Source: a bacterium (lineage in GTDB: Bacteria > Cyanobacteriota > Vampirovibrionia > Gastranaerophilales > Gastranaerophilaceae). From it: a DNA stretch of 64,000 nucleotides. The DNA lies in NCBI GenBank assembly GCA_017942035.1, contig JAGAVG010000011.1:1-64000 (forward strand), read 5' to 3'. Below are positions 1 to 64,000 of the stretch, one piece after another. Each line of letters starts with the position of its first letter. Positions within the stretch are counted from its first letter, which is position 1. The notes beneath the pieces are model-generated. The model worked only from the letters and a program-made list of their open reading frames with translations. It ran no database searches and had not been told where the DNA came from. Position numbers and translations under genes: made by a program.

Positions 1-310
1 GAGCTTTGCAGATGAGGGTACCCGCAGGGTAGAACCCCTGAAATTTTGAGCCAACGCGAAAAATTTCTCGTGGTGAGAAGACTCTCCGGGATTATGTAAA
101 TCTACTGCGAACAAAAAAACAATTAAAATCCCGGAGATGGAGCCAGCTCAGATGCAAGCGAGATGACGCGAGCTTTGCAGATGAGGGTACCCGCAGGGTA
201 GAACCCCTGAAATTTTGAGCCAACGCGAAAAATTTCTCGTGGTGAGAAGACTCTCCGGGATTATGTAAATCTACTGCGAACAAAAAAAACAATTAAAATC
301 CCGGAGATGG
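1..310. repeat. Tandem direct repeat, period 169 bp, with tRNA-Gln 3' end copy
   Basis: Bases 1-140 recur almost exactly at 170-310; the only difference seen is seven versus eight A's in one A-run. Both copies end with ATCCCGGAGATGG, which on the minus strand is the last part of the tRNA-Gln gene at 299-368. The left copy is therefore a tRNA 3'-end fragment with no gene body. Each unit also holds an inverted copy of the same end (CTCCGGGATT near 82 and 252), which can pair with the tRNA terminus. This could be an att-like or unequal-crossover duplication; no integrase gene is seen. The repeat may continue left of the window. Confidence 0.85.
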
Positions 311-368
311 ATTCGAACCACCGTTGGAAGAGCCAGAATCTTCAGTCCTGCCACTAGACGATCCGGGA
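299..368 (-). tRNA. tRNA-Gln (anticodon CUG)
   Basis: On the minus strand a full cloverleaf folds. The acceptor arms are TCCCGGA and TCCGGGA, and the D arm lies in GTCTAGTGGCAGGAC. The anticodon arm is GAAGA, loop TTCTGGC, TCTTC, giving anticodon CTG. The T arm is GGTGG, TTCGAAT, CCATC with one G-U pair. The U1-A72 end pair agrees with glutamine identity. CCA is not encoded (the next bases are TTTT). Length is 70 nt. Its 3' end is duplicated in the tandem repeat to the left. Confidence 0.93.
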
Positions 369-383
369 ATATTCACAACTTAT

Positions 384-411
384 ATTATAAATGAACAATA
401 AAAAATTGCAA
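384..411 (-). promoter_or_regulatory. Sigma-70-type promoter of tRNA-Gln
   Basis: On the minus strand TTGCAA (406-411) is followed after 16 nt by a perfect TATAAT (384-389). This box lies 15 nt before the tRNA 5' end. Confidence 0.75.
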
Positions 412-533
412 GTCCATTTAACATTTTTTTGAATAATAAAACATTTGCAAAATTATTAGCCGAAAGGGGCATGAAATTTCTCCGGTTGTACTAAATAATG
501 TAGTGGTGTAAGAACACGGAAAGGATGGTAATT

Positions 534-866
534 ATGAAAGATCACAATGAAAAAGAAACAATTAAAGAAAAACTTCATGATATGTCGGAAAAAACAGCGG
601 AAAAAGCTCACGAACTGAAAGAAGACATAAAAGAAGGCGCCGGAAAATTAAGGGATAAAGCTCATTTTGCGGCAGGAAAAACTGCAGAAAAGGCCGAAGA
701 ATTAAAGAAAGATATGAAAGAAGGCGCTGAAAAAATTAAAGAAAAAGCGCACGATGTCAAAGAAAAAATGGCTGAAAAAGTCGATGAGGCTAAGATTAAA
801 TTAAAGGAAAAAGCCGACGAACGTAAAGAAGCCAAATTGGAACGTGAAGAAAGAAAACGTGCGTAA
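534..866 (+). CDS. LEA-like/YtxH-like amphipathic helical repeat protein
   Basis: This 110-residue protein is almost entirely Lys, Glu and Ala, with repeated 11-residue-like segments such as AEKAHELKEDIKEGA and AEKAEELKKDMKEGA. That pattern is typical of group-3 late-embryogenesis-abundant and YtxH-type stress proteins, which form amphipathic helices on drying or membrane contact. There is no signal peptide or membrane segment, so it should be cytoplasmic. The ATG at 534 is preferred over the one at 525 because AAGGATGG then sits at ribosome-binding distance. It is monocistronic with its own terminator. The stress role is inferred from composition only. Confidence 0.75.
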   Translation: MKDHNEKETIKEKLHDMSEKTAEKAHELKEDIKEGAGKLRDKAHFAAGKTAEKAEELKKDMKEGAEKIKEKAHDVKEKMAEKVDEAKIKLKEKADERKEAKLEREERKRA

Positions 867-869
867 CAC

Positions 870-904
870 AAAGAAACACCGTGTATAACGGTGTTTCTTT
901 TTAT
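870..904 (+). terminator. Rho-independent terminator
   Basis: AAAGAAACACCG pairs with CGGTGTTTCTTT (12 bp, 7-nt loop), ending in a T-rich run right after the LEA-like gene. Confidence 0.88.
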
Positions 905-931
905 ATTAAATTTAAACTTTTGAGATAATAA

Positions 932-1441
932 TTAAACCTTAGAATTTTTTATTTTTTCCTTTTGAAATTTTTTAAAATCCTTTATTTCTTTTTTTAGTTG
1001 AGCCCTAATCTGCTTTTTGGATTTAGTATACGAAATTTTCTGTTCGGAGTTCAAAACTTTTTTAAAATTCTTTTCGTAATTTTTTTTGTATTTTGAAATT
1101 TCATCAGAAGAACGATCAAACTCTTTTCTAATCGCTTTTATTTCTTGAATAGAACAATTTTCACTGTTTGCGATATCGTTAATCTGTATAACATAGCGGG
1201 AAATCTTCATAAATTCCGGCGCTGCTTCTTCATAAAATTTTTCATCAAGAGTTTTTATGTAAATCAACTGCTCGTCATTTAGCTTGATAGATTTGTAAAT
1301 TTGAGCTCTGTAATTTTTAAAATTCTCAAGACAGTCATTTTCGCTAACCGCAGGATTTAACTCCGGCGCCGCTTGAGCTTGCGAAATTCCAATAGCCAAA
1401 ACTACCATACAAAAACAAAACACTGATAAAATCTTTTTCAT
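932..1441 (-). CDS. Secreted Lys-rich helical protein, CpxP/Spy-like
   Basis: The 169-residue product begins with a clear Sec signal peptide (MKKILSVFCFCMVVLAIGIS, then QAQA-A as likely cleavage site). The mature part is helical and very Lys-rich. It has two LTxxQ-like stretches (LNDEQLIYIK near residue 54 and LNSEQKISY near 130), which resemble periplasmic CpxP/Spy chaperone-type proteins. Two cysteines (near residues 37 and 96) could pair. The similarity is only at motif level, so the chaperone role is tentative. It lies downstream of the nucleotidyltransferase on the same strand with a 24-nt gap. Confidence 0.6.
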   Translation of the reverse strand: MKKILSVFCFCMVVLAIGISQAQAAPELNPAVSENDCLENFKNYRAQIYKSIKLNDEQLIYIKTLDEKFYEEAAPEFMKISRYVIQINDIANSENCSIQEIKAIRKEFDRSSDEISKYKKNYEKNFKKVLNSEQKISYTKSKKQIRAQLKKEIKDFKKFQKEKIKNSKV

Positions 1442-1465
1442 AAAATCCTTTCAAAATTAGTTTAA

Positions 1466-2257
1466 CTATAAATATAATACATCCTTTAATTTTTTAATCA
1501 TATCATCCAAAATACTTAATATATTTTGATTTTGTCCACAGAGCAAATTATTTATATTTTCCTCAAAATTTTCGGGTAATATAGAACAATTCGCTTCGCA
1601 ATACTTTATTAACCTTTTTTCTCCGGGATGCAGCAATTTATTCATAGCAAAAATAATATCAAAATAACTGGCCAGAAATGCAGAAATCCGATGGTTAACG
1701 CTTACATTATCATTTCTTTGTATTGCCTTTTCTATCTGCTGATAATATGACGCAAATGGTTTATCTTTCAGTAACATTAAATTTCTTTTTATAATGTTTT
1801 TTTGTAATTTTTCCGGATATTCAGTGTGAAGTTTGTTTTTAAGAGTTGTAAGCCAGTTATCCGGGTCATAAACAACATCAAAGATATTCAATGTGTGCAA
1901 AAAACAAGTTGTATAACCGTTTGAGGGGTAAAATTTTTCCCATATATTATTAACTGTATTTTCAAACCAGTTTACATCCCAAAACATAACATCAAGCTGA
2001 ATATTCAATTCATCAACAAAAAATTCATCTCCTGCTCCAAAATATTCGCCGCCGACTTCATATTTGCTTGAAAATTTTTTAACCAGTTCCTCCCGAAAAT
2101 TAACGGGCAAATTTTCAGAAGTAAAAACATAAACATCAATGTCCGAAGATTCATCAAATGTTTTTGCAGAAACAGACCCGCCAATCGCAATGGCTTTCAC
2201 CTGTTTGAATTTTTTATATTCCTGTAGAACTTTATCCAGTTTATAATCCATATTCAT
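1466..2257 (-). CDS. Nucleotidyltransferase-domain protein (pol-beta superfamily)
   Basis: Residues about 20-45 hold the hallmark GGSVSAKTFDESSDIDVYVF: the GGS turn and the metal-binding D-x-D of pol-beta-type nucleotidyltransferases. A third acidic residue probably lies in QLDVMFWD near residue 90. The C-terminal 130 residues are helical, as in DUF4037-like or aminoglycoside-type nucleotidyltransferases. The substrate is unknown. AGGG sits about 6 nt before the ATG at 2257. A resistance function cannot be claimed from the sequence. Confidence 0.75.
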   Translation of the reverse strand: MNMDYKLDKVLQEYKKFKQVKAIAIGGSVSAKTFDESSDIDVYVFTSENLPVNFREELVKKFSSKYEVGGEYFGAGDEFFVDELNIQLDVMFWDVNWFENTVNNIWEKFYPSNGYTTCFLHTLNIFDVVYDPDNWLTTLKNKLHTEYPEKLQKNIIKRNLMLLKDKPFASYYQQIEKAIQRNDNVSVNHRISAFLASYFDIIFAMNKLLHPGEKRLIKYCEANCSILPENFEENINNLLCGQNQNILSILDDMIKKLKDVLYL

Positions 2258-2385
2258 AAATACACCCTGTTTGTATAAATTTTACCATGAAATTTCACAA
2301 AAAAGTTCTGCCATATTGTAACAATAAGGCAATTTTTAATGCAAAAAAGACTTTATATAAATGTAGCGGAAAATAAAAAACATTT

Positions 2386-3105
2386 ATGACTTTAGGGAAA
2401 ATAATAACTCCAACTATAGGTAAAGAAATTATCGCCTGGCCCAAAACAGGTGCTAAAGGCTTGATTGCGGCAAAGCCGGTAAAAGTTAATACCGGAAAAT
2501 TAAGATATGTACCGGAACAAATCGGCAAAGTTAACACGTCTGGTATTTCGACGGTAAATTCTGACTTAGTTACAAAATTTGCCCACATCACAAGCCACAA
2601 AGACAATGGTGGCACTCTCGTAATCGGCTATATGCCTGATAATTATAAAAAAGTTGTTTATAGAGAATTTGTAGAGGCACTTCCTGAAAGAAAAGTAACC
2701 CGCGGATTAGGCAAAGGTCGGATTTTACCGGCAGTACCGGCACACTGGGAGGAAAGCTACAAAATGCTCCCGCATTACCATATTGACAAAATTTATACTA
2801 CCGGAAAAGGTTCCGGTACAAATTCAGTTCAAAGTATTGTAGAAAAAAGCTTAGCTGATATTGAAACGCAAGGACGTGTAACACTTGATGCTTGCTGTAT
2901 TGATGGCAAGACTTCCCCGGCTGGATTTTATTATAAACTCGGATTCAGATTTAAAGATAGAAACTTAAATAAACAATGTGAAGACTGGCTAAAAGCTGGC
3001 GGTTCAAAAGATTCCTCCCCATTTTTATCCGGCATAATGTTTCTCCCGCAAGAAAACATTTCGCACTGTTTAAATTATAACAAAAAGTTTACCGCTCTGA
3101 TTTAA
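2386..3105 (+). CDS. GNAT-like acetyltransferase-fold protein
   Basis: The 239-residue protein has a C-terminal half resembling a GNAT core. GKGSGTNSVQSIVEKSLADI looks like the acetyl-CoA pyrophosphate loop and following helix. RVTLDACCIDGKTSPAGFYYKLGFRF resembles strand 5 and the F-Y-x-x-x-G-F motif. The N-terminal half is unfamiliar. Substrate unknown. It is divergent from the nucleotidyltransferase and overlaps the convergent XRE gene by 4 bp. The ribosome site is poor (GGAAAA 13 nt upstream). Confidence 0.6.
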   Translation: MTLGKIITPTIGKEIIAWPKTGAKGLIAAKPVKVNTGKLRYVPEQIGKVNTSGISTVNSDLVTKFAHITSHKDNGGTLVIGYMPDNYKKVVYREFVEALPERKVTRGLGKGRILPAVPAHWEESYKMLPHYHIDKIYTTGKGSGTNSVQSIVEKSLADIETQGRVTLDACCIDGKTSPAGFYYKLGFRFKDRNLNKQCEDWLKAGGSKDSSPFLSGIMFLPQENISHCLNYNKKFTALI

Positions 3106-3341
3106 TATTTAATTTGCGACATTTCGTCAAAATTAAAGAATTTTACAGATGGAATATTTAATGCAGAAGCCAAACGATTTACAGTTTTTAACGTAATGTT
3201 ACATTTGCCGTTTTCAATCTGGCTAATTCGATGTTCAGAAATTTCAACCATTTCTCCAAGTTGAGCTTGAGTAATACGCTGTTTTAACCTCATCATCTTT
3301 AGCTGCAAACCGAATTCTTTTAGAAATTCATTATCATTCAT
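3102..3341 (-). CDS. XRE-family transcriptional regulator
   Basis: This 79-residue protein is essentially one Cro/C1-type helix-turn-helix: RLKQRITQAQLGEMVEISEHRISQIENG holds the two DNA-contact helices. No extra domain is present. It is divergent from a 63-residue hypothetical gene, and the 86-bp spacer holds a palindrome that could be its operator. Autoregulation is likely but inferred. Confidence 0.85.
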   Translation of the reverse strand: MNDNEFLKEFGLQLKMMRLKQRITQAQLGEMVEISEHRISQIENGKCNITLKTVNRLASALNIPSVKFFNFDEMSQIKY

Positions 3342-3349
3342 ATTGTAAT

Positions 3350-3372
3350 ATTATCAATCTTATATTGATAAT
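3350..3372. promoter_or_regulatory. Palindromic operator candidate for the XRE regulator
   Basis: ATTATCAA, 7 nt, TTGATAAT is a perfect 8-bp inverted repeat between divergent genes and next to the XRE start. The following AT-rich stretch (3373-3420) holds further overlapping TATAAT-like palindromes. Confidence 0.45.
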
Positions 3373-3427
3373 CAAATTATAATATGTTATAATTTATATT
3401 ATAATATATTATAATAATAGAGTTATT

Positions 3428-3619
3428 ATGAATGAGTTTTTCATTTATGGACAACATTCAAAAATTCCGCTTATTCCCTATGGTCTATACAATAGTACAG
3501 ATGAAATCATAACAAAATCACGTGCTAATAACATAAAAGATTGTAAAAATAATAGACAAAACTGCACCCGCGTATTAATGGAAGATGGTTGGGAATTTAA
3601 AAAAGATTACCCATGGTAA
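3428..3619 (+). CDS. Hypothetical 63-residue protein
   Basis: The small polar protein starts MNEFFIYGQHSKIPLIPYGL and ends in EFKKDYPW. No family is recognised. It is divergent from the XRE gene and shares its palindromic control region, so it may be that regulator's target. There is only a weak ribosome site (AGAG about 7 nt upstream). A small regulator/partner pair is possible, but nothing marks it as a toxin. Confidence 0.45.
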   Translation: MNEFFIYGQHSKIPLIPYGLYNSTDEIITKSRANNIKDCKNNRQNCTRVLMEDGWEFKKDYPW

Positions 3620-3780
3620 AACCCTCTCCCGAATTTCTAACATTCGGCCTTGCCTCATGTTGAAATTCTACCCTCTCACAATGAGAGAGGGTAAGTATGC
3701 GGGATTGCGAGGAGCGCAAGCGACGCAGCAATCCAGTTAAAACAGGTTGATTACCATGCCTACCTACTTTGCGGGATTGC
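3620..3780. repeat. Intergenic dispersed repeats
   Basis: This holds a divergent copy of the ACCCTCTCCCGAATTT family (3623-3692) with an inner CCCTCTCACAATGAGAGAGGG palindrome. One ATTGCGAGGAGCGCAAGCG element (3703-3736) follows. Related copies occur near 13.8, 48.0, 53.8, 54.8 and 58.0 kb. No gene is seen. Confidence 0.75.
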
Positions 3781-3784
3781 AGCC

Positions 3785-5356
3785 TTATTTCTTTTCGTTA
3801 GAATAATCAGCAGTACCAGGGAATGCGTTTGAGCCGGTTGCTTTTCTGGTAATCCAGTACTGAATTTTCGGAATAAATGTAGACAAGAACGCCGCAGAGA
3901 TTGCAAATCCGACACCCCAGTTGAATGCGTTTTTAATGTAATTTTCTCTATTAACTTTCTTGAGGATATCTGAAGTTATTTCTCCGCCTTTGGCTTTCTT
4001 TATAATAGTTTCGATATAATCTTCCATTTCTTTCTGTTTCTTGATAAATGTTTCTTTTGAAATGAATACAAAATCTTTATCAAATCCGGATTCGCTAATT
4101 TTTCCGGTAAACAGATTTTGATCAGAAGTTGAACATCTAAATACATTTTTCAGGAATTCAGGCATATTTATCGCACCATCAGTAAAGACATCAACAACTT
4201 GTTTTTCTGAAATCATGCGTTTTCCGGCAAGTTCCGGCTGTAATTCTGACATTCCTTTTGCCATTTTCTTAATCTTTTCAACGTTTATTTCAGGATATTT
4301 TTCTTTAACTTCCGGAAGTAAATTGATGAATTTTTCAACTTCCATAGCGCCGTTATTTTCGCGTAAAGCTTTTGATATTGAAGGAGTTATAAACGCTTTA
4401 TTATCTGGGTTGCCGAGAACAAATTCTCTAAATGCATCAGATTGCATTTTTCCGCCGTTTACGCGCAGAACTTCGTTCATGTGGTCAGTAACCTGCTGGG
4501 CAGCAATCGGATCAAGTCTTGAAGATTTACCATCCTGAAGTTTATTCAATAACATAGCCATAACAGGCATATTGAACATATAGAAGTAACTTGATGATAT
4601 ATCACGGAAAAGAACTTCCGTTCTTTCATGTTCATTTCTTGCGCAAACGCCGCGGCCAACCCATACACCTAAATCTGTAGACAATAATCCGTATTTAGGG
4701 TTGTTTTCAAAACTGTACGCAAGCGACATCAAGGTCTGCGGGTTAATACTTCCAAACGAAGTATCTTTGCGGGATGTTTTGTTTAAGAAGTCATCCATCT
4801 TATACTGCGTTTGAGTTTGCTGAGGTGTATTTTCCTGTTTTTGAGTTCCGGCTTCTGCGCCTTTTTTCTTCATAATGTGTTTTGTAATTCCCTGGTTGAC
4901 TTTTGGTAAAACAAGGCCGACAAGACAGTTTGCGAGCAATATACTTGTTATAACTTTGCCAAATTTATATTTAGCAATCATCTTCTCAGGATTTTCACGT
5001 AATGAAGTTTTGAATTTATTAATGTAATTTCGAACAGGATTACGCAGAGCGTCTTTTTCTGTATCGAAATCAGTTTCAGGCAGTTTGAATATTTTTTTGC
5101 CGATATGTTTATCAATTAAGTGATTAAATAATGGAACTCCGCTAAACCAGAACGCCGCACCAATCATCTCTTCGGTTAATCTTTCGCGTGCCTCTGTATA
5201 ACCGCCTCTCTGGTATGCCTGATAAGTTCTTCCGCCTTCTACAAAGGCCTCTAATAACATTACAGGCGCAATAGAACGACTTGCAAGCCCTCTTACAAAT
5301 TTGCGGCCATAATTAAAACTTTTCAGGGTTTGGTTTTGGGGGATATTTATTTCCAT
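3785..5356 (-). CDS. Lineage-specific two-TM membrane protein, function unknown
   Basis: The 523-residue product has no family I recognise. A membrane segment is seen near residues 137-158 (ITSILLANCLVGLVLP) and another near the C-terminus (NWGVGFAISAAFLSTFIPKI). The central 300 residues are soluble. A Q/T-rich linker lies near residue 175. The C-terminal tail is short and polar. It is divergent from another hypothetical membrane protein (5549). A three-box promoter of the regulon described elsewhere lies upstream at 5381-5448. Confidence 0.6.
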   Translation of the reverse strand: MEINIPQNQTLKSFNYGRKFVRGLASRSIAPVMLLEAFVEGGRTYQAYQRGGYTEARERLTEEMIGAAFWFSGVPLFNHLIDKHIGKKIFKLPETDFDTEKDALRNPVRNYINKFKTSLRENPEKMIAKYKFGKVITSILLANCLVGLVLPKVNQGITKHIMKKKGAEAGTQKQENTPQQTQTQYKMDDFLNKTSRKDTSFGSINPQTLMSLAYSFENNPKYGLLSTDLGVWVGRGVCARNEHERTEVLFRDISSSYFYMFNMPVMAMLLNKLQDGKSSRLDPIAAQQVTDHMNEVLRVNGGKMQSDAFREFVLGNPDNKAFITPSISKALRENNGAMEVEKFINLLPEVKEKYPEINVEKIKKMAKGMSELQPELAGKRMISEKQVVDVFTDGAINMPEFLKNVFRCSTSDQNLFTGKISESGFDKDFVFISKETFIKKQKEMEDYIETIIKKAKGGEITSDILKKVNRENYIKNAFNWGVGFAISAAFLSTFIPKIQYWITRKATGSNAFPGTADYSNEKK

Positions 5357-5380
5357 AATCTACTTTACTTTACTTACTCA

Positions 5381-5448
5381 ACAAAGTATTAAATGCTCAT
5401 AAAAATTTTTTTTGCCATTTTTTCTGAGTATTTTAATATTTTGTTACA
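5381..5448 (-). promoter_or_regulatory. Three-box promoter upstream of the 523-residue membrane protein
   Basis: On the minus strand TGTAACA (5442-5448), 25 nt, GGCAAAAAA (5408-5416), 14 nt and TTTAATACT (5385-5393) match the spacing of the same boxes upstream of the lysozyme and other genes. Confidence 0.6.
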
Positions 5449-5480
5449 CTATTAGTTTAATTGCAATTACTAATTAAGTT

Positions 5481-5537
5481 TTGTAAAATATTTAAGTACA
5501 ATTGACAAATTTAATTTTTAGAGATTTTATATATACA
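5481..5537 (+). promoter_or_regulatory. Three-box promoter, variant spacing
   Basis: TTGTAAAA (5481-5488), 15 nt, GACAAATTT (5504-5512), 12 nt, TTTTATATATACA (5525-5537), close upstream of the gene at 5549. The first two boxes are degenerate and the second gap is 2 nt shorter than in other members. Confidence 0.45.
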
Positions 5538-5548
5538 GCAGGTGAAAA

Positions 5549-6400
5549 ATGTTAAATAAGATAAATATAAATCCTAGTATTAGAACTGAAAATCCTTACT
5601 ATAACAGGAATACAAATAACAGCAAAAATTTAAATTTCGGACATGCCAGCAGTGACAAAACCGACATAGACAGCGGTTTAAAAACAAAAGTTGCAGTAAC
5701 TACGGGATTATCAGTTGCTGCAATGGTTGCGGCTATTGCTAAAAAACAGGGATTTAAACTTAATCCCAAAACAATATTCACACAAAATCCGAAAGATTGG
5801 GCCATTTTTAAAATTCCAAACTCCAACAAAACAAACGGAAAGATTTTAAAACTTGAAGAAGGTGAAATTATTTCAATCGGCGGAGCATCTGTCCTTGGCG
5901 GTCTGGCCGGCGGTATAGCCTTTGATAAAAAGGAAAACAGAAAAGCAAAACTTAAAGAATCATTAAACCAAATGCTGGGATGTATTTGTGTTCCACTGGC
6001 ATTTGTTGCGGTTCCTTCAAGACTTTATAAAAAATATTCAAAAGAAATTTTAAAATTTGTACCTCAGATAAAAAATAACAACAATTCGAAATTGATTAAA
6101 TATACAAACAGAACATTAAGTGCAATACCGGCAACGGCAATGACTCTTACAGCTTTAGGTGCCGGAATTATTGCAGGAAACAAGGTTTCGAACTTTATCA
6201 ATGAGAAAGTTTACAAACAGAAAGTTGATAGAGACATAAAAGCTACCGATTTTGCACCGCATGTTGACGATTTATGCCTTGCAATATCACTCATTGCATC
6301 TGAATCCTCTGCTGGTAATGCTATTTCAAAATTAGTACCGTTTGCACTTCTAGTTGCAGGAAATGAAGTTGGAAAAGCTCAAGAAAAAACAATATCTTAG
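5549..6400 (+). CDS. Hypothetical membrane protein with polar NLNFG-type N-terminus
   Basis: The 283-residue protein opens with about 35 Asn-rich polar residues ending in KNLNFGHAS. Hydrophobic segments follow near residues 52-66 (VAVTTGLSVAAMVAAIA), 110-125 (SIGGASVLGGLAGGIA), 145-155, 195-212 (TAMTLTALGAGIIAG) and 260-272. No family is recognised. The N-terminal motif recurs in other lineage-specific proteins in this window. The start at 5549 has AGGTG at 6 nt. It runs convergently to within 6 bp of the glutamate-cysteine ligase. Confidence 0.6.
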   Translation: MLNKININPSIRTENPYYNRNTNNSKNLNFGHASSDKTDIDSGLKTKVAVTTGLSVAAMVAAIAKKQGFKLNPKTIFTQNPKDWAIFKIPNSNKTNGKILKLEEGEIISIGGASVLGGLAGGIAFDKKENRKAKLKESLNQMLGCICVPLAFVAVPSRLYKKYSKEILKFVPQIKNNNNSKLIKYTNRTLSAIPATAMTLTALGAGIIAGNKVSNFINEKVYKQKVDRDIKATDFAPHVDDLCLAISLIASESSAGNAISKLVPFALLVAGNEVGKAQEKTIS

Positions 6401-6406
6401 ATAGAA

Positions 6407-7726
6407 TTAAACCAGATTTTCAAATAAGATTTTTCTAACGTCACCTTTGAAATTTTTCAAAACAACATCTGCCGGACAAAGATTGTTAAACGTAAGCTTT
6501 TTGAGGTTTGCGAGGTATTTTTCTTCCCCCTCTTTATTTTCAATAAGTGATTTTTCAGCGATTTTAATAATTTCTTTTGAGATGTCGCAGGCTTTATACC
6601 TTCCTATAGGAGCTTCCAGCGCCATTTTTGGAACACTGTATCTCAAATCTTCAAAATCCTCCGCTTTAAATTTTTTCAAAAGATTATTAATATCATCTCT
6701 AGCCGATTTTTTGTATAATATTCCCTTATAAATAGCCGGAATTGCGAACATAAGATTTTTGGAAACACAGTCATGGTTTCGAATTTCAATAAATTCACGA
6801 AGTCTGACTTCCGGAAAATAAAGATTTGCATGCAGTTTAAAATCCTCAATTGTCGCATCAAATGTTGAAAAACCGTTTTGTATAAATTCTTTAAAATTTA
6901 TTCTTCCGTTAATTTTTATGTTTTCGCATCCGCGGGTTATGAAAATCATAGGAACATTTAAAACTTTTTCTATATATTTTTTGTAAGTAAAATCCCTGTT
7001 AAAATCATACGCAAACCCGCATCTTTCATTATCTGTGTAAAGCCAGCTCAAGGCTCTGAATGATTTATAGCCGGTTTCAACACCCCCTCTTATTGGAGAA
7101 TTGGCAAACATTGCGGTCATAAAAGGAGTCAAGCGGTTTGCAGTTTTGAATTTTTCGCTCATATCCTCTTCGCTTTCAAAATCAATACAACATTGAATTC
7201 CGGCGGTCTCCCTCATCATTACATCAGATAAAATTCCCCACATATATCTTGCCATCAGATGGTATCTGCTTTTTGGCAAAAGATGAATATTATTTTGAGT
7301 TGAGAGGGGCGAAATTCCACAGTTTAGGAGTTGAACCCCATTTTCTCTCATATATTTTTCAAACATGGAATCCAGATTATTAATTTTCTCTTCAAGTTTT
7401 GAAATTTTATTTTCCGGCTTAATACTCAATTCAATCTGACAACCCGGCTCCAGCGTGATTGTATCTTCAAGCTTTCTAAGCCCCAGAACATTTCCATTTG
7501 TCGTGTCTGTTATATACTGCCAGTTTTCATTATGCGCAATTTTATTTAATAAATTTAAAATCCCGCAGCAGTCATAATATTGAGTATTATGCCCGTTCTT
7601 AATATTTATAGGAATTCTTTCATATTCAATTCCGGTTTTAAAATCTTGTTTTTTCTTTTCTCCAAACCTGAAAAGGTTCTCCAGTTGTGAAATTTCAATA
7701 CGTTCTTTTGTGTTGGTATACTTCAT
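6407..7726 (-). CDS. gshA: Glutamate-cysteine ligase (GCS2/plant-type)
   Basis: It joins glutamate and cysteine in the first step of glutathione (or ergothioneine-type thiol) synthesis. The 439-residue length and motifs fit the plant/alphaproteobacterial GCS2 class: FGEKKKQDFKTGIEYERIP at the N-terminus (acidic metal/glutamate site), LEPGCQIELSIKP near residue 92, and MMRETAGIQCCIDFESEEDM near residue 170. No glutathione synthetase gene is in the window. AGGA sits 5 nt before the ATG at 7726. It is divergent from rsmA. Confidence 0.85.
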   Translation of the reverse strand: MKYTNTKERIEISQLENLFRFGEKKKQDFKTGIEYERIPINIKNGHNTQYYDCCGILNLLNKIAHNENWQYITDTTNGNVLGLRKLEDTITLEPGCQIELSIKPENKISKLEEKINNLDSMFEKYMRENGVQLLNCGISPLSTQNNIHLLPKSRYHLMARYMWGILSDVMMRETAGIQCCIDFESEEDMSEKFKTANRLTPFMTAMFANSPIRGGVETGYKSFRALSWLYTDNERCGFAYDFNRDFTYKKYIEKVLNVPMIFITRGCENIKINGRINFKEFIQNGFSTFDATIEDFKLHANLYFPEVRLREFIEIRNHDCVSKNLMFAIPAIYKGILYKKSARDDINNLLKKFKAEDFEDLRYSVPKMALEAPIGRYKACDISKEIIKIAEKSLIENKEGEEKYLANLKKLTFNNLCPADVVLKNFKGDVRKILFENLV

Positions 7727-7821
7727 GAATTCCTGCTTTCTGTAACTTATTATAACATCTTTTAAGATATCAGATAAATTTTTACAAACATTTACCTATC
7801 TGTGCTATTATTAAGGACGAG

Positions 7822-8664
7822 ATGAATTACTTTGAAAGAGCAAAATTTTTTAGAACTAAAAAACGTCTTGGCCAAAATTTTCTGATAAATGGCGAAGTTA
7901 TTTCGGATATTATTGAAAAAGCTGATATACAGCCGGATGACGTAATTTTAGAAATCGGCCCGGGGGTCGGATTTGTGACCGAACAATTGATTAAATATGC
8001 GAAAAAAGTTATCGCCGTCGAACTTGATGAAGAGGCAATTAAAGAGTTGGAAAAACTTAACGCGCCAAATTTGGAAATTATTCACAAAGATATTTTAAAA
8101 ACCGATATTTCGTCTTTGTGCGATGAGAAAATTAAAGTTGTCGCAAACATTCCATATTACATAACAACTCCGATTATTGCGCATTTGCTGGGTGAAATAG
8201 ACGATTTAGCGAACAAAAACAGGAACAAAATAAAAGATATAATTCTTATGGTGCAGGAAGAAGTTGCCCTCAGAATGACCGCAGACGAGAATTCACCTTC
8301 AAAACAATACGGGCTATTGACTATTTTGTCTCAATTCTGGGCCGATACTGAAATTTTCAGACTGGTAGGAAGAAAATCTTTCTATCCGGCGCCAAAAGTG
8401 AATTCCGCTCTGGTAAAACTTGTGGTGAGAGAAAAGCCGCTGTTAGAATTAAGTGATTACGCACATTTCAGAAAAACTATAAAAGCCGCGTTTTCTCAGC
8501 GCCGTAAAAATATTAAAAACTGCCTTCTATCAGGCGGATTTTTGAAAGAAAACATTCAAAAATCTATGCAGAATTTAGGTTTGGATGAAAATGTCCGTGC
8601 CGAAAAACTTTCGATAGAAATGTTAGGCAAACTTTCCGAGGAGCTATTGAAAAATGGAAAATAA
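7822..8664 (+). CDS. rsmA: 16S rRNA (A1518/A1519) dimethyltransferase
   Basis: RsmA/KsgA dimethylates two adenines in the 3' end of 16S rRNA late in 30S assembly. The 280-residue protein has the usual KRLGQNFLINGEVISDII start, the SAM-binding motif ILEIGPGVGFVTEQL, acidic VAVELDEEAI, and the catalytic NIPYYITTPI near residue 110. The C-terminal helical domain includes FSQRRKNIKNCL. Length is normal. TATTAT lies 10 nt upstream of the ATG, with AAGGA between them. It overlaps ispE by 11 bp, so the two are co-transcribed. Confidence 0.96.
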   Translation: MNYFERAKFFRTKKRLGQNFLINGEVISDIIEKADIQPDDVILEIGPGVGFVTEQLIKYAKKVIAVELDEEAIKELEKLNAPNLEIIHKDILKTDISSLCDEKIKVVANIPYYITTPIIAHLLGEIDDLANKNRNKIKDIILMVQEEVALRMTADENSPSKQYGLLTILSQFWADTEIFRLVGRKSFYPAPKVNSALVKLVVREKPLLELSDYAHFRKTIKAAFSQRRKNIKNCLLSGGFLKENIQKSMQNLGLDENVRAEKLSIEMLGKLSEELLKNGK

Positions 8665-9463
8665 ATCGGTAAAAATTCAATGTCCGGCAAAAATAAATCT
8701 GACTTTAAAAGTTTTGAACAAACGACAAGACGGGTTTCATAATATTGAAAGCATAATGCAGACGATAAATTTGTTTGATTATTTGACAATTTCAATTACT
8801 CCGGCTGAACAATTAGAAATTAATCTATCCGGAAACAGTACTGAAATTCCTTATAACGAAAAAAATCTTGTTTATAAGGCGGCAAAATTATTTTTTGAAG
8901 AATTCGGCAATGAGAATTTCCTCGTTAATATTTTTATAGAAAAAAATATTCCCGTTGCAGCCGGACTGGCAGGCGGAAGCACTGATGCGGCCGGAACATT
9001 GTATGGACTGAATAAATTGTTTGCAACCCCTTTCAATAGACAAGAATTACACAATCTTTGCGCAAAATTAGGCTCTGATTTAAACTTCTGTCTGGAGGGA
9101 GGACGCCAAAAAACGACAGGCCGCGGAGAAATACTTGAACCTCTTGAATTTGAAGAATTTAATGTTTCATTGATAAAACCTGAAAATTTGGGAATTAGCG
9201 CAAAAGAAGCCTACACAAAATTTGCCGCAAAAAAAGCCGCAGGCCTTTCAAACGACAGTTATGTTAACGACTTGGAATGGGGCTTGATTGATGATTATCT
9301 GGATTTAAGGATAATCAAAAATCTTTACCCAAAATCGGTTATGTCCGGCTCCGGTTCGACGTATTACCTTGTTAATTCAGAATTTGCAGAGGTTGACGGA
9401 TGTTTTATTAAAAACAATTTGAAAGCAATTCCTCACGGGGTAAGAGAAATTTCTACATTCTAA
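8654..9463 (+). CDS. ispE: 4-diphosphocytidyl-2-C-methyl-D-erythritol kinase
   Basis: IspE phosphorylates CDP-methylerythritol in the non-mevalonate isoprenoid pathway. This GHMP kinase shows CPAKINLTLKVLNKRQDGFH at the N-terminus, the ATP loop PVAAGLAGGSTDAAGTL near residue 97, and the C-terminal GSGSTYYLV motif. The 269 residues are slightly short for the family. GAGGAG 10 nt upstream supports the start. It is translationally coupled to rsmA, an order common in bacteria, and overlaps the convergent next gene by 11 bp. Confidence 0.95.
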   Translation: MENKSVKIQCPAKINLTLKVLNKRQDGFHNIESIMQTINLFDYLTISITPAEQLEINLSGNSTEIPYNEKNLVYKAAKLFFEEFGNENFLVNIFIEKNIPVAAGLAGGSTDAAGTLYGLNKLFATPFNRQELHNLCAKLGSDLNFCLEGGRQKTTGRGEILEPLEFEEFNVSLIKPENLGISAKEAYTKFAAKKAAGLSNDSYVNDLEWGLIDDYLDLRIIKNLYPKSVMSGSGSTYYLVNSEFAEVDGCFIKNNLKAIPHGVREISTF

Positions 9464-10019
9464 TTGTTCTAAGAACCATATAATATTTGTAATTACCCCA
9501 ATAGAGCACAATGGATATGAAATTATTTTCCAGATCCGTAACTTCAAGATAATTTTGTGCCTCAGGCTTTCTTTTTGAACTTTTCACATGATTCCCGACA
9601 AAATTAAGCCATGCCAGCTGCATTTTTGCGGCCGGCTTAAGATCCGGTTTAGGCAAATTTTCATCATAAAAATTCAAAGGCACAATCTTTTTATCGTATA
9701 TCGGAACAACATAGCGGACTTTTCCGGCTTCTTTAAACAGCACATACCACTTGCCATCCTGTTCTCTGGGGGTAAGAAGATAATAACCGGGCGGGATTTC
9801 AATAGTCTTAAAGTAAAGTGTTGTAGTTAATCTAAAAAGCGGATACGGGGACCAAGTGGAATTATGAATATCAAAATTTTCACCGGGGTCAATATCGTGG
9901 ATATATTTTAATGTCGGAACCGGCATGTCACGATAAGCTTGCTCTATATCAACATCTTCCGCCCGACAGCAAAGATTTATACTCAAAATGAAAGCCAGCA
10001 AAATTAACAAGTTTCTCAT
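9453..10019 (-). CDS. Secreted protein of unknown function
   Basis: A Sec signal peptide (MRNLLILLAFILSINLCCRA) starts this 188-residue protein. The rest is beta-rich and aromatic (PPGYYLLTPREQDGKWYVLF). No family is recognised. Two cysteines fall at the signal-peptide end (LCCRA); this is not a good lipobox, so a soluble periplasmic product is more likely. It is monocistronic and convergent with ispE. Confidence 0.6.
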   Translation of the reverse strand: MRNLLILLAFILSINLCCRAEDVDIEQAYRDMPVPTLKYIHDIDPGENFDIHNSTWSPYPLFRLTTTLYFKTIEIPPGYYLLTPREQDGKWYVLFKEAGKVRYVVPIYDKKIVPLNFYDENLPKPDLKPAAKMQLAWLNFVGNHVKSSKRKPEAQNYLEVTDLENNFISIVLYWGNYKYYMVLRTIRM

Positions 10020-10084
10020 ATATTCATATTAATGTTTTTTTGCTAAAAATCAATCATTTGAAAGGTTGAACGTGAATTATTTTC

Positions 10085-10095
10085 TATGTTAAAAT
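10085..10095 (+). promoter_or_regulatory. Extended -10 for leaderless comF mRNA
   Basis: TATGTTAAAAT ends 6 nt before the comF ATG; TTGAAC lies 18 nt upstream of the hexamer. No ribosome site is present. The stretch GAATTATTTTCTATG recurs before mfd at the same distance. Confidence 0.55.
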
Positions 10096-10101
10096 TTAGA
10101 T

Positions 10102-10749
10102 ATGAAAAGAACATTTGACAGTCTGCTTGACTGGATTTATAAAAAACGCTGTTATTTTTGCAAATCATCCAAAGAATGCACAAAAATGTGCACAAAATGC
10201 TATGAAGAGATAGATTTTTTGCCGCCTGTGACAAACCGAATTATTGAAGGTAAAAAAGTTTTTTGCGCCGGCGTTTATTCAAAAAATCTTCAAAAGCTGA
10301 TTAGAGGTTTAAAATATCACGGACAAAGAGATCTTGCCTACTACTGCGCAAAATTTATGTATGAATACTTTTCAAAAATCACAACTGACAACGATTTCCA
10401 GATAGTTCCGGTTCCTATTTTTAAAGATAGATTAAAACAGCGCAAATACAACCACATGGAACTTGTCGCCAACGAATTGGCCGCCCTTTCCGGCATGGAG
10501 GTCAATTTTGAATTAATAAAACGTGTAAAAAACACAAAAGCTCAATATAATCTCAAAAAACCTGAAAGATTAATAAATTTAAAAGATGCGTTTTATGTTG
10601 ATAAATCGAAATACCAAGGGGGCAAAATCTTGATTATTGACGACATTTGTACAACAGGCTCAACCTTTTTTGAGATGATAAAAACCCTCAAAGCTTCCGG
10701 CATTGAAGATATAACTTGTTTTGCTACCACTACTCCGTTTGGGGATTAA
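10102..10749 (+). CDS. comF: ComF-family phosphoribosyltransferase-like competence protein
   Basis: ComF supports uptake or processing of transforming DNA in competent bacteria. The 215-residue protein has the N-terminal zinc-finger cysteines (CYFCKSSKECTKMCTKC, residues 15-31) and the PRPP-binding loop ILIIDDICTTGST near residue 178. An RQRKYNHMELVA-like segment precedes it. No ribosome site is seen, and the -10 box ends 6 nt before the ATG, which suggests a leaderless mRNA. A 104-residue gene follows after 3 nt. comM is in the same window. Confidence 0.85.
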   Translation: MKRTFDSLLDWIYKKRCYFCKSSKECTKMCTKCYEEIDFLPPVTNRIIEGKKVFCAGVYSKNLQKLIRGLKYHGQRDLAYYCAKFMYEYFSKITTDNDFQIVPVPIFKDRLKQRKYNHMELVANELAALSGMEVNFELIKRVKNTKAQYNLKKPERLINLKDAFYVDKSKYQGGKILIIDDICTTGSTFFEMIKTLKASGIEDITCFATTTPFGD

Positions 10750-10752
10750 AAA

Positions 10753-11067
10753 ATGATACTAAAAGAATTTTCGAAATACATACAAACTAAAAATGAAGAC
10801 ATAATCCACAAAAACAGCACCGCGGCAAAAATTTTGTGCGACTGGATAAAAATAGTTATAAACAAAAACCCCAAAGGACACGTAGACAAAATCGTCCATA
10901 AAGAAATCATGCTTGCCCAAAACAAACCCGGCGATTTCCTAATCGTTGGGAAATCCGAAAGCGGAAGAGTATTGTTGAACGCACTGTATAATTATGCCCA
11001 AAGCTATGAACATTATATCCTTTCAAAATGGCTGATTGATAAGAAACCAAAAGATTTCACCCCATAA
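10753..11067 (+). CDS. Hypothetical protein downstream of comF
   Basis: This 104-residue soluble protein is not recognised. It is Lys/Asn-rich with a mixed helix/strand pattern (KEIMLAQNKPGDFLIVGKSE). It starts 3 nt after the comF stop codon and is almost surely translated from the same mRNA. A link to DNA uptake is guilt by association only. Confidence 0.6.
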   Translation: MILKEFSKYIQTKNEDIIHKNSTAAKILCDWIKIVINKNPKGHVDKIVHKEIMLAQNKPGDFLIVGKSESGRVLLNALYNYAQSYEHYILSKWLIDKKPKDFTP

Positions 11068-11180
11068 CAGAAGACCGGAGGATAAGAAATAAAGTAGGTT
11101 GGCATTACTATGCCAACATTGCAATTTGTCGGATTAGTAAATCCGACCTACCTTACTCCTCGCAATGACGAGGGCTATTT

Positions 11181-11202
11181 GTAGGGTAGACTTTAGTCTA
11201 CC
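11181..11202. repeat. Left inverted repeat of S74 cassette 1
   Basis: The 22-bp element is the exact reverse complement of 13757-13778. Its 18-bp core GGTAGACTTTAGTCTACC is itself palindromic, and a GTAG arm gives it a direction. It lies outside the terminator of the S74 gene. Confidence 0.8.
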
Positions 11203-11212
11203 GCATATACTA

Positions 11213-11245
11213 AAATAAAAAAAAGCCCGTCAAGGATTTGACGGG
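11213..11245 (-). terminator. Terminator of S74 gene copy 1
   Basis: On the minus strand CCCGTCAA pairs with TTGACGGG, followed by CTTTTTTTT. The same element follows all three S74 paralogues. Confidence 0.85.
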
Positions 11246-11298
11246 AAATTAAATGCGAGGATAGCTCGCTTTTCACGAACTATCACTATAGAATTCTT

Positions 11299-13638
11299 TT
11301 ATTTAATCCGCTTTTCAAGGGCATTTAAACGCGCTTCAAGGACCTTATTTTGGGCTTTCAATTGTTTATTCTCGGCCCTCAAGGTGTTCATGTCATTCTG
11401 AACTTGTTTCAGAATCTCTTTATCGCAACGGTTCTGACCCCTCACCCTAGCCCTCTCCCACAAGGGGCGAGGGGACAATGTGTCTTCTTCAACTGTAATC
11501 TGACCTTCACTTTGCAAAATCTGTTCTATTCTATCTACTCTTGCAGCAAGTTCTTTTATTGAATTCAACATTGCGTAAAACATTTCATCCCAGCGGATTT
11601 TTAAGTAGCCGTCGGTACCTTTTATGACCGCTTTCGGGAAAACTTTTTGCAAATCCTGCGCGATTACTCCAACATGAGCTTTTTTATCCGGATCTTTTTT
11701 GAAGGTAAAGTTATAAACTTTCAATTGTTTGATTTTTGCCAAACCTTCTGTATTCTCCCCTGAAATATTTTTCAACCGACGGTCAGAAGGAACGGTCGTG
11801 CCACTAACTTCTAACGTACCAGGGATTTTTACAAGAGCTGAGGATGTTCCGATAAACACAATTTCTTGGCTACTATTTGCATCGGATGTACCTCCAGCAG
11901 GACCTGAATATGCTCCAAGACATGTTTTATTACTGCCGGTTACAGCCTGACAAGCAAGCCTGCCAATTGCGGTATTAGCACTACCAGAAATGTTTGTAAA
12001 TAATGCACCATCTCCAACGGCAGTATTCATTATTCCATTCTGATTGTACAATAACGCCTGATAACCTACTGCAGTATTGTTATATCCGGTATTATTCCGT
12101 GCTAATGCACTAGTTCCTATGGACGTATTATGAGATCCGTTGGTATTATACTCTAACGCAGCATGCCCAATCGCAGTGTTACTGTAACCCGAAATATTTA
12201 AGCGTAATGCTCCATTTCCAGCCGCTGTATTACTACTGCCTGTAGTATTATGCCATAATGATAGATATCCTAAAGCCGTATTATAGCCACCGGTTGTATT
12301 ATAATATAAAGCATTTGTACCAACTGCAGTATTTTGACTACCTGTTGTATTTGATAATAACGTGCTGGTTCCTAATGCAGTATTATTAGCTCCAGTAGTA
12401 GTACTAGATAAAGCATGGAAGCCAACTCCTACATTATAAGCGCCGGAAGTATTTTGGCCTAAAGCGGCCTCTCCGAATGCTGTGTTATAACTTCCGGTTG
12501 TGTTTGCTTTTAAAGCAGAAGTTCCAAATGCGTTATTATAGCTTCCGGTTGTATTTGAATATAATGCTTGATAACCAAATGCGTTATTTTGAGTACCGGT
12601 CGTGTTCAGATTCAAGGCTCGACTTCCCGTGGCTGTATTATAGGATCCGGTTGTGTTTGCCCCCAATGCATAAGTTCCTACACCTGTATTGTAATTTGCG
12701 GTTGTATTATTGTTCAACACACCGTGTCCTATAGCCACATTACATCCGCCTGTTGTATTGTTCATTAAAGAACTATGTCCCAAAGCAGTATTACCAGCCC
12801 CGGTTGTATTTGTTCCCAATGAATAGAAACCCACAGCGGTATTTGTATGACCTGTTGTGTTTGCACGCATTGAATGACCACCTATAGCAGTGTTACTATA
12901 ACCTGTCGTATTTGAATATAAAGAATGAGTACCCACTGCTATGTTAGTATCACCTGCAGTATTTGAATATAATGCATTATACCCAATCGCAATATTTTCA
13001 TTACCTGTAGTGTTTGAGTATAACGAATTACTCCCTACAGCTATACCCCAAATACCGTCAGTATTTGAAGTCAATGCATTAACGCCCAATGCCGTATTTG
13101 CCCTGCCATTAGCATTAGATTTAAGTGACTTATATCCTATAGCGATACTATCAGCTCCGGGTTTTACATCTGTACCGATTCCTATTGAATTACTACCCAG
13201 TGCGCCGGTATTTTCGGCATCATCCGGAAGGCTTCCGAGCAAAAGTGCATTCGGTGTTACTCTCAAGGCGCCGGTTGTTGCGCTATTATTCTGGAACATA
13301 ATATGGTTCACTGCTCTATCGCCAGTGTTTATCAACAATCGGCCCGATGAATTTTCAGGGCGCTGAGGACGACCAATCATTGCCATTTGGTTAGCATTTC
13401 CGATACCGTATCTTATATCGCTCGTACCCTCAACCCATTTCCAAGGACTTGAAAGGTCAACTTTGCTTTTCCTTGTCATTACAGGCGCAAATGCAGCCAT
13501 GACAATCGAAAGGATTAGCATTACGACCATCATTTCTGCTAAAGTAAAACCGGAAAACGAAGAATTCTTTAATAGGGCTAAACCCTTATTAGGCTTAGAT
13601 TGCCCCCCCCCCCGCACGGGCAAATTCAATAATATCAA
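11299..13638 (-). CDS. Prepilin-leader, YadA-like repeat, peptidase-S74 protein, copy 1 (poly-G = 11)
   Basis: The N-terminus holds a type IV prepilin-type segment, FSG then FTLAEMMVVMLILSIVMAAF. Then come about 23 repeats of 17 residues of the form ALYSNTTGSYNTAVGYx, as in YadA/Hep_Hag head repeats. A peptidase-S74 chaperone domain follows: SDRRLKNI with the expected Ser/Lys dyad, then KKAHVGVIAQDLQKVFPKAV. The C-terminus is a coiled coil. The SD-preceded ATG at 13651 is out of frame here because the tract has 11 G's, and reading from it stops at A-I-stop. Only a TTG at 13638 with a poor ribosome site opens this frame. Residues near the S74/coil junction (TLSPRPLWERARVRG) come from an inserted dispersed repeat. 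Probably an OFF or low-expression state. Confidence 0.85.
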   Translation of the reverse strand: MILLNLPVRGGGQSKPNKGLALLKNSSFSGFTLAEMMVVMLILSIVMAAFAPVMTRKSKVDLSSPWKWVEGTSDIRYGIGNANQMAMIGRPQRPENSSGRLLINTGDRAVNHIMFQNNSATTGALRVTPNALLLGSLPDDAENTGALGSNSIGIGTDVKPGADSIAIGYKSLKSNANGRANTALGVNALTSNTDGIWGIAVGSNSLYSNTTGNENIAIGYNALYSNTAGDTNIAVGTHSLYSNTTGYSNTAIGGHSMRANTTGHTNTAVGFYSLGTNTTGAGNTALGHSSLMNNTTGGCNVAIGHGVLNNNTTANYNTGVGTYALGANTTGSYNTATGSRALNLNTTGTQNNAFGYQALYSNTTGSYNNAFGTSALKANTTGSYNTAFGEAALGQNTSGAYNVGVGFHALSSTTTGANNTALGTSTLLSNTTGSQNTAVGTNALYYNTTGGYNTALGYLSLWHNTTGSSNTAAGNGALRLNISGYSNTAIGHAALEYNTNGSHNTSIGTSALARNNTGYNNTAVGYQALLYNQNGIMNTAVGDGALFTNISGSANTAIGRLACQAVTGSNKTCLGAYSGPAGGTSDANSSQEIVFIGTSSALVKIPGTLEVSGTTVPSDRRLKNISGENTEGLAKIKQLKVYNFTFKKDPDKKAHVGVIAQDLQKVFPKAVIKGTDGYLKIRWDEMFYAMLNSIKELAARVDRIEQILQSEGQITVEEDTLSPRPLWERARVRGQNRCDKEILKQVQNDMNTLRAENKQLKAQNKVLEARLNALEKRIK
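13603..13613 (-). repeat. Poly-G tract (11 G) in the leader of S74 copy 1
   Basis: Eleven C's on the plus strand, between the start codon and the prepilin cleavage site. With 11 G's the ATG at 13651 runs into TAA; 10 would restore the frame. Confidence 0.85.
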
Positions 13639-13684
13639 TACTTTCAGCCATATCTATTTCCCTCTTTTTTTTAACTATATTCTT

Positions 13685-13712
13685 ATTATACCAATTTTTT
13701 GAACTTTTTCAA
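13685..13712 (-). promoter_or_regulatory. Sigma-70 promoter of S74 copy 1
   Basis: On the minus strand TTGAAA (13707-13712), 16 nt, TATAAT (13685-13690). The ribosome site GAGGG lies before the ATG at 13651. The promoter is conserved in all three paralogues. Confidence 0.75.
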
Positions 13713-13756
13713 CACTTTTTTATGGTTTTGTATAATAAAATTTAATAAAGTTTTTT

Positions 13757-13778
13757 GGTAGACTAAAGTCTACCCTAC
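13757..13778. repeat. Right inverted repeat of S74 cassette 1
   Basis: Exact reverse complement of 11181-11202, lying outside the promoter of S74 copy 1. A fragment of the CATTGCGAG repeat follows at 13793. Confidence 0.8.
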
Positions 13779-13813
13779 AGTGACTTAATCATTGCGAGCG
13801 AACAAAGTGACGG

Positions 13814-14515
13814 TTAAATCCCGACGCTTAGGCCGGCACAAAGGTTTATCGACTGGCCGGTAATTCCTTTTGCATCTTCTGAAATTAAATACCGGCAAAG
13901 TTTTGCGACCTCCTGAGGTTTTACAAAACGTTTTTGCGGGATTGTATCCAAAATTTCTTCTGTCGAAAACTCGCTTTCTTCAATTGATTCAAGCCCCAAG
14001 CCGGTTTCCACCCAACCCGGATTTATTGTGTTTACGGTTATATTATATTCGGCAAGTTCCAGCGCCAGAGCTTTTGAAAGTCCGATAAGGCCTGATTTCG
14101 AGGAGGAATAAAGGCTTGCGTAGGCCTCTCCCATAACCCCGGAAATTGAACCGATATTAATAATTCGGCCAAATTTATTCTCTTTCATATAAGGAACGGC
14201 GCTTTTTATTAATTTAACAGGCGCAATCAAGTTAGTTTCAAAAATTTCTTCTATCTGTTCAGACGTCATTTTCTCAATCCCGCCGTAAATATATTCGCCC
14301 GCATTATTTATCAAAACGTCAATTTTACTCGTCTTAATAAAATTTTCCAAGCATTCCGTATTTTTAGAAAGGTCACATGTGCAAAAATCTTCTGCCTTGC
14401 ATTGTTCAAGGGTTTTCGGGTCACGGCCGGAAATATACACATTTCCCAGCGATTTTAATTCTTCAAATATTGCTCTTCCAATCCCTCTGCTTGCGCCGGT
14501 TACAAGAATATTCAT
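13814..14515 (-). CDS. Short-chain dehydrogenase/reductase
   Basis: This classical SDR of 233 residues resembles FabG. It has the NAD(P) loop TGASRGIGRA near residue 7, NNAG near residue 90, the catalytic Ser in NIGSISGVMG, and Y-S-S-S-K near residue 155, then the P-G segment INPGWVETGL. The substrate is unknown. Arg in the loop favours NADP(H). It overlaps tcdA by 4 bp (ATGA) and is the last gene of the nrtR-secG-tcdA unit. Confidence 0.88.
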   Translation of the reverse strand: MNILVTGASRGIGRAIFEELKSLGNVYISGRDPKTLEQCKAEDFCTCDLSKNTECLENFIKTSKIDVLINNAGEYIYGGIEKMTSEQIEEIFETNLIAPVKLIKSAVPYMKENKFGRIINIGSISGVMGEAYASLYSSSKSGLIGLSKALALELAEYNITVNTINPGWVETGLGLESIEESEFSTEEILDTIPQKRFVKPQEVAKLCRYLISEDAKGITGQSINLCAGLSVGI

Positions 14516-15291
14516 CTTTTTTCTTCTCCATAAACAAATTTTTTCACAATTTCATAGGCCATAAAAATTCCCGCACAGCTTGCGACAAAAGGCGTTGAAG
14601 CCGGAGTAATTTTCGTGAATTCAATTTCTCCCCCCTCTGCTGTTGTAATTTTTTCAGTTGACGAGATTTTTTCTTGTACAAAAGGTTTTTCCCTGCTTGC
14701 TACAACATCGATTCCGGTAGTTATTCCGCGTTTTTTCAACTGATAAATCACATTAGATATAAACGGAGCATTTTTATTTTCGATATCTTTTATGTCGCAG
14801 ATGTATAATTTTGTCGGGTCAATTCTGTTTCCTGCGCCCATTGAAGATATTACAGGGATATTATTTTTTACGCAAAACTCCAACAGAGCAATTTTTGAGC
14901 GCATTGTATCTATCGCATCAGACACAAAATCCACCTTTTCACCGGCCAATAAAATATTTGAAATATTTTCCTCAGTGCAAAAATTATCCACAACATTCAA
15001 TTCGATTTGCGGATTTATATCTTTCAATCTCTCCTTAAAAAGTTCGGCCTTACTTTTTCCGATAGTTGAATGAAGTGCGACAATCTGGCGGTTAATATTC
15101 GATTCTGAAACTTTGTCAAAATCTACAATAGTTAATTTTCCAATCCCTGCTCTTGCAAGTGCTTCTGCACAAAAGCCGCCAACTCCGCCGAGTCCAAAGA
15201 CAACGGCATGTTTTGCGGCTAATAAATTTTGGGCATTCTCTCCCCAATAAAGTGAGTTTCTTGAAAAAAGTTCCCTTTTATCCAATTTCAA
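14512..15291 (-). CDS. tcdA: tRNA threonylcarbamoyladenosine dehydratase
   Basis: TcdA (CsdL/YgdL) is an E1-like enzyme that cyclises t6A37 of tRNA using ATP. The 259-residue protein has the ThiF/MoeB nucleotide loop VFGLGGVGGFCAEALARAGIG, the D-x-D-x-V-x-x-S-N-I-N-R-Q motif (VDFDKVSESNINRQ), and DAIDTMRSKIALL. The MoeB zinc cysteines are absent, as expected for TcdA. A C-terminal hydrophobic patch (FVASCAGIFMAYEIV) fits the family. It lies 10 nt after secG. Confidence 0.9.
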   Translation of the reverse strand: MKLDKRELFSRNSLYWGENAQNLLAAKHAVVFGLGGVGGFCAEALARAGIGKLTIVDFDKVSESNINRQIVALHSTIGKSKAELFKERLKDINPQIELNVVDNFCTEENISNILLAGEKVDFVSDAIDTMRSKIALLEFCVKNNIPVISSMGAGNRIDPTKLYICDIKDIENKNAPFISNVIYQLKKRGITTGIDVVASREKPFVQEKISSTEKITTAEGGEIEFTKITPASTPFVASCAGIFMAYEIVKKFVYGEEKR

Positions 15292-15300
15292 AACATCTTT

Positions 15301-15522
15301 CTATTTTATTATGTATCCGATGAGGAATGTACAAACCACAAATATTGCGGCTATAATACCTGTTAATTTGTTCAAACCTTTTTCAGCACTTTTTTGGGAT
15401 GCAAAAAGGTGGGAAGTTCCTCCGATACTTGCAATACCATCACCTTTTGGAGAGTGCATCAAGATTAATACAATCAATAATATTGCTGAGATAGTTTGTA
15501 TTGTCCAAATAAATGTAACCAT
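15301..15522 (-). CDS. secG: Protein translocase subunit SecG
   Basis: This 73-residue protein has two membrane helices (IWTIQTISAILLIVLILM and IIAAIFVVCTFLIGYII) separated by the conserved loop PKGDGIASIGGTSHLF. That is the SecG signature in the SecYEG channel. The start lies 1 nt after the stop codon of the Nudix-type gene, so translation is coupled. Confidence 0.93.
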   Translation of the reverse strand: MVTFIWTIQTISAILLIVLILMHSPKGDGIASIGGTSHLFASQKSAEKGLNKLTGIIAAIFVVCTFLIGYIIK

Positions 15523-15523
15523 T

Positions 15524-16210
15524 TTATTTTTTCTCCTTTTTCTTCGAAATGAAATGCGCTCTCTTTGAGTTTAGCTTAATATTTTCAAAAGTATATAGCC
15601 TTGCCGGACGTTTTGAAGATGATTTTGTAAATTCATTCAACTCGATAAGTCCGTCAGTTGAGATAGCTTTTTTTCTAAAATTACGTTTGTCCAGTTTTTT
15701 GCCCATAATAAGTTCGTAAGCCTTTTGCATCTCAGTTAATGTGAATTTTTCGTTCAACAATTGATACGCAACCGGACAGATTTCTAATCTTTCGCGAGTT
15801 CTTTTCAGTGAATATTCAATAATATCTTTATGGTCAAATGCTAAAGGCGGAAGCTCTGAAAGCTTGTGCCATCCGAGTTCAGGGGTCGAAACAATTTGAA
15901 TATCCTCAGCTCTTACTAACGCAAAGTAAGCGCAGGTAATAACCCTTGCGTTCGGGTGACGGAGCGGGTCGCCAAATGTATAAAGCTGTTCAAGATAAAT
16001 GTTATCAACATTCGTACGTTCTTTCAAAACTCTCAATGCAGCTTGATCAAGGTTTTCGGATAATCTTACGTATCCTCCCGGTATTGCCCATTTATCTTTA
16101 AAAGGTTCATTCGCTCTTTTTACAAGTAAAACTTGAAGGGCATTGTTTTTCAAAGTCACTATAACTACGTCGACTGTAATTTCATGTGTTTTTGTTTCGT
16201 TAAATATCAT
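15524..16210 (-). CDS. Nudix-domain/winged-helix protein, NrtR-like
   Basis: The N-terminal Nudix fold (VDVVIVTLKNNALQVLLVKR, then KWAIPGGYVRLSENLDQAA) is followed by a C-terminal winged-helix-like domain. That layout is seen in NrtR regulators of NAD metabolism. The Nudix box is degenerate: RVLKERTNV replaces the REUxEExGU signature. This suggests ligand sensing rather than hydrolysis. The ATG at 16210 (MIFNETKTHE) is preferred over an upstream one because AGGG and GAG precede it. No NAD-synthesis gene is adjacent, so the regulon is unknown; a hydrolase role is possible. Confidence 0.78.
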   Translation of the reverse strand: MIFNETKTHEITVDVVIVTLKNNALQVLLVKRANEPFKDKWAIPGGYVRLSENLDQAALRVLKERTNVDNIYLEQLYTFGDPLRHPNARVITCAYFALVRAEDIQIVSTPELGWHKLSELPPLAFDHKDIIEYSLKRTRERLEICPVAYQLLNEKFTLTEMQKAYELIMGKKLDKRNFRKKAISTDGLIELNEFTKSSSKRPARLYTFENIKLNSKRAHFISKKKEKK

Positions 16211-16274
16211 ATTCTCGTTCCCTAAGATTATCATATTATAAACATAGAACTTTGAGATTAAAAACGTTAATATA

Positions 16275-16333
16275 TTGTAACATTCCAATATAAATTTAGC
16301 AATTTTATATTCTTTATTTACTTTATATATATA
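16275..16333 (+). promoter_or_regulatory. Three-box promoter of the lysozyme gene
   Basis: TTGTAACA (16275-16282), 15 nt, AGCAATTTT (16298-16306), 14 nt, CTTTATATATATA (16321-16333). This is the clearest member of the shared promoter family. Confidence 0.7.
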
Positions 16334-16354
16334 CGGGAATTATTAGGGGAACTT

Positions 16355-17233
16355 ATGACATTAAATGCAATAGATGCTAATAACAATATTTTTCTAAAAG
16401 GAATGTTTCCTAAAAATGATGCTGAACAGAACAGTTCAACATCTAATAATTTTTTAAACAGCGCATTCGGTAACGGTTTCCCTGCTCAAACAGCAATGAT
16501 GCCTGCAAGTCCAATGATTTTACCGGGCAGTGTAGGCGCTATGGAATTTAATTTTAACGATTACATGAACGCTCAGACACAAAACCTTAGTTTTATTCAA
16601 AGCTGTACTCAATTTATTCAAAATGTATTCGGACCAAACAGTCCGTTTCCTGCAAATGGTGCTGGTTTCCCGGGCGGAATTCAGATGCCTAACTTCTTTG
16701 GAGATCCAAGCCTTGCATCATTATCATTTAATGATACAGGCAGTGCCGGTTCTTCAACATCAACAGTTAATAATGGTTCTGAATCAGCTTGTGAGGTAAG
16801 CGGATTAACAACAAGCGAGAACGGTTTAAATCTTATCAAAAAATATGAAGGATGCCGTTTGAGCGCGTACCAAAATAAAGGTGATGTTCCGACAATCGGA
16901 TACGGACACACAGCAGGTGTAAAAATAGGACAGAAAATAACACAAAGCGAAGCTGATGCTCTTTTGAAATCAGACATTAAAGAATTTGAAGGATATGTAA
17001 AATCAATGGTAAAAGTTCCGTTGACACAAAGCCAGTTTGACGCATTAGTTTCATTCACATATAATTTCGGACCGGGCAAATTAAAAAGTTCAACATTACT
17101 CAAAAAATTGAACAGCGGAGATTATAACGGAGCCGCAGCCGAGTTTTCAAAATGGAACACCGCTTACGGCGGAAAAGAACTTGCCGGTCTTACAAGACGC
17201 AGAAATGAAGAAAAAATGATGTTTTGTGCATAA
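16355..17233 (+). CDS. GH24 phage-type lysozyme with long N-terminal extension
   Basis: Residues about 150-292 form a T4/P22-type muramidase that cleaves the MurNAc-GlcNAc bond of peptidoglycan: GLNLIKKYEGCRLSAYQNKG (catalytic Glu), VPTIGYGHTAGV with the catalytic-site Thr, FDALVSFTYNFGPG, and TRRRNEEKMMF at the end. The first 150 residues are a low-complexity Asn/Ser/Pro/Phe-rich extension without a Sec signal, so export is unexplained. No holin, capsid or integrase gene is near, and a lone domesticated enzyme is more likely than a prophage. It is controlled by the shared three-box promoter. Confidence 0.88.
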   Translation: MTLNAIDANNNIFLKGMFPKNDAEQNSSTSNNFLNSAFGNGFPAQTAMMPASPMILPGSVGAMEFNFNDYMNAQTQNLSFIQSCTQFIQNVFGPNSPFPANGAGFPGGIQMPNFFGDPSLASLSFNDTGSAGSSTSTVNNGSESACEVSGLTTSENGLNLIKKYEGCRLSAYQNKGDVPTIGYGHTAGVKIGQKITQSEADALLKSDIKEFEGYVKSMVKVPLTQSQFDALVSFTYNFGPGKLKSSTLLKKLNSGDYNGAAAEFSKWNTAYGGKELAGLTRRRNEEKMMFCA

Positions 17234-17261
17234 TAACTTTATGGCATTCATAAATTAACAT

Positions 17262-17290
17262 TTGCATAAATTTTCCGGCTAATATATAAT
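17262..17290 (+). promoter_or_regulatory. Promoter for leaderless comM mRNA
   Basis: TTGCAT (17262-17267), 17 nt, TATAAT (17285-17290); the -10 ends 6 nt before the comM ATG and no ribosome site is present. Confidence 0.6.
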
Positions 17291-17296
17291 TGCCTT

Positions 17297-18841
17297 ATGG
17301 TTAATAAAATAAATACCGCAACGGTAATAGGTTTAAACCCGTATAAAGTTGATGTTGAAATAGATGTTGTGAATTCGCTTCCTTCCATTTCGATTGTCGG
17401 ACTTCCTGATGCTGCGGTTAATGAAGCTCGCGCGCGGGTTCGTTCTGCGGTTAAAAATTCCGGATACACTTTTCCGCATAAAAAAGTTGTGATTAATCTT
17501 GCGCCGGCAGATTTAAAGAAGGAAGGTGCAAATTTCGATTTGCCGATGGCTGTCGGAGTTCTTGTGGAAGAAGAAGTTTTAACGACAGAAAAAGTTTCGA
17601 AATATGCATTTATCGGTGAACTTTCACTTGACGGCAGTTTGCGCGGGGTTTCGGGGGTGCTTCCTCTTGTTATGGGGCTCAAAGATTTCGGGATAAACGA
17701 TGTTATTCTGCCGGAGGAAAACGCCAAAGAGGCCGCACTTGTTGAAGGGATGAACATTTACGACGCAAAGACATTATGTGATGTAGTCAGCCATTTTACG
17801 GAAAATCCGCTTTCGAAAACAGTAATTGACATAAAAAAATATCTTGAAGATGAAAGCAGAGAAGAATATGTTTACGATTTTAAGGATGTTAAAGGCCAGC
17901 AAAAAGCAAAAAGGGCGCTTGAAATTGCGGCCGCCGGCAATCATAACATTTTAATGACCGGTTCTCCTGGGTCGGGCAAAACACTTATGGCAAAATGTTT
18001 TGCCTCAATTCTTCCGCCGCTTGAATTATCCGAGGCATTGGAACTCACAAAAATTTACAGTGTTTCAGGACTTTTATCCTCTGATAAGCCTCTTATGGCG
18101 AAACGTCCGTTTAGAGCTGTACATCATACCGCATCAGCAAACGGGATTATCGGAGGCGGGTCAACCCCAAAACCCGGAGAGATTACTCTCGCACACAGAG
18201 GGGTTTTATTTTTAGATGAAATGGTTGAATTTCCGAGAAGCGTTCTGGAAGTTCTAAGGCAGCCGCTTGAAGATTCCGAAATCGTTATTTCAAGAGCTAA
18301 GCATTCAATTAAATATCCGGCAAAATTTTTGCTATTAGGCGCGATGAACCCTTGTCCATGCGGATATTTGGGAGATAAAGAAAAATCTTGCACCTGTTCT
18401 GAATTTCAGATTAACCGATATCTTTCAAAGCTTTCCGGCCCTCTTCTTGACAGAATTGATTTGCAAATCAACGTTCCGCGTCTAACCGGTGATGAATTAA
18501 TTCATACGGCCCCTTCTGTTGAGACTTCCGCTGACATCAGGGCAAGAGTTATATCAGCCCGAAAAATTCAACTTGAAAGGTATAAAAATGACGGAATTTT
18601 GACAAATTCTGAATTAACACCAAAATTAATCAAAAAATATTGTCAGATAGATAAATCTTGCGAAGAAATTTTCAAGGCCGCAATTGTTAAATACGGCTTG
18701 TCCGGAAGAAGATACGACAGAGTCTTAAAACTTGCAAGAACCATTGCGGATTTGGACGGTTCGCCTCAAATCAAGCAGAACCATCTTATGCAGGCTTTAC
18801 AATACAAAATGTTCGACAAAGACAAGCTGATTTCCGGCTAA
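17297..18841 (+). CDS. comM: YifB/ComM-family Mg-chelatase-like AAA+ ATPase
   Basis: ComM is a hexameric helicase that aids branch migration during natural transformation. The 514-residue protein has the N-terminal LonC-like domain (SLPSISIVGLPDAAVNEARARVR), Walker A MTGSPGSGKTLMAKC near residue 220, Walker B VLFLDEMVEF, the zinc-type cysteine cluster CPCGYLGDKEKSCTC near residue 355, and the C-terminal chelatase domain ending LMQALQYK. Length is normal. It probably has a leaderless transcript like comF. Confidence 0.93.
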   Translation: MVNKINTATVIGLNPYKVDVEIDVVNSLPSISIVGLPDAAVNEARARVRSAVKNSGYTFPHKKVVINLAPADLKKEGANFDLPMAVGVLVEEEVLTTEKVSKYAFIGELSLDGSLRGVSGVLPLVMGLKDFGINDVILPEENAKEAALVEGMNIYDAKTLCDVVSHFTENPLSKTVIDIKKYLEDESREEYVYDFKDVKGQQKAKRALEIAAAGNHNILMTGSPGSGKTLMAKCFASILPPLELSEALELTKIYSVSGLLSSDKPLMAKRPFRAVHHTASANGIIGGGSTPKPGEITLAHRGVLFLDEMVEFPRSVLEVLRQPLEDSEIVISRAKHSIKYPAKFLLLGAMNPCPCGYLGDKEKSCTCSEFQINRYLSKLSGPLLDRIDLQINVPRLTGDELIHTAPSVETSADIRARVISARKIQLERYKNDGILTNSELTPKLIKKYCQIDKSCEEIFKAAIVKYGLSGRRYDRVLKLARTIADLDGSPQIKQNHLMQALQYKMFDKDKLISG

Positions 18842-18864
18842 AATTAGCGCACTACACTTTTATT

Positions 18865-19068
18865 TTATTTCTTTAAAATTGTATTACGAACTGCATAAAA
18901 AAACATTTTTATATCTTTTAGTACTGATTTTTTAGGAGTTGCATACTGCGGGTTATTGAAATTACCAACTCCGCGATATCGTTCGGTTACGTATATTTTT
19001 CTTGCTTTTCTTGTAAAATTCGGGAGTTTTCCTCCGCAAAAAGCAACATTTGGGGTATTTTGTATCAT
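18865..19068 (-). CDS. Small basic lineage-specific protein
   Basis: The 67-residue protein is strongly basic (TRKARKIYVTERYRG) with an N-terminal NTPNVAFCGGK segment like the polar x-F-G motif of other lineage-specific proteins here. AAAGGA 8 nt before the ATG supports it. Part of the shared promoter (TGTAACA, 15 nt, TGCAATTTT) lies upstream, inside the 3' end of nth. No function is recognised. Confidence 0.5.
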   Translation of the reverse strand: MIQNTPNVAFCGGKLPNFTRKARKIYVTERYRGVGNFNNPQYATPKKSVLKDIKMFFYAVRNTILKK

Positions 19069-19122
19069 TTTATATTTCCTTTCGCACTAAATAATGATTA
19101 TAAATTTTAAAAATTGCATAAT

Positions 19123-19755
19123 TTACAAAATTTTGTTACAAAATTTATTAATCGGACATTTATCACAAAGCGGTTTTTGCGGTTTACAAACATTCTGTCC
19201 GTGAGTTACCATTAGTGTGTTTATATCAAGCCAGTATTTAACCGGTAATTTTTCTCTGAGGGCAAATTCTGTTTCTTCGGGAGTTTTAGTTTTTACATAC
19301 CCTAAACGGTTAAAAATTCTATGAACATGTACATCTACGCAAATCGCAGGAGTATTAAATCCTTTTGCAAGAACAAGATTTGCGGTTTTTCGTCCGACAC
19401 CGTTGAATTTCACCAGCTCTTCAATAGTTTCCGGAACCTTGCCATTGTATTTTTCAACTATTTCTTTTGATAATTCTACAATCTGTTTTGCTTTATTTGC
19501 ATAAAAACCCACCGGATAAATTGCTTTTGAAAGCCTTTCTACATCACAACAAGCGAAATCCTCAGGTTTTCTGCCGATTTCAAGCATTCTCAATGTGGCA
19601 GGATAAGTCGTTTTATCGTTCGTTCTTAAGCTCAAAATACAAGCTATCAAAACAAGGTAAGGATTTTGAAATCCCTCCATCAACTGGACAAAATCGCTCC
19701 TCGGCTGATCTGCCTTGATTAAGTTTTCAACAATTTTATCTATATTTACATCCAT
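19123..19755 (-). CDS. nth: Endonuclease III
   Basis: This DNA glycosylase/AP lyase removes oxidised pyrimidines. The 210-residue product has the helix-hairpin-helix VKFNGVGRKTANLVL with the catalytic Lys, the catalytic Asp in ICVDVHVHRI, and a [4Fe-4S] loop C-x6-C-x2-C-x5-C (CKPQKPLCDKCPINKFC). The ATG at 19755 is preferred to one 39 nt upstream: it gives a family-like length, and TATGGTAAAAT ends 7 nt before it, as in other leaderless genes of this window. Confidence 0.93.
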   Translation of the reverse strand: MDVNIDKIVENLIKADQPRSDFVQLMEGFQNPYLVLIACILSLRTNDKTTYPATLRMLEIGRKPEDFACCDVERLSKAIYPVGFYANKAKQIVELSKEIVEKYNGKVPETIEELVKFNGVGRKTANLVLAKGFNTPAICVDVHVHRIFNRLGYVKTKTPEETEFALREKLPVKYWLDINTLMVTHGQNVCKPQKPLCDKCPINKFCNKIL

Positions 19756-19840
19756 AAAATTGATTTTACCATAAACGAAAAGCAATGATAACATTTGTTA
19801 ATAGATTTGCAAAGAGTTAAATAATTGGTACTATTAAAGT

Positions 19841-21541
19841 ATGAATAGGATTTTGTTTATAACATCAAATAGTGAAATCTCGAAAAAGTTTTCCGAAATT
19901 TTTTCGTCTAAAAGCTTATTTGATTATACGACTTCATCCGATAAAACAATGATTTTGGACATGGTGAACGTTTTTCCGCCGGATATTATAATCACTGATG
20001 CGATATCAAAAGACGTTGATTATAAGGAAATACTCAGAAAAATTAAAATTATCAACGACAATATTATAATAATTTTATACTCAAAAGATGAGATTCAAAG
20101 AGAGCTTGCAAAATACGCAAATGCTATTATTACGCCTTCAATGTCGGATTCTCTTATAAATTCGATTATTCAAATGAATTTAAAAACAAAAAATTCACTT
20201 GAAAAACTCTCAAACACAAACCGCGACCTTGCGGAAAGCCTTTACCGTTTGAATACGCTTTACAACACAAGTTCTCAGTTTGCCGGAACTCTTGATAAGG
20301 AAAAACTTCTTAACTATATGATTGAGGGTATGGATAAAGCATTAAGTTTTTCGCTAACAATCCTGTTATCCTTTTGCAGCGAAAACGAGCCCGTTTTGAT
20401 ATTGAATTCTCTTTATGAAATCTCTGATGAGCTGATGAGCGCGATTAAATTAAGAACAATTTTAAACTATAAATCTTTATTTGACGGAAAAGAGCTTCCT
20501 TATGAACTTGATGAAAAAAATCTAAAAATCGTGAAACTTGTAAAACATCCGGCAAACAGATTTACTTTCAATTTATTTCAATTTGACAACATGTTTACGC
20601 CGATTAATCTGGGAGATGATTTCTTCGGCTGTGTTGAAATTTTCAAAGATGTTTCGTTTTCAACGGAAGATGCAACTTGCTTCCAAACTATTGCAAGACA
20701 GGTTACACTGCCTTTGAAAAGCGCCATTTTATATCAGGAATTAATTGAAACAAACAAAAAGCTTGAAAAACTGGAAAGGATGAAGTCAGAGTTTATTTCA
20801 ATTGTTTCTCACGAACTCAGAACGCCTTTAACATCAATAAAAAATTCACTTGACATTCTCTCCGGCGGAAGATGCGGAGAAATAACAGAAAACGCCGCAA
20901 AATTCTTTGATATGGCAAAACGTAACGTGCAGGGACTTTCGAGAATTATTAACGACTTGCTGGATTTATCTAAGATTGAGGCCGGAAAAATGACCTTCAA
21001 TTTTAAAACTACAAATATTAAACCGGTCATTGAGTACGTTAAATCTTCTCTTTCTGGCGTTGCAAAATCCGCAAATCTAAATCTTGTTGTAAACATTGAT
21101 GAAAATTTACCGGATATAACAGCAGATTCCCAGAGACTTGAACAAGTTTTGACCAATCTTGTATCAAACGCAATAAAATTTACACCATCAGGCAAGAATA
21201 TTTATATAAACGCAGCTCTCACAAATTCCGAAAACATTAAACAAAACGAAGTTTTTGCCGAAGATATAAGCAAACTTAGCGGCGATTACATTCTTGTTTC
21301 CGTAAAAGACGAAGGTATCGGAATTGACAGCAAAGATTTATTAAGGGCATTTGACAAATTTGCGCAAATCGAAAATTCGCTTTCAAGAAAAGTCGGAGGA
21401 ACAGGGCTGGGACTTCCTATTGCAAAACAGCTTCTTGAAGCGCATAAGGGGACTATCTGGTGTGAAAGCGAGCTGGATAAGGGTTCTACTTTTTATTTCG
21501 CAGTTCCGATCATAAAAACTCCGGAATTTGCCGCGCTTTAG
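19841..21541 (+). CDS. Hybrid sensor histidine kinase (receiver-like, GAF, HisKA, HATPase)
   Basis: The 566-residue soluble kinase starts with a receiver-like domain (residues 1-115). It has lost the usual acidic pair: MNRILFITSNSE is at the position of ILIVDDE. A GAF-like domain follows (about 135-290). The dimerisation helix carries the phospho-acceptor His in SHELRTPLTSIKN (about residue 324). The ATPase lobe has NLVSNAIKFT, DEGIGID and GGTGLGLPIAKQL. There is no membrane segment, so the signal is cytosolic. The -10 box TACTAT ends 6 nt before the ATG. A receiver protein and a PilB-like protein follow. Confidence 0.9.
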   Translation: MNRILFITSNSEISKKFSEIFSSKSLFDYTTSSDKTMILDMVNVFPPDIIITDAISKDVDYKEILRKIKIINDNIIIILYSKDEIQRELAKYANAIITPSMSDSLINSIIQMNLKTKNSLEKLSNTNRDLAESLYRLNTLYNTSSQFAGTLDKEKLLNYMIEGMDKALSFSLTILLSFCSENEPVLILNSLYEISDELMSAIKLRTILNYKSLFDGKELPYELDEKNLKIVKLVKHPANRFTFNLFQFDNMFTPINLGDDFFGCVEIFKDVSFSTEDATCFQTIARQVTLPLKSAILYQELIETNKKLEKLERMKSEFISIVSHELRTPLTSIKNSLDILSGGRCGEITENAAKFFDMAKRNVQGLSRIINDLLDLSKIEAGKMTFNFKTTNIKPVIEYVKSSLSGVAKSANLNLVVNIDENLPDITADSQRLEQVLTNLVSNAIKFTPSGKNIYINAALTNSENIKQNEVFAEDISKLSGDYILVSVKDEGIGIDSKDLLRAFDKFAQIENSLSRKVGGTGLGLPIAKQLLEAHKGTIWCESELDKGSTFYFAVPIIKTPEFAAL

Positions 21542-21623
21542 AAATCGTAATATTTAGCTTAATAATTTTACCTTATCGCAAATTGTGGTATAATAAGATT
21601 ATATAAAAGCTTAGGGGATTAAA

Positions 21624-21986
21624 ATGAAAAAGATTTTAATTGTTGATGATGAACAGGATATTGTTGAAAGTTTGAAATTTGTATTAGAATCCGCTGATTA
21701 TTGTTGTTATTGCGCATATAACGGCGAAGACGGATTAAAAGCGGCAAAAGAACTTGTTCCTGATTTAATTATTCTGGACGTTATGATGCCGAAAATAAAC
21801 GGCTACAAAATCAGCAGACTTTTGAAATATGATAACAAATATAAAAATATTCCGATACTTATGATTACCGCCCGTTCTCAAGCTGAAGACAAATTAATCG
21901 GCGAAGAAACCGGCGCGGATGAATACATTACAAAACCGTTTGATTTGGAAGAAGTTGTAAAAATAGTTGATAAATATTTGAAATAG
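21624..21986 (+). CDS. Single-domain response regulator (CheY-like)
   Basis: The 120-residue receiver has the acidic pair ILIVDDEQD, phospho-acceptor Asp52 in LIILDVMMP, the switch Thr in MITARS, and Lys in YITKPFD. There is no output domain. It lies between the histidine kinase and the PilB-like gene (17-nt gap), so it probably passes the signal to that protein or to the pilus machinery. A TATAATAAG box about 30 nt upstream suggests an extra promoter. Confidence 0.92.
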   Translation: MKKILIVDDEQDIVESLKFVLESADYCCYCAYNGEDGLKAAKELVPDLIILDVMMPKINGYKISRLLKYDNKYKNIPILMITARSQAEDKLIGEETGADEYITKPFDLEEVVKIVDKYLK

Positions 21987-22003
21987 TTCCGGAAAGCATA
22001 AAA

Positions 22004-23395
22004 ATGGATACAGTAGTTACAAATAAAACGTTAGAAAAATTGAAATATGACCTTGTAAGAGCAAATCTTGTTCCATACGAGATAATAGAGCAGGCTCAGG
22101 AACTTGCCAATGCTCAGAACATAAATATAGGTCAGGCTCTAATAAATTCAGGAATTTTAACAGAAGAAACCCTTCTAAAATTTTTGGAGGCAAAACTCCA
22201 TATTCCTTACGTTGATTTGAACGATTACACACTGGATAAAAACTGCCTTAAATATATAAACTTTTCGGATGCCAAACGTTACAAAATTATACCGCTTTTC
22301 AAGATTGAAAATACTCTTACCGTTGCAATGGCAGATCCTCTTGATTTGTTTGCCATAGATAAAGTACTTGAAACTGCGGAATGTTCAATTGAGCCTGTCA
22401 TCTCCTCGGAAAGCGCTATATTAAAAAAAATTGACGAATATTACAAAACTGATATTACCGTCGGGGAAATTTTTACAAATCTGGAAAACGTAGATTTTGA
22501 TTGGACAGAAGAGCTCCACAGCGACGACTTAAGCGACAATCACATGCAAAAAATTGTCCGCGCAATATTAAAACAAGCCATTCTTGAATTAGTTCACGAA
22601 GTTATTTTTCAATACGGAGAAGAAGGACTTGAAGTTAAATTCAAAAAAAACGGAGCGATTTTAAACAGAGGTAATATTCCTCAAGTTTTAACCGCATCAT
22701 TCATCGCGAAATTAAAACTTCTCGCAGAACTTGACCCGTCAGTATCGGAAGTTCCTCAATTAGGAAAACTCCCTTTCAAAGTTGATGATATTCCTATAAT
22801 TTCAAGCATTTCAACATTTCCTACAATTATGGGCGAAAGAATTTTCCTAAAAATTTACAAACCGCCTACCGAACTGGCACGCATCATCAAAAACGATATT
22901 AATCTAAACATTATAAAAAACGCACTCGACAAACCTGGAATTATACTCGTCTGCGGCTCACCATTGAGCGGAAAAACACATGTTATATATTCAATCCTGC
23001 TTGAAGCCGCAAAAAAAGACAGAGCAAAAAATGTTATGACAATTGAAAGTCTCTCCAAATACGAGCTTGAAGGGGTTAATATGTGTGAACTTAATGAAAA
23101 TATCGGGTTTAACATGGATAAAGCCGCCCGCTTTATTGAATTTCAATCCCCGGACATAATTTATCTCGAAAGCATTAAAACTAAAGAAACTTTCGATTAT
23201 TTTTCAAACCTTGTTTTTGACAACAAAACAATAATAATGGAATTTTTAGCCAACAACATGGAAGATTTGAGAAATAAGCTTGCGTTTTCAGACTTTGAAA
23301 CCCTCAAATCCTTAATTTCGTGTATGATTTATATCCATTCACAAGACAGTATAGAAGTTTTTGACAATTCAATAATGCAAAAATATCTTGTATAA
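22004..23395 (+). CDS. PilB/GspE-like protein with MshEN domain and degenerate ATPase
   Basis: Residues 1-150 form an MshEN-type domain (NINIGQALINSGILTEETLLKFL, then IPYVDLNDY), a fold that binds c-di-GMP in some secretion ATPases. The C-terminal half resembles the GspE/PilB motor: N-lobe, then Walker A GSPLSGKTHVIYS near residue 320. The Walker B region reads DIIYLESIK instead of VGEIRD, the Asp and His boxes are not evident, and no tetracysteine zinc site exists. At 463 residues it is shorter than PilB. It may be a regulatory paralogue of the pilus motor, consistent with its signalling operon. Confidence 0.75.
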   Translation: MDTVVTNKTLEKLKYDLVRANLVPYEIIEQAQELANAQNINIGQALINSGILTEETLLKFLEAKLHIPYVDLNDYTLDKNCLKYINFSDAKRYKIIPLFKIENTLTVAMADPLDLFAIDKVLETAECSIEPVISSESAILKKIDEYYKTDITVGEIFTNLENVDFDWTEELHSDDLSDNHMQKIVRAILKQAILELVHEVIFQYGEEGLEVKFKKNGAILNRGNIPQVLTASFIAKLKLLAELDPSVSEVPQLGKLPFKVDDIPIISSISTFPTIMGERIFLKIYKPPTELARIIKNDINLNIIKNALDKPGIILVCGSPLSGKTHVIYSILLEAAKKDRAKNVMTIESLSKYELEGVNMCELNENIGFNMDKAARFIEFQSPDIIYLESIKTKETFDYFSNLVFDNKTIIMEFLANNMEDLRNKLAFSDFETLKSLISCMIYIHSQDSIEVFDNSIMQKYLV

Positions 23396-23407
23396 AAGAT
23401 GTTTTAA

Positions 23408-23911
23408 TTATGAAAAAATATTATCAATTTCATCAACTTTATTTTCATCAGCTTTTTTAATATTTAAAAGCTCGCCTTGATATGGTTGGTTTGAACCGTT
23501 TTTATCTTTACCGGCAGCCAGGCTTACAATACTGTTAAACTTCGGAATTGTATCCGTAATCTTCTGTCCGTCAATAGTTTCATTTACACTGATTGTCATC
23601 TTGCCTTCAATATTCTTTTGAATATTCTGTGCGGCCTGTGTATTCAAATATTTAATAGAATTCAAAACTTCTTGATTCAATTGAATTTGCAATCCGGAAT
23701 TGTTGAGCGCAATTTGTCTTGCCGTATTTGTATCAACTGAACCGTTATAAAGGTTTATACCCAAATCAGCACTTCTGAATGCGGTATTTGAATTCGTATT
23801 ATGAACGTTATACTGACTGTTTTTTTCAGCAGCACGTTTTATAATTTCTTGCGAAACTTCTTTTAATACGCTTCTGTCTATTCCTGTATTTAAACTAACA
23901 TTTAGTGCCAT
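23408..23911 (-). CDS. Hypothetical Asn-rich protein
   Basis: The 167-residue product is polar and Asn-rich, without a signal peptide or membrane helix. A short stretch (LNVSLNTGIDRSVLKEVSQE) opens it and an acidic tail ends it (ENKVDEIDNIFS). No family is recognised. It is divergent from the Gly-rich protein at 24072 and shares the TTGTAACA box at 23981 with it. AAGGG sits 8 nt before the start. Confidence 0.5.
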   Translation of the reverse strand: MALNVSLNTGIDRSVLKEVSQEIIKRAAEKNSQYNVHNTNSNTAFRSADLGINLYNGSVDTNTARQIALNNSGLQIQLNQEVLNSIKYLNTQAAQNIQKNIEGKMTISVNETIDGQKITDTIPKFNSIVSLAAGKDKNGSNQPYQGELLNIKKADENKVDEIDNIFS

Positions 23912-23980
23912 TAGTTATATCCCTTTCCGTAATATTTTTATCGGAATTTTCTACTAAATCTTTAGTAATTTACCTATTGT

Positions 23981-24049
23981 TTGTAACAAAACTTTACAAA
24001 TTATCAAATACTAAGCAATTTTTGTGTAGGGATAAACTTTATATATATA
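23981..24049 (+). promoter_or_regulatory. Three-box promoter of the Gly-rich protein gene
   Basis: TTGTAACA (23981-23988), 25 nt, AGCAATTTT (24014-24022), 14 nt, CTTTATATATATA (24037-24049). The second and third boxes match the lysozyme promoter base for base and spacing for spacing. Confidence 0.7.
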
Positions 24050-24071
24050 GTATATAAAACGAGAGAATATT

Positions 24072-24503
24072 ATGTCATTAGAAAACACAATAAATATATT
24101 GGCAAACTTTAATGCTATAGCCGGCGCGGGTATGAACTATAAGAACTCGGTTGATAACGGAGCATCAAAAAGCGATGCTTTGTTTGGGGCAATGACATTA
24201 GGCTCGGCAAATTTGTTCAGAAACGCCTGGGCAGCGGATCAGGTTGAGCGAGGTAATTATTGGGCCGGAGCGATAAATGCGGCAAATGATTACACAACAG
24301 CTGAAGGCGCAAAGAATGCACTTTTTGGTCTTACGATGAGTGATTTACCGCCATTGTTCGGGGGCTGGGGATACGGATACGGATATCATCCCGGAATGAG
24401 CATCTGGGGCGGAGGAGGCTGCTGCTGCAACAACTTTATGCCATTTTCAATGCCTATGAACTTTAGCGTAAGCATGTTTTCTCAAAACAGATTTTATTGT
24501 TAA
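24072..24503 (+). CDS. Gly/Trp/Tyr-rich small protein, unknown function
   Basis: The first 95 residues are helical and Ala/Asn-rich. The last 45 are GGWGYGYGYHPG, then GGGGCCCNNF, then Met/Phe-rich. Glycine-aromatic tails of this kind occur in surface or phase-separating proteins, but no family is recognised. There is no signal peptide. The triple Cys is unusual. GAGAG 7 nt before the ATG. It is driven by the strong three-box promoter. Confidence 0.55.
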   Translation: MSLENTINILANFNAIAGAGMNYKNSVDNGASKSDALFGAMTLGSANLFRNAWAADQVERGNYWAGAINAANDYTTAEGAKNALFGLTMSDLPPLFGGWGYGYGYHPGMSIWGGGGCCCNNFMPFSMPMNFSVSMFSQNRFYC

Positions 24504-24602
24504 TTTTTGAGAAGCTTGGCAAATTGATTAAAGAGTAATTTGAGTATTTTAGATTTGTTGGGCAGGTATGTCCAACCTACAAACTCGTAAAAAATATTTT
24601 TG

Positions 24603-25775
24603 CTAGTGTGTAGAATGCGCTAAATCATCAAACCAACGTCGTAACGATTTTAAAAATCCACCCCATATACCCTCTCTCGTGTTTTGATGAACATTCTTGG
24701 CGGCCGCAAGTTTTAATTCTTGGATAGCTTCATCGTATCTGCCGGCTTTATTATATGTTTCTAACAATTTTATTGAAGTATCAGTATCCAAGTTAGAATT
24801 TAATGCCGCATTTGTTATTGCTCTATAAATTTCATTACTCATTTCAGTATCGTCATAATAATGATAATCTAAATGACAATCTATTGGCAATTCCCCGCGT
24901 TTATTTTTAGTTAAATGCATTTGGGCGATAACTTCCGGTTGGTTTTCTAATACTTTATGGATCTCTTCTGTTTGTTCTATATCTGCCAGATGTATTGGCA
25001 AATTACCTTGTGCATCTTGAGTTAAATGTATTTGAGCAAGAACTTCGGGTTGATTTTTTAAGGCTCTATGAATTTTTTCCATACAACAAATATCTGAATA
25101 ATGCATAGGCAATTGATTATACTCACCTCGTGTTAGGTGTATTCGAGCAATAATTTCCGGTTGATTTTCCAATACTCTATGTATTTCTGCCATTGTTAAC
25201 GCACCTGCAGAATGCATTGGTAATTTGTTATATTTATCTTTGGTTAAATGAATCTGTGCAAGAACTTTCGGTTGATTTTCTAACACTCTATGAATTTCTT
25301 TTGTTTTTTCTAAATCTGCATAGTGGATTGGCAGATCTCCATAGAGACCTTTAGTTAAATGAATTCTAGCAATAACTTTGGGTTGGTATTTTAAGGCTCT
25401 ATGAATTTCTATTGTTTGATCAGCAGTTGCCTTATGCATTGGCAAATTTCCCCAGTTATCTTGGGTCAAATGTATTTGTGCAATATGCTCAGAGCTTAAG
25501 GCTTTATGTATTTCTTTTATTTTTGCTAAATGTGTCTCATGATAAACTGAGTCCCCGCATAAACCATGCATTAACAGGTCTCCATGAAAGTCTTTAGTTA
25601 AATATTTTTCAAGTCCTTTTTCAAAATGTGTACCCATACTATTTACAGTTTTTTGAAAAATATCATTATTTACTCTAGCTCCAAAACTCGGAGTTGACAC
25701 TGAACGGATATTTTGAAATCTATTATTTGAATTTGAATTTGAATTAATTGAATTATCAATAAAATTGATACGCAT
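24603..25775 (-). CDS. Ankyrin-like 37-residue repeat protein
   Basis: After a polar 30-residue leader ending STPSFGARV, residues about 65-310 hold seven repeats of about 37 residues. The pattern is HLTxDxxGxLPxHxA, then xxEIHRxLxxQPxVxAxI. The LP-x-H-x-A element resembles the TPLH-x-A core of ankyrin repeats, but the helix/loop lengths differ, so this is a non-canonical ankyrin-like array. The C-terminal 80 residues are helical. Protein binding is likely; partner and location are unknown. Export is possible given the leader motif, but there is no Sec signal. Confidence 0.65.
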   Translation of the reverse strand: MRINFIDNSINSNSNSNNRFQNIRSVSTPSFGARVNNDIFQKTVNSMGTHFEKGLEKYLTKDFHGDLLMHGLCGDSVYHETHLAKIKEIHKALSSEHIAQIHLTQDNWGNLPMHKATADQTIEIHRALKYQPKVIARIHLTKGLYGDLPIHYADLEKTKEIHRVLENQPKVLAQIHLTKDKYNKLPMHSAGALTMAEIHRVLENQPEIIARIHLTRGEYNQLPMHYSDICCMEKIHRALKNQPEVLAQIHLTQDAQGNLPIHLADIEQTEEIHKVLENQPEVIAQMHLTKNKRGELPIDCHLDYHYYDDTEMSNEIYRAITNAALNSNLDTDTSIKLLETYNKAGRYDEAIQELKLAAAKNVHQNTREGIWGGFLKSLRRWFDDLAHSTH

Positions 25776-25789
25776 TTTATGTTGTCCCC

Positions 25790-25825
25790 TTTTTTATATT
25801 AAAATATGTAAAAAAAAATTTTGCT
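25790..25825 (-). promoter_or_regulatory. Two-box promoter of the ankyrin-like gene
   Basis: On the minus strand AGCAAAATT (25817-25825), 14 nt, TTAATATAAAAAA (25790-25802). The TGTWACA box is not evident. Confidence 0.4.
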
Positions 25826-25900
25826 AGTAAAACTTATATTTCATATTAAAAATTATTAAGCGAGAGGTCTTTTTGTATTAAATTTTACGAGAATTATTTT

Positions 25901-25912
25901 CTATGCTAAACT
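25901..25912 (+). promoter_or_regulatory. Extended -10 for leaderless mfd mRNA
   Basis: CTATGCTAAACT ends 6 nt before the mfd ATG. The preceding GAATTATTTTCTATG equals that before comF. No ribosome site is present. Confidence 0.55.
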
Positions 25913-25918
25913 CTTTGT

Positions 25919-28900
25919 ATGATTACATTAGAGAATTTGAACAATGAGAGTTTTAAAAAGTTCAGACAGAGCCTTGATTTAAACTGGTCATTTGCTGTTA
26001 CCGGTTTGACGGCTCTTTTGAGAATTTTTTTGCTTAAAGAAATTTCAAGACACACCGGAAGAAAAATTCTTTTTATTACATCAACTGAACAAAACGCCTT
26101 AAAATATCAGAATGATTTAAATAAAGGGTTTGGAACAAAATCTGAAATTTTCCCGTTTCAAAATATTTCGATGTACGAAAATATTGATTTGAATTTTTAC
26201 GATTACGCAGAACAGATAAGAATTTTACGAGAAAAGCCGCAAATCGTCATTACACCTGTTAAATCCCTGCTGGAGAAATTTCCCTCCGAACATTTTTTCA
26301 GAAAAAACGCCATAAAAATAAAAGTCGGGGATGAAATTAACGTAAAAGATTTCAGCCAAAAACTTGTTGATTTAGGTTATAAACGCTCGACAATGGTGAA
26401 TGATATTTCTGAATTCAGTGTCAGAGGAGATATTATTGATGTGTTTTCACTTGCGCAAAACCCGATAAGAATTGAGCTATGGGGGGATGAAGTTGTTGAG
26501 ATAAGATATTTTAACAACGAAACCCAAAAATCAATAGAAAAAACATCTGATGTCGAAATTTTACCAGTGTACAAATTCATTTTGCCTCATGCCTGTAATG
26601 AAAATCTTAATGATTATTCGGAACTTCAAGTTTACCAGAACGAATACAATCCTGATATGGTGAGTATTTTGGATTATTTTGATAATTATATCGTTGTGTT
26701 TGATGAAACTTCAGAAATTTACACAAAATATGAGTTTCTGGATAAAACTTGTGAAGATCAATTAGCCGAAAATGTTAAACTTGAACAAATTAAGCCGATA
26801 AAAGGCCGCAATCACTACACTTACGAAGAATTCATCAGAAAAATTTCAAGCTTTTTAAGGATAGGCTTTAACAACTTCATTGATGGAAATATTGAGGATG
26901 TTATAGAATTTGAGTCTCAGCCGATGAAACATTTCAATGCGGATTTAGACGGAATTTCCGTATATTTGCTTGATAAAAAAGATTACAAAATAATAGTTTG
27001 CACTGATTATCCGGAACGTATAAAAGAATTTTTGAAAGAGCGCGAAGTTTTTCTTGATGTGGATTATCAGGAAAGCATATCTTCAAACGGCGCAATATTA
27101 GAGGATTTCAAAACCCTAATTCTTACAGATAGAGAGCTTTTTAATAAACGCTCAAAAGAAATTACTTCCTCAAAACGTTCATATTTCAAGGAAAAACCTG
27201 AATATATCGAAAGTATAAACGATATAAAAGAGGGCGAATACGTTGTCCATAGTATTCACGGGGTCGGGATTTATCAGGGCTTAACCCAGCAGGAAATAGA
27301 CGGCCAGTTAAAAGATTATTTAACGATTGAATATGCGGGAAAAGACAGACTTCACATTCCAGCCGAACAAATAAACCTTCTCTGCCGCTATAGAGGCTCC
27401 GGAACAGTCCGCCCGAAACTTTCCAGAATGGGCGGCCGCGATTGGGAAAACACAAAAGCTAAAGTTAAAAAAGAAGTCGAAGAGGTTGCGTATGACCTTT
27501 TGAGACTTTACGCAAGACGAAAAATGCAGACCGGCATACAGTTTTTACCGGATACCCCATGGCAGAACGAAATGGAAGATGCTTTTGAATACACCGAAAC
27601 TCCTGACCAGATGAAAGCTATACTTGATGTTAAGGCAGATATGGAAAGTGATAAGCCGATGGACAGACTGATTTGCGGAGACGTAGGTTTTGGAAAAACA
27701 GAAGTCGCAATGAGGGCCATTTTCAAGGCTGTAACTTCCGGCAAACAAGTTGCCGTAGTTGTTCCGACAACTATTCTTGCATTCCAGCACTATCAGACAA
27801 TATCCGAACGTTTTAAGCCGTTCGGAGTTCAGGTGGAATTAATGTCAAGATTTAGAAGCCAGAAAGAACAAAAAGAAACTTTAAAAAATCTCGCACTTGG
27901 CTCATGCGATGTTGTCGTCGGGACTCACAGGCTTTTGCAGGACAGTGTAAAAATTAAAGACTTAGGTTTGCTTGTAATTGATGAGGAGCACCGTTTCGGA
28001 GTTAAACATAAAGAAAAATTAAAACAGATGAGAGAAAATGTTGATATTATAACGATGTCAGCTACCCCAATTCCCAGAACGCTTTACATGTCTTTATCCG
28101 GAATAAAGGACATGTCGATCATTAACACCCCGCCTAAAAACAGACTTCCGATTAAAACTTATGTGGGTGAATGGAACGATAATATGGTCAAAAACGCTAT
28201 TATCCATGAACTCGATAGGGAAGGTCAGGTATTTTATCTTTATAACAGAGTTGAAACAATTGAGGAATTTAAACGAACTCTTCAAAATCTAGTTCCTAAC
28301 GCCCGTATAGCAATAGGACATGGTCAGATGGATGAAAAACAGCTGGAAGAAGTCATAATTGATTTTTCAAACCATGAATATGATATTCTTCTTGCCACAA
28401 CAATTATTGAAAACGGCATCGACATCCCGAACGCTAACACTATGATTATTCATAACGCCGATAAGTTCGGTCTTGCACAGCTTTATCAATTGAGAGGACG
28501 CGTCGGACGCTCGCAAAGACAGGCATATTGTTACTGTTTCTACAATAAAACAAAAACCATGACAAAAGATGCTATTCAAAGGCTAAAGGCCATAAAAGAA
28601 TTCACAACCCTTGGTAGCGGCTACCAAATCGCCCTAAGAGATGTTGAAATCCGTGGAGTCGGGAATATTTTAGGCACAAAACAGCACGGGCACATGATTA
28701 ACGTAGGGTTCGATACTTACTGCCAGCTATTGGAAGAAACAGTTCGGGAACTTCAAGGGGAAAAGGTTGAAAATAAAATTCCGGCAATTGTTGACATTAA
28801 TGTTACAGCCTTTATTCCGGATGACTGGGCAGGTTCAAGCGACATGAAAATGATTGAATATAAGAGACTGGCGGATGTAAATTCCGAACAAGAGCTTGAT

Positions 28901-29260
28901 TATATAGTTTCAGAGTGGAAAGACAGGTTTGCAAAACCTCCTCAAAGCGTTGAAAACTTAATAAATCTTATCAAATTAAGACTTATTGCCACGGATTTAA
29001 AAATATCTTTAATCCGTGAAACATCTGATAATATAAGAATTTACACACCATTTTCAAATATCGAATGGAAACTTATACAAAACAAACTACCGTCAAATAT
29101 TATCAAATTTATACGCTTTACGCAGGCTCCAGCCTCATGTCAGGATGGTAAATCTGTAATTTTGCTTAACAATTCTTATATGAATTTTAATGAAGTATTT
29201 AACATTTTGACAGATTTGTTTTATCATATAAAAAGAGTCATTGATGAATACAATAACTAA
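25919..29260 (+). CDS. mfd: Transcription-repair coupling factor
   Basis: Mfd removes stalled RNA polymerase and recruits UvrAB. The 1113-residue protein has the UvrB-like N-terminal module, the RNA-polymerase interaction domain (EYVVHSIHGVGIYQGL near 440), and Walker A GDVGFGKTEVAMRA near 583. The DEEH box (VIDEEHRFG), SATPIPRTL, the RecG-like RGRVGRS motif, and the C-terminal TRCF domain follow. Length and order are normal. No UvrA/B gene is nearby. The foldase gene follows after 17 nt. Confidence 0.97.
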   Translation: MITLENLNNESFKKFRQSLDLNWSFAVTGLTALLRIFLLKEISRHTGRKILFITSTEQNALKYQNDLNKGFGTKSEIFPFQNISMYENIDLNFYDYAEQIRILREKPQIVITPVKSLLEKFPSEHFFRKNAIKIKVGDEINVKDFSQKLVDLGYKRSTMVNDISEFSVRGDIIDVFSLAQNPIRIELWGDEVVEIRYFNNETQKSIEKTSDVEILPVYKFILPHACNENLNDYSELQVYQNEYNPDMVSILDYFDNYIVVFDETSEIYTKYEFLDKTCEDQLAENVKLEQIKPIKGRNHYTYEEFIRKISSFLRIGFNNFIDGNIEDVIEFESQPMKHFNADLDGISVYLLDKKDYKIIVCTDYPERIKEFLKEREVFLDVDYQESISSNGAILEDFKTLILTDRELFNKRSKEITSSKRSYFKEKPEYIESINDIKEGEYVVHSIHGVGIYQGLTQQEIDGQLKDYLTIEYAGKDRLHIPAEQINLLCRYRGSGTVRPKLSRMGGRDWENTKAKVKKEVEEVAYDLLRLYARRKMQTGIQFLPDTPWQNEMEDAFEYTETPDQMKAILDVKADMESDKPMDRLICGDVGFGKTEVAMRAIFKAVTSGKQVAVVVPTTILAFQHYQTISERFKPFGVQVELMSRFRSQKEQKETLKNLALGSCDVVVGTHRLLQDSVKIKDLGLLVIDEEHRFGVKHKEKLKQMRENVDIITMSATPIPRTLYMSLSGIKDMSIINTPPKNRLPIKTYVGEWNDNMVKNAIIHELDREGQVFYLYNRVETIEEFKRTLQNLVPNARIAIGHGQMDEKQLEEVIIDFSNHEYDILLATTIIENGIDIPNANTMIIHNADKFGLAQLYQLRGRVGRSQRQAYCYCFYNKTKTMTKDAIQRLKAIKEFTTLGSGYQIALRDVEIRGVGNILGTKQHGHMINVGFDTYCQLLEETVRELQGEKVENKIPAIVDINVTAFIPDDWAGSSDMKMIEYKRLADVNSEQELDYIVSEWKDRFAKPPQSVENLINLIKLRLIATDLKISLIRETSDNIRIYTPFSNIEWKLIQNKLPSNIIKFIRFTQAPASCQDGKSVILLNNSYMNFNEVFNILTDLFYHIKRVIDEYNN

Positions 29261-29277
29261 AAAGAAAGAGAGTTTTT

Positions 29278-30426
29278 ATGAACAGTAAAAAATTATTAAC
29301 CGCAATTGCACTTTCAGCAGTCCTATTTGCAGGATGCGGCTTAAAATCAAAAGAGACAATCGTTCTTGTAAACGATACTCCTATCACTTATGGTCAGTTC
29401 AATAAATTATTTAAAGAACAATCTCAAAATACCATGTTTTCTCAAATGGGCATAAAAATTACAAAAGAAAAAAACGGATTTATGTACTACTTAATTCAGG
29501 ACAGAGTAGTAAATGAACTTATTGTGAATACTTTACTTCAACAAGAAGCTGAAAAACGCGGCATTAACGTAACTGAGGAACAAGTTAATAAAACCGTCGA
29601 AGATTTAATGAATCAGGTTGGAGGAAATAAAGAACTCGGACGAATCTTAAAACAGCATGGACTCACTGAAAAACAATTTAGAGAAGATGTAAAAAAAGAA
29701 TTAACAATGAAAGAACTTGCAAAATCAGTAGGAAATGTTTCAGTTTCCGATGCTGAGGTTAAAAAATATTATCAGCAAAATACTCAAAAATTCAAACTTC
29801 CTGATAAAGTTCGCGCATCTCACATTCTTATTGACGCTAATGAAGACGCTCTCAGATTAAAAATGAAAGAAGATTTCAGATATAAAAATCTTAGCGAAGA
29901 AGAATTGAATGCTAAAATTAATGAAAAAATTAAAGAAAGAGAAGCTAAAGCAAATGAACTTTTCCAAAAAGTTAAGGCTAATCCTTCAGAATTTGCAAAA
30001 TTTGCAAAAGAAAATTCACAGGACAAAACAACTGCAATAAACGGCGGAGACTTAGGTTTCTTTGCAGCAAATGAAATGGTTCCGGAATTTTCAGCAGCTG
30101 CATTTGATACAAAACCGGGCAGCCTTACTAATAGAGTTGTTAAATCAAAATTCGGCTACCACATAATCATGGTTACTGACAGAATGGAATCAAGCCAGCA
30201 GCCATTTGAAAAAGTAAAATCAGGTATTAAAAATTATCTGGAAAACCAAAAACAAATCAAAGCGCTTGATAATCTTACAGAATCACTAAAAAGACAGGCT
30301 AAAATTGAATATGTAAATTCTGAATTTGATCCTAAAGCAATTCAAAAAGGAATCGAAAAAGAAATCAATGAAGCTCCTAAAAAAATTCAAGACGCAGAAA
30401 AAGCTAATAAAAAGCCAAACAATTAA
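29278..30426 (+). CDS. Lipoprotein peptidyl-prolyl isomerase (PrsA/SurA-like foldase)
   Basis: A lipoprotein signal (ALSAVLFAGC, Cys20) anchors this 382-residue periplasmic foldase. A SurA/PrsA N-terminal helical region (residues 30-170) precedes one parvulin domain: KVRASHILIDANED, then NGGDLGFFAANEMVPEF, then VKSKFGYHIIMV. An inserted Lys/Glu-rich helix sits inside the parvulin domain (about 195-225). The tail is Lys/Glu/Asn-rich. It probably helps fold exported or outer-membrane proteins and lies just downstream of mfd. Confidence 0.9.
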   Translation: MNSKKLLTAIALSAVLFAGCGLKSKETIVLVNDTPITYGQFNKLFKEQSQNTMFSQMGIKITKEKNGFMYYLIQDRVVNELIVNTLLQQEAEKRGINVTEEQVNKTVEDLMNQVGGNKELGRILKQHGLTEKQFREDVKKELTMKELAKSVGNVSVSDAEVKKYYQQNTQKFKLPDKVRASHILIDANEDALRLKMKEDFRYKNLSEEELNAKINEKIKEREAKANELFQKVKANPSEFAKFAKENSQDKTTAINGGDLGFFAANEMVPEFSAAAFDTKPGSLTNRVVKSKFGYHIIMVTDRMESSQQPFEKVKSGIKNYLENQKQIKALDNLTESLKRQAKIEYVNSEFDPKAIQKGIEKEINEAPKKIQDAEKANKKPNN

Positions 30427-30456
30427 ATAACATAATATATATTTTGATGCATTTTT

Positions 30457-30488
30457 GCCGCAGATCTTAGATTTGCGGCTTTTCTTAT
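30457..30488 (+). terminator. Terminator of the mfd-foldase unit
   Basis: GCCGCA/TGCGGC with an inner ATCT/AGAT stem, followed by TTTTCTT. Confidence 0.85.
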
Positions 30489-30503
30489 ATAATAAAAAAT
30501 ATG

Positions 30504-30539
30504 CAAAAAAAAGCCGTCACGAACATTTTTCATAACGGC
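30504..30539 (-). terminator. Terminator of gdhA
   Basis: On the minus strand GCCGTTATG pairs with CGTGACGGC (two G-U pairs), followed by TTTTTTTT. Confidence 0.8.
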
Positions 30540-30559
30540 CTTATAATAAAAAGAGTAAT

Positions 30560-31912
30560 TTAATGAATTCCCTGAGCTATCATAGCGGAGGAAAGCTTTA
30601 TAAATGCCGCAATATTAGCACCGGCTACATAATTGTTATCTAATCCGTACTTTTCAGCCGCATCCTTGCAAGAACGGAAAATATTTACCATTATATTCTC
30701 AAGCTTCTTATCAACTTCTTCAAATGTCAAATAATATCTCATACTATTCTGGCTCATTTCAATCGCTGAAGTTGCAACACCGCCTGCGTTTGCAGCCTTT
30801 GCCGGAGCAACAAGAACATTGTGTTTCAGCAAATATTCTGTTGCCTCCTTTGTACAAGGCATATTTGCACCCTCTCCTATTGCTAAAACTCCATTTTTAA
30901 CCAGTATTTTCGCACTATCAAGAGTTAATTCATTTTGAGTAGCGCAAGGAAGTGCAATATCCGTTTTGATTTCCCAAATCGGAGAATTTTGCCCCTTATG
31001 TTCCGTGTAAATTGCATCTTTATGGTATTTGAGGTAATCTTTAATTCTTCCGCGCTTAACCTCTTTAATTTCTTTTATTGCATCTAAATCTATTCCGTTT
31101 TTATCATAGATACAGCCATTTGAATCACTCATTGCAACAACTTTTGCACCAGACATTAAAGCTTTTTCAGCCGCGTAAATCGCAACATTTCCTGATCCGG
31201 ATATTGTTACAGTTTTATTTTTAAGTGAATTTTTACCGTTTTCTTTGAGCATTTCACGCATAAAATAAATAAGTCCATAGCCTGTAGCCTCTTTTCTTGC
31301 TTGAGAACCGCCGTATTCAAGGCCTTTTCCGGTCAAAACTCCGCCTTCATAAGTGTTTCGAATTCTTTTATATTGACCAAACAAAAATCCGATTTCTCTT
31401 GCTCCGACCCCGATATCACCTGCCGGAACATCAACATCTGCTCCGATATGTCTGTATAATTCGGTCATAAAACTCTGGCAAAAACGCATTATTTCCATAT
31501 CGGACTTACCTTTAGGATTAAAATCCGCTCCGCCTTTGGCGCCTCCTATAGGAAGTCCTGTAAGCGCATTTTTAAAAATTTGTTCAAACCCTAAAAACTT
31601 CATTATACTGAGGTTTACATTTTCTGCGAATCTTAATCCGCCTTTATATGGCCCGATAAGACTGCTGAATTGAACTCTATATCCTCTATTTACAATTATT
31701 TCGCCTCTATCATTTACCCATGGAACCCTAAATATTATTGTTCTTTCAGGTTCAACCATTCTTTCAAGTATTGCAAGCTTTTCCATTTCCGGATGCTTAT
31801 CAATTACTGGAGTCAGAGAAGTAAGAACTTCCTCTACAGCTTGCAGATATTCTTTTTCTTCAATGTTATTGCTTTTAGTATTTTTTAAAACTTTTGTTAA
31901 ATATTTATTCAT
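30560..31912 (-). CDS. gdhA: NADP-type glutamate dehydrogenase
   Basis: It interconverts 2-oxoglutarate plus ammonia and glutamate. The 450-residue length, the N-terminal PFRVPWVNDRGE-like region, and the active-site LTGLPIGGAKGGADF (catalytic Lys) place it in the hexameric small GDH class. So do DVPAGDIGVGAREIGFLFGQYKR and the Rossmann loop TISGSGNVAIYAAEKA. The coenzyme type is inferred from overall similarity. It is monocistronic with its own terminator. Confidence 0.93.
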   Translation of the reverse strand: MNKYLTKVLKNTKSNNIEEKEYLQAVEEVLTSLTPVIDKHPEMEKLAILERMVEPERTIIFRVPWVNDRGEIIVNRGYRVQFSSLIGPYKGGLRFAENVNLSIMKFLGFEQIFKNALTGLPIGGAKGGADFNPKGKSDMEIMRFCQSFMTELYRHIGADVDVPAGDIGVGAREIGFLFGQYKRIRNTYEGGVLTGKGLEYGGSQARKEATGYGLIYFMREMLKENGKNSLKNKTVTISGSGNVAIYAAEKALMSGAKVVAMSDSNGCIYDKNGIDLDAIKEIKEVKRGRIKDYLKYHKDAIYTEHKGQNSPIWEIKTDIALPCATQNELTLDSAKILVKNGVLAIGEGANMPCTKEATEYLLKHNVLVAPAKAANAGGVATSAIEMSQNSMRYYLTFEEVDKKLENIMVNIFRSCKDAAEKYGLDNNYVAGANIAAFIKLSSAMIAQGIH

Positions 31913-32055
31913 ATTTCATTCTCCATAACTTTATGAGTGTAACACATATTGTAAAATGGTGCAAATATTAAGATTATTCAAGCAAATATTTTAACATGTT
32001 TGATTTTTAACAAATTACGGGTATAATTATTACAAGATGAGTGTAAGGAGGATAT

Positions 32056-32781
32056 ATGCTAGAAAAACTTGAAAAATTCCAAATTTTAGCATTGAGCATA
32101 GTACTTGCATTGGGACTTGTTATTGCAGTAAAAACAGGGGTTTCCGGAGTATCTAAAAATTCAATTTCGGTTACCGGATCTGCCTATGAAATAGTTCAGT
32201 CTGATTCAGGTTCTATGAGTATTAATTTGCAGGTCAGAGCATCAAGTAAAGCAGAAGCATACAAAATTGCAAAAGTTCAATTGCCAAAAGTTTTAAATTA
32301 TTTTGAAAATGCTGGTTTTTCGAAAGATAATATAGAAGTAAAAGCTGCAAATGGTTATGTATCATACCGTTACAACTCAAACGGAACACCAACTGGCGAA
32401 ATTTTGCACTACAATTTCACACAGAGAATAGAGGTCAAATCAAACGATGTAGATAAAATTAAAAATGCGGCAGTAGATGTTCAAAATCTTGTATCTGACG
32501 GAATTGATGTCGAAATAAATGAAGTCCAGTATTATTATTCAAAACTTCCTGAACTGAAAGTTTCACTTCTTGAAAAAGCAACACAAGATGCAAAACAGAG
32601 AGCTTCTGCGATGTTAAAGGCAACTCACAACAGAGCCGGCAAAATCCAATCTGTAAATATGGGTGTATTCCAGATTACACCGGTTGATTCCACAAATGTT
32701 TCAGATATGGGTATAAACGATACTTCAACTATAGAAAAGAAAATAACATCAGTTGCAAATGTAGTATTCCAAATAAAATAA
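32056..32781 (+). CDS. SIMPL-domain (DUF541) membrane-anchored protein
   Basis: An N-terminal membrane anchor (ILALSIVLALGLVIAVKTGV) is followed by a SIMPL/DUF541 domain: ISVTGSAYEIVQSDSGSMSI opening, KAEAYKIAKVQLPKVLNYFE, the central EVQYYYSKLPELKVSLLEKATQDAKQRASAML, and a final VVFQIK strand. SIMPL proteins are periplasmic oligomers of uncertain role. AAGGAGG 7 nt before the ATG. A secreted 117-residue protein follows after 12 nt. Confidence 0.88.
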   Translation: MLEKLEKFQILALSIVLALGLVIAVKTGVSGVSKNSISVTGSAYEIVQSDSGSMSINLQVRASSKAEAYKIAKVQLPKVLNYFENAGFSKDNIEVKAANGYVSYRYNSNGTPTGEILHYNFTQRIEVKSNDVDKIKNAAVDVQNLVSDGIDVEINEVQYYYSKLPELKVSLLEKATQDAKQRASAMLKATHNRAGKIQSVNMGVFQITPVDSTNVSDMGINDTSTIEKKITSVANVVFQIK

Positions 32782-32793
32782 AAGGAGATTATT

Positions 32794-33147
32794 ATGAAAA
32801 AGACAGGTTTATTATTGTTAGCCGGAGCGCTCGTATTATCAATGCATAGTGTATCTGCTATTGATATCAATGTAATGAATGGTGCAGGCGGAATCACATC
32901 CGAAGCAGGTTTAATGCGTAATCACGATATGCAGATGATTAATCAGCGCCGTTTTGAATTTGAAAAATCTAGAGAATATCAGGCAGAACAAAAAGCTAAA
33001 AAACAAGAAGAAGAATTAAAAGCTAAATTTCAGCAATATGAAACAAACAAAAATAACATGGTTAACCCGCAAAGCAATATGGAATTTATGCAAAATAAAG
33101 ATGGAAGTATTATCATCCGTCAAAATGGAGCATCTTCTGTACAATAA
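32794..33147 (+). CDS. Small secreted coiled-coil protein
   Basis: A Sec signal (MKKTGLLLLAGALVLSMHSVSA-I) starts this 117-residue protein. Residues 45-85 are a charged helix (KSREYQAEQKAKKQEEELK). The tail reads NKDGSIIIRQNG. No family is recognised. Co-transcribed with the SIMPL protein and probably also periplasmic. Confidence 0.65.
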   Translation: MKKTGLLLLAGALVLSMHSVSAIDINVMNGAGGITSEAGLMRNHDMQMINQRRFEFEKSREYQAEQKAKKQEEELKAKFQQYETNKNNMVNPQSNMEFMQNKDGSIIIRQNGASSVQ

Positions 33148-33168
33148 ATTTTATAATACATAACAAAC

Positions 33169-33204
33169 AAAAAAGGGTTGGTTTCGGCTAATCCTTTTTT
33201 ATAT
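33169..33204. terminator. Bidirectional hairpin between convergent genes
   Basis: AAAAAAGGGTT and AATCCTTTTTT pair around a GGTTTCGGC loop; U-runs on both strands serve both the secreted protein gene and the GT9 gene. Confidence 0.75.
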
Positions 33205-34230
33205 TAATTCGTCAATAGTTTTCAAAACTTCATCAACCGTCGGAAATTTTGTGCAGGCATTTTTGTTTTCAGCAAGCGGACATTTACGTCTGTGGCAAGG
33301 CTGACATTCAAGATTACCGCTCAAAGCTTTGTACTTGTTACCATCTCCCAGTGGAGCATAATAAACAGTCGGAGTGCAGCAAAAAATCGTTATTATTTTA
33401 GGTTTTTGAGTTGCCCAGGCCAGATGAGTGCTTCCTGAATCCAGCGAAATCAGCAAATCTGTCCTTCTAAAAAGCTCAATCAATTCTTTTAAATTTGTTT
33501 TCCCGGCGAGATTTAAATGCTTATCTCCGCCGATATAAGAAATTAAATCGCAATCATTTTGAGTTCCGGTGAAAACAAGATTGAATCGTCCTTCAATTTT
33601 TTGGATAAGTTCTTTCCAATTATCTTTATCCCAGTGCTTTGGCGCCCAGGTTGTTGCAGGCGCAATAACAACGAGTGGTCTCGTTTTGTCTAAATCTTTC
33701 AACAGCTCGTCAATTTTTGAGGAAACCTCCTCGCTTGAAGGCGGAAGATCTGCTTGAATTTCTTTTGTATCCAACCCTAAATAATCGGCAAATTTCAAAT
33801 AATTCACAATAGCGTGAGAATTTTTATTTTTATTTATATCTTCTATAAATTCATTTCCGCCAAAAATTGAGAATTCTCTGGCATTACGCGCGACAATCCT
33901 TCTTTTTGCACCGGACAAAATCATAAAATACATACTTTTTATAAGCATTTGAGTATCAAGTGCAATATCAAATTTTTCGCGTCTGAGCTGCTTAATTATA
34001 TCAACATATTCCTTAAAACTCTCAAAAGACGGGCCGCGTTTTTTCCATCTAACCATCGGCGCAAGAATTACCTTATCCACACAAGGGTTGTCTTTGATTA
34101 CGTCATAACCTTTTTCCGAAACTAACCAAGTGACTTCATATCCGTTATTTTTAAGCACATTTGCAAGCGGGATATTAAATATGCAGTCTCCGAGCGATGA
34201 TAACCTTATCAGTAAAGCTTTTTTTGTCAA
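33199..34230 (-). CDS. Family 9 glycosyltransferase (heptosyltransferase-like)
   Basis: GT9 enzymes add heptose (or related sugar) to lipopolysaccharide cores at the inner membrane. The 343-residue protein opens KALLIRLSSLGDCIFNIPLA and has VVIAPATTWAPKHWDKDNW near residue 190, LAGKTNLKELIELFRRTDLLISLDSGSTHLAWA, and a cysteine-rich C-terminus (CQPCHRRKCPLAENKNAC). It implies an outer membrane. It lies 16 nt after the yqeG-type gene. Confidence 0.9.
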   Translation of the reverse strand: MTKKALLIRLSSLGDCIFNIPLANVLKNNGYEVTWLVSEKGYDVIKDNPCVDKVILAPMVRWKKRGPSFESFKEYVDIIKQLRREKFDIALDTQMLIKSMYFMILSGAKRRIVARNAREFSIFGGNEFIEDINKNKNSHAIVNYLKFADYLGLDTKEIQADLPPSSEEVSSKIDELLKDLDKTRPLVVIAPATTWAPKHWDKDNWKELIQKIEGRFNLVFTGTQNDCDLISYIGGDKHLNLAGKTNLKELIELFRRTDLLISLDSGSTHLAWATQKPKIITIFCCTPTVYYAPLGDGNKYKALSGNLECQPCHRRKCPLAENKNACTKFPTVDEVLKTIDELI

Positions 34231-34246
34231 AACAACACCCTTTCAG

Positions 34247-34726
34247 CTATTTTCTTATGCAAATTCTTTCCAATTTTCTCACAGCCCTTGTCGGAAGGTT
34301 TTCGACTTCAGCGTTGATTGCATCCACAAGAATTGTCTTACAGCCGAGCCTCTTTCCGCACAGAATATCTGTAAGCGGTCTATCTCCCGCTATCGCTGCG
34401 CACTTAGGGTCAATACCGTATTTTTCAAGAAAACTTTTCGTACATTTTATATGCGGCTTTTTAGCTTTGAATAATACCGGGAAATCGCTTGCGGCCGTAA
34501 CTTTTTCTATATATTTTTCGTTAGTATTATTAGACACTACAGCCACAAAAAAATCTTTTTTCACAATTTCAAGCCATTGTGAAACCTCTTCCGTGTATTT
34601 TCCGGAGCGTGACGCCATAAGAGTACTGTCCAAATCAAAGAGCATTGCTTTTATCCCTTGATTTTTAAGCTCTTCAAGGGGTATATCAAAGACTTTTTTC
34701 AAATTATAATCAGGTTTTAAAAACAT
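34247..34726 (-). CDS. YqeG-family HAD phosphatase
   Basis: The 159-residue HAD-IIIA protein has motif I MLFDLDSTL (second Asp acting as acid/base), motif II VVSNNTN, and motif III AGDRPLTDILCGKRLG. It starts with the family-typical PDYNLKKVFDIP. YqeG members may be phosphatidylglycerophosphate phosphatases. It is in a unit with the GT9 gene. Confidence 0.88.
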   Translation of the reverse strand: MFLKPDYNLKKVFDIPLEELKNQGIKAMLFDLDSTLMASRSGKYTEEVSQWLEIVKKDFFVAVVSNNTNEKYIEKVTAASDFPVLFKAKKPHIKCTKSFLEKYGIDPKCAAIAGDRPLTDILCGKRLGCKTILVDAINAEVENLPTRAVRKLERICIRK

Positions 34727-34781
34727 TTTCTCTCCTATTTCTTTCTCATCAAACCTCTTAAATCAAACAGAGATTTGATTT

Positions 34782-36041
34782 TCAAGCTCTTTCTTTTATC
34801 CCGATAGTTCGTGCAAGGGCGTATTTGTAATTCTTTGGCGATTGAGAAAATTTCATGTAAATCTCATCATTCGTGTTACCCAAAGCAAGTTCGTCTCCGT
34901 TTTCATCCCGTATTTCCAGAACTTTCACGGTCAACTCTTCATCAGGAGTGATAATTTCAATCTCATCATTTAATAAAGTTTTATTTTTTATTCTAATTTT
35001 GTAAAAATCGCCATCAACACCTGCAAAATTCATCTTTTCCTCTTTTAAAAATTCAAAAAGGAAATCCGCACCCGCAAGTCCGCTTGAAATATCATGACTA
35101 TACCCGTCAGACGGATGTTTGCCAAGTGCAAACCCTGTCGTATAACCTCTGTTACCAACTTTTAAAAGTTCAGTATAATATTTTGTTAAATCCGCTTCCG
35201 GATTTTCAAATGCCTCATCAATCGCCTGCCTGTATGTTTTGGCAACCGCAGAAACATAATATAAACTTTTCGTTCTGCCCTCAATTTTTAAAGAATCCGT
35301 TCCTGCCTTAATCAATTCAGGCAAATATTCAACCAGACACAAGTCTTTTGTGCTCATAATATGTGACCCGCGTGCAGTTTCGACAATCTCACAAGATGTA
35401 TTTTCCCTATCTTTCGCAACCAACTCATAACTCCATCTGCAAGGCTGCGAACAGTTTCCATGGTTTGCTCCGCGTTCGCCGTCCGTGAAATAATCGCTAA
35501 GCATACATCTACCTGAAAAAGACATACATTGTGCACCGTGAACAAAATTTTCAAGCTCAATATCCGGAACTTCACGCCTGATTTCTGCGATATCCTCTAT
35601 TGAAAGTTCGCGCGCCAAAATTACCCTTGATGCGCCCAAATTTTTCCAGAATTTCACTGCCTCATAATTCAGCGTATTTGTTTGAGTGCTTACGTGAATA
35701 GGGATTTGAGGAATTCTCTCTTTTAAAACATTAAAAATTCCAAAATCGCTGACAATAAAAGCATCAGGGTTAGCATCTTTAAAAACGTCAATATTTTCTT
35801 CCAACAACTTTATATCATTGTTAAAAGCGAAAATATTCAGCGTTACATACGCTTTTGCTCCGAGAGAATGTGCTAAATCAACTGCCTCTTTAAGGTTTTC
35901 CATTGTGATTAAGCTGCCCTTTCTCATCGCTCTCAAACTAAAGTCTACGACTCCGAGGTAAACAGCGTCAGCGCCGTATCTTACGGCATATTCAAGTTTT
36001 TCCAAATTGCCTGCCGGCATCAAAAGTTCTGGTTTTTTCAT
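34782..36041 (-). CDS. U32-family protein (TrhP/YegQ-like)
   Basis: The start (KPELLMPAGNLEKLEYAVRYGADAVYLG) and the cysteine-rich signature (FVHGAQCMSFSGRCMLSDY, then GNCSQPCRWSYEL) mark a peptidase-U32-type protein. Current knowledge links this group to prephenate-dependent tRNA 5-hydroxyuridine formation rather than proteolysis. The 419-residue form includes the C-terminal barrel. The ATG at 36041 is chosen because TTGATT, 17 nt, TAATAT ends 7 nt before it, suggesting a leaderless mRNA. Confidence 0.87.
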   Translation of the reverse strand: MKKPELLMPAGNLEKLEYAVRYGADAVYLGVVDFSLRAMRKGSLITMENLKEAVDLAHSLGAKAYVTLNIFAFNNDIKLLEENIDVFKDANPDAFIVSDFGIFNVLKERIPQIPIHVSTQTNTLNYEAVKFWKNLGASRVILARELSIEDIAEIRREVPDIELENFVHGAQCMSFSGRCMLSDYFTDGERGANHGNCSQPCRWSYELVAKDRENTSCEIVETARGSHIMSTKDLCLVEYLPELIKAGTDSLKIEGRTKSLYYVSAVAKTYRQAIDEAFENPEADLTKYYTELLKVGNRGYTTGFALGKHPSDGYSHDISSGLAGADFLFEFLKEEKMNFAGVDGDFYKIRIKNKTLLNDEIEIITPDEELTVKVLEIRDENGDELALGNTNDEIYMKFSQSPKNYKYALARTIGIKERA

Positions 36042-36048
36042 ACCTTTG

Positions 36049-36077
36049 ATATTACTCCAAAGGATATAAATAATCAA
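36049..36077 (-). promoter_or_regulatory. Promoter for leaderless U32 mRNA
   Basis: On the minus strand TTGATT, 17 nt, TAATAT, then 7 nt to the ATG at 36041. An AAAGG directly abutting the ATG is too close to act as a ribosome site. Confidence 0.55.
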
Positions 36078-36156
36078 CCATATAGGTGATGTTTATATTT
36101 AATAAATGTGGAGAATATAATTATTAGAGTAATATATGTTCTGGAGAAAATGACAA

Positions 36157-36291
36157 ATGCAGATTATTACAAATGCCGCGACAACAATCAAAGAAGTTTG
36201 GAGCTATCAGCATCCTATTATTCATACCTGGTTTGTACTGAGTTCCGTGTCGCTGTGCTTTTTGTTTTTATATATGTTTTTTGTTATGTAA
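36157..36291 (+). CDS. Possible 44-residue single-TM peptide
   Basis: ATG at 36157 follows GGAG by 10 nt. The peptide starts MQIITNAATTIKEVWSYQHP and ends in a membrane helix (TWFVLSSVSLCFLFLYMFF). A strong terminator 40 nt downstream on the same strand supports a transcript here. A second overlapping frame (from 36150, 54 residues) is also open with a hydrophobic end, so the frame is uncertain. Confidence 0.4.
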   Translation: MQIITNAATTIKEVWSYQHPIIHTWFVLSSVSLCFLFLYMFFVM

Positions 36292-36331
36292 TTTTGTATT
36301 TTACATATTCTTAATCTTTTTTATAAATTGC

Positions 36332-36357
36332 TAATCCCTTCTCGGGATTATTTTTTT
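36332..36357 (+). terminator. Rho-independent terminator
   Basis: TAATCCC/GGGATTA with loop TTCTC followed by seven T's. It ends whatever is transcribed from 36100-36300. Confidence 0.85.
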
Positions 36358-36381
36358 ACTTAACATGACTTCACCAAACTT

Positions 36382-36478
36382 TTGACAAATAAAAACTTTT
36401 ATTATAAAGTTAATCTCGGACATAATTGGTAGAAAAGTCCGGGGGCCAAGACCCCGATATTAGTTAATACCGAAAAGG
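36382..36478 (+). promoter_or_regulatory. Promoter and structured leader of rplF-rplR
   Basis: TTGACA (36382) and TATAAA (36403) are 15 nt apart. The leader has consecutive hairpins: CGGAC/GTCCG (36417-36441), then GGGG/CCCC (36442-36455), before AAGGAG. It could be a ribosomal-protein autoregulation site; this is inferred from structure only. Confidence 0.45.
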
Positions 36479-36487
36479 AGAAAAACA

Positions 36488-37027
36488 ATGTCAAGAATTG
36501 GTAAATTACCTATTGAAGTTCCGCAAGGTGTGGAATACAAAGTTTCTGAACACGATATTACAGTAAAAGGCCCTTTGGGAACTGAATCTGTACACGTTCG
36601 TCCTGAAATTACTCTTTCAGAAGAAAACGGACATATCGTTGTATCAAGAGTTGATGATTCCCGTCAAGCTCGTTCATTACACGGTTTGACAAGAACATTG
36701 ATCCACAACGCTGTTATTGGTGTTTCTAAAGGATTTGAAAAGAAATTAGAAATCCAAGGTGTTGGTTATCGTGCAAATATGGAAGGTTCAAACCTTAACT
36801 TAGTTTTGGGCTATTCTCACCCTATTTTGATTACCCCGCCAGCCGGAATCACGATTTCAGTTGAAGCAAACACAAAAATTACCGTAAAAGGTACAAACAA
36901 ACAAACTGTTGGCGATGTTGCCGCTTTAATCAGATCTAAACGTGAACCTGAAGTTTACAAAGGTAAAGGTGTAAGATATGAAGGCGAATACATCAGACGT
37001 AAAGCCGGTAAAGCTGGTAAAAAATAA
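36488..37027 (+). CDS. rplF: 50S ribosomal protein L6
   Basis: The 179-residue protein has the typical start SRIGKLPIEVPQGVEY, the duplicated L6 fold, the central KKLEIQGVGYRANMEG, and the end KGKGVRYEGEYIRRKAGKAGKK. It binds 23S rRNA near the factor-binding site. AAGGAG precedes the ATG. It is separated from the rest of the spc operon: the upstream gene is U32 and only rplR follows. Confidence 0.97.
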   Translation: MSRIGKLPIEVPQGVEYKVSEHDITVKGPLGTESVHVRPEITLSEENGHIVVSRVDDSRQARSLHGLTRTLIHNAVIGVSKGFEKKLEIQGVGYRANMEGSNLNLVLGYSHPILITPPAGITISVEANTKITVKGTNKQTVGDVAALIRSKREPEVYKGKGVRYEGEYIRRKAGKAGKK

Positions 37028-37104
37028 TTATTAAATTAAACTAAAAGCCCATATAAACCCTTGATTGGTCTCAAGCAGGTTTGGGTAAAGAAAGGAAAAC
37101 CAAA

Positions 37105-37473
37105 ATGATTAAACAAGAAATCAGAAAACCAAAAGTTCAAAAAAGACATAGAACTTTAAGATTGAAACTATCTGGAACAGCTGAATTCCCTAGATTGGCT
37201 GTTTATAGAAGTACAAAACATATTTACGCCCAGTTGATTGACGATGTAAACAATGTAACAATTGCATCTGCATCTTCAAACGACAAAGAGCTTAAAGAAA
37301 AATTAACTCACGGCGGAAATATTGAAGCTGCTAAAGTTGTCGGCGAAACTATTGCTCAAAAAGCAAAAAAAGCCGGTATTGAATGTGTTGTATTCGATAG
37401 AGGAGGATTCCTTTATCACGGACGTGTTCAAGCTTTGGCTGATGCAGCCCGCGAAGCAGGACTTTGCTTCTAA
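37105..37473 (+). CDS. rplR: 50S ribosomal protein L18
   Basis: The 122-residue 5S-rRNA-binding protein shows [33 protein letters not shown] and the terminal [23 protein letters not shown]. The ATG at 37105 with AAAGGA 8 nt upstream is preferred to a TTG at 37081. The expected next gene, rpsE, is missing; a strong terminator follows instead. Confidence 0.97.
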
Positions 37474-37490
37474 TTACGGAATTAAACAAT

Positions 37491-37528
37491 TTAAGGCGGC
37501 GATTTTAAATATAAAATCGCCGCCTTAA
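37491..37528 (+). terminator. Terminator of rplF-rplR
   Basis: A 17-bp perfect stem (TTAAGGCGGCGATTTTA and its complement) with a 4-nt loop. The T-run is interrupted (TATTTGC), so a processing or bidirectional role is possible. Confidence 0.75.
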
Positions 37529-37569
37529 TATTTGCTAAATTTTTTTAATTATGCTATATTTTTTCTGCG

Positions 37570-38367
37570 ATGAAAGAAAAGAAGTTTGCGGTTTGCTACA
37601 ATAAAAATATTGAAAATTCAAGCAAGGCAAAAGATGCCCTTGTTTCCTTTCTGCAAAAGAATTCGGTTTTCCCGGAAATTACAGACATAGACAACTTGAA
37701 ATCTGGCGTTGACTTTGTTTTTGTCATCGGCGGAGATGGAACAATTTTAAAGGCCGCACGATTTTATTCAAAAACATCTACCCCCGTTTTTGGGATAAAT
37801 CTCGGCCGATTGGGTTTTTTATCACAATCTTCAAAAGAAAATTTGGAATACGCCGCGGGAGAAATTCTAAAAGGAAATTACACCGTAGAAGATAGAATAA
37901 TGCTTCAAAGCGAGAATTTCACAGCCCTAAACGATTTTGTAGTAAAAGGCGGCACAAGAGGAAGAACATCCAGTTTTGAGCTGAAAATTAACGGTAAATT
38001 TGTTTGTAACTATCTGGCCGATGGAATAATAATAAGCACCCCGACAGGTTCCACTGCCTACGGACTTTCTGCCGGAGGGCCTGTTTTATATCCATCATTA
38101 GATGCCTTTGTTATTGTCCCGATTTGCCCCCACACTCTAACAGCCCGTCCGATTGTAATTCCGGATACCGAAACTATTACAATATGCACGCCGAAAAATT
38201 CCGAAAAATACGTTGTATCAACTGACGGTCAGGCTTTTTATGAATTTGAAAATGAAATTGAAATAAAAAAATCAAATTCAAGTGCAAAACTTGCACTGCT
38301 AAAGGATTGCGGCTTTTATTCAGTATTAAAAGATAAGCTGCACTGGGGAATTTCTCCGCTAAATTAG
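37570..38367 (+). CDS. nadK: NAD kinase
   Basis: It phosphorylates NAD to NADP. The 265-residue enzyme has the catalytic GGDGTILKAAR, NLGRLGFLS, the NE/D-type loop LNDFVVKGGTRGR, and the glycine-rich STPTGSTAYGLSAGGPVLYP followed by the PICPHTLTARPIV signature. A TATATT box lies 9 nt before the ATG and there is no clear ribosome site. Confidence 0.96.
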   Translation: MKEKKFAVCYNKNIENSSKAKDALVSFLQKNSVFPEITDIDNLKSGVDFVFVIGGDGTILKAARFYSKTSTPVFGINLGRLGFLSQSSKENLEYAAGEILKGNYTVEDRIMLQSENFTALNDFVVKGGTRGRTSSFELKINGKFVCNYLADGIIISTPTGSTAYGLSAGGPVLYPSLDAFVIVPICPHTLTARPIVIPDTETITICTPKNSEKYVVSTDGQAFYEFENEIEIKKSNSSAKLALLKDCGFYSVLKDKLHWGISPLN

Positions 38368-38569
38368 AAAATATTTTTTCAATTGACCTTCAAAAGCATT
38401 GATATGAACAGTTTTTATAAATTATATTAATTTTTGTTCATAATTAAGGATAATTTCTTGTACTTTTTTTCTATTTAAAATAGTATGTTAGTATATTATA
38501 AAGGTGTCCATTATCCAGGTGGGCGATATCCTGAAAATAAGTAATATAACAACATAAGAGGTAAAAATA

Positions 38570-39769
38570 GTGGAAAATTTCGTATCTGATATCTTTGCTA
38601 AAAAAGATGAAACATCAACCGGTTCAAGTATGGACACAAGTTATAGAGCTCCAATCAACCCTACAAATATTAAGGTAGTCGGAGTTGGCGGCGGCGGCGG
38701 AAATGCCGTAAACCGAATGATAAAAGCAGGATTGTCCGGTGTTGAATTCTGGCTGATGAATACTGATTTACAAGTTTTAGAATACGGACAAACTAAAAAT
38801 AAAATTCAGTTGGGATCTAAATCTACAGCAGGTTTGGGTGCCGGCGGAGATCCTTCAATCGGAGAAAAAGCAGCAGAAGAAGCTCAACAGGAAATTACAG
38901 AAGCTCTTGATGGCGCCGATATGGTATTTATTACAGCCGGAATGGGCGGCGGTACAGGTACTGGAGCAGCTCCTGTTGTAGCAAAGATTGCAAAAGAATT
39001 AGGAATTCTTACAATCGCAGTTGTAACAAAACCTTTCTCTTGGGAAGGACGTAAAAGACAAAATCAGGCAGTTCAAGGTTTGGAAAAACTTAAAGAGGCA
39101 GTTGATGCTGTTATCGTTGTTCCAAACGACAAATTGCTTCAAGTTGTAGAACGTGACGTATCGTTGACTGAATCATTTATCATTGTTGATGAAGTTCTGT
39201 TGAGAGGTGTTCAAGGTATCTCTGATATAATCACAGTTCCTGGACTTATTAACGTTGACTTTGCCGATGTTAAAAATGTAATGGCCGCATCAGGCTCTGC
39301 CTTGATGGGTATTGGCCGCGGTCAGGGTGAAGGAAGAGCAGTTAAAGCTGCTAAATTCGCAATCAACTCTCAATTGCTTGAAACTTCAATTAACGGAGCT
39401 TCCGGCGTAATTGTTAATATTACAGGCGGACCAGATATGACTCTTCACGAAATTACTGATGCTGCAAACATTATCCACGATGCTGTATTAGAAGATGCTA
39501 CAGTTATCATCGGTACTGCAGTTAATGAAAATATTCAAGGTGAAATTCAGGTTACAGTAATTGCAACCGGATTTGAAATGAAAAATCAGAATGAACCGCC
39601 TGCAATAACTGATTCAAAACAGTTAAGCGCTTCTGATTTCTTTGCCGGAACATTTGGCCCTTCAACAGAAGTTAGACCGGCTCAAAACATCCAAACAGCA
39701 AAACCATCTTTTCCGGATATGCCAACAAACTTTACTAATATAGAAATCCCTGATTTCTTGAAGAAATAG
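38570..39769 (+). CDS. ftsZ: Cell division protein FtsZ
   Basis: This tubulin-like GTPase forms the Z ring. The 399-residue protein has [18 protein letters not shown], the GTP loop [15 protein letters not shown] near residue 128, and the T7 region with DFADVKNVM. The disordered linker and the C-terminal peptide ([10 protein letters not shown]) match FtsA/ZipA-type contact tails. The start is GTG with AGAGG at 8 nt. No ftsA or ftsQ is adjacent. Confidence 0.97.
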
Positions 39770-39782
39770 ACTTTAAGCGAAA

Positions 39783-39855
39783 CTTTGGTTAAAACCAAAG
39801 AGCAGGGAAGAATGAAAAAGATTAAACGGCCTTTTTAAAAAGGCCGTTTTTTATG
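39783..39855 (+). terminator. ftsZ terminators
   Basis: CTTTGGTT/AACCAAAG (39783-39800) is followed by AAACGGCCTTTTT/AAAAAGGCCGTTT with a T-run (39824-39855). Confidence 0.85.
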
Positions 39856-39896
39856 TTGATTTTATAATTTTTTCGATGTCATTAAAGAAAAATTAT

Positions 39897-40064
39897 GCAC
39901 CAAATTTTATATTTTGGTGCGAGTTTTTTATAGCCTTATTATACAATATTTTCGAGCACTTTTCAAGTGGTCTTTTGTCGTTTTTTGATGATTTTTTGAA
40001 TTTTAAGAAGGTATGTTTTAGTGAGTTTCAGGCCTACATGCATCAAAATATAAATTATGGTGCG
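39897..40064. other. Gene-free stretch with two related hairpin elements
   Basis: GCACCAAA/TTTGGTGC with GAGTTTTTT (39897-39929) looks like a terminator. A degenerate echo, GCATCAAAATATA then TATGGTGCGA, lies at 40039-40064, just upstream of the pilin gene. Otherwise only AT-rich DNA is seen. Confidence 0.5.
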
Positions 40065-40145
40065 AAAATTTAAACGTCAGTTTATGGCTGGAAAGGAGAC
40101 AGGATGCTAGAATATGAAATTATTAAAGAAATTAATGGAGGATTT

Positions 40146-40877
40146 ATGATAACTGGGGAACAAAAGGCAAGCAAATATGGCTTTACTTTGGCGGAGGTGC
40201 TTATTACTCTCGGGATAATCGGGATTGTTGCGGCGATGACGATGCCAGCATTAATTGCCAAGTACCAACAAAAAGCCATGGTTACTCAACTTAAAAAGGT
40301 TTATACAGAATTATCACAGGCTATAATGATGTTAAAAGCGGATGAAAATATTACCGATTTCTCAGAATCAAGTTTAAATTCTGCTGGGGCATTTGATGGT
40401 TTTATTAAAAAATATTTTAAAGTTATAAAAGAATGTGATTCAATAACTTCTCCATGTTTCTCAAACTCTTATAAAAAAATTTCAGGGATTTCATCACTAT
40501 ACAACCGTGGATGCGGCAATTCAAAATCCTACATTCTTGCAAGCGGTGCAACTATTTGTGCAAGGTTTAACACTTCAATCAATCCTATAGCAGAAATTCA
40601 TGTAGATGTAAACGGAATAAAAAATCCGAATGTTTTTGGCAAAGACGCATTCAATTTATTCTTATATACAAACGGAATAATTGATGATTTAGTAGTAGGA
40701 TACAGAGACGAAAATGATCAGGAAAATACAGTTTATTGGGTAAGCACTAATGCTCCTCTATCGGCAGAACAAAGAGAAGAAAGTTTTCAAAGTGGCTGCG
40801 CTAAAGGTTCTTACGGAAGGTTTTACCACGGCTGTTTCGGAAAAATATTAAACGACAACTGGGAGATAAAATATTAA
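40146..40877 (+). CDS. Type IV pilin-like protein
   Basis: The prepilin leader MITGEQKASKYG precedes FTLAEVLITLGIIGIVAAMT, with Glu at +5 of the mature N-terminus as in type IV pilins. The mature part is about 230 residues with an N-terminal amphipathic helix and a Cys-containing globular domain (CDSITSPCF, NRGCGNSKS, QSGCAKGSYGRFYHGCFG). GGAGG at 5 nt supports the ATG at 40146; another SD-preceded ATG at 40104 would give a 26-residue leader. Likely inner-membrane inserted and assembled by a type IV pilus or T2S-like machine encoded elsewhere. Confidence 0.85.
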   Translation: MITGEQKASKYGFTLAEVLITLGIIGIVAAMTMPALIAKYQQKAMVTQLKKVYTELSQAIMMLKADENITDFSESSLNSAGAFDGFIKKYFKVIKECDSITSPCFSNSYKKISGISSLYNRGCGNSKSYILASGATICARFNTSINPIAEIHVDVNGIKNPNVFGKDAFNLFLYTNGIIDDLVVGYRDENDQENTVYWVSTNAPLSAEQREESFQSGCAKGSYGRFYHGCFGKILNDNWEIKY

Positions 40878-40939
40878 TTTAATATAAAAAATTAAACCAT
40901 TTTTGTTGTAAATTATCCTTATTAGTAGTATAACCTAAT

Positions 40940-41020
40940 TGTACTAGTTAGGGGGATCCGCCCCGGAAGTAAGTAGTTATATGAGAGTTGTCATATAAAA
41001 AACGTTACTTACTTCGACCA
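40940..41020 (+). promoter_or_regulatory. Structured 5' leader of thrS
   Basis: GGGG/CCCC (40951-40964) is followed by a long hairpin: GAAGTAAGTA (40966-40975) pairs with TACTTACTTC (41006-41015), enclosing TATATGA/TCATATA (40978-40997). It ends 9 nt before the AAGAAAGG ribosome site. This suggests translational or attenuation control. Confidence 0.65.
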
Positions 41021-41037
41021 TTAAGAAAGGATAAAAA

Positions 41038-42834
41038 ATGGAAAAAACGAAAGAAACTCTTGGTGTTTTAAGACACTCAACTTCACACATTATGGCACAG
41101 GCCGTTCAAAAGCTTTTCCCGTCTGCAAAGTTAGCAATCGGGCCGGCTGTGGAAAACGGTTTTTACTACGATTTTGATTTGACAGACGGTCATGCTTTTA
41201 CAGAAGATGATTTAGTTAAAATTGAAGAGGAAATGAAAAACATTGTCAAACAAAATCTTACATTTGAAAAAGTTTATGTGGAAGATGTTGACAAACAAAT
41301 CGCTGAATTTAAGGCCGAAGGCGAGATTTACAAAGCCGAATTGTTGGAAGAACACAGAAACGATAATCCGACATTGTACATAACTAAAGACAAGGACGGA
41401 AACGCACTGTTTAACGACTTATGCGCAGGCCCTCACCTTCCAAATACTTCATATATCAAGGCAAATGCATTTAAACTTTTAAAAGTTGCAGGCGCTTACT
41501 GGAGAGGAAACTCCAAAAACAAAATGCTCCAGAGAATTTATGCAACAGCTTTCTGGAACAAAGAAGATTTAGCAGAATATTTAAACTTCCTTGCCGAAGC
41601 TGAAAAACGCGACCATAGAAAATTAGGCGCAAAACTTGATTTATTCTCAGTAAGAGACGAAATCGGCGGCGGACTTGTTTTATGGCATCCAAATCTTGCC
41701 GTTGTAAGAGAAGAAATTGAAAACTATTGGAGAAGCGAACACAGAAAAAGAGGTTACGTAATCGTTCACACTCCGCAAATAGCAAAATCAAAGCTCTGGG
41801 AGCTTTCCGGACATATTGACCATTACAGAGAAAATATGTTCTTTATCCAGAAAGAAAACGAAGATGATGAACAATACATTGTTAAACCGATGAATTGCCC
41901 GTTCCACATCCTGATTTATCAGGCAAATAGACATTCTTACCGCTCACTGCCGTTGAGAATGGCTGAACTTGGTACGGTTTACAGAAAAGAAAAATCCGGA
42001 GCACTTTCAGGATTGACAAGGGTTCAAGGATTCACTCAGGATGATGCGCATATATTCTGTACTCCGGAACAATTAGTTGATGAAATCAACGCAATTATTG
42101 ATTTTGTAGCTGATACAATGAAAATTTTCGATATGAAATTTGAAGTTGAACTTTCAACCAGACCGGAAAGTTACGTCGGTGACCTTAAAAACTGGGAGCT
42201 TGCAGAAGCAGGATTAAAAGAAGCTATGGACAAACGCGGCATGGAATACGAAATCAACGAAGGTGACGGCGCATTTTACGGCCCGAAAATTGACTTTAAG
42301 GTTAAAGATGCAATCGGAAGAACATGGCAGTGCGCTACAATTCAGCTTGACTTCAACCTTCCTGAAAGATTTGAAATCAAATATCAGGACAAAGACGGCC
42401 AGTTGAAAACTCCTGTAATGCTTCACCGCGTAGTTTTTGGTTCAATGGAAAGATTCCATGGTATCTTGATTGAACACTATGCCGGCGCATTCCCGACATG
42501 GCTTGCTCCTGTTCAGGTTGCAATCGTTCCGATTTCAAACGAAAAACACGCAGACTTTGCCGAAAAAGTATACAAACAAATGCGTGATGCCGGCATAAGA
42601 GTAAAACTTGACGACAGAAGTGAAAGTATGAACTACAAAATCAGAGAATCGCTTCAAGATAAGAAAATCCCTTACGTTTGTGTAATAGGCGACAAGGAAA
42701 TCGAGTCAAATTCAGTTGCCGTACGTGCCCGCGCAATCGGTCAGGTCGGAACAATGGGAATTGATGAATTTATTTCGACAATTAAAAATGAAATCGAAAC
42801 AAGGGCTAATAAATCTTTTGCTAAAAAAGATTAG
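41038..42834 (+). CDS. thrS: Threonyl-tRNA synthetase lacking the TGS domain
   Basis: This class II synthetase charges tRNA-Thr. At 598 residues it starts directly with the editing domain (RHSTSHIMAQAVQKLFP, with a second metal-site motif LCAGPHLPNTSYI). The roughly 60-residue N-terminal TGS domain of most bacterial ThrS is absent. The catalytic domain has the zinc-site MNCPFHI and the class II motifs (VYRKEKSGALSGLTRVQGFTQDDAH, then MLHRVVFGSMERF). The anticodon domain ends it. The start is fixed by AAGAAAGG. Confidence 0.96.
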   Translation: MEKTKETLGVLRHSTSHIMAQAVQKLFPSAKLAIGPAVENGFYYDFDLTDGHAFTEDDLVKIEEEMKNIVKQNLTFEKVYVEDVDKQIAEFKAEGEIYKAELLEEHRNDNPTLYITKDKDGNALFNDLCAGPHLPNTSYIKANAFKLLKVAGAYWRGNSKNKMLQRIYATAFWNKEDLAEYLNFLAEAEKRDHRKLGAKLDLFSVRDEIGGGLVLWHPNLAVVREEIENYWRSEHRKRGYVIVHTPQIAKSKLWELSGHIDHYRENMFFIQKENEDDEQYIVKPMNCPFHILIYQANRHSYRSLPLRMAELGTVYRKEKSGALSGLTRVQGFTQDDAHIFCTPEQLVDEINAIIDFVADTMKIFDMKFEVELSTRPESYVGDLKNWELAEAGLKEAMDKRGMEYEINEGDGAFYGPKIDFKVKDAIGRTWQCATIQLDFNLPERFEIKYQDKDGQLKTPVMLHRVVFGSMERFHGILIEHYAGAFPTWLAPVQVAIVPISNEKHADFAEKVYKQMRDAGIRVKLDDRSESMNYKIRESLQDKKIPYVCVIGDKEIESNSVAVRARAIGQVGTMGIDEFISTIKNEIETRANKSFAKKD

Positions 42835-42854
42835 GTTGAGCTTTTTATATCAAG

Positions 42855-42893
42855 AAGGTGCCGGAAATTAAAAATTTCCGGCACCTTTATTTT
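42855..42893 (+). terminator. thrS terminator
   Basis: A 15-bp stem, AAGGTGCCGGAAATT and its complement, loop AAA, then TATTTTTA. Confidence 0.88.
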
Positions 42894-42904
42894 TAACACA
42901 TTTT

Positions 42905-42990
42905 ACCAATACTGGTCAGATTATGCCATCTTGTGCATAGAGTTTTTTTAACACCCTTTGCCAATATCGGTCAGATTATAACATCTTGTG
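42905..42990. repeat. Decayed tandem duplication of the Fe-ADH 3' end
   Basis: Bases 42905-42948 and 42961-43004 are near copies, sharing CATCTTGTGCATAGA and GGTCAGATTAT. The right-hand copy is the last codons of the alcohol dehydrogenase (ending SMHKML); the left one is a non-coding echo. Confidence 0.7.
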
Positions 42991-44187
42991 CATAGAATTT
43001 TTGTAAATACTTTCCACAACTTCTTTTCCGTCGCCGCAAGGGCCGATTGCAAGAAGTCCGGCAAGTGAAGGTGTTTCGTAAGTAAGTTTAACAAGCTTTT
43101 CAACATCAGCATCCGTAAAACCTTCATCTGTAAGTTTTTGCGGAACACCAACCGATGCCAGCCACTCTTCAACACCTTTTGCAGCCTTTTCTGCTTCATC
43201 AGGGTTACCTGTTAAACCTTTTACGATTGGCGAAAGCACATCGGCTAAAACATAAGATTGTTTTGGATAAATACACTTAATAACAGCCGGCAAGAGCATT
43301 GCAAGACCTAAACCGTGCGCAAGTTCAGGTTTTACACCGCTCAGAGGGTGTTCAAGCGCGTGGGTGTAGTGCAAAAGTCCATTATCAAAACAAACTCCGC
43401 CCATCATTGCCGCATAAGCAAGGTAGTAGCGGGCTTCCAAATCTTCAGGATTTTCGTTTGCTTTCGGTAAATATTTTGCAACAAGAGCTACGACTTCTTT
43501 TGCAAGGGTAATCGCATAAGGTGATGCAACTGCGGAAGTTGCCGCTTCTACAACGTGGTTAACCGCATCAATTGAAACATATTTCGTCTGTTTCGGAGAC
43601 AATTTTGTCATTAATTGCGGGTCATCAATTGCGTAAGCCGGATAGATGCAATCGTAAGCAATTGCCGGTTTGAAGTTCTTTTCAGGGATTGTAACAACGG
43701 CAAATCTATTTGTTTCAGTTCCTGTTCCGTGAGTTAAGTTGATAGATACGATAGGTGCGGCTTTTTCAGGGGCAAACTTAAATTCGTAAATATCTTCTGC
43801 TGTTTTTTCAGGATATTCAAGAAGAATAGCAACTGATTTACCGGCATCTGTCGGAGAGCCTCCGCCTATTGCAATAACTGCTTTTGCGCCGAAATCTTTT
43901 GCAAGTTTTGCGGCATCATTAACGTGATGTGTTGTCGGGTTTGGAGTAACCTGATCATAATTTACATACCCGATAGCATTATCTTTCAAGGCTTTTTCTA
44001 CAACATCCCATGCGCCGGTTGCTTTGTAAGCATTTCTTCCCGACATAACGATAACTTTATCAATTCCTTTTGATTTTAAGTCTTTCGAAATGTCGTTAAT
44101 CTTTTGAATTGCGCCGACACCGAAGTAAACGGTTGTACGTGTTCTGATTTCTTTAATATCGTTGATATTAATGTTCTTTTCCCACAT
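42976..44187 (-). CDS. Iron-containing alcohol dehydrogenase
   Basis: This group III alcohol dehydrogenase of 403 residues probably acts in fermentation. NAD-site glycines are in IAIGGGSPTDAGKS near residue 100. Metal ligands are expected at Asp in SIDAVNHVVEA, His in the same helix, His in LHYTHALEHPLSG and His in AHGLGLAM. The exact substrate is unknown. A good ribosome site (AAGGAGAAAACC) precedes the ATG. Confidence 0.9.
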   Translation of the reverse strand: MWEKNININDIKEIRTRTTVYFGVGAIQKINDISKDLKSKGIDKVIVMSGRNAYKATGAWDVVEKALKDNAIGYVNYDQVTPNPTTHHVNDAAKLAKDFGAKAVIAIGGGSPTDAGKSVAILLEYPEKTAEDIYEFKFAPEKAAPIVSINLTHGTGTETNRFAVVTIPEKNFKPAIAYDCIYPAYAIDDPQLMTKLSPKQTKYVSIDAVNHVVEAATSAVASPYAITLAKEVVALVAKYLPKANENPEDLEARYYLAYAAMMGGVCFDNGLLHYTHALEHPLSGVKPELAHGLGLAMLLPAVIKCIYPKQSYVLADVLSPIVKGLTGNPDEAEKAAKGVEEWLASVGVPQKLTDEGFTDADVEKLVKLTYETPSLAGLLAIGPCGDGKEVVESIYKNSMHKML

Positions 44188-44344
44188 AGGTTTTCTCCTT
44201 TCTTATATAAACACTTTTCAGATAGATTATTGAATAAAAAAAGTATCTTTTCAAGGATAAATTTTCAACTATCTATATGATTTGACTACGGATTTCACAT
44301 GCTAGAATAAACATACAGGAATGAATGTGATAATCGGAGGGGAA

Positions 44345-44533
44345 ATGCCTTTAAGAATTTTATTTATTTTGTTAGCATTTTTGATTTTTACAAACATCAT
44401 AATTATGATTGTTAGTTTATTGATAAATCAGAATTTGTACAAAACTCATGGCAAATTAATTTTAAATTGCTATGGAATTTTTGCACTTGTAATTGCAGTA
44501 GTTTACTTTTTATTGCCTTTGATAGGCGATTAG
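44345..44533 (+). CDS. Small two-TM membrane protein
   Basis: The 62-residue protein is two hydrophobic helices (LFILLAFLIFTNIIIMIVSLLI and CYGIFALVIAVVYFLLPLI) joined by a short basic loop. The ATG at 44345, with GGAGGGG directly upstream, is preferred over 44321. It lies 22 nt before the prohibitin-like gene and is probably co-expressed with it. Confidence 0.65.
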   Translation: MPLRILFILLAFLIFTNIIIMIVSLLINQNLYKTHGKLILNCYGIFALVIAVVYFLLPLIGD

Positions 44534-44555
44534 TTAGAGAATATAGGAGAAATTT

Positions 44556-45389
44556 ATGGCCGGTAAAAAAATTGATGACAGATTTAATTTTGAAGGTGAT
44601 CAGCAAAAACTCACAGGCATTTTGCTTGCCGCGGTTTTGTTAATCATTTTTATCTGCTTTTTTAACCCGATTACAATCGTAGGGGTTGGAGAACGCGGAG
44701 TAAAGGTTACACTCGGGAAAGTATCCCCGCACAGCTACATGGAAGGTATTCATTTCGTAACCCCATTTATTTCTCATATCAAAAATATGAACGTTAAAAC
44801 CCAGAAAAGTTTCTATGAAACTCCGGTTTACACAAAAGATATTCAGCAGGCTAAAATTTCTTACGTGCTGAACTTCAATCTTCAACCCGAAAACGCTCAC
44901 AAAATGTACAGAGAAGTCGGAACAAATTACACCGAAACTATTCTCCTTCCTGTTGTTGAAGGTACTATAAAAGACGTTATCGGTAAATGGAACGCTCAGG
45001 ATTTGGTTGCAAACAGAGAAAAAGCCGCAAACGAAATTTTGATAAAACTTCAAAATCACCTTGCTCCGAAATACATCAATGTAACTGATTTCCAAATGAC
45101 TGCAATCGCATATTCCGGCGTGTTTGAAAAAGCGATTGAAAGCAAAGTAACGGCAGAGCAGGAAGCACTTAGAGCAAGAAATAAAACCGTTCAAATTCAA
45201 GAAGAAGCTAAGCAGAAGTTGATTTCAGCGGAAGCAGAGGCAAAATCAATGTCAATCAGAGCAAATGCCCTTACTAAAAACAAAGCTCTCGTTGAATATG
45301 AAGCAGTGCAAAAATGGGACGGTAAACTTCCTGAATACATGATGGGCAACACTATCCCGTTTCTAAATTTGAGTAATAAAAAGAAATAA
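44556..45389 (+). CDS. Prohibitin/HflC-type SPFH membrane protein
   Basis: One N-terminal membrane helix (LTGILLAAVLLIIFICFF) precedes the SPFH/band-7 domain (VGVGERGVKVTLGKV, EGIHFVTPFISHIKNMNVKTQ) and a coiled coil (AEQEALRARNKTVQIQEEAKQK). Such proteins scaffold membrane microdomains and often hold FtsH-type proteases. The 277-residue length fits prohibitins. AGGAGA precedes the ATG. Confidence 0.92.
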   Translation: MAGKKIDDRFNFEGDQQKLTGILLAAVLLIIFICFFNPITIVGVGERGVKVTLGKVSPHSYMEGIHFVTPFISHIKNMNVKTQKSFYETPVYTKDIQQAKISYVLNFNLQPENAHKMYREVGTNYTETILLPVVEGTIKDVIGKWNAQDLVANREKAANEILIKLQNHLAPKYINVTDFQMTAIAYSGVFEKAIESKVTAEQEALRARNKTVQIQEEAKQKLISAEAEAKSMSIRANALTKNKALVEYEAVQKWDGKLPEYMMGNTIPFLNLSNKKK

Positions 45390-45501
45390 TTGTTTTTATA
45401 TTTAATATGGACGTAGGGTGCAAATCATTGCACCCTATTTATTATTGGGAAAAACGCAAGCGACACGGCAATTCCGCTCTCACAAAGACAGAGGGCTATT
45501 T

Positions 45502-45523
45502 GTAGGGTAGACTTTAGTCTACC
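45502..45523. repeat. Left inverted repeat of S74 cassette 2
   Basis: Same 22-bp element as at 11181-11202, and the exact reverse complement of 47936-47957. Confidence 0.8.
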
Positions 45524-45532
45524 GCATATACT

Positions 45533-45566
45533 AAAATAAAAAAAAGCCCGCCAAGGATTTGACGGG
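45533..45566 (-). terminator. Terminator of S74 gene copy 2
   Basis: On the minus strand CCCGTCAA pairs with TTGGCGGG (one G-U pair), followed by CTTTTTTTT; it matches copies 1 and 3. Confidence 0.83.
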
Positions 45567-45619
45567 AAATTAAATGCGAGGATAGCTCGCTTTTCACGAA
45601 CTATCACTATAGAATTCTT

Positions 45620-47818
45620 TTATTTAATCCGCTTTTCAAGGGCATTTAAACGCGCTTCAAGGACCTTATTTTGGGCTTTCAATTGTTTGTTCTCGGCCCT
45701 CAAGGTGTTCATGTCATTCTGAACTTGTTTCAAAGTTTCATCCGTTTTATCAATTCTTGCGGCAAGTTCTTTTATTGAATTCAACATTGCGTAAAACATT
45801 TCATCCCAGCGGATTTTTAAGTAGCCATCAGTGCCTTTTATGACCGCTTTCGGGAAAACTTTTTGCAAATCCTGCGCGATTACTCCAACATGAGCTTTTT
45901 TATCCGGATCTTTTTTGAAGGTGAAATTATAAACTTTCAATTGTTTGATTTTTGCCAAACCTTCTGTATTTTCACCTGTTATATTTTTCAAACGTTTGTC
46001 AGAAGTATATGCGGCGGTGCTTGCGGCCTGCAATTGACCCGGTATTTTCACCACACTGGAAGATGTTCCTAAAAATACGATATTATCTGCACTGCTGGCC
46101 TCTGCTGTACCTTCTGCGGGACCGGAATATGCGCCAAGACATGTTTTATTACTGCCGGTTACATTAGAACAGGCATGAAGCCCAATCGCTGTATTATAAG
46201 ATCCGGTGGAACTAGCCTGCAAGGCTCTTTCACCAAGTGCACTATTTCCAGCTCCGGAAGTGTTATTTATTAAGGTAGTACTTCCAACAGCTGTATTGTA
46301 ATTTGATTTATTACTTGCTAATGCACTTATACCTATTGCGGTATTAAACTCCCCAGAAGTATTTGATGATAGTGCATCACTTCCTATCCCTATATTACCA
46401 ACACCTATTGTGTTAGACTGTAATGCTCTACTACCGACCGCTGTATTACTAGAGCCTGTAGTATTCTTGAATAATGATTGATATCCCAAGGCCGTATTAT
46501 AACCACCGGTTGTATTTGAATTTAACACATTATATCCTGCGGCAACATTACCACTACCCGTAGTATTTGCAACCAACGTAAAAGAACCAATAGCCACATT
46601 ATTGCTTCCTGAATTGTCATGACTGCTTAAAGAATAAGATCCTATAGCTGTATTATGGCCCCCAGAACAACGATATAAAGCTCCAGTTCCTATTGCAATA
46701 CTTGAAGAGCTTCCTTCATTAGTATCAGCCGCTGCGTTATTACCAATTGCAACATCTACTCCTCCAGAGTATCCAGCCTTATAACCAATTGATATATGCT
46801 TCAAAATACCTGAAGATTTATATCCAGCTTTATAACCTATAATTACTTCTCCACCTTCAGTCATTGTATCCGGCGAATTTGCTAAATCAGGAACATAAGA
46901 ATATCCAGCTTGATAACCAATGATAACAGCATCTTTAATTGCATTTGCAGCATACCCAGCTTGGTAACCAATCGTTACATTATTACTTGAGTTAGGTAGA
47001 TTTTTACCGCTATCATGCATTACCTGATAACCTATAGCAGTATTACCCGTGCCAATATCATTAGTTAGAGCCTCATGTCCAATAGCAACATTGCCATTAC
47101 CCGCAAAATCATCCTTTAATGCGCCATTGCCTATTGCTATATTATAATTTTTAGTATCATCAGACATTGTGTTGGAGGTTGCAAACAACGCAAAATCACC
47201 TATTGCTATATTATTACTACCATATTTCCCTTCATTTAAAGGTCTTCCACCTATTGCTGCTCGACCTATTGAAATGCTATTATTATGAGCTTTTGTATAA
47301 GAACCTATCGCAATACTGCCATCATGCCTAACATCAACGTCTGGTCCTATTGCTATAGATATTGAAGGAATTACATGTGAACCTTCATCTTCATGATCAT
47401 TCTCAGTACCTATAAGGTACAAACCTTCATCCATTCGCATTACAGCAGATGTAGTACCTGTATTTTGAAATATCAAATGATCACGATTGTTTGCATCAGC
47501 ATTCAACAGTAAACGACCAGAGGAACCTTCCGGACGTTCGGGACGTCCAATCATTGCCATCTGATTCGTACCTTGTGCAGCATACTTAATGTCACCAGTT
47601 CCCTCAACCCATTTCCATGGACTGCTTGATGACATATCAACTTTGCTTTTCCTTGTCATTACAGGCGCAAACGCGGCCATAACAATCGAAAGGATTAGCA
47701 TTACGACCATCATTTCAGCTAAAGTAAAACCGGAAAACGAAGAATTCTTTAATAGGGCTAAACCCTTATTAGGCTTAGATTGCCCCCCCCCCCGTACGGG
47801 CAAATTCAATAATATCAA
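45620..47818 (-). CDS. Prepilin-leader, YadA-like repeat, peptidase-S74 protein, copy 2 (poly-G = 11)
   Basis: The prepilin-type segment is identical to copy 1. The head is different: more irregular SIAIG/IGYKAGY YadA-like repeats to about residue 370, then about a dozen 17-residue NTTGxxNTAVG repeats. The S74 domain begins with TSDKRLKNI (Ser/Lys dyad kept). The coiled coil lacks the repeat-derived insert of the other copies, reading IDKTDETLKQVQNDM. The SD-preceded ATG at 47831 is out of frame because the tract has 11 G's; the frame opens only from a TTG at 47818. Same promoter and terminator as its paralogues. Confidence 0.85.
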   Translation of the reverse strand: MILLNLPVRGGGQSKPNKGLALLKNSSFSGFTLAEMMVVMLILSIVMAAFAPVMTRKSKVDMSSSSPWKWVEGTGDIKYAAQGTNQMAMIGRPERPEGSSGRLLLNADANNRDHLIFQNTGTTSAVMRMDEGLYLIGTENDHEDEGSHVIPSISIAIGPDVDVRHDGSIAIGSYTKAHNNSISIGRAAIGGRPLNEGKYGSNNIAIGDFALFATSNTMSDDTKNYNIAIGNGALKDDFAGNGNVAIGHEALTNDIGTGNTAIGYQVMHDSGKNLPNSSNNVTIGYQAGYAANAIKDAVIIGYQAGYSYVPDLANSPDTMTEGGEVIIGYKAGYKSSGILKHISIGYKAGYSGGVDVAIGNNAAADTNEGSSSSIAIGTGALYRCSGGHNTAIGSYSLSSHDNSGSNNVAIGSFTLVANTTGSGNVAAGYNVLNSNTTGGYNTALGYQSLFKNTTGSSNTAVGSRALQSNTIGVGNIGIGSDALSSNTSGEFNTAIGISALASNKSNYNTAVGSTTLINNTSGAGNSALGERALQASSTGSYNTAIGLHACSNVTGSNKTCLGAYSGPAEGTAEASSADNIVFLGTSSSVVKIPGQLQAASTAAYTSDKRLKNITGENTEGLAKIKQLKVYNFTFKKDPDKKAHVGVIAQDLQKVFPKAVIKGTDGYLKIRWDEMFYAMLNSIKELAARIDKTDETLKQVQNDMNTLRAENKQLKAQNKVLEARLNALEKRIK
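47783..47793 (-). repeat. Poly-G tract (11 G) in the leader of S74 copy 2
   Basis: Eleven C's on the plus strand, at the same site as in the other two genes; this puts the ATG at 47831 out of frame. Confidence 0.85.
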
Positions 47819-47864
47819 TACTTTCAGCCATATCTATTTCCCTCTTTTTTTTAACTATATTCTT

Positions 47865-47892
47865 ATTATACCAATTTTTTGAACTTTTTCAA
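47865..47892 (-). promoter_or_regulatory. Sigma-70 promoter of S74 copy 2
   Basis: On the minus strand TTGAAA (47887-47892), 16 nt, TATAAT (47865-47870); identical to copy 1. Confidence 0.75.
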
Positions 47893-47935
47893 CACTTTTT
47901 TATGGTTTTGTATAATAAAATTTAATAAAATTTTT

Positions 47936-47957
47936 GGTAGACTAAAGTCTACCCTAC
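47936..47957. repeat. Right inverted repeat of S74 cassette 2
   Basis: Exact reverse complement of 45502-45523. A CATTGCGAGGAGCGCAAGCG element follows at 47969-48002. Confidence 0.8.
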
Positions 47958-48107
47958 GATTACTTAGTCATTGCGAGGAGCGCAAGCGACGTGGCAATCC
48001 AGTTATTATAATCCCCCCTTCTATTCCCCCCTTTAACAAGGTGGGGAAGGGCATACCTCGCCTCGCAATGACTAAACACAGTACGTATGCAATATTTTTT
48101 TACAACT

Positions 48108-48143
48108 AGCAAAAAATATTTTTACCGGTTTTATACATTTATA
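48108..48143 (+). promoter_or_regulatory. Two-box promoter of the 166-residue membrane protein
   Basis: AGCAAAAAA (48108-48116), 14 nt, then TTATACATTTATA. The TGTWACA box is not evident. Confidence 0.4.
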
Positions 48144-48170
48144 ATATTACTAAATACGGAAAGGTTTTTT

Positions 48171-48671
48171 ATGGAATATTACGATAACAAATGCGGAGGT
48201 TTCAGTTCTAAAAAGATTATCGGGAACGCTATAATCGGAAGCACGATAGGCATGGCCGCGTATCATCTGCCAATAAGCAAAAATGCATTTGTAGAGGAAG
48301 CTTTTGATGTTACTAAAAAATCAGCAGAAAAAGATATTCTCGATTTAAAACAAGCCGCAAAAGAGGTTAAAGACGCTAATATTTCCGAAGACAGCAAATT
48401 AATTTTGCAAAGGCTTTCCGTTTCTGAATCGTATGATGCAATAATTAACAAGTGTAAAAATCTGTTTAATTCCGTAAATGATTCCGACAAGGTTAAGGCT
48501 CTGAAAAAGGATTTCGCCGACGGATTTAAAGAATTCAAAAAGAACGCAAGTTCAATGGATAAAAACACAGCTCAGGCCATGAACAACCTCAAATGGAATC
48601 ATTTTACCTGGGGAATGATTATCGGAGCCTGTATTGGAATCGGCACCGGTATGTTTAACAGCAGAGACTAG
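48171..48671 (+). CDS. Hypothetical two-TM protein with helical core
   Basis: The 166-residue product has Gly-rich hydrophobic segments at both ends (IIGNAIIGSTIGMAAYHL and WGMIIGACIGIGTGMF) and a charged helical core. That is a hairpin layout somewhat like YtxH or phage-shock type small membrane proteins, but no family is certain. The ATG at 48171 has GGAAAGG 6 nt upstream. It overlaps the convergent DUF429-like gene by 17 bp. Confidence 0.55.
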   Translation: MEYYDNKCGGFSSKKIIGNAIIGSTIGMAAYHLPISKNAFVEEAFDVTKKSAEKDILDLKQAAKEVKDANISEDSKLILQRLSVSESYDAIINKCKNLFNSVNDSDKVKALKKDFADGFKEFKKNASSMDKNTAQAMNNLKWNHFTWGMIIGACIGIGTGMFNSRD

Positions 48672-49314
48672 TTTCCTCATTGCATTTTCTGACAAATTCA
48701 AAACGCGTCGGGCATTCTTTAAAATCAATAACATTAAAATTTCTGAAATGAGAAATGTTTCTTATATTATCAGAATTTTCAACACTTTCTTTAGCCAGAA
48801 GTGCGCCCACAATCGCCTCCATGTGGGACATCGGCATCATATTAACCGGCAGGTCAATATTCCATTCAGTTCTCAACATTTGTTGTAAAAATTTGCAATC
48901 AGCCGGCGAGCGTTCTTTGTAGCAAGAATTCAAATGAAGCATTTGTCTTGTTATATACAATTCAAACCTATCAACCGGAACACCTTTTTCAGTAAGGCTA
49001 TTAAAGAAATCACATCCGCGTGTCGAATATCTTTGAGTCCAGTTGTCGCGATTTGGCATATTTTTGTTTGTAGAAACCATTTGATAAGGTTTTGATAAAA
49101 TTCTCCAGCGCCCTTCAAGCATAGTTCTATCCGCCGGCATCGAAACGCATATTTTGCAATCTCTTATTGATGTAAAATTTTCAAAGAAAAACGCCACATC
49201 GTTCATTTTGTACAACTTATCAAGCATTATCAAATTCCCGTCACTGTCCAGAACGGCAACCCCTGAATCTGTGCTTGAATTTGACGCCAACGATAATCCT
49301 ATATAATACTTCAT
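48655..49314 (-). CDS. DUF429-like RNase H-fold protein
   Basis: The start KYYIGLSLASNSSTDSGVAVLDSDGNL resembles the first strands of DUF429/RNase-H-fold proteins (Y-I-G-x-D-x-A type). Here the usual Asp is Ser. Later motifs include VSMPADRTMLEGRW and MSHMEAIVGALLAKE. At 219 residues it fits the family. The missing first Asp questions nuclease activity. The ATG at 49314 with GGAGAG upstream is preferred. Confidence 0.6.
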   Translation of the reverse strand: MKYYIGLSLASNSSTDSGVAVLDSDGNLIMLDKLYKMNDVAFFFENFTSIRDCKICVSMPADRTMLEGRWRILSKPYQMVSTNKNMPNRDNWTQRYSTRGCDFFNSLTEKGVPVDRFELYITRQMLHLNSCYKERSPADCKFLQQMLRTEWNIDLPVNMMPMSHMEAIVGALLAKESVENSDNIRNISHFRNFNVIDFKECPTRFEFVRKCNEETSLCC

Positions 49315-49406
49315 ATTTTCTTTCTCTCCACTTGAAAAATACAACTTTACATGTAATAATATAAATATAAGGGCGAGTGGATTGCAGTCCACTCATTGAA
49401 TGCCCC

Positions 49407-49475
49407 TTAACTAAGTAGTTTTAGCGCTAATATGATTAACAGAATCAGAATTAGCGCTTTTTCTGTAATTATCAC
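49407..49475 (-). CDS. 22-residue hydrophobic peptide with upstream 6-codon leader
   Basis: GTG at 49475 follows AAAGGAGGTGATAAGTA, an excellent ribosome site. The peptide MIITEKALILILLIILALKL plus LS is one membrane helix. A 6-codon frame (MKGGDK, from 49494) ends in TAG overlapping the GTG, which suggests coupled translation. The coding part contains AGCGCTAAT/ATTAGCGCT with an inner GATT/AATC stem, so RNA structure may matter. A type I toxin-like or membrane-effector peptide is possible but unproven. A plus-strand terminator is the main alternative reading. Confidence 0.5.
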   Translation of the reverse strand: MIITEKALILILLIILALKLLS

Positions 49476-49565
49476 TACTTATCACCTCCTTTCATTGTAG
49501 TTGTGCTTACGCCGCTTGCTACTCGAAAAGGAAGGATTTGGGCATACCCTTTATTCAGTTATCAA

Positions 49566-50318
49566 TTATTCCATCAATTTTGTCATAATCAACGGTTCAT
49601 CTTCGGTACAAAGAACAGTGTGTTCAAAGTGAGCTGATGGCTTTTTGTCCACAGTGCTGACAGTCCAGTCATCATCGGCAACTTCAACCTCATCGACGCC
49701 CATATTAAGCATCGGTTCGATTGCTATTACGTAACCGTGTTTTAACAATGTTCTATCGCCGACTTTATAATTAAACAAAAACGGCTCTTCATGCATTGAA
49801 CGACCGACACCGTGACCGCCATATTGTCTTACTATACCGTAATTTTCACGTTTGGCGACTTCTTCTATCGCGCCTGAAATATCATCCAGAACGTTACCTT
49901 CGCGCATTTTAGAAATTCCGGCAAAAAGTGATTCTTCCGTGGTTTTCAAAAGTTTTTGAACATCATCAGAAATTTTTCCGACCGGATAAGTCCAAGCGCT
50001 GTCGCCCACGAAGCCTCCGTAAGTTGCACCGATATCTATACTTATAATGTCACCTTCTTTCAATATTACATTTTCAGAAGGGATTCCGTGAACTACCTGC
50101 TCGTTTATTGAGGTGCAAATACATCCCGGAAAACCGTTATATCCCAAGAATGTCGGTATTGCTCGATTTTCTTTGATAACCTGCATTGCAATGGCATCAA
50201 GTTCTTTCGTCGAAATTCCTGGTTCAACGACTTCTTTCATTTTTTTATGGGTCAACGCAACAATATGACCCGCATGACGCAGTCGTTTTACGTCATCTCT
50301 TGATTTTTTATTAATCAT
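49566..50318 (-). CDS. map: Methionine aminopeptidase, type I
   Basis: It removes the initiator Met. The 250-residue enzyme has metal ligands in SIDIGATYGGFVGDSAWT (two Asp), QYGGHGVGRSMHEEPF (His), AIEPML (Glu), and the final EHTVLCTE (Glu). No N-terminal zinc extension. It overlaps adk by 8 bp; adk-map order is conserved in many bacteria, though secY is missing upstream here. Confidence 0.96.
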   Translation of the reverse strand: MINKKSRDDVKRLRHAGHIVALTHKKMKEVVEPGISTKELDAIAMQVIKENRAIPTFLGYNGFPGCICTSINEQVVHGIPSENVILKEGDIISIDIGATYGGFVGDSAWTYPVGKISDDVQKLLKTTEESLFAGISKMREGNVLDDISGAIEEVAKRENYGIVRQYGGHGVGRSMHEEPFLFNYKVGDRTLLKHGYVIAIEPMLNMGVDEVEVADDDWTVSTVDKKPSAHFEHTVLCTEDEPLIMTKLME

Positions 50319-51042
50319 TTATAACCCTCAGCAATCTTTCCCAAACTTCATCAATACTTCCATTTGCATCTATTGATTTTAAAACACCTTTATTTTTGTA
50401 ATAATCAATCAACGGAGCGGTTTCATGAAAATAAGTATCAAATCTTGACTGGGCAATTTCTCTCGTGTCGTCTTTTCTTTGAACCAATTCACCGCCGCAT
50501 TTGTCGCAAACACCTTCTTTGTGAGGCGCTTTAAACGCGAGGTTATAAATTTCTCCGCATTTTGAGCAGGAACGACGGTTCACAATTCTTTCAACAAGAA
50601 CATCCGTATCAATATCAAAATAAATTGCCATAAAATTAACCGCCGTATCGCCGTTAATTTCATCATTAATTCTGGTAAGCTGTTCTGCCTGCTCAAGACT
50701 TCTCGGAAAACCATCAAGGATGTATCCGTCATTACAATCCGTTTGCGCAAGACGGTTTTTGATAATATTAGAAACCAATTCCACCGGAACTAAATTCCCT
50801 TTATCAATAAAAGATTTTGCAACAAGCCCATCCGGCGAACCGCTTTTAATTTCCGCCCTCAATAGAGAACCTGTATCAACATGCGGGAACCCTAAATACT
50901 CAGCTAATTTAGCCGTCTGAGTTCCTTTTCCGCAAGCCGGAGGTCCCAAAAAGATTAATTCTTTCTTCATAATCTCACTCTTTCCTTCATTAATATAGCT
51001 ATTTACCATATTAACTACATCAATATTTTTTGTTTCGTTCAT
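50311..51042 (-). CDS. adk: Adenylate kinase (zinc LID type)
   Basis: It converts ATP+AMP to 2 ADP. The P-loop FLGPPACGKGTQ, the AMP-site DTGSLLRAEI, DGFPRSLEQAEQ, and the LID with four cysteines (CSKCGEIYN and CDKCGGELV) are present. Two starts are possible: 51042 with GAGGA at 7 nt (243 residues, 24-residue extension) and 50970 at the usual N-terminus with a weak ribosome site. The better ribosome site favours 51042. Confidence 0.95.
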   Translation of the reverse strand: MNETKNIDVVNMVNSYINEGKSEIMKKELIFLGPPACGKGTQTAKLAEYLGFPHVDTGSLLRAEIKSGSPDGLVAKSFIDKGNLVPVELVSNIIKNRLAQTDCNDGYILDGFPRSLEQAEQLTRINDEINGDTAVNFMAIYFDIDTDVLVERIVNRRSCSKCGEIYNLAFKAPHKEGVCDKCGGELVQRKDDTREIAQSRFDTYFHETAPLIDYYKNKGVLKSIDANGSIDEVWERLLRVIND

Positions 51043-51207
51043 ATTTTTATCCTCTTATACGACAATGTTACATCAAGAACACTTCAAATTCAAGACAGGG
51101 TTAGGGTGAGGGTAAATTACGTAACTCCTTAGCGTCTTAACGTCTTAGCATCCTAGCGTCTTTTATTATGAGACCCTGAAACAAGTTCAGGGTGACATGA
51201 AATAAAC

Positions 51208-51235
51208 AAAAAAAAAGAGGGGCGGTGAACACCCC
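51208..51235 (-). terminator. Terminator of the pilin-like gene
   Basis: On the minus strand GGGG/CCCC with an inner GTTCAC-type loop, followed by TCTTTTTTTT. Confidence 0.7.
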
Positions 51236-51274
51236 ACAAAAAGATTCGAACTTTTTTATTTCCTTTTCAGGAAA

Positions 51275-51919
51275 TTATTTGCTGTATAACACAGCTCTTG
51301 CAGCCGGTGAGTTTGGCGCAATTGTTTGGTCATAAAATACTACAGGATATACATCTGTTGGGCTCTTTACAACACAATTAGTGTCATCATCACCTTCATC
51401 ACATTTTACGACTTTGTTCGGTGGTTTAATTCCGTTTACATCAATGAAACCTTTACAAAGATCTCCTGTTTTTGTCGAGTCATTTGTACAATTTGCGGAA
51501 CCATCATCAAATGAGAACATTATTCCATCATTAAAGAATAATGAATAATTTCCTGCTCCACCAGTTATAGTTTCAGAACCATTCAATACAGTATATCCAG
51601 TAATTGTACCTGTTTCTTTTCTTACTACATTCATTCTCTTATTTAGCATTGCATAGATTGATTGCTCGCCAGTACCATCAGTTGCATCCGAAAAATCCAA
51701 TTCATCCAACGCTACGTTCAATGTTACAGCCTGAGAGATTGCTGATAATGCTTTTTTGTACGCAGTTCTATACTGTGCACCGTTTGTTTGGTTCATCAAT
51801 GTTGGCATTGTCATTGCGGCTACAACACCAATGATACCTAAAGTAATTAAAACTTCTGCTAAAGTAAACGCGTTTCTGCGTCCACCGTCAGAGTGTGTCG
51901 AAAAACTTGTCAATTTCAT
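51275..51919 (-). CDS. Type IV pilin-like protein
   Basis: The leader MKLTSFSTHSDGGRRNA is followed by FTLAEVLITLGIIGVVAAMT with Glu at mature +5. The residue before the cleavage site is Ala, not the usual Gly, which prepilin peptidases tolerate but less well. The mature globular part (about 175 residues) is Asp/Thr-rich with two late Cys pairs. It is divergent from an XRE gene, and the spacer holds repeated TAAGTGATT motifs, suggesting control by that regulator. Confidence 0.85.
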   Translation of the reverse strand: MKLTSFSTHSDGGRRNAFTLAEVLITLGIIGVVAAMTMPTLMNQTNGAQYRTAYKKALSAISQAVTLNVALDELDFSDATDGTGEQSIYAMLNKRMNVVRKETGTITGYTVLNGSETITGGAGNYSLFFNDGIMFSFDDGSANCTNDSTKTGDLCKGFIDVNGIKPPNKVVKCDEGDDDTNCVVKSPTDVYPVVFYDQTIAPNSPAARAVLYSK

Positions 51920-51971
51920 AAAAACTATCCGCCTTTCTTTTTTATTTTCTAGCCAATTGAACGATTATAAA

Positions 51972-52109
51972 CACTTACAATGTGGTCTATAATCAATTTT
52001 GCAAAAAGTAATTGACCTACACTTATTTTAAACTATTTGTAAGTGATTGTCAAGTACTTTTAAGTGATTATTACGTTTTTTGAATTAAAAAGCGTGATAT
52101 TATCACTTA
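51972..52109. promoter_or_regulatory. Operator-like repeats between pilin and XRE genes
   Basis: CACTTACAA (51972-51980), TTGTAAGTGATT (52037-52048), TAAGTGATTA (52061-52070) and ATCACTTA (52102-52109) are direct and inverted copies of one AAGTGAT-type half-site. They span both divergent promoters. Confidence 0.55.
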
Positions 52110-52141
52110 TTTTTAGTTAAAAAACAGAGTATGATAGTAAT

Positions 52142-52471
52142 ATGGACAATAAAAAATTACTAGGAAAACGGATTAAGGAAATAAGAAAATCAAAAAAATA
52201 TACTCAAGAGCAGTTGTCGGAAATGGTAGGAATTGAGACATCTTCATTATCCGGCATTGAATCGGGTAGATTTTTCCCGTCACTGCACGTTTTAGATAAG
52301 ATATCGGGAGTTCTTAAAGTTGAACTTGTGGAATTTTTCAAATTTTCAACGGTTGATATCCCAAAAGATTTAGATAATGAAATTTTAAAAATCATCAAAA
52401 ATCAGGACAAAAATAATAAACAGCTAATTTATAAGCTTTTAAATTCTGCATTCACAATAACCGGTTCATAG
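52142..52471 (+). CDS. XRE-family transcriptional regulator
   Basis: Residues 5-60 form a Cro/C1 helix-turn-helix (SKKYTQEQLSEMVGIETSSLSGIESGR). The C-terminal 45 residues are a charged helix that may dimerise. It is divergent from a pilin-like gene with shared operator-like repeats, so pilin control and autoregulation are likely. It overlaps the convergent coaX by 6 bp. Confidence 0.85.
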   Translation: MDNKKLLGKRIKEIRKSKKYTQEQLSEMVGIETSSLSGIESGRFFPSLHVLDKISGVLKVELVEFFKFSTVDIPKDLDNEILKIIKNQDKNNKQLIYKLLNSAFTITGS

Positions 52472-53218
52472 ATTTATTCTATAAAGATGGCGGAGGCCTT
52501 CAAGCGTCAAAGTCGGGTTAATAAAATCAAAAGGGCGCTCCATGTATTCGGAAACCAGTTTACAATATCCGCCTGTTGCAACAAGGACAGCTTTTTCGCC
52601 GAGTTCTTTTTCGCATTGCTTAACAAGTCCATCAATCATGCAGGCCGTTCCTCTGATAACTCCGGACAAAATCGCGTCGGTCGTATTGTTTCCGATTGCG
52701 TTAGGGCTTTTGTCGACGTCTATACGCGGAAGTTTTGAGGTAAATTTATTCAAAACTTTTATCTGCAAGCTCAATCCCGGAGCAATTACTCCGCCAATGA
52801 ATTCACCTTTGGAATTTATAATATCAAATGAAGTTGCCGTACCCATATCAACAACGATTGCCGGATGTTTATACAAAACGTAAGCGCCGACAGCGTTCGC
52901 AAGTCTATCAGCCCCCAATTCTTTCGGGTTTTTAAGTTTGATTTCAACACCGGTATTGCTTGCCGAATTCAACAAAATAGAATTAATCTTAAAAACATTA
53001 TCAACCGCCGATTTAAACTTTTTATTCAACTCATCCACAACAGATGCGATAATACATCCGTCAATTTTGAAATCTTTAAACAACGATTTCAAAAGCACTT
53101 CATACTCTTCGCCGGACAAATCTTTATCCGAAGCCAATCTAAATTCCTCAATCAGGGCATCTTCATCAAATAACCCGAGCGTAATATTTGTATTTCCGAT
53201 ATCAGCCGCTAACAGCAT
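52466..53218 (-). CDS. coaX: Type III pantothenate kinase
   Basis: It catalyses the first step of CoA synthesis. The 250-residue ASKHA-fold kinase has LAADIGNTNITLGLF (phosphate-1, catalytic Asp), PKELGADRLANAVGAY, VVDMGTATSFDII, and the adenosine loop VATGGYCKLV. Monovalent-cation-dependent CoaX, not CoaA. Monocistronic. Confidence 0.95.
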   Translation of the reverse strand: MLLAADIGNTNITLGLFDEDALIEEFRLASDKDLSGEEYEVLLKSLFKDFKIDGCIIASVVDELNKKFKSAVDNVFKINSILLNSASNTGVEIKLKNPKELGADRLANAVGAYVLYKHPAIVVDMGTATSFDIINSKGEFIGGVIAPGLSLQIKVLNKFTSKLPRIDVDKSPNAIGNNTTDAILSGVIRGTACMIDGLVKQCEKELGEKAVLVATGGYCKLVSEYMERPFDFINPTLTLEGLRHLYRINL

Positions 53219-53279
53219 AATAGAATAATCCTCTTTCCGAGAATTATTCTATCATAAAAAATCTTATACAATCAAATCG

Positions 53280-53465
53280 CTATGACAAGATGCTATTTGG
53301 TTGTCCATTTGACAGCACAGGAGGTTGAATACTTCCTGTTTTGGAAAAATCATCTGTTGTTATACAAGCCAAAAATGCCGCATTATTCTGCTGATTTTTA
53401 ATGGATGGTGCATTTTCCGGTATCAATTTTTTCTTAATTGCATTAATTGCATCAATGCCAGCCAT
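53280..53465 (-). CDS. 61-residue lineage-specific protein
   Basis: This polar small protein starts MAGIDAINAIKKKLIPENAP and has NNAAFLACITTDDFSKTG. No family, signal or membrane helix is recognised. Strong support for expression: GAGGAG 8 nt before the ATG and a complete three-box promoter upstream (53509-53567). Confidence 0.6.
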   Translation of the reverse strand: MAGIDAINAIKKKLIPENAPSIKNQQNNAAFLACITTDDFSKTGSIQPPVLSNGQPNSILS

Positions 53466-53508
53466 AGTTTATACTCCTCTGTTTTAAATTTACATCTATA
53501 ATATCTCT

Positions 53509-53567
53509 TATATATATAAAGTATTTAAATTCCACATAATTGCTTAAAAATGGAAATTTAGTTACAA
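53509..53567 (-). promoter_or_regulatory. Three-box promoter of the 61-residue protein gene
   Basis: On the minus strand TTGTAACT (53560-53567), 15 nt, AGCAATTAT (53536-53544), 14 nt, CTTTATATATATA (53509-53521). Spacing equals that of the lysozyme promoter. Confidence 0.7.
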
Positions 53568-53639
53568 AAGTTTACATATCACTTTTGGACGCAAAAAATT
53601 ACTACCTAAAAATCCCTAATCAAACATCCATGGGGTAAC

Positions 53640-53900
53640 AGATATATTATGCCCGAAAACAAAGGGGTTATAACAGGTTTAGATGACTTATCACCCTCGC
53701 CCCTTGTGAAAAAGAGGATAAAGTTATCATGTCATCCTGAACTCGTTTCAGGATCTCTTAACCCTCTCCCGAATTTGTAAGTTCGCATTCTGCTCACTAA
53801 CAAATTCAACCCTCTCACAAAGAGAGAGGATAAGGAGTAGGGTAGACTTTAGTCTACCGATAATATAAGGATAGGGGCGGGATGAAAATCATCCCGCCCC
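53640..53900. repeat. Intergenic repeat cluster
   Basis: No gene seen. It holds a CACCCTCGCCCCTTGTG element (53691), a TCATCCTGAACTCGTTTCAGG element (53732), an ACCCTCTCCCGAATTTGT element (53761-53832), and an orphan copy of the GGTAGACTTTAGTCTACC palindrome (53837-53858). Confidence 0.75.
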
Positions 53901-53908
53901 AGATCTTA

Positions 53909-54499
53909 TTATTTGCTTCGTCCAATCCATAATGGTGGTTGCGATATTTTTCCCGAAAAATTATCTAAAACCAAGCCAGCTCTTGTTTCTTGAGGTGAAT
54001 TCAGTGCGGCAAGCACATCTTTTCGTTTTGCAAGCATACCGGGAGTTAACTGACCCAATACTTCTGCCTCTTTTAGCTGTTCTATCAGGTGAACTCTATT
54101 TAATTTTTCAATAGCTTCCATTGTCGGAACACTTTTGATTTGTATATGCTCAATCGGCGTTCCGTGTTTAAATCCAAATAGTGCATCCATAACCCGGCTT
54201 CTATCGTAAAATCCACCATGTTTGTTCACTTCATCCATTCTTGCGAAATTGATACCAAAAGAATTATCTATAGCCTGCTGGGTCGGAACACTCTCGGCTT
54301 TTAGCACACGGCCGCCCTTTGCATTCTGCATTCTTAAAAATTTTCCTGTTTCAGGTTCTGCCTTTGCCGCCATCTTTTGCACTGTTTTGCCCAAAACTTT
54401 ATGGAAACTAGGCTCTTCTACTAATATTTTTGATGGTCCTTTAATTGCATATTGTCCAACAACTTTTGTAACTTTTGAAATTGTATTTCCGTCTAACAT
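53909..54499 (-). CDS. Hypothetical protein
   Basis: The 196-residue basic soluble protein is not recognised. Repeated short phrases (ESVPTQQAIDNSFGINFARMD and KSVPTMEAIEKLNRVHLIEQL) show an internal duplication of about 60 residues. AAAGGGAAAAG before the ATG gives a good ribosome site. Confidence 0.55.
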   Translation of the reverse strand: MLDGNTISKVTKVVGQYAIKGPSKILVEEPSFHKVLGKTVQKMAAKAEPETGKFLRMQNAKGGRVLKAESVPTQQAIDNSFGINFARMDEVNKHGGFYDRSRVMDALFGFKHGTPIEHIQIKSVPTMEAIEKLNRVHLIEQLKEAEVLGQLTPGMLAKRKDVLAALNSPQETRAGLVLDNFSGKISQPPLWIGRSK

Positions 54500-54539
54500 A
54501 ATAACTTTTCCCTTTCCAATTAAATATTTTTTACATTTT

Positions 54540-54985
54540 TGAGTAATTCGAATTTCCCTTACATCTTTATAAAAAATAATCAGCCGAAAAGATTGCTACC
54601 GCCCCGCCCCATCCTATCCTATCCTATCCTATGAGGCATTATATCTGGATTTGAGCCATTTTAAAATCCATTTTTACATTTCTTAATAATCAGAGGTTCG
54701 GAGGGAAGGAGGGCAGGCCAGTTACGTCATTACGAGCGAACGTAGTGAGCGTGGCAATCCAGCTTTTCTACCCTCGCCCCTTGTGGGAGAGGGTGAATTT
54801 GTTAGTGAGCAGTATGCGAACTTACAAATTCGGGAGAGGGGTTAAAGTTATGAGATGCTGAAACAAGTTCAGCATGACATGAAATACGGAGGTCAATCCG
54901 ACGTTCAGCATGACATGACTACATTATGTAAATCCTTAACGTCTTAGTATCCTAGCGTCTTTTATAAAGTTAATCATTACGAGAC
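54540..54985. repeat. Gene-free stretch: ATCCT microsatellite and dispersed repeats
   Basis: ATCCT is repeated four times plus a partial unit (54611-54632). A TCATTACGAGCGAACG element (54727-54762), a CCCTCGCCCCTTGTGGGAG palindrome, an inverted GAATTTGTTAGTGAGC/TTACAAATTC element (54784-54840) and TGAAACAAGTTCAGCATGAC elements follow. Confidence 0.75.
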
Positions 54986-54989
54986 ATAT

Positions 54990-55139
54990 TTACTTCTGAG
55001 AAATATTACACAATGCGTAAATCTCAGCCAATTTACCGTTACTTTTATTTTTAAACTTAATTTCTTTTTTAGTATTCTCAGGGGCGAAATCTTCTTTTTG
55101 ATAATTTATCAAATATCGCATAAACTCAGGACTAAACAT
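54990..55139 (-). CDS. 49-residue lineage-specific protein
   Basis: The frame starts at ATG 55139 with AAAAGGAG 5 nt upstream. It reads MFSPEFMRYLINYQKEDFAP and ends in LAEIYALCNISQK. No family is recognised. A promoter with the shared spacing lies at 55181-55239, which supports real expression. Confidence 0.6.
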   Translation of the reverse strand: MFSPEFMRYLINYQKEDFAPENTKKEIKFKNKSNGKLAEIYALCNISQK

Positions 55140-55180
55140 ATTTACTCCTTTTACACATATAAAATTAACCTAACACACTA

Positions 55181-55239
55181 CATATATATAAAAACATAAA
55201 TTTTAAAAATATTGATAAATTTTAACAAATATTTTACAT
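55181..55239 (-). promoter_or_regulatory. Three-box promoter of the 49-residue protein gene
   Basis: On the minus strand ATGTAAAA (55232-55239, degenerate), 15 nt, ATCAATATT (55208-55216), 14 nt, TTTTATATATATG (55181-55193). Confidence 0.55.
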
Positions 55240-55295
55240 TTATTAATCAAAAAGCAAATTGTTTAAGTTATAATATCGGAAGAATTGGAGAGAAT

Positions 55296-55964
55296 ATGCG
55301 TCAATCATCAATAATAGATATAATTTCACCGGTAATGATAGGACCTTCGAGTTCGCACACAGCCGGAGCTGTCCGTTTAGGACTTTTAGCAAGCCATGTA
55401 TACAATTCACCGATAAAAAAAATAACTTTCAAATTATACAACTCCTACGCTTTAACAGGCAAAGGACACGGAACAGACAAAGGGCTTTTGGCCGGAGTTT
55501 TAGGGCTTAGCGTCGATGATACCAGAATAAAAAACATATTTAACTCTGAAATCGCGAAAAATATCGACTACAAATTTGAGTTTTTGGAAGATTTCAACCG
55601 GCATCCGAACGCTGTCGATTTCATTTTTGAAGGTGATTTGAATATGGAGATTTCCGGAGAATCCATAGGCGCTGGAGAAGTTGTAATCCGAAAAATAAAC
55701 GAGTTCAGCGTAAAATTCACAGGAAAACTCAACACGCTCCTGCTTGTTTACAAAGACGCCCCCGGAATGATTTCAAGGGTTTCAACATTAATACAAAACG
55801 AAAACATTAATATCGCATCCCTTCACTGCGACAGATACGCAAAAGGCAGAGAAGCCTCAATGTGTATATGTTTGGACGGCGAATTAAATGAAGATATAAT
55901 AAAAAAATGTGAAACATTCAACGATGTTTATATAGTCAGATACATAAAAAAACTGGAAAGTTAA
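55296..55964 (+). CDS. sdaAB: L-serine dehydratase, beta subunit
   Basis: With the alpha subunit it deaminates L-serine to pyruvate. The 222-residue protein has the ISPVMIGPSSSHTAGAVRLG signature and GHGTDKGLLAGVLG. A C-terminal ACT domain follows (NTLLLVYKDAPGMISRVSTL), likely a serine sensor. The ATG at 55296 with GGAGAG is preferred over 55212. The alpha gene follows after 4 nt. Confidence 0.94.
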   Translation: MRQSSIIDIISPVMIGPSSSHTAGAVRLGLLASHVYNSPIKKITFKLYNSYALTGKGHGTDKGLLAGVLGLSVDDTRIKNIFNSEIAKNIDYKFEFLEDFNRHPNAVDFIFEGDLNMEISGESIGAGEVVIRKINEFSVKFTGKLNTLLLVYKDAPGMISRVSTLIQNENINIASLHCDRYAKGREASMCICLDGELNEDIIKKCETFNDVYIVRYIKKLES

Positions 55965-55968
55965 AACA

Positions 55969-56853
55969 ATGAAATCAACAACAATAAGTACATTTTCAGA
56001 ACTCTTAGATGTTTGCACATCAGAAAACAAAAAAATATATGAAATTGTGCAGGCAAACGAAACTGCATTGCACGAAATTTCAGAAGAAGAATTAAAAAGG
56101 ATGGTGAAACATACGCTTGATGCAATGAAAGATGCCATCAATACCGGCTTAAAATCCAAAGAAATGTCAATGAGCGGACTCTGCGGGGATGACTGCTTTA
56201 GGTTGCAAAAACGATTTGAGAAAAAACCTGCGCTTTTTGGGAATTTATACGAAAAAATCACAACTTACGCACTTGCAACAATTGAAGAAAACTTAAGAAT
56301 GGGTAAAATTGCGGCCTGCCCGACTGCCGGCTCATGCGCAATTGTTCCATCCGTTATCGTTGCGACAAGCGAACAATTAAACGTCAGCGAAAATGACCAG
56401 ATTAATGCACTCATAACAGCCGGAGAAATCGGCAGAATTATATCAAATAAAGTTGCACTGGCAGGTGCTGTAGCAGGCTGTCAGGCTGAATGCGGGGTTG
56501 CCTCAGCAATGGCCGCAGGGGCTTTATGTCAAATTTTAGGCGGAACCCCTGAACAAATATTAAATGCCGTCGCTCTCGCTATGAAAAATCTGTTAGGGCT
56601 TACCTGCGATCCGGTTTGCGGACTTGTTGAAATCCCTTGCGTTAAAAGAAACCCTTTTCTTGCAATCCACGCCGTCACAGCGGCTGAACTTGCGATATCC
56701 GATATAAAAACTAAAATTCCGCTTGATGAAGTTATTGATACCCTCGAACAAACCGGAAAATTAATGTCTCCGATGCTTAAAGAAAGTTCTCAGGCCGGAC
56801 TCGCTAAAACTAAAACGGCAATCCAGCTTGAAAAAAAATTACTCAATAACTAA
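55969..56853 (+). CDS. sdaAA: L-serine dehydratase, iron-sulfur alpha subunit
   Basis: This is the catalytic subunit of the oxygen-sensitive [4Fe-4S] serine dehydratase. The 294-residue protein has ACPTAGSCAIVPSVI, then cysteine-bearing VAGCQAECGVASAMAAGA and GLTCDPVCGLVEIPCVKRN. Two-subunit organisation as in Firmicutes. It feeds pyruvate metabolism in an anaerobe. Confidence 0.94.
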   Translation: MKSTTISTFSELLDVCTSENKKIYEIVQANETALHEISEEELKRMVKHTLDAMKDAINTGLKSKEMSMSGLCGDDCFRLQKRFEKKPALFGNLYEKITTYALATIEENLRMGKIAACPTAGSCAIVPSVIVATSEQLNVSENDQINALITAGEIGRIISNKVALAGAVAGCQAECGVASAMAAGALCQILGGTPEQILNAVALAMKNLLGLTCDPVCGLVEIPCVKRNPFLAIHAVTAAELAISDIKTKIPLDEVIDTLEQTGKLMSPMLKESSQAGLAKTKTAIQLEKKLLNN

Positions 56854-56983
56854 AAAAAAGCTAACCTTTCGGCTAGCTTTGGAATGTAAAACTTTTAAAT
56901 CTTAATCATTCCTCGTAATAGTGTGAAGTGTAGTGTGTGCATAAATTCAGTTTTGATTCCTCGATTTATGCTTTCCTCGTGTT
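56851..56983 (-). ncRNA. Probable small RNA with three CGAGGAA motifs
   Basis: A complete three-box promoter (56986-57054) points leftward into a region with no convincing reading frame (the longest is 15 codons). The region has three CGAGGAA motifs (TTCCTCG on the plus strand at 56909, 56957 and 56973). A terminator that is perfect only on the minus strand ends it: AAAGCTAGCC, GAAA tetraloop, GGTTAGCTTT, then T8 (56852-56880). The transcript would be about 130 nt. GGA-rich repeats recall CsrA/RsmA-binding sponge RNAs or SD-like decoys; that role is speculation. Confidence 0.6.
56852..56880 (-). terminator. Terminator of the small RNA
   Basis: On the minus strand a 10-bp stem with one G-U pair and a GAAA loop is followed by eight T's. 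On the plus strand the G-U pair becomes an A-C mismatch and the T-run is only three, so it is oriented for the minus strand. Confidence 0.82.
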
Positions 56984-56985
56984 TA

Positions 56986-57054
56986 CATGTATATAAAAAA
57001 TATTTTTTATATATAATTGCTATATTTTTGATTTATTTTAGATATTTGTTACAA
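56986..57054 (-). promoter_or_regulatory. Three-box promoter of the small RNA
   Basis: On the minus strand TTGTAACA (57047-57054), 25 nt, AGCAATTAT (57013-57021), 14 nt, TTTTATATACATG (56986-56998). Confidence 0.68.
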
Positions 57055-57141
57055 AACTTCATAAAGAACAATTGAAAAATTCACTAAAAAAGGGAATAAA
57101 TGTATTATAGAAAAGAGAATAATTTATTATAAAGGAGAGAT

Positions 57142-57933
57142 ATGAAGATATTAATTTCTAATGATGATGGAATAGCTGCAAATGGTATCAGAGTATTGAC
57201 AGAAGCTTTATCGAAATGCCACGATGTTTATGTGGTTGCACCGGACAGGGAAAGAAGCGCAGCTGGACATTCCCTAACATTGCATACCCCACTGAGAGTG
57301 GAAGAACTGGAGCCGATAAACGGAGCACGAAGAACCTGGGTAACAACAGGAACCCCGGGGGATTGCGTAAAAATAGCGATTAATGCGATACTTTCACCGG
57401 AAGAATTACCGGACATTGTAATTTCGGGGATTAACCATGGCCCAAATCTCGGCTCTGATATTTTGTATTCAGGAACAGTAAGCTGTGCAATGGAAGGCGC
57501 TATGCTTGGATATCCGGCAATCGCAGTTTCTCTTGCAAGCATGCAGTGTGAATATGAAAGTTTTAAATACAGCGCGAATTTTATAAATGAGTTGCTGAAG
57601 AAAGTTGAAAAAATAAATTTTCCTAAAAACAGCTTGTTGAATGTTAATATACCGGCACTGGATTCAGAAGATATTGCGGGAATTGCAATAACAGAACTCG
57701 GCGGAAAAATGTTTACAAACGAATACGAAAAGAGAACAGACCCGCGAGGAAAAGTATACTACTGGATGGCCGGCGAGCTTGCAACAGAACCGGAAGACGC
57801 AAACACTGATATAGCGGCCGTTCGCAACAACAAAATCTCAATCACACCGGTAACTTATGAAATGACAAAAGAAGATATTATGCAATATCTTTCCGATAAA
57901 TTGTGTGCCGGCGAAAAATGTGATTGGCTATAA
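57142..57933 (+). CDS. surE: 5'/3'-nucleotidase SurE
   Basis: This metal-dependent nucleoside monophosphatase shows ISNDDGIAANGIRVL (metal Asp pair), VAPDRERSAAGHSLTL, the Asn-bearing GTPGDCVKIAI, and the SGINHGPNLGSDILYSGTV motif. The 263 residues are normal. AAGGAGAG precedes the ATG. It is monocistronic, downstream of the small RNA promoter but divergent from it. Confidence 0.95.
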   Translation: MKILISNDDGIAANGIRVLTEALSKCHDVYVVAPDRERSAAGHSLTLHTPLRVEELEPINGARRTWVTTGTPGDCVKIAINAILSPEELPDIVISGINHGPNLGSDILYSGTVSCAMEGAMLGYPAIAVSLASMQCEYESFKYSANFINELLKKVEKINFPKNSLLNVNIPALDSEDIAGIAITELGGKMFTNEYEKRTDPRGKVYYWMAGELATEPEDANTDIAAVRNNKISITPVTYEMTKEDIMQYLSDKLCAGEKCDWL

Positions 57934-58148
57934 AGTTCCGTCATTGCGAGGAGCGCAATTTACCCTCTCTCTTGGTGAGAGCGAAATTGCGTACGGACGG
58001 AGCAAAGCAAGTCCGGATAGCGGAACAGCGAGGGCGGATAAGTCCGCAAGGACTAAAAGCCCGAGACTGTGGAGCGTGGAGCAATTTCAAGACAGGGCAG
58101 AATTTGTTAGTGAGCATAATGCGAACTTACAAATTCGGGAGAGGGTGT
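57934..58148. repeat. Intergenic dispersed repeats
   Basis: No gene seen. CATTGCGAGGAGCGCAA (57943), a CCCTCTCTCTTGGTGAGAG palindrome (57962), and an inverted GAATTTGTTAGTGAGC/TTACAAATTC element (58099-58146). The left inverted repeat found beside the other two S74 cassettes is absent here. Confidence 0.7.
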
Positions 58149-58180
58149 ACATAAAAAAAGCCCGTCAAGGATTTGACGGG
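58149..58180 (-). terminator. Terminator of S74 gene copy 3
   Basis: Same CCCGTCAA/TTGACGGG hairpin followed by CTTTTTTT on the minus strand. Confidence 0.85.
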
Positions 58181-58233
58181 AAATTAAATGCGAGGATAGT
58201 TCGCTTTTCACGAACTATCACTATAGATTTCTT

Positions 58234-60636
58234 TTATTTAATCCGCTTTTCAAGGGCATTTAAACGCGCTTCAAGGGCTTTGTTTTGGGCTTTCAATTGT
58301 TTGTTCTCGGCCCTCAAGGTGTTCATGTCATTCTGAACTTGTTTCAGAATCTCTTTATCGCAACGGTTCTGACCCCTCACCCTAGCCCTCTCCCACAAGG
58401 GGCGAGGGGACAATGTGTCTTCTTCAACAATAATCTGACCTTCACTTTGCAAAATCTGTTCTATTCTATCTATTCTTGCGGCAAGTTCTTTTATTGAATT
58501 CAGCATTGCGTAAAACATTTCATCCCAGCGGATTTTCAAGTAGCCGTCGGTGCCTTTTATGACCGCTTTCGGGAAAACTTTTTGCAAATCCTGCGCGATT
58601 ACTCCAACATGAGCTTTTTTATCCGGATCTTTTTTGAAGGTGAAATTATAAACTTTCAATTGACGAATTTTTGCCAAACCTTCTGTATTTTCGCTTGTTA
58701 TATTTTTCAAACGTTTGTCAGAAGTATACGCGGCAGTGCTTGCAGCCTGCAACTGACCCGGTATTTTCACCACACTGGAGGATGTTCCGATATATACAAT
58801 TGTAGCCCCATTACTAGCCTCTGAAGTCCCAGATGCAGGCCCAGAAAATGCACCAATACAAGTTTTGTTACTGCCCGTTACATGATAGCAAGCCTGATGT
58901 CCAAGCGCGGTATTGTTAAAGCCAGCAGATTTTTCCAATGCTTGTGAACCAAGAGCTGTGTTTGCAGAGCCAGTAGCATTTGAATATAATGAATTAATCC
59001 CCAGTGCCGTGTTATGCTGTCCGGTAGTATTTGAATACAATGCACTCATCCCAATTGCGGTATTAACTTGACCGGTAGTGTTTACAAATAATGCTCCATT
59101 TCCAACCGCAGTATTACCACTGCCTGTAGTATTTGCATTTAATGCACTATTCCCGACCGCGGTATTAGTATTCCCTGTAATATTTAAACTTAATGCATGA
59201 TAACCGAAGGCCGTATTATAATTAGCCGTAGTATTTGAGAATAGTGCACCATGCCCCATCGCAGTATTATAGTTACCACTCGTATTATTATGTAAAGCCC
59301 CATAGCCAAAGGCGTTATTATAGATTCCGTAGGTATTTGCATTCAATGCATAAACTCCAAATGCATTGTTATAATCTCCGCTTGTATTTTTCCACAATGC
59401 ATTATATCCCAAGGCCGTATTATAATTACCAGTAGTGTTTGCATATAATGCTTCACCTCCAACTGCTGTGTTACTACTGCCTGTAGTATTTGAATTTAAT
59501 GCAAGATAACCGGTAGCAGTATTATCATGACCTGTTGTATTAGAGGCTAATACATTAGCTCCTGTGACTGTATTATGATAACCAGTAGTATTTGAAGTTA
59601 ATGCACGATGCCCTATTGCTGTATTATCCCAACCTGTAGTATTTGAATATAATGCCGAAACTCCCATAGCTGTATTATAAGATCCAGTAGTATTAGCCTG
59701 CAATGCATAAGTTCCTACGCCTGTATTAGAATCAGCAGTTGTATTATTGTTCAACACTCCGTGTCCTATAGCTATATTCATGCCTCCCGTAGTATTTTTG
59801 TTTAATGCCTTTTCTCCTATGGCTATATTACTACTACCGGTAGTGTTGTATTGCAATGCAACATATCCAATGCCAACATTGCTGTTTCCTTCAGTATTTA
59901 CAGATAACGCACTTTCACCCATTGCAACATTTTTGCTTCCGGTAGTGTTACTGTATAATACCCAATTACCAACAGCATTATTTGCGCTACCGGTAGTATT
60001 TGAATACAATACATGATTTCCTAAAGCTGTATTGTTATGTCCTGTGGTATTTGAGTATAATGTCATTGTGCCTAAAGCGGTGTTATAACCAGCTCCGGCA
60101 TTTGATTTTAGCGATTGGTATCCTATAGCTATACTGTCAGCACCGGGTTTTACATCTGTACCTATACCTATTGAATTACTACCCAGTGCGCCGGTGTTTT
60201 CTGCATCATCCGGAAGGCTTCCTAGCAAAAGTGCATTTGGTGTTACTCTCAAGGCGCCGGTTGTTGCGCTATTATTCTGGAACATAATATGGTTCACTGC
60301 TCTATCGCCAGTGTTTATCAGCAAACGACCAGAGGAACCTTCCGGACGCTGAGGACGTCCAATCATTGCCATTTGGTTTGCGTTGCCGATACCGTATCTT
60401 ATATCGCTCGTACCCTCAACCCATTTCCAAGGGCTTGACATATCAACTTTGCTTTTCCTTGTCATTACAGGCGCAAACGCGGCCATAACAATCGAAAGGA
60501 TCAGCATTACGACCATCATTTCAGCTAAAGTAAAACCGGAAAACGAAGAATTCTTTAATAGGGCTAAACCCTTATTAGGCTTAGATTGCCCCCCCCCCGC
60601 ACGGGCAAATTCAATAATATCAATACTTTCAGCCAT
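58234..60636 (-). CDS. Prepilin-leader, YadA-like repeat, peptidase-S74 protein, copy 3 (poly-G = 10, in frame)
   Basis: The ATG at 60636 with GAGGA 8 nt upstream is in frame. MAESIDIIEFARAGGGQSKP leads to the prepilin site FSG/FTLAEMMVVMLILSIVMAAF. About 24 repeats of 17 residues (ALYSNTTGxxNTALGxx) follow, from about residue 170 to 590. The S74 chaperone starts TSDKRLKNI and includes VGVIAQDLQKVFPKAV. A trimeric-type coiled coil (NTLRAENKQLKAQNKALEAR) ends it. The TLSPRPLWERARVRG stretch is repeat-derived, as in copy 1. The product may be a pilus- or membrane-anchored adhesive fibre whose S74 domain folds and cleaves itself off. This copy is in the ON state. Confidence 0.88.
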   Translation of the reverse strand: MAESIDIIEFARAGGGQSKPNKGLALLKNSSFSGFTLAEMMVVMLILSIVMAAFAPVMTRKSKVDMSSPWKWVEGTSDIRYGIGNANQMAMIGRPQRPEGSSGRLLINTGDRAVNHIMFQNNSATTGALRVTPNALLLGSLPDDAENTGALGSNSIGIGTDVKPGADSIAIGYQSLKSNAGAGYNTALGTMTLYSNTTGHNNTALGNHVLYSNTTGSANNAVGNWVLYSNTTGSKNVAMGESALSVNTEGNSNVGIGYVALQYNTTGSSNIAIGEKALNKNTTGGMNIAIGHGVLNNNTTADSNTGVGTYALQANTTGSYNTAMGVSALYSNTTGWDNTAIGHRALTSNTTGYHNTVTGANVLASNTTGHDNTATGYLALNSNTTGSSNTAVGGEALYANTTGNYNTALGYNALWKNTSGDYNNAFGVYALNANTYGIYNNAFGYGALHNNTSGNYNTAMGHGALFSNTTANYNTAFGYHALSLNITGNTNTAVGNSALNANTTGSGNTAVGNGALFVNTTGQVNTAIGMSALYSNTTGQHNTALGINSLYSNATGSANTALGSQALEKSAGFNNTALGHQACYHVTGSNKTCIGAFSGPASGTSEASNGATIVYIGTSSSVVKIPGQLQAASTAAYTSDKRLKNITSENTEGLAKIRQLKVYNFTFKKDPDKKAHVGVIAQDLQKVFPKAVIKGTDGYLKIRWDEMFYAMLNSIKELAARIDRIEQILQSEGQIIVEEDTLSPRPLWERARVRGQNRCDKEILKQVQNDMNTLRAENKQLKAQNKALEARLNALEKRIK
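60589..60598 (-). repeat. Poly-G tract (10 G) in the leader of S74 copy 3
   Basis: Ten C's on the plus strand, at the site where copies 1 and 2 have eleven. Ten G's put the SD-preceded ATG in frame. Confidence 0.85.
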
Positions 60637-60670
60637 ATCTATTTTCCTCTTTTTTTAAAACTATATTCTT

Positions 60671-60698
60671 ATTATACCAATTTTTTGAACTTTTTCAA
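60671..60698 (-). promoter_or_regulatory. Sigma-70 promoter of S74 copy 3
   Basis: On the minus strand TTGAAA (60693-60698), 16 nt, TATAAT (60671-60676), as in copies 1 and 2. Confidence 0.75.
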
Positions 60699-60741
60699 CA
60701 TATTTTTATAGATTTGTATAATAAAATTTAATAAAATTTTT

Positions 60742-60763
60742 GGTAGACTAAAGTCTACCCTAC
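60742..60763. repeat. Right inverted repeat of S74 cassette 3
   Basis: Identical to 13757-13778 and 47936-47957. No partner lies at the left end of this cassette. A CCCTCACCCTATACTCC/GAGGG palindrome follows (60799-60838). Confidence 0.78.
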
Positions 60764-60864
60764 TTTTTAGCAATTTGGAGATCAGGTCTTCTATTTTGAC
60801 CCCTCACCCTATACTCCACAAGGAGAGAGGGCGGAGGGGCTATAATTTGCATTTTATAAACTCA

Positions 60865-60932
60865 TGTTACAAATCTTCAAGAATACGCATTAAAATAGCA
60901 AAAAATTTTTTCAGCAGGTTTAAATTGACTAA
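60865..60932 (+). promoter_or_regulatory. Partial three-box promoter of the 207-residue protein gene
   Basis: TGTTACA (60865-60871), 25 nt, AGCAAAAAA (60897-60905), 14 nt, TTAAATTGACTAA. The last box is weak. Confidence 0.45.
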
Positions 60933-60958
60933 GGAAAACAAAATAGGAGATTATTATA

Positions 60959-61582
60959 ATGCAAGTAATGCAAGTATCTAACAGAAATTCATATCCGATG
61001 AATACATACAACACAAATCCGCATTTTACCGCGCTAAAAAGTGTGAAGGCAAAGGGATTCTACGAAAAATTTCCTGAGCAGGCTAAAGAACTGGTGGATG
61101 CTTTTAAAAAAAATCCTGATGCTATACATTTTTGTGAAAAATATGATGTTGATCTTGTTTTTCATTCTCAAAAATACATGAATGGCGGCGCTGAAAGCTC
61201 AATACATGTACTTTTTGATGATATTTCAAGAGGCAAATTTAAAAAGTTTATTGATGCGATAAACGGAAAAAGAGAAGATGTACATCTTACCTCTTGGTCA
61301 AGTCAGAGATATGATTTAGAGGAAAGTGTAGCCGAAACTACTTATGAGCTAAAAGAAATGATATTACCTGAAGGATTCGGCAGTACAAGAAACGGTATGT
61401 TATCTCGGTATTTACAATCTGCAAATGAGAAAATTCAAGAAAAATTAATTAAAAAAAATGAAAAGCTTCTTGAAAAAAAGGCCAAATTAAATGCTGACAT
61501 ATTGGCACAACACAGACTAGACAGGAACAAGGAAGATCTTGATGATTCTATCAGAGATTTAATCAATCAAGTTAATGATTAA
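60959..61582 (+). CDS. Lineage-specific protein with NPHFTALK leader and C-terminal coiled coil
   Basis: The polar N-terminus ends in YNTNPHFTALKSVK, like the x-F-G/T-A motif of other proteins here. Residues 35-130 look globular, and residues 155-205 form a Lys/Glu/Leu coiled coil (EKIQEKLIKKNEKLLEKKAK). No family recognised. AGGAG lies 9 nt before the ATG. It overlaps nagZ convergently by 11 bp. Confidence 0.55.
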   Translation: MQVMQVSNRNSYPMNTYNTNPHFTALKSVKAKGFYEKFPEQAKELVDAFKKNPDAIHFCEKYDVDLVFHSQKYMNGGAESSIHVLFDDISRGKFKKFIDAINGKREDVHLTSWSSQRYDLEESVAETTYELKEMILPEGFGSTRNGMLSRYLQSANEKIQEKLIKKNEKLLEKKAKLNADILAQHRLDRNKEDLDDSIRDLINQVND

Positions 61583-62540
61583 AACACAAAATTGATATTC
61601 TTTTGTAGGACTGCTCTATTTTTTCAGCCATTTCACTATCTTGAAGTGCGATTTCATAGAGCTTTTCTATAATTTCAACGGTTTCCGGAGTCGAATTTCT
61701 ATAGATAAACATATCTATTCCGGCTTTAATTCCCATTTCGCAAGCTTTAACAGGGCCAAATCCTGAGACACCTTTCATAACCATATCATCCGAAATTATC
61801 ACGCCTTTAAAACCTAGATCTTGGCGCAAATAATTCAGTGCTTTTTTACTCAGCGAGGTCGGAATATTTTCGCCGTCTGAAAGGTACGGAATATAAAGAT
61901 GCGCCGCCATAATCATTTCGATTTCGTCATCAACGAGAGATTTGAAAGGTTTTATGTGGTTTTGTTTCAAGTTTTCAAAATCCAAATCAATTTTGGGGAG
62001 GGTTAAGTGGCTGTCTGCGTTTGCATCGCCGTGACCGGGGAAATGTTTTGCGCAAGGTATAATCCCGTTTTTTCGGAATATTTGCGCGGTAATTTTTCCG
62101 GCTAAAGCGACTTCATCAGGGTTATTTGAAAACGAACGCTCTCCGATAATCGGGTTTTGAGGGTTTGTATTCACATCAATACAGGGGGCAAAATTCAGGT
62201 TTATACCGTAACTTTTTAATTCTTGCGCGATTTCTTCTGTTTGACGACGTAAAAAATCTTCTCCTTTTTCATAAGCAAATTTTGCGGAAAGATATTTCTT
62301 ACCATGATGAATGTTTTCCGTCCGCTCAACCCTTCCGCCTTCCTGATCAATAGATAGAAAGATTTTTGAAGTCGCAATGGCTTTACATTCCTCTATCAGC
62401 GCCTTAAACTGCTCTTGAGATTGAATATCTTTTGTAAAAAATATAAGTCCGCCGAGCCCGTTTTTCAATGCCTCAACGTATCCGCCGCCTTCAAGTCCGA
62501 GGATGAACATTTTGTATAATTTTTGTTTTAAGTCCATCAT
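61572..62540 (-). CDS. nagZ: Beta-N-acetylhexosaminidase (GH3)
   Basis: NagZ trims N-acetylglucosamine from muropeptides in peptidoglycan recycling. The 322-residue enzyme has FLSIDQEGGRVERT, GINLNFAPCIDV, the signature CAKHFPGHGDANADSH (catalytic His/Asp loop), and GVIISDDMVMKGV with the nucleophile Asp. There is no signal peptide, so it is cytoplasmic. The start codon overlaps the stop of the upstream gene (TAATG). Confidence 0.94.
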   Translation of the reverse strand: MMDLKQKLYKMFILGLEGGGYVEALKNGLGGLIFFTKDIQSQEQFKALIEECKAIATSKIFLSIDQEGGRVERTENIHHGKKYLSAKFAYEKGEDFLRRQTEEIAQELKSYGINLNFAPCIDVNTNPQNPIIGERSFSNNPDEVALAGKITAQIFRKNGIIPCAKHFPGHGDANADSHLTLPKIDLDFENLKQNHIKPFKSLVDDEIEMIMAAHLYIPYLSDGENIPTSLSKKALNYLRQDLGFKGVIISDDMVMKGVSGFGPVKACEMGIKAGIDMFIYRNSTPETVEIIEKLYEIALQDSEMAEKIEQSYKRISILCFNH

Positions 62541-63124
62541 TACAAAATCAAATCCTTAATCTCATAGAATTGTGTGAAATCGCCGGTTTCAACCACATTT
62601 TTAACTTTTTCGATGATTATATCAATTTCTTCATCTGACGGAGTTTTCAAAACGTCAGGGATTTTTATATCATCCGTATTCTGGCATTTTACAAAACCTT
62701 CGTTTTCAGTCAGAAAAGTTTTATATTTATTCATTATATCAAGTTCAAAATCTTGAACTTTGTAATTTTCATTGAGATAATATTTCGCATCTTTTTCCAA
62801 CTGTTCAACGTATTGGATAAGGCAATTGACTTCAAACAATGTGTCGTCGTCAAAAGTTCCGCCGTAGCAAAGATTACCGATTATCTGTTTGTTTTCTTCT
62901 CTTTTCAGTGCAACTGCCCAGAGCATACAGCCAAGATAAAATCCTGTGTACATATCGACAAGCTTTCTCAAGCGAGGATAGTAAAGTTTGAATTGATTAC
63001 GTTTCATCGCGAAATTTTTGAATTTGTTTAAGGTTGCGTAAATATTCTCCAGTGTCGGGATTAGTGCCGTCATGTGCTGAATAAATCCCGGGTCAAACTT
63101 TATCTGCTCATCGGTTAGTCTCAT
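62540..63124 (-). CDS. Hypothetical helical protein
   Basis: The 194-residue soluble protein is not recognised. It is mostly helical with a hydrophobic middle helix (YTGFYLGCMLWAVALKREE) and an acidic C-terminus. It lies between the hydrolase (22-nt gap) and nagZ (1-nt overlap), so the three form one operon. Confidence 0.6.
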   Translation of the reverse strand: MRLTDEQIKFDPGFIQHMTALIPTLENIYATLNKFKNFAMKRNQFKLYYPRLRKLVDMYTGFYLGCMLWAVALKREENKQIIGNLCYGGTFDDDTLFEVNCLIQYVEQLEKDAKYYLNENYKVQDFELDIMNKYKTFLTENEGFVKCQNTDDIKIPDVLKTPSDEEIDIIIEKVKNVVETGDFTQFYEIKDLIL

Positions 63125-63145
63125 TTTATTTTCCTTTCTGATTAA

Positions 63146-64000
63146 TTATAATTCTTTGTCATAATTGAATTTGTAAGCTTTTTCAAAGGTTTTTACGACA
63201 GCTGACGGAAATATTTTCTTTGCTTTCCAGTATGAAGTATGCGCAAAAACACACAGGCGCAAGCTTGCAACTTTTGAATTATCAAACATAAATCCTGTCG
63301 GATTTTCTAATTTCATATTCGCAAGCTCTTCCAGCTTTTCAATTGTAAGGTTTTGAGTTGTAGGGAATCCGAGGGGGTCTTCTCTGAAATTAACCGTCAG
63401 GAAAAATATCCCGTTTTCGTAAATATATTTAAGCATATATTTGTTGTAATACGTCATCTCATAATCTGTATCCGTCAGGTCCGAATAAAAAAGAACAAGC
63501 GGACTTGCAAAATTCACAACCCCTTTCAGCGCTCCTTTTGGTGAACAATATTTATCCGTTGCCTCATCCAGTTTTAAATAATGCTTTTTCATATTATTTT
63601 CATCATGGTCAAAAAGCAAGTGACCTTCTGCCGATACTGTACCGATTTTTCCACCTTCCAGAGCTGAAATACATGTATCTTTGCGCGGATTTGCATTAAC
63701 AAATTCCTTCATATCCTCTGAAACATTAATCTTATTGAAAAGTTTGCCCGTGTTAAGGTATGGAAGTTTATTAAACATGTATTCATAAGTTATAAATGTT
63801 CCGGCGGAATAACCATATAAAACAACATCATTTCCGTTTTCATATTCATCTATAACGGAAGTATTAAGTTCATCTAATATCGGAAGCATGTGCTGAGGCT
63901 TTGAAACCCATATTGCATCATGCATATACGCAGTCAGCATTGAGCGAACGGTGTATGCTGCGCCTGCCGATAGGGCTTTTGAAAAATCAAGCTGACTTTT
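63146..64000 (-). CDS. Alpha/beta-hydrolase (lipase-like), 5' end outside the window
   Basis: The nucleophile elbow is VVLYGYSAGTFITYEY (G-x-S-x-G). A strand/helix pattern follows through ASPLVLFYSDLTDTDYEMTY. A catalytic His may lie in CVFAHTSYWKAK. The frame stays open to the window edge: an internal ATG at 63940 is preceded in frame by KALSAGAAYTVRS. The true start is therefore beyond 64000. Substrate unknown. Confidence 0.7.
   Translation of the reverse strand, partial: KSQLDFSKALSAGAAYTVRSMLTAYMHDAIWVSKPQHMLPILDELNTSVIDEYENGNDVVLYGYSAGTFITYEYMFNKLPYLNTGKLFNKINVSEDMKEFVNANPRKDTCISALEGGKIGTVSAEGHLLFDHDENNMKKHYLKLDEATDKYCSPKGALKGVVNFASPLVLFYSDLTDTDYEMTYYNKYMLKYIYENGIFFLTVNFREDPLGFPTTQNLTIEKLEELANMKLENPTGFMFDNSKVASLRLCVFAHTSYWKAKKIFPSAVVKTFEKAYKFNYDKEL

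Follow-up and report, generated by a model that had tools for sequence, protein, structure and literature searches.

Poly-G tracts in the leaders of prepilin-type genes as probable phase switches in Gastranaerophilales

Phase variation by slippage is known above all from proteobacterial pathogens of mucosal surfaces. Candidatus Gastranaerophilales are uncultured, non-photosynthetic gut relatives of cyanobacteria, and in the 64-kb stretch of DNA analysed here (the window) three paralogous fibre genes carry a long run of G's between the start codon and a prepilin signal. The question raised by this locus is whether these runs switch the genes on and off by their length, or whether they are there for another reason. 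Judging from the sequences, they probably serve translational phase variation by slipped-strand mispairing, and the window would be a small case of a lineage-wide pilin 'phasome' that is mostly OFF.

Three S74-fibre genes and their tracts

The minus strand of the window carries three S74-fibre paralogues (copies 1, 2 and 3), with ends at 11299, 45620 and 58234. On the coding strand (C on the plus strand), they contain G runs of 11, 11 and 10, respectively, at 13603-13613, 47783-47793 and 60589-60598, exactly where the original prediction had placed them; its own coordinates, 58234-60636, are those of copy 3, copies 1 and 2 lying elsewhere in the window. These tracts are the sole G/C runs of at least 7 in the 64 kb scanned, and a first-order model of the window gives a chance expectation of 0.012 runs of at least 10 and 0.28 of at least 8. 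A promoter-like sequence, TTGAAA-16 nt-TATAAT, is common to all three copies, as are the distances of 38 nt from the A of the ATG to the first G and of 51 nt from the tract to the prepilin motif GFTLAE. The features are as follows:

60671..60698, minus strand: copy 3, promoter-like TTGAAA-16 nt-TATAAT, present in all three copies and near-identical at a tract-less fourth paralogue
60634..60649, minus strand: copy 3, SD GAGG (60646-60649) and ATG (60634-60636), from the sequence
60589..60598, minus strand: copy 3, tract of 10 G, ATG in frame, ON (run scan, translation)
60570..60588, minus strand: copy 3, post-tract leader CAATCTAAGCCTAATAAGG, with the out-of-frame TAA that ends the 11-G frame (sequence)
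60520..60537, minus strand: copy 3, prepilin motif GFTLAE (PF07963, TIGR02532)
58234..60636, minus strand: copy 3, gene for an 800-aa pilin-anchored S74 fibre, ATG in frame (ORF, Pfam)
58705..58722, minus strand: copy 3, S74 autoproteolysis motif SDKRLK, SDxxxK (Pfam; motif per PMC10769870)
13603..13613, minus strand: copy 1, tract of 11 G, OFF from the ATG at 13651 (run scan, translation)
11299..13651, minus strand: copy 1, gene with the ATG at 13651 out of frame; fibre ORF 11299-13638 from a TTG
13685..13712, minus strand: copy 1, promoter-like sequence (sequence)
47783..47793, minus strand: copy 2, tract of 11 G, OFF from the ATG at 47831 (run scan, translation)
45620..47831, minus strand: copy 2, gene with the ATG at 47831 out of frame; fibre ORF 45620-47818 from a TTG
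47865..47892, minus strand: copy 2, promoter-like sequence (sequence)

The tracts are thus 10-11 G's in the 5' coding region, with an SD/ATG upstream and a prepilin motif downstream, and the repeat number sets the frame, with early termination in the others. Ten G's join the ATG to the protein frame, as in copy 3, whose translation reads MAESIDIIEFARAGGGQSKPNKGLALLKNSSFS/GFTLAEMM. With 11 G's, as in copies 1 and 2, the ATG frame ends directly 3' of the tract (GCA ATC TAA), and the in-frame start codons are only TTG or GTG, without a good SD. With 12 G's, a TGA closes the protein frame upstream and a TAG ends the ATG frame. These translations agree with the frames read by hand in the original prediction, in which 10 connects the ATG to the protein and 11 and 12 break it.

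The proposed mechanism would begin with transcription of the three window genes from the one promoter-like sequence that they share, followed by a ribosome that starts at the SD/ATG and enters the tract 38 nt on. At 10 G's, translation would reach the prepilin signal, whereas any other length mod 3 would lead to an early stop and no fibre; a single G gained or lost during replication would switch an individual cell from one state to the other. Prepilin peptidase would presumably cut the product, whose N-terminal helix would fix it either to the membrane or to a filament of the type IV pilus/T2SS kind, and what is displayed would be a beta-solenoid fibre matured by the S74 domain. Tens of prepilin-type genes in many genomes of the order would stand under this same leader switch, mostly OFF in consensus. 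Slippage in living cells, its reversibility, surface display and a benefit are what we infer, the benefit presumably lying in diversification with regard to phage, host immunity or attachment targets.

Regarding the proteins, Pfam detects Peptidase_S74 (PF13884, E about 1e-15) and N_methyl (PF07963) in all three copies. The C-terminal S74 domain has SDRRLK or SDKRLK (SDxxxK) in each, and the prepilin signal G/FTLxE is followed by a hydrophobic helix (PF07963, TIGR02532; low-confidence model), bearing out, from Pfam and the sequence, the earlier description of prepilin-anchored S74 paralogues with a tract between SD/ATG and cleavage site. The prepilin motif points to display of the fibres on a filament or the membrane. 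An AlphaFold model from the three-copy alignment shows a helix (37-58) followed by beta-strand repeats (~155-595), with a mean pLDDT of 60 and low confidence elsewhere; Foldseek returned no significant match to this low-confidence model from three sequences, nor did a PDB sequence search with the fibre return any. Identity among the copies is 86-100% in the first few hundred bases and in most of the S74 ends, and about 40-60% in the repeat region, which suggests exchange of the ends or fast turnover of the middle. The family had been called antigenically variable, a term that goes beyond what is seen, namely strongly differing fibre middles between near-identical ends.

At 58370-58430 of the window, the C-terminal coiled coil of copies 1 and 3 contains an insert, LSPRPLWERARVRG, derived from CCCTCACCCTAGCCCTCTCCC-type DNA and missing from copy 2 and from the copy on contig C77. 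DNA of this type also lies between genes, e.g. around 60800, and looks like a dispersed repeat, here inserted in frame.

The C77 copy is a fourth paralogue with 79% identity to the window copies across the N-terminal region. It has a near-identical promoter region, the ATG and the GFTLAEMMVVML start, and its leader, MTEDTEMFGIGVPLRAKDKKNNKHSGKNNIVQSGMKL, reads open without the tract and its glycines. Since the promoter is the same and the tract absent, the tract is best seen as an optional addition to the S74-fibre family, and this paralogue shows that the protein does not need it. This bears on another possible role of the G run, as a glycine linker or as a recombination or quadruplex signal for paralogue exchange, with frame changes incidental: the run does encode GGG when in frame, and the copies do look as if ends had been exchanged or conserved around a divergent middle, but the tract-less paralogue lacks those very glycines.

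The window's own genome (G000; 1.99 Mb, 84 contigs) holds ten G runs of at least 8, and of these just the three window tracts lie in recognisable prepilin leaders. Four further G/C runs of 11-12, on C26, C59 and C75 (L220, L221, L223, L224), are found outside such leaders, near or in other genes, as possible further switches.

Distribution of the leader architecture

The pattern searched for across genomes consisted of poly-G, a short spacer and GFTxxxE, with the reversed pattern as control. It was found in 93 of 383 genomes of the order and in 17 of the 52 genera sampled, while the control gave 0 matches in the same 383. All but two of the matching genomes (G043 and G050, from another family) belong to the family of the window. 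A phylum-wide draw of ~165 genomes outside the order gave six matches, at most two per genome, which is consistent with chance, and the viral contigs searched had none. The exact window leader, sought among 59 relatives, matched its own genome alone, so the leader sequence is local and the architecture lineage-wide. No second strain of the window's species was found in a scan of genome contigs, where the best identity was 62%.

The number of runs of at least 8 is 93 in G024, 116 in G145 (within 1.7 Mb) and 72 in G132; G000 has 10, its congener G001 none, and G062 has 101 runs of at least 9. Among 246 distinct fetched tracts of at least 8, a sample chosen partly for the motif, 197 have a start on their 5' side and a prepilin motif on their 3' side. 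This share is 50/59, 46/56, 22/32 and 18/29, jointly 77%, in the four genomes whose tracts were taken mainly by position. Poly-C replaces poly-G in 5 leaders of G024 and 17 of G062, and some tracts outside the 197 resemble leaders with longer inserts or without a pilin. In other genera, most tract-controlled products are prepilin-type proteins of about 200-330 residues, S74 fibres being among them in g1, g7 and g51. Loss of MutS as the cause of the length differences was rejected, MutS being present in all 12 genomes tested, and slippage therefore need not be fast.

Two other arrangements of G runs were observed. Orphan leaders in G078 (L239, L290, L296, L297, L300) consist of SD-ATG, ~10 codons, poly-G and a terminator-like hairpin, with no pilin. 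G002, of the same genus, has a repeated element (L227-L230, L233-L235) with poly-G of 9-18 within a promoter-like spacer, TTGACC-CGC-Gn-..-TATAAT, the spacer being 15-24 nt long and no downstream ORF of more than 34 aa having been found; this is perhaps promoter-spacer phase variation of a short RNA.

A second layer of variation is found in G065, where two reverse-transcriptase loci have template repeats that match the last codons of the poly-G pilins L156 and L158, the matched C-termini sitting on other contigs than the repeats. Between L318:929-1050 and L156:8135-8256, 20 of 25 mismatches fall at template A, as do 18 of 20 between L312:2865-3009 and L158:13682-13826. As read from these sequences, the pattern is characteristic of a diversity-generating retroelement, its targets here being genes that would also be under the poly-G switch. 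The retroelement search gave no RVT_1 match in the window's own genome. In G011, the RT loci L315 and L317 have their own template/target pairs.

Tract states and alternative explanations

Every tract length used here is a consensus call from a MAG. An SD-backed ATG is present at 188 loci; the tract leaves it in frame at 35 of them, lacks one G at 116 and has one too many at 37, so that 153 are OFF in consensus; these counts are not independent, since paralogues share leaders. A set of 76 S74-type fibre starts from named records includes 25 with a tract (8 ON, 14 one short, 2 one over, 1 unassigned). The state is coherent per genome, G024 and G062 being mostly one short (n=10) and G145 mostly in frame (n=12), and ON, one-short and one-over loci also occur side by side in single assemblies. 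In G078 the length follows the register, with 12 of 15 loci one G over (permutation p 0.0004; L244, L292-L307), a regularity that simple slippage does not explain.

The original prediction had proposed three states, the intermediate one being low expression from a TTG at 11 G's. Whereas the on/off poly-G in the leader and the differing states of the paralogues find support, the 'low' state does not: an ATG, GTG or TTG in the protein frame between ATG and tract is found in just 18 of 153 OFF loci, of which a single one has an SD-like site, and among OFF S74 loci in 1 of 16. Given this rarity, the TTG of copies 1 and 2 is most simply put down to chance, and we take the switch to have two states, OFF being reached at two lengths.

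A test independent of length calls comes from the stops in the wrong frames. In 133 of 193 leaders, the stretch from the tract to the prepilin motif contains stops in both wrong frames, where synonymous re-coding predicts 65 such leaders and codon shuffling 70, and 133 was reached in 0 of 500 trials. The excess holds under both nulls (p<0.05) in five of six genera tested singly and under one null in the sixth, although paralogy lowers the effective n. This excess calls for a reason that has to do with the frame. A role of the run as linker or exchange signal does not supply one, and given also that poly-C leaders encode proline and that most lengths are out of frame, such a role is extremely unlikely.

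That short-read assembly miscounts G runs by one, the true lengths being fixed and in frame, deserves consideration, since every length is a MAG consensus and the off-by-one states are coherent within each assembly. However, lengths vary inside one assembly (11/11/10 in the window, 10/11/12 in G024, 10-16 in G145), the stop excess makes no use of the length calls, and one would still have to explain why so many AT-rich leaders have a long G run of fixed length, which makes this artefact very unlikely.

Slipped-strand switching, the preferred reading, further predicts that repeat number outpaces its flanks, as it does in paralogue pairs and in one pair of sister species. The 30 nt on each side of the tract are identical save one base among the window copies, whose lengths differ; L082 and L085, from one genome and with the same leader, have 11 (ON) and 10 (OFF), and further same-genome pairs have 11/12, 12/11, 12/10 and 12/10. 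The sister species G176 and G187 have G10A and G9, with 200 nt identical on both sides; 998 of 1003 aligned columns are identical at this locus, the remainder being three substitutions and two columns of the tract. This pair came from targeted regions, the first sample having given no near-identical leader pairs across species. Counted against the switch are near-identical paralogues of unchanged length (9/9/9 in G065, 13/13 in G175) and the 87 of 96 leader tracts of G024 and G062 that share length or state, a smaller spread than one might expect if single clones slipped freely.

This uniformity also bears on programmed recoding, in which the tract would be kept out of frame by one G and expression would be low and constitutive, through ribosomal frameshifting or slippage of RNA polymerase on the run, instead of heritably switched. 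A reading by -1 frameshift only was considered because one-short states dominate (116/188). In favour of recoding are this dominance, almost uniform in G024 and G062, the early stop met in the unshifted frame and the register-tracking one-over lengths of G078. Nevertheless, it is kept just as a rival, since most loci are one over in G078 and in frame in G145: the direction varies, poly-C leaders act like poly-G leaders, exact in-frame loci occur in most genomes sampled, and near-identical copies differ in length. Taken together, recoding seems unlikely. The uniform lengths of G024 and G062 and the register-following ones of G078 fit a mostly-OFF population and leave room for recoding or assembly bias.

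Related systems and significance

The poly-G tract of pilC, one of the poly-G contingency genes of pathogenic Neisseria, sits in the signal-peptide region. This gene is phase-variable in 145 of 205 sequences, and N. meningitidis, N. gonorrhoeae and N. lactamica have means of 15-19 poly-G tracts per genome (PMC5953494). As proposed for the present case, a pilus-related gene is switched by the reading frame that a G run in the 5' part of its coding sequence imposes. However, one or two pilus adhesin genes are concerned in Neisseria and tens of prepilin-type proteins themselves per genome in Gastranaerophilales, with up to 116 tracts against 15-19, even though the cut-offs are not identical. In Campylobacter and Helicobacter, which lack full mismatch repair, tracts are about 8-12 long and the switched genes have mostly to do with surface sugars and modification. 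Their G/C homopolymers are described as translational switches of surface genes (PMC8355987). Gastranaerophilales share the kind of switch and similar lengths, but here prepilin-type proteins are switched and MutS is present.

The fibres themselves resemble the mosaic adhesive trimer (MAT) fibres of Bdellovibrio, which have a conserved N-terminus, a variable shaft and an S74 SDxxxK domain (PMC10769870). Whereas the MATs have a signal peptide and no switch described (PMC10769870), the window fibres have a prepilin anchor and a poly-G switch. G065 shows the same A-biased template/target mismatches as diversity-generating retroelements, and its target also has an on/off tract. A search of open-licence literature gave no paper on phase variation in Gastranaerophilales or retroelements in Melainabacteria, and no title or abstract on such switching of pili or pilins in Gastranaerophilales. 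The class of mechanism is known; the lineage, the prepilin-leader site, the scale and the mostly-OFF state are apparently undescribed in the open-licence literature searched.

We lean towards the view that Gastranaerophilales have one of the largest bacterial phasomes, with up to ~100 prepilin-type genes per genome, each switched by a poly-G or poly-C tract of its own and mostly OFF, and each cell showing a small random subset of pilins whose C-termini, in some species, are also retroelement-diversified. The switches would cluster in a single class of proteins, at a higher density than in Neisseria, and would account for genes called from false starts in these genomes. The prediction of tract-length mixtures per locus and per host is checkable in existing metagenomes. 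If true, this would be a natural example of a surface repertoire kept mostly OFF, with retroelement diversification added in places, so that one pilin protein is under two layers of programmed variation.
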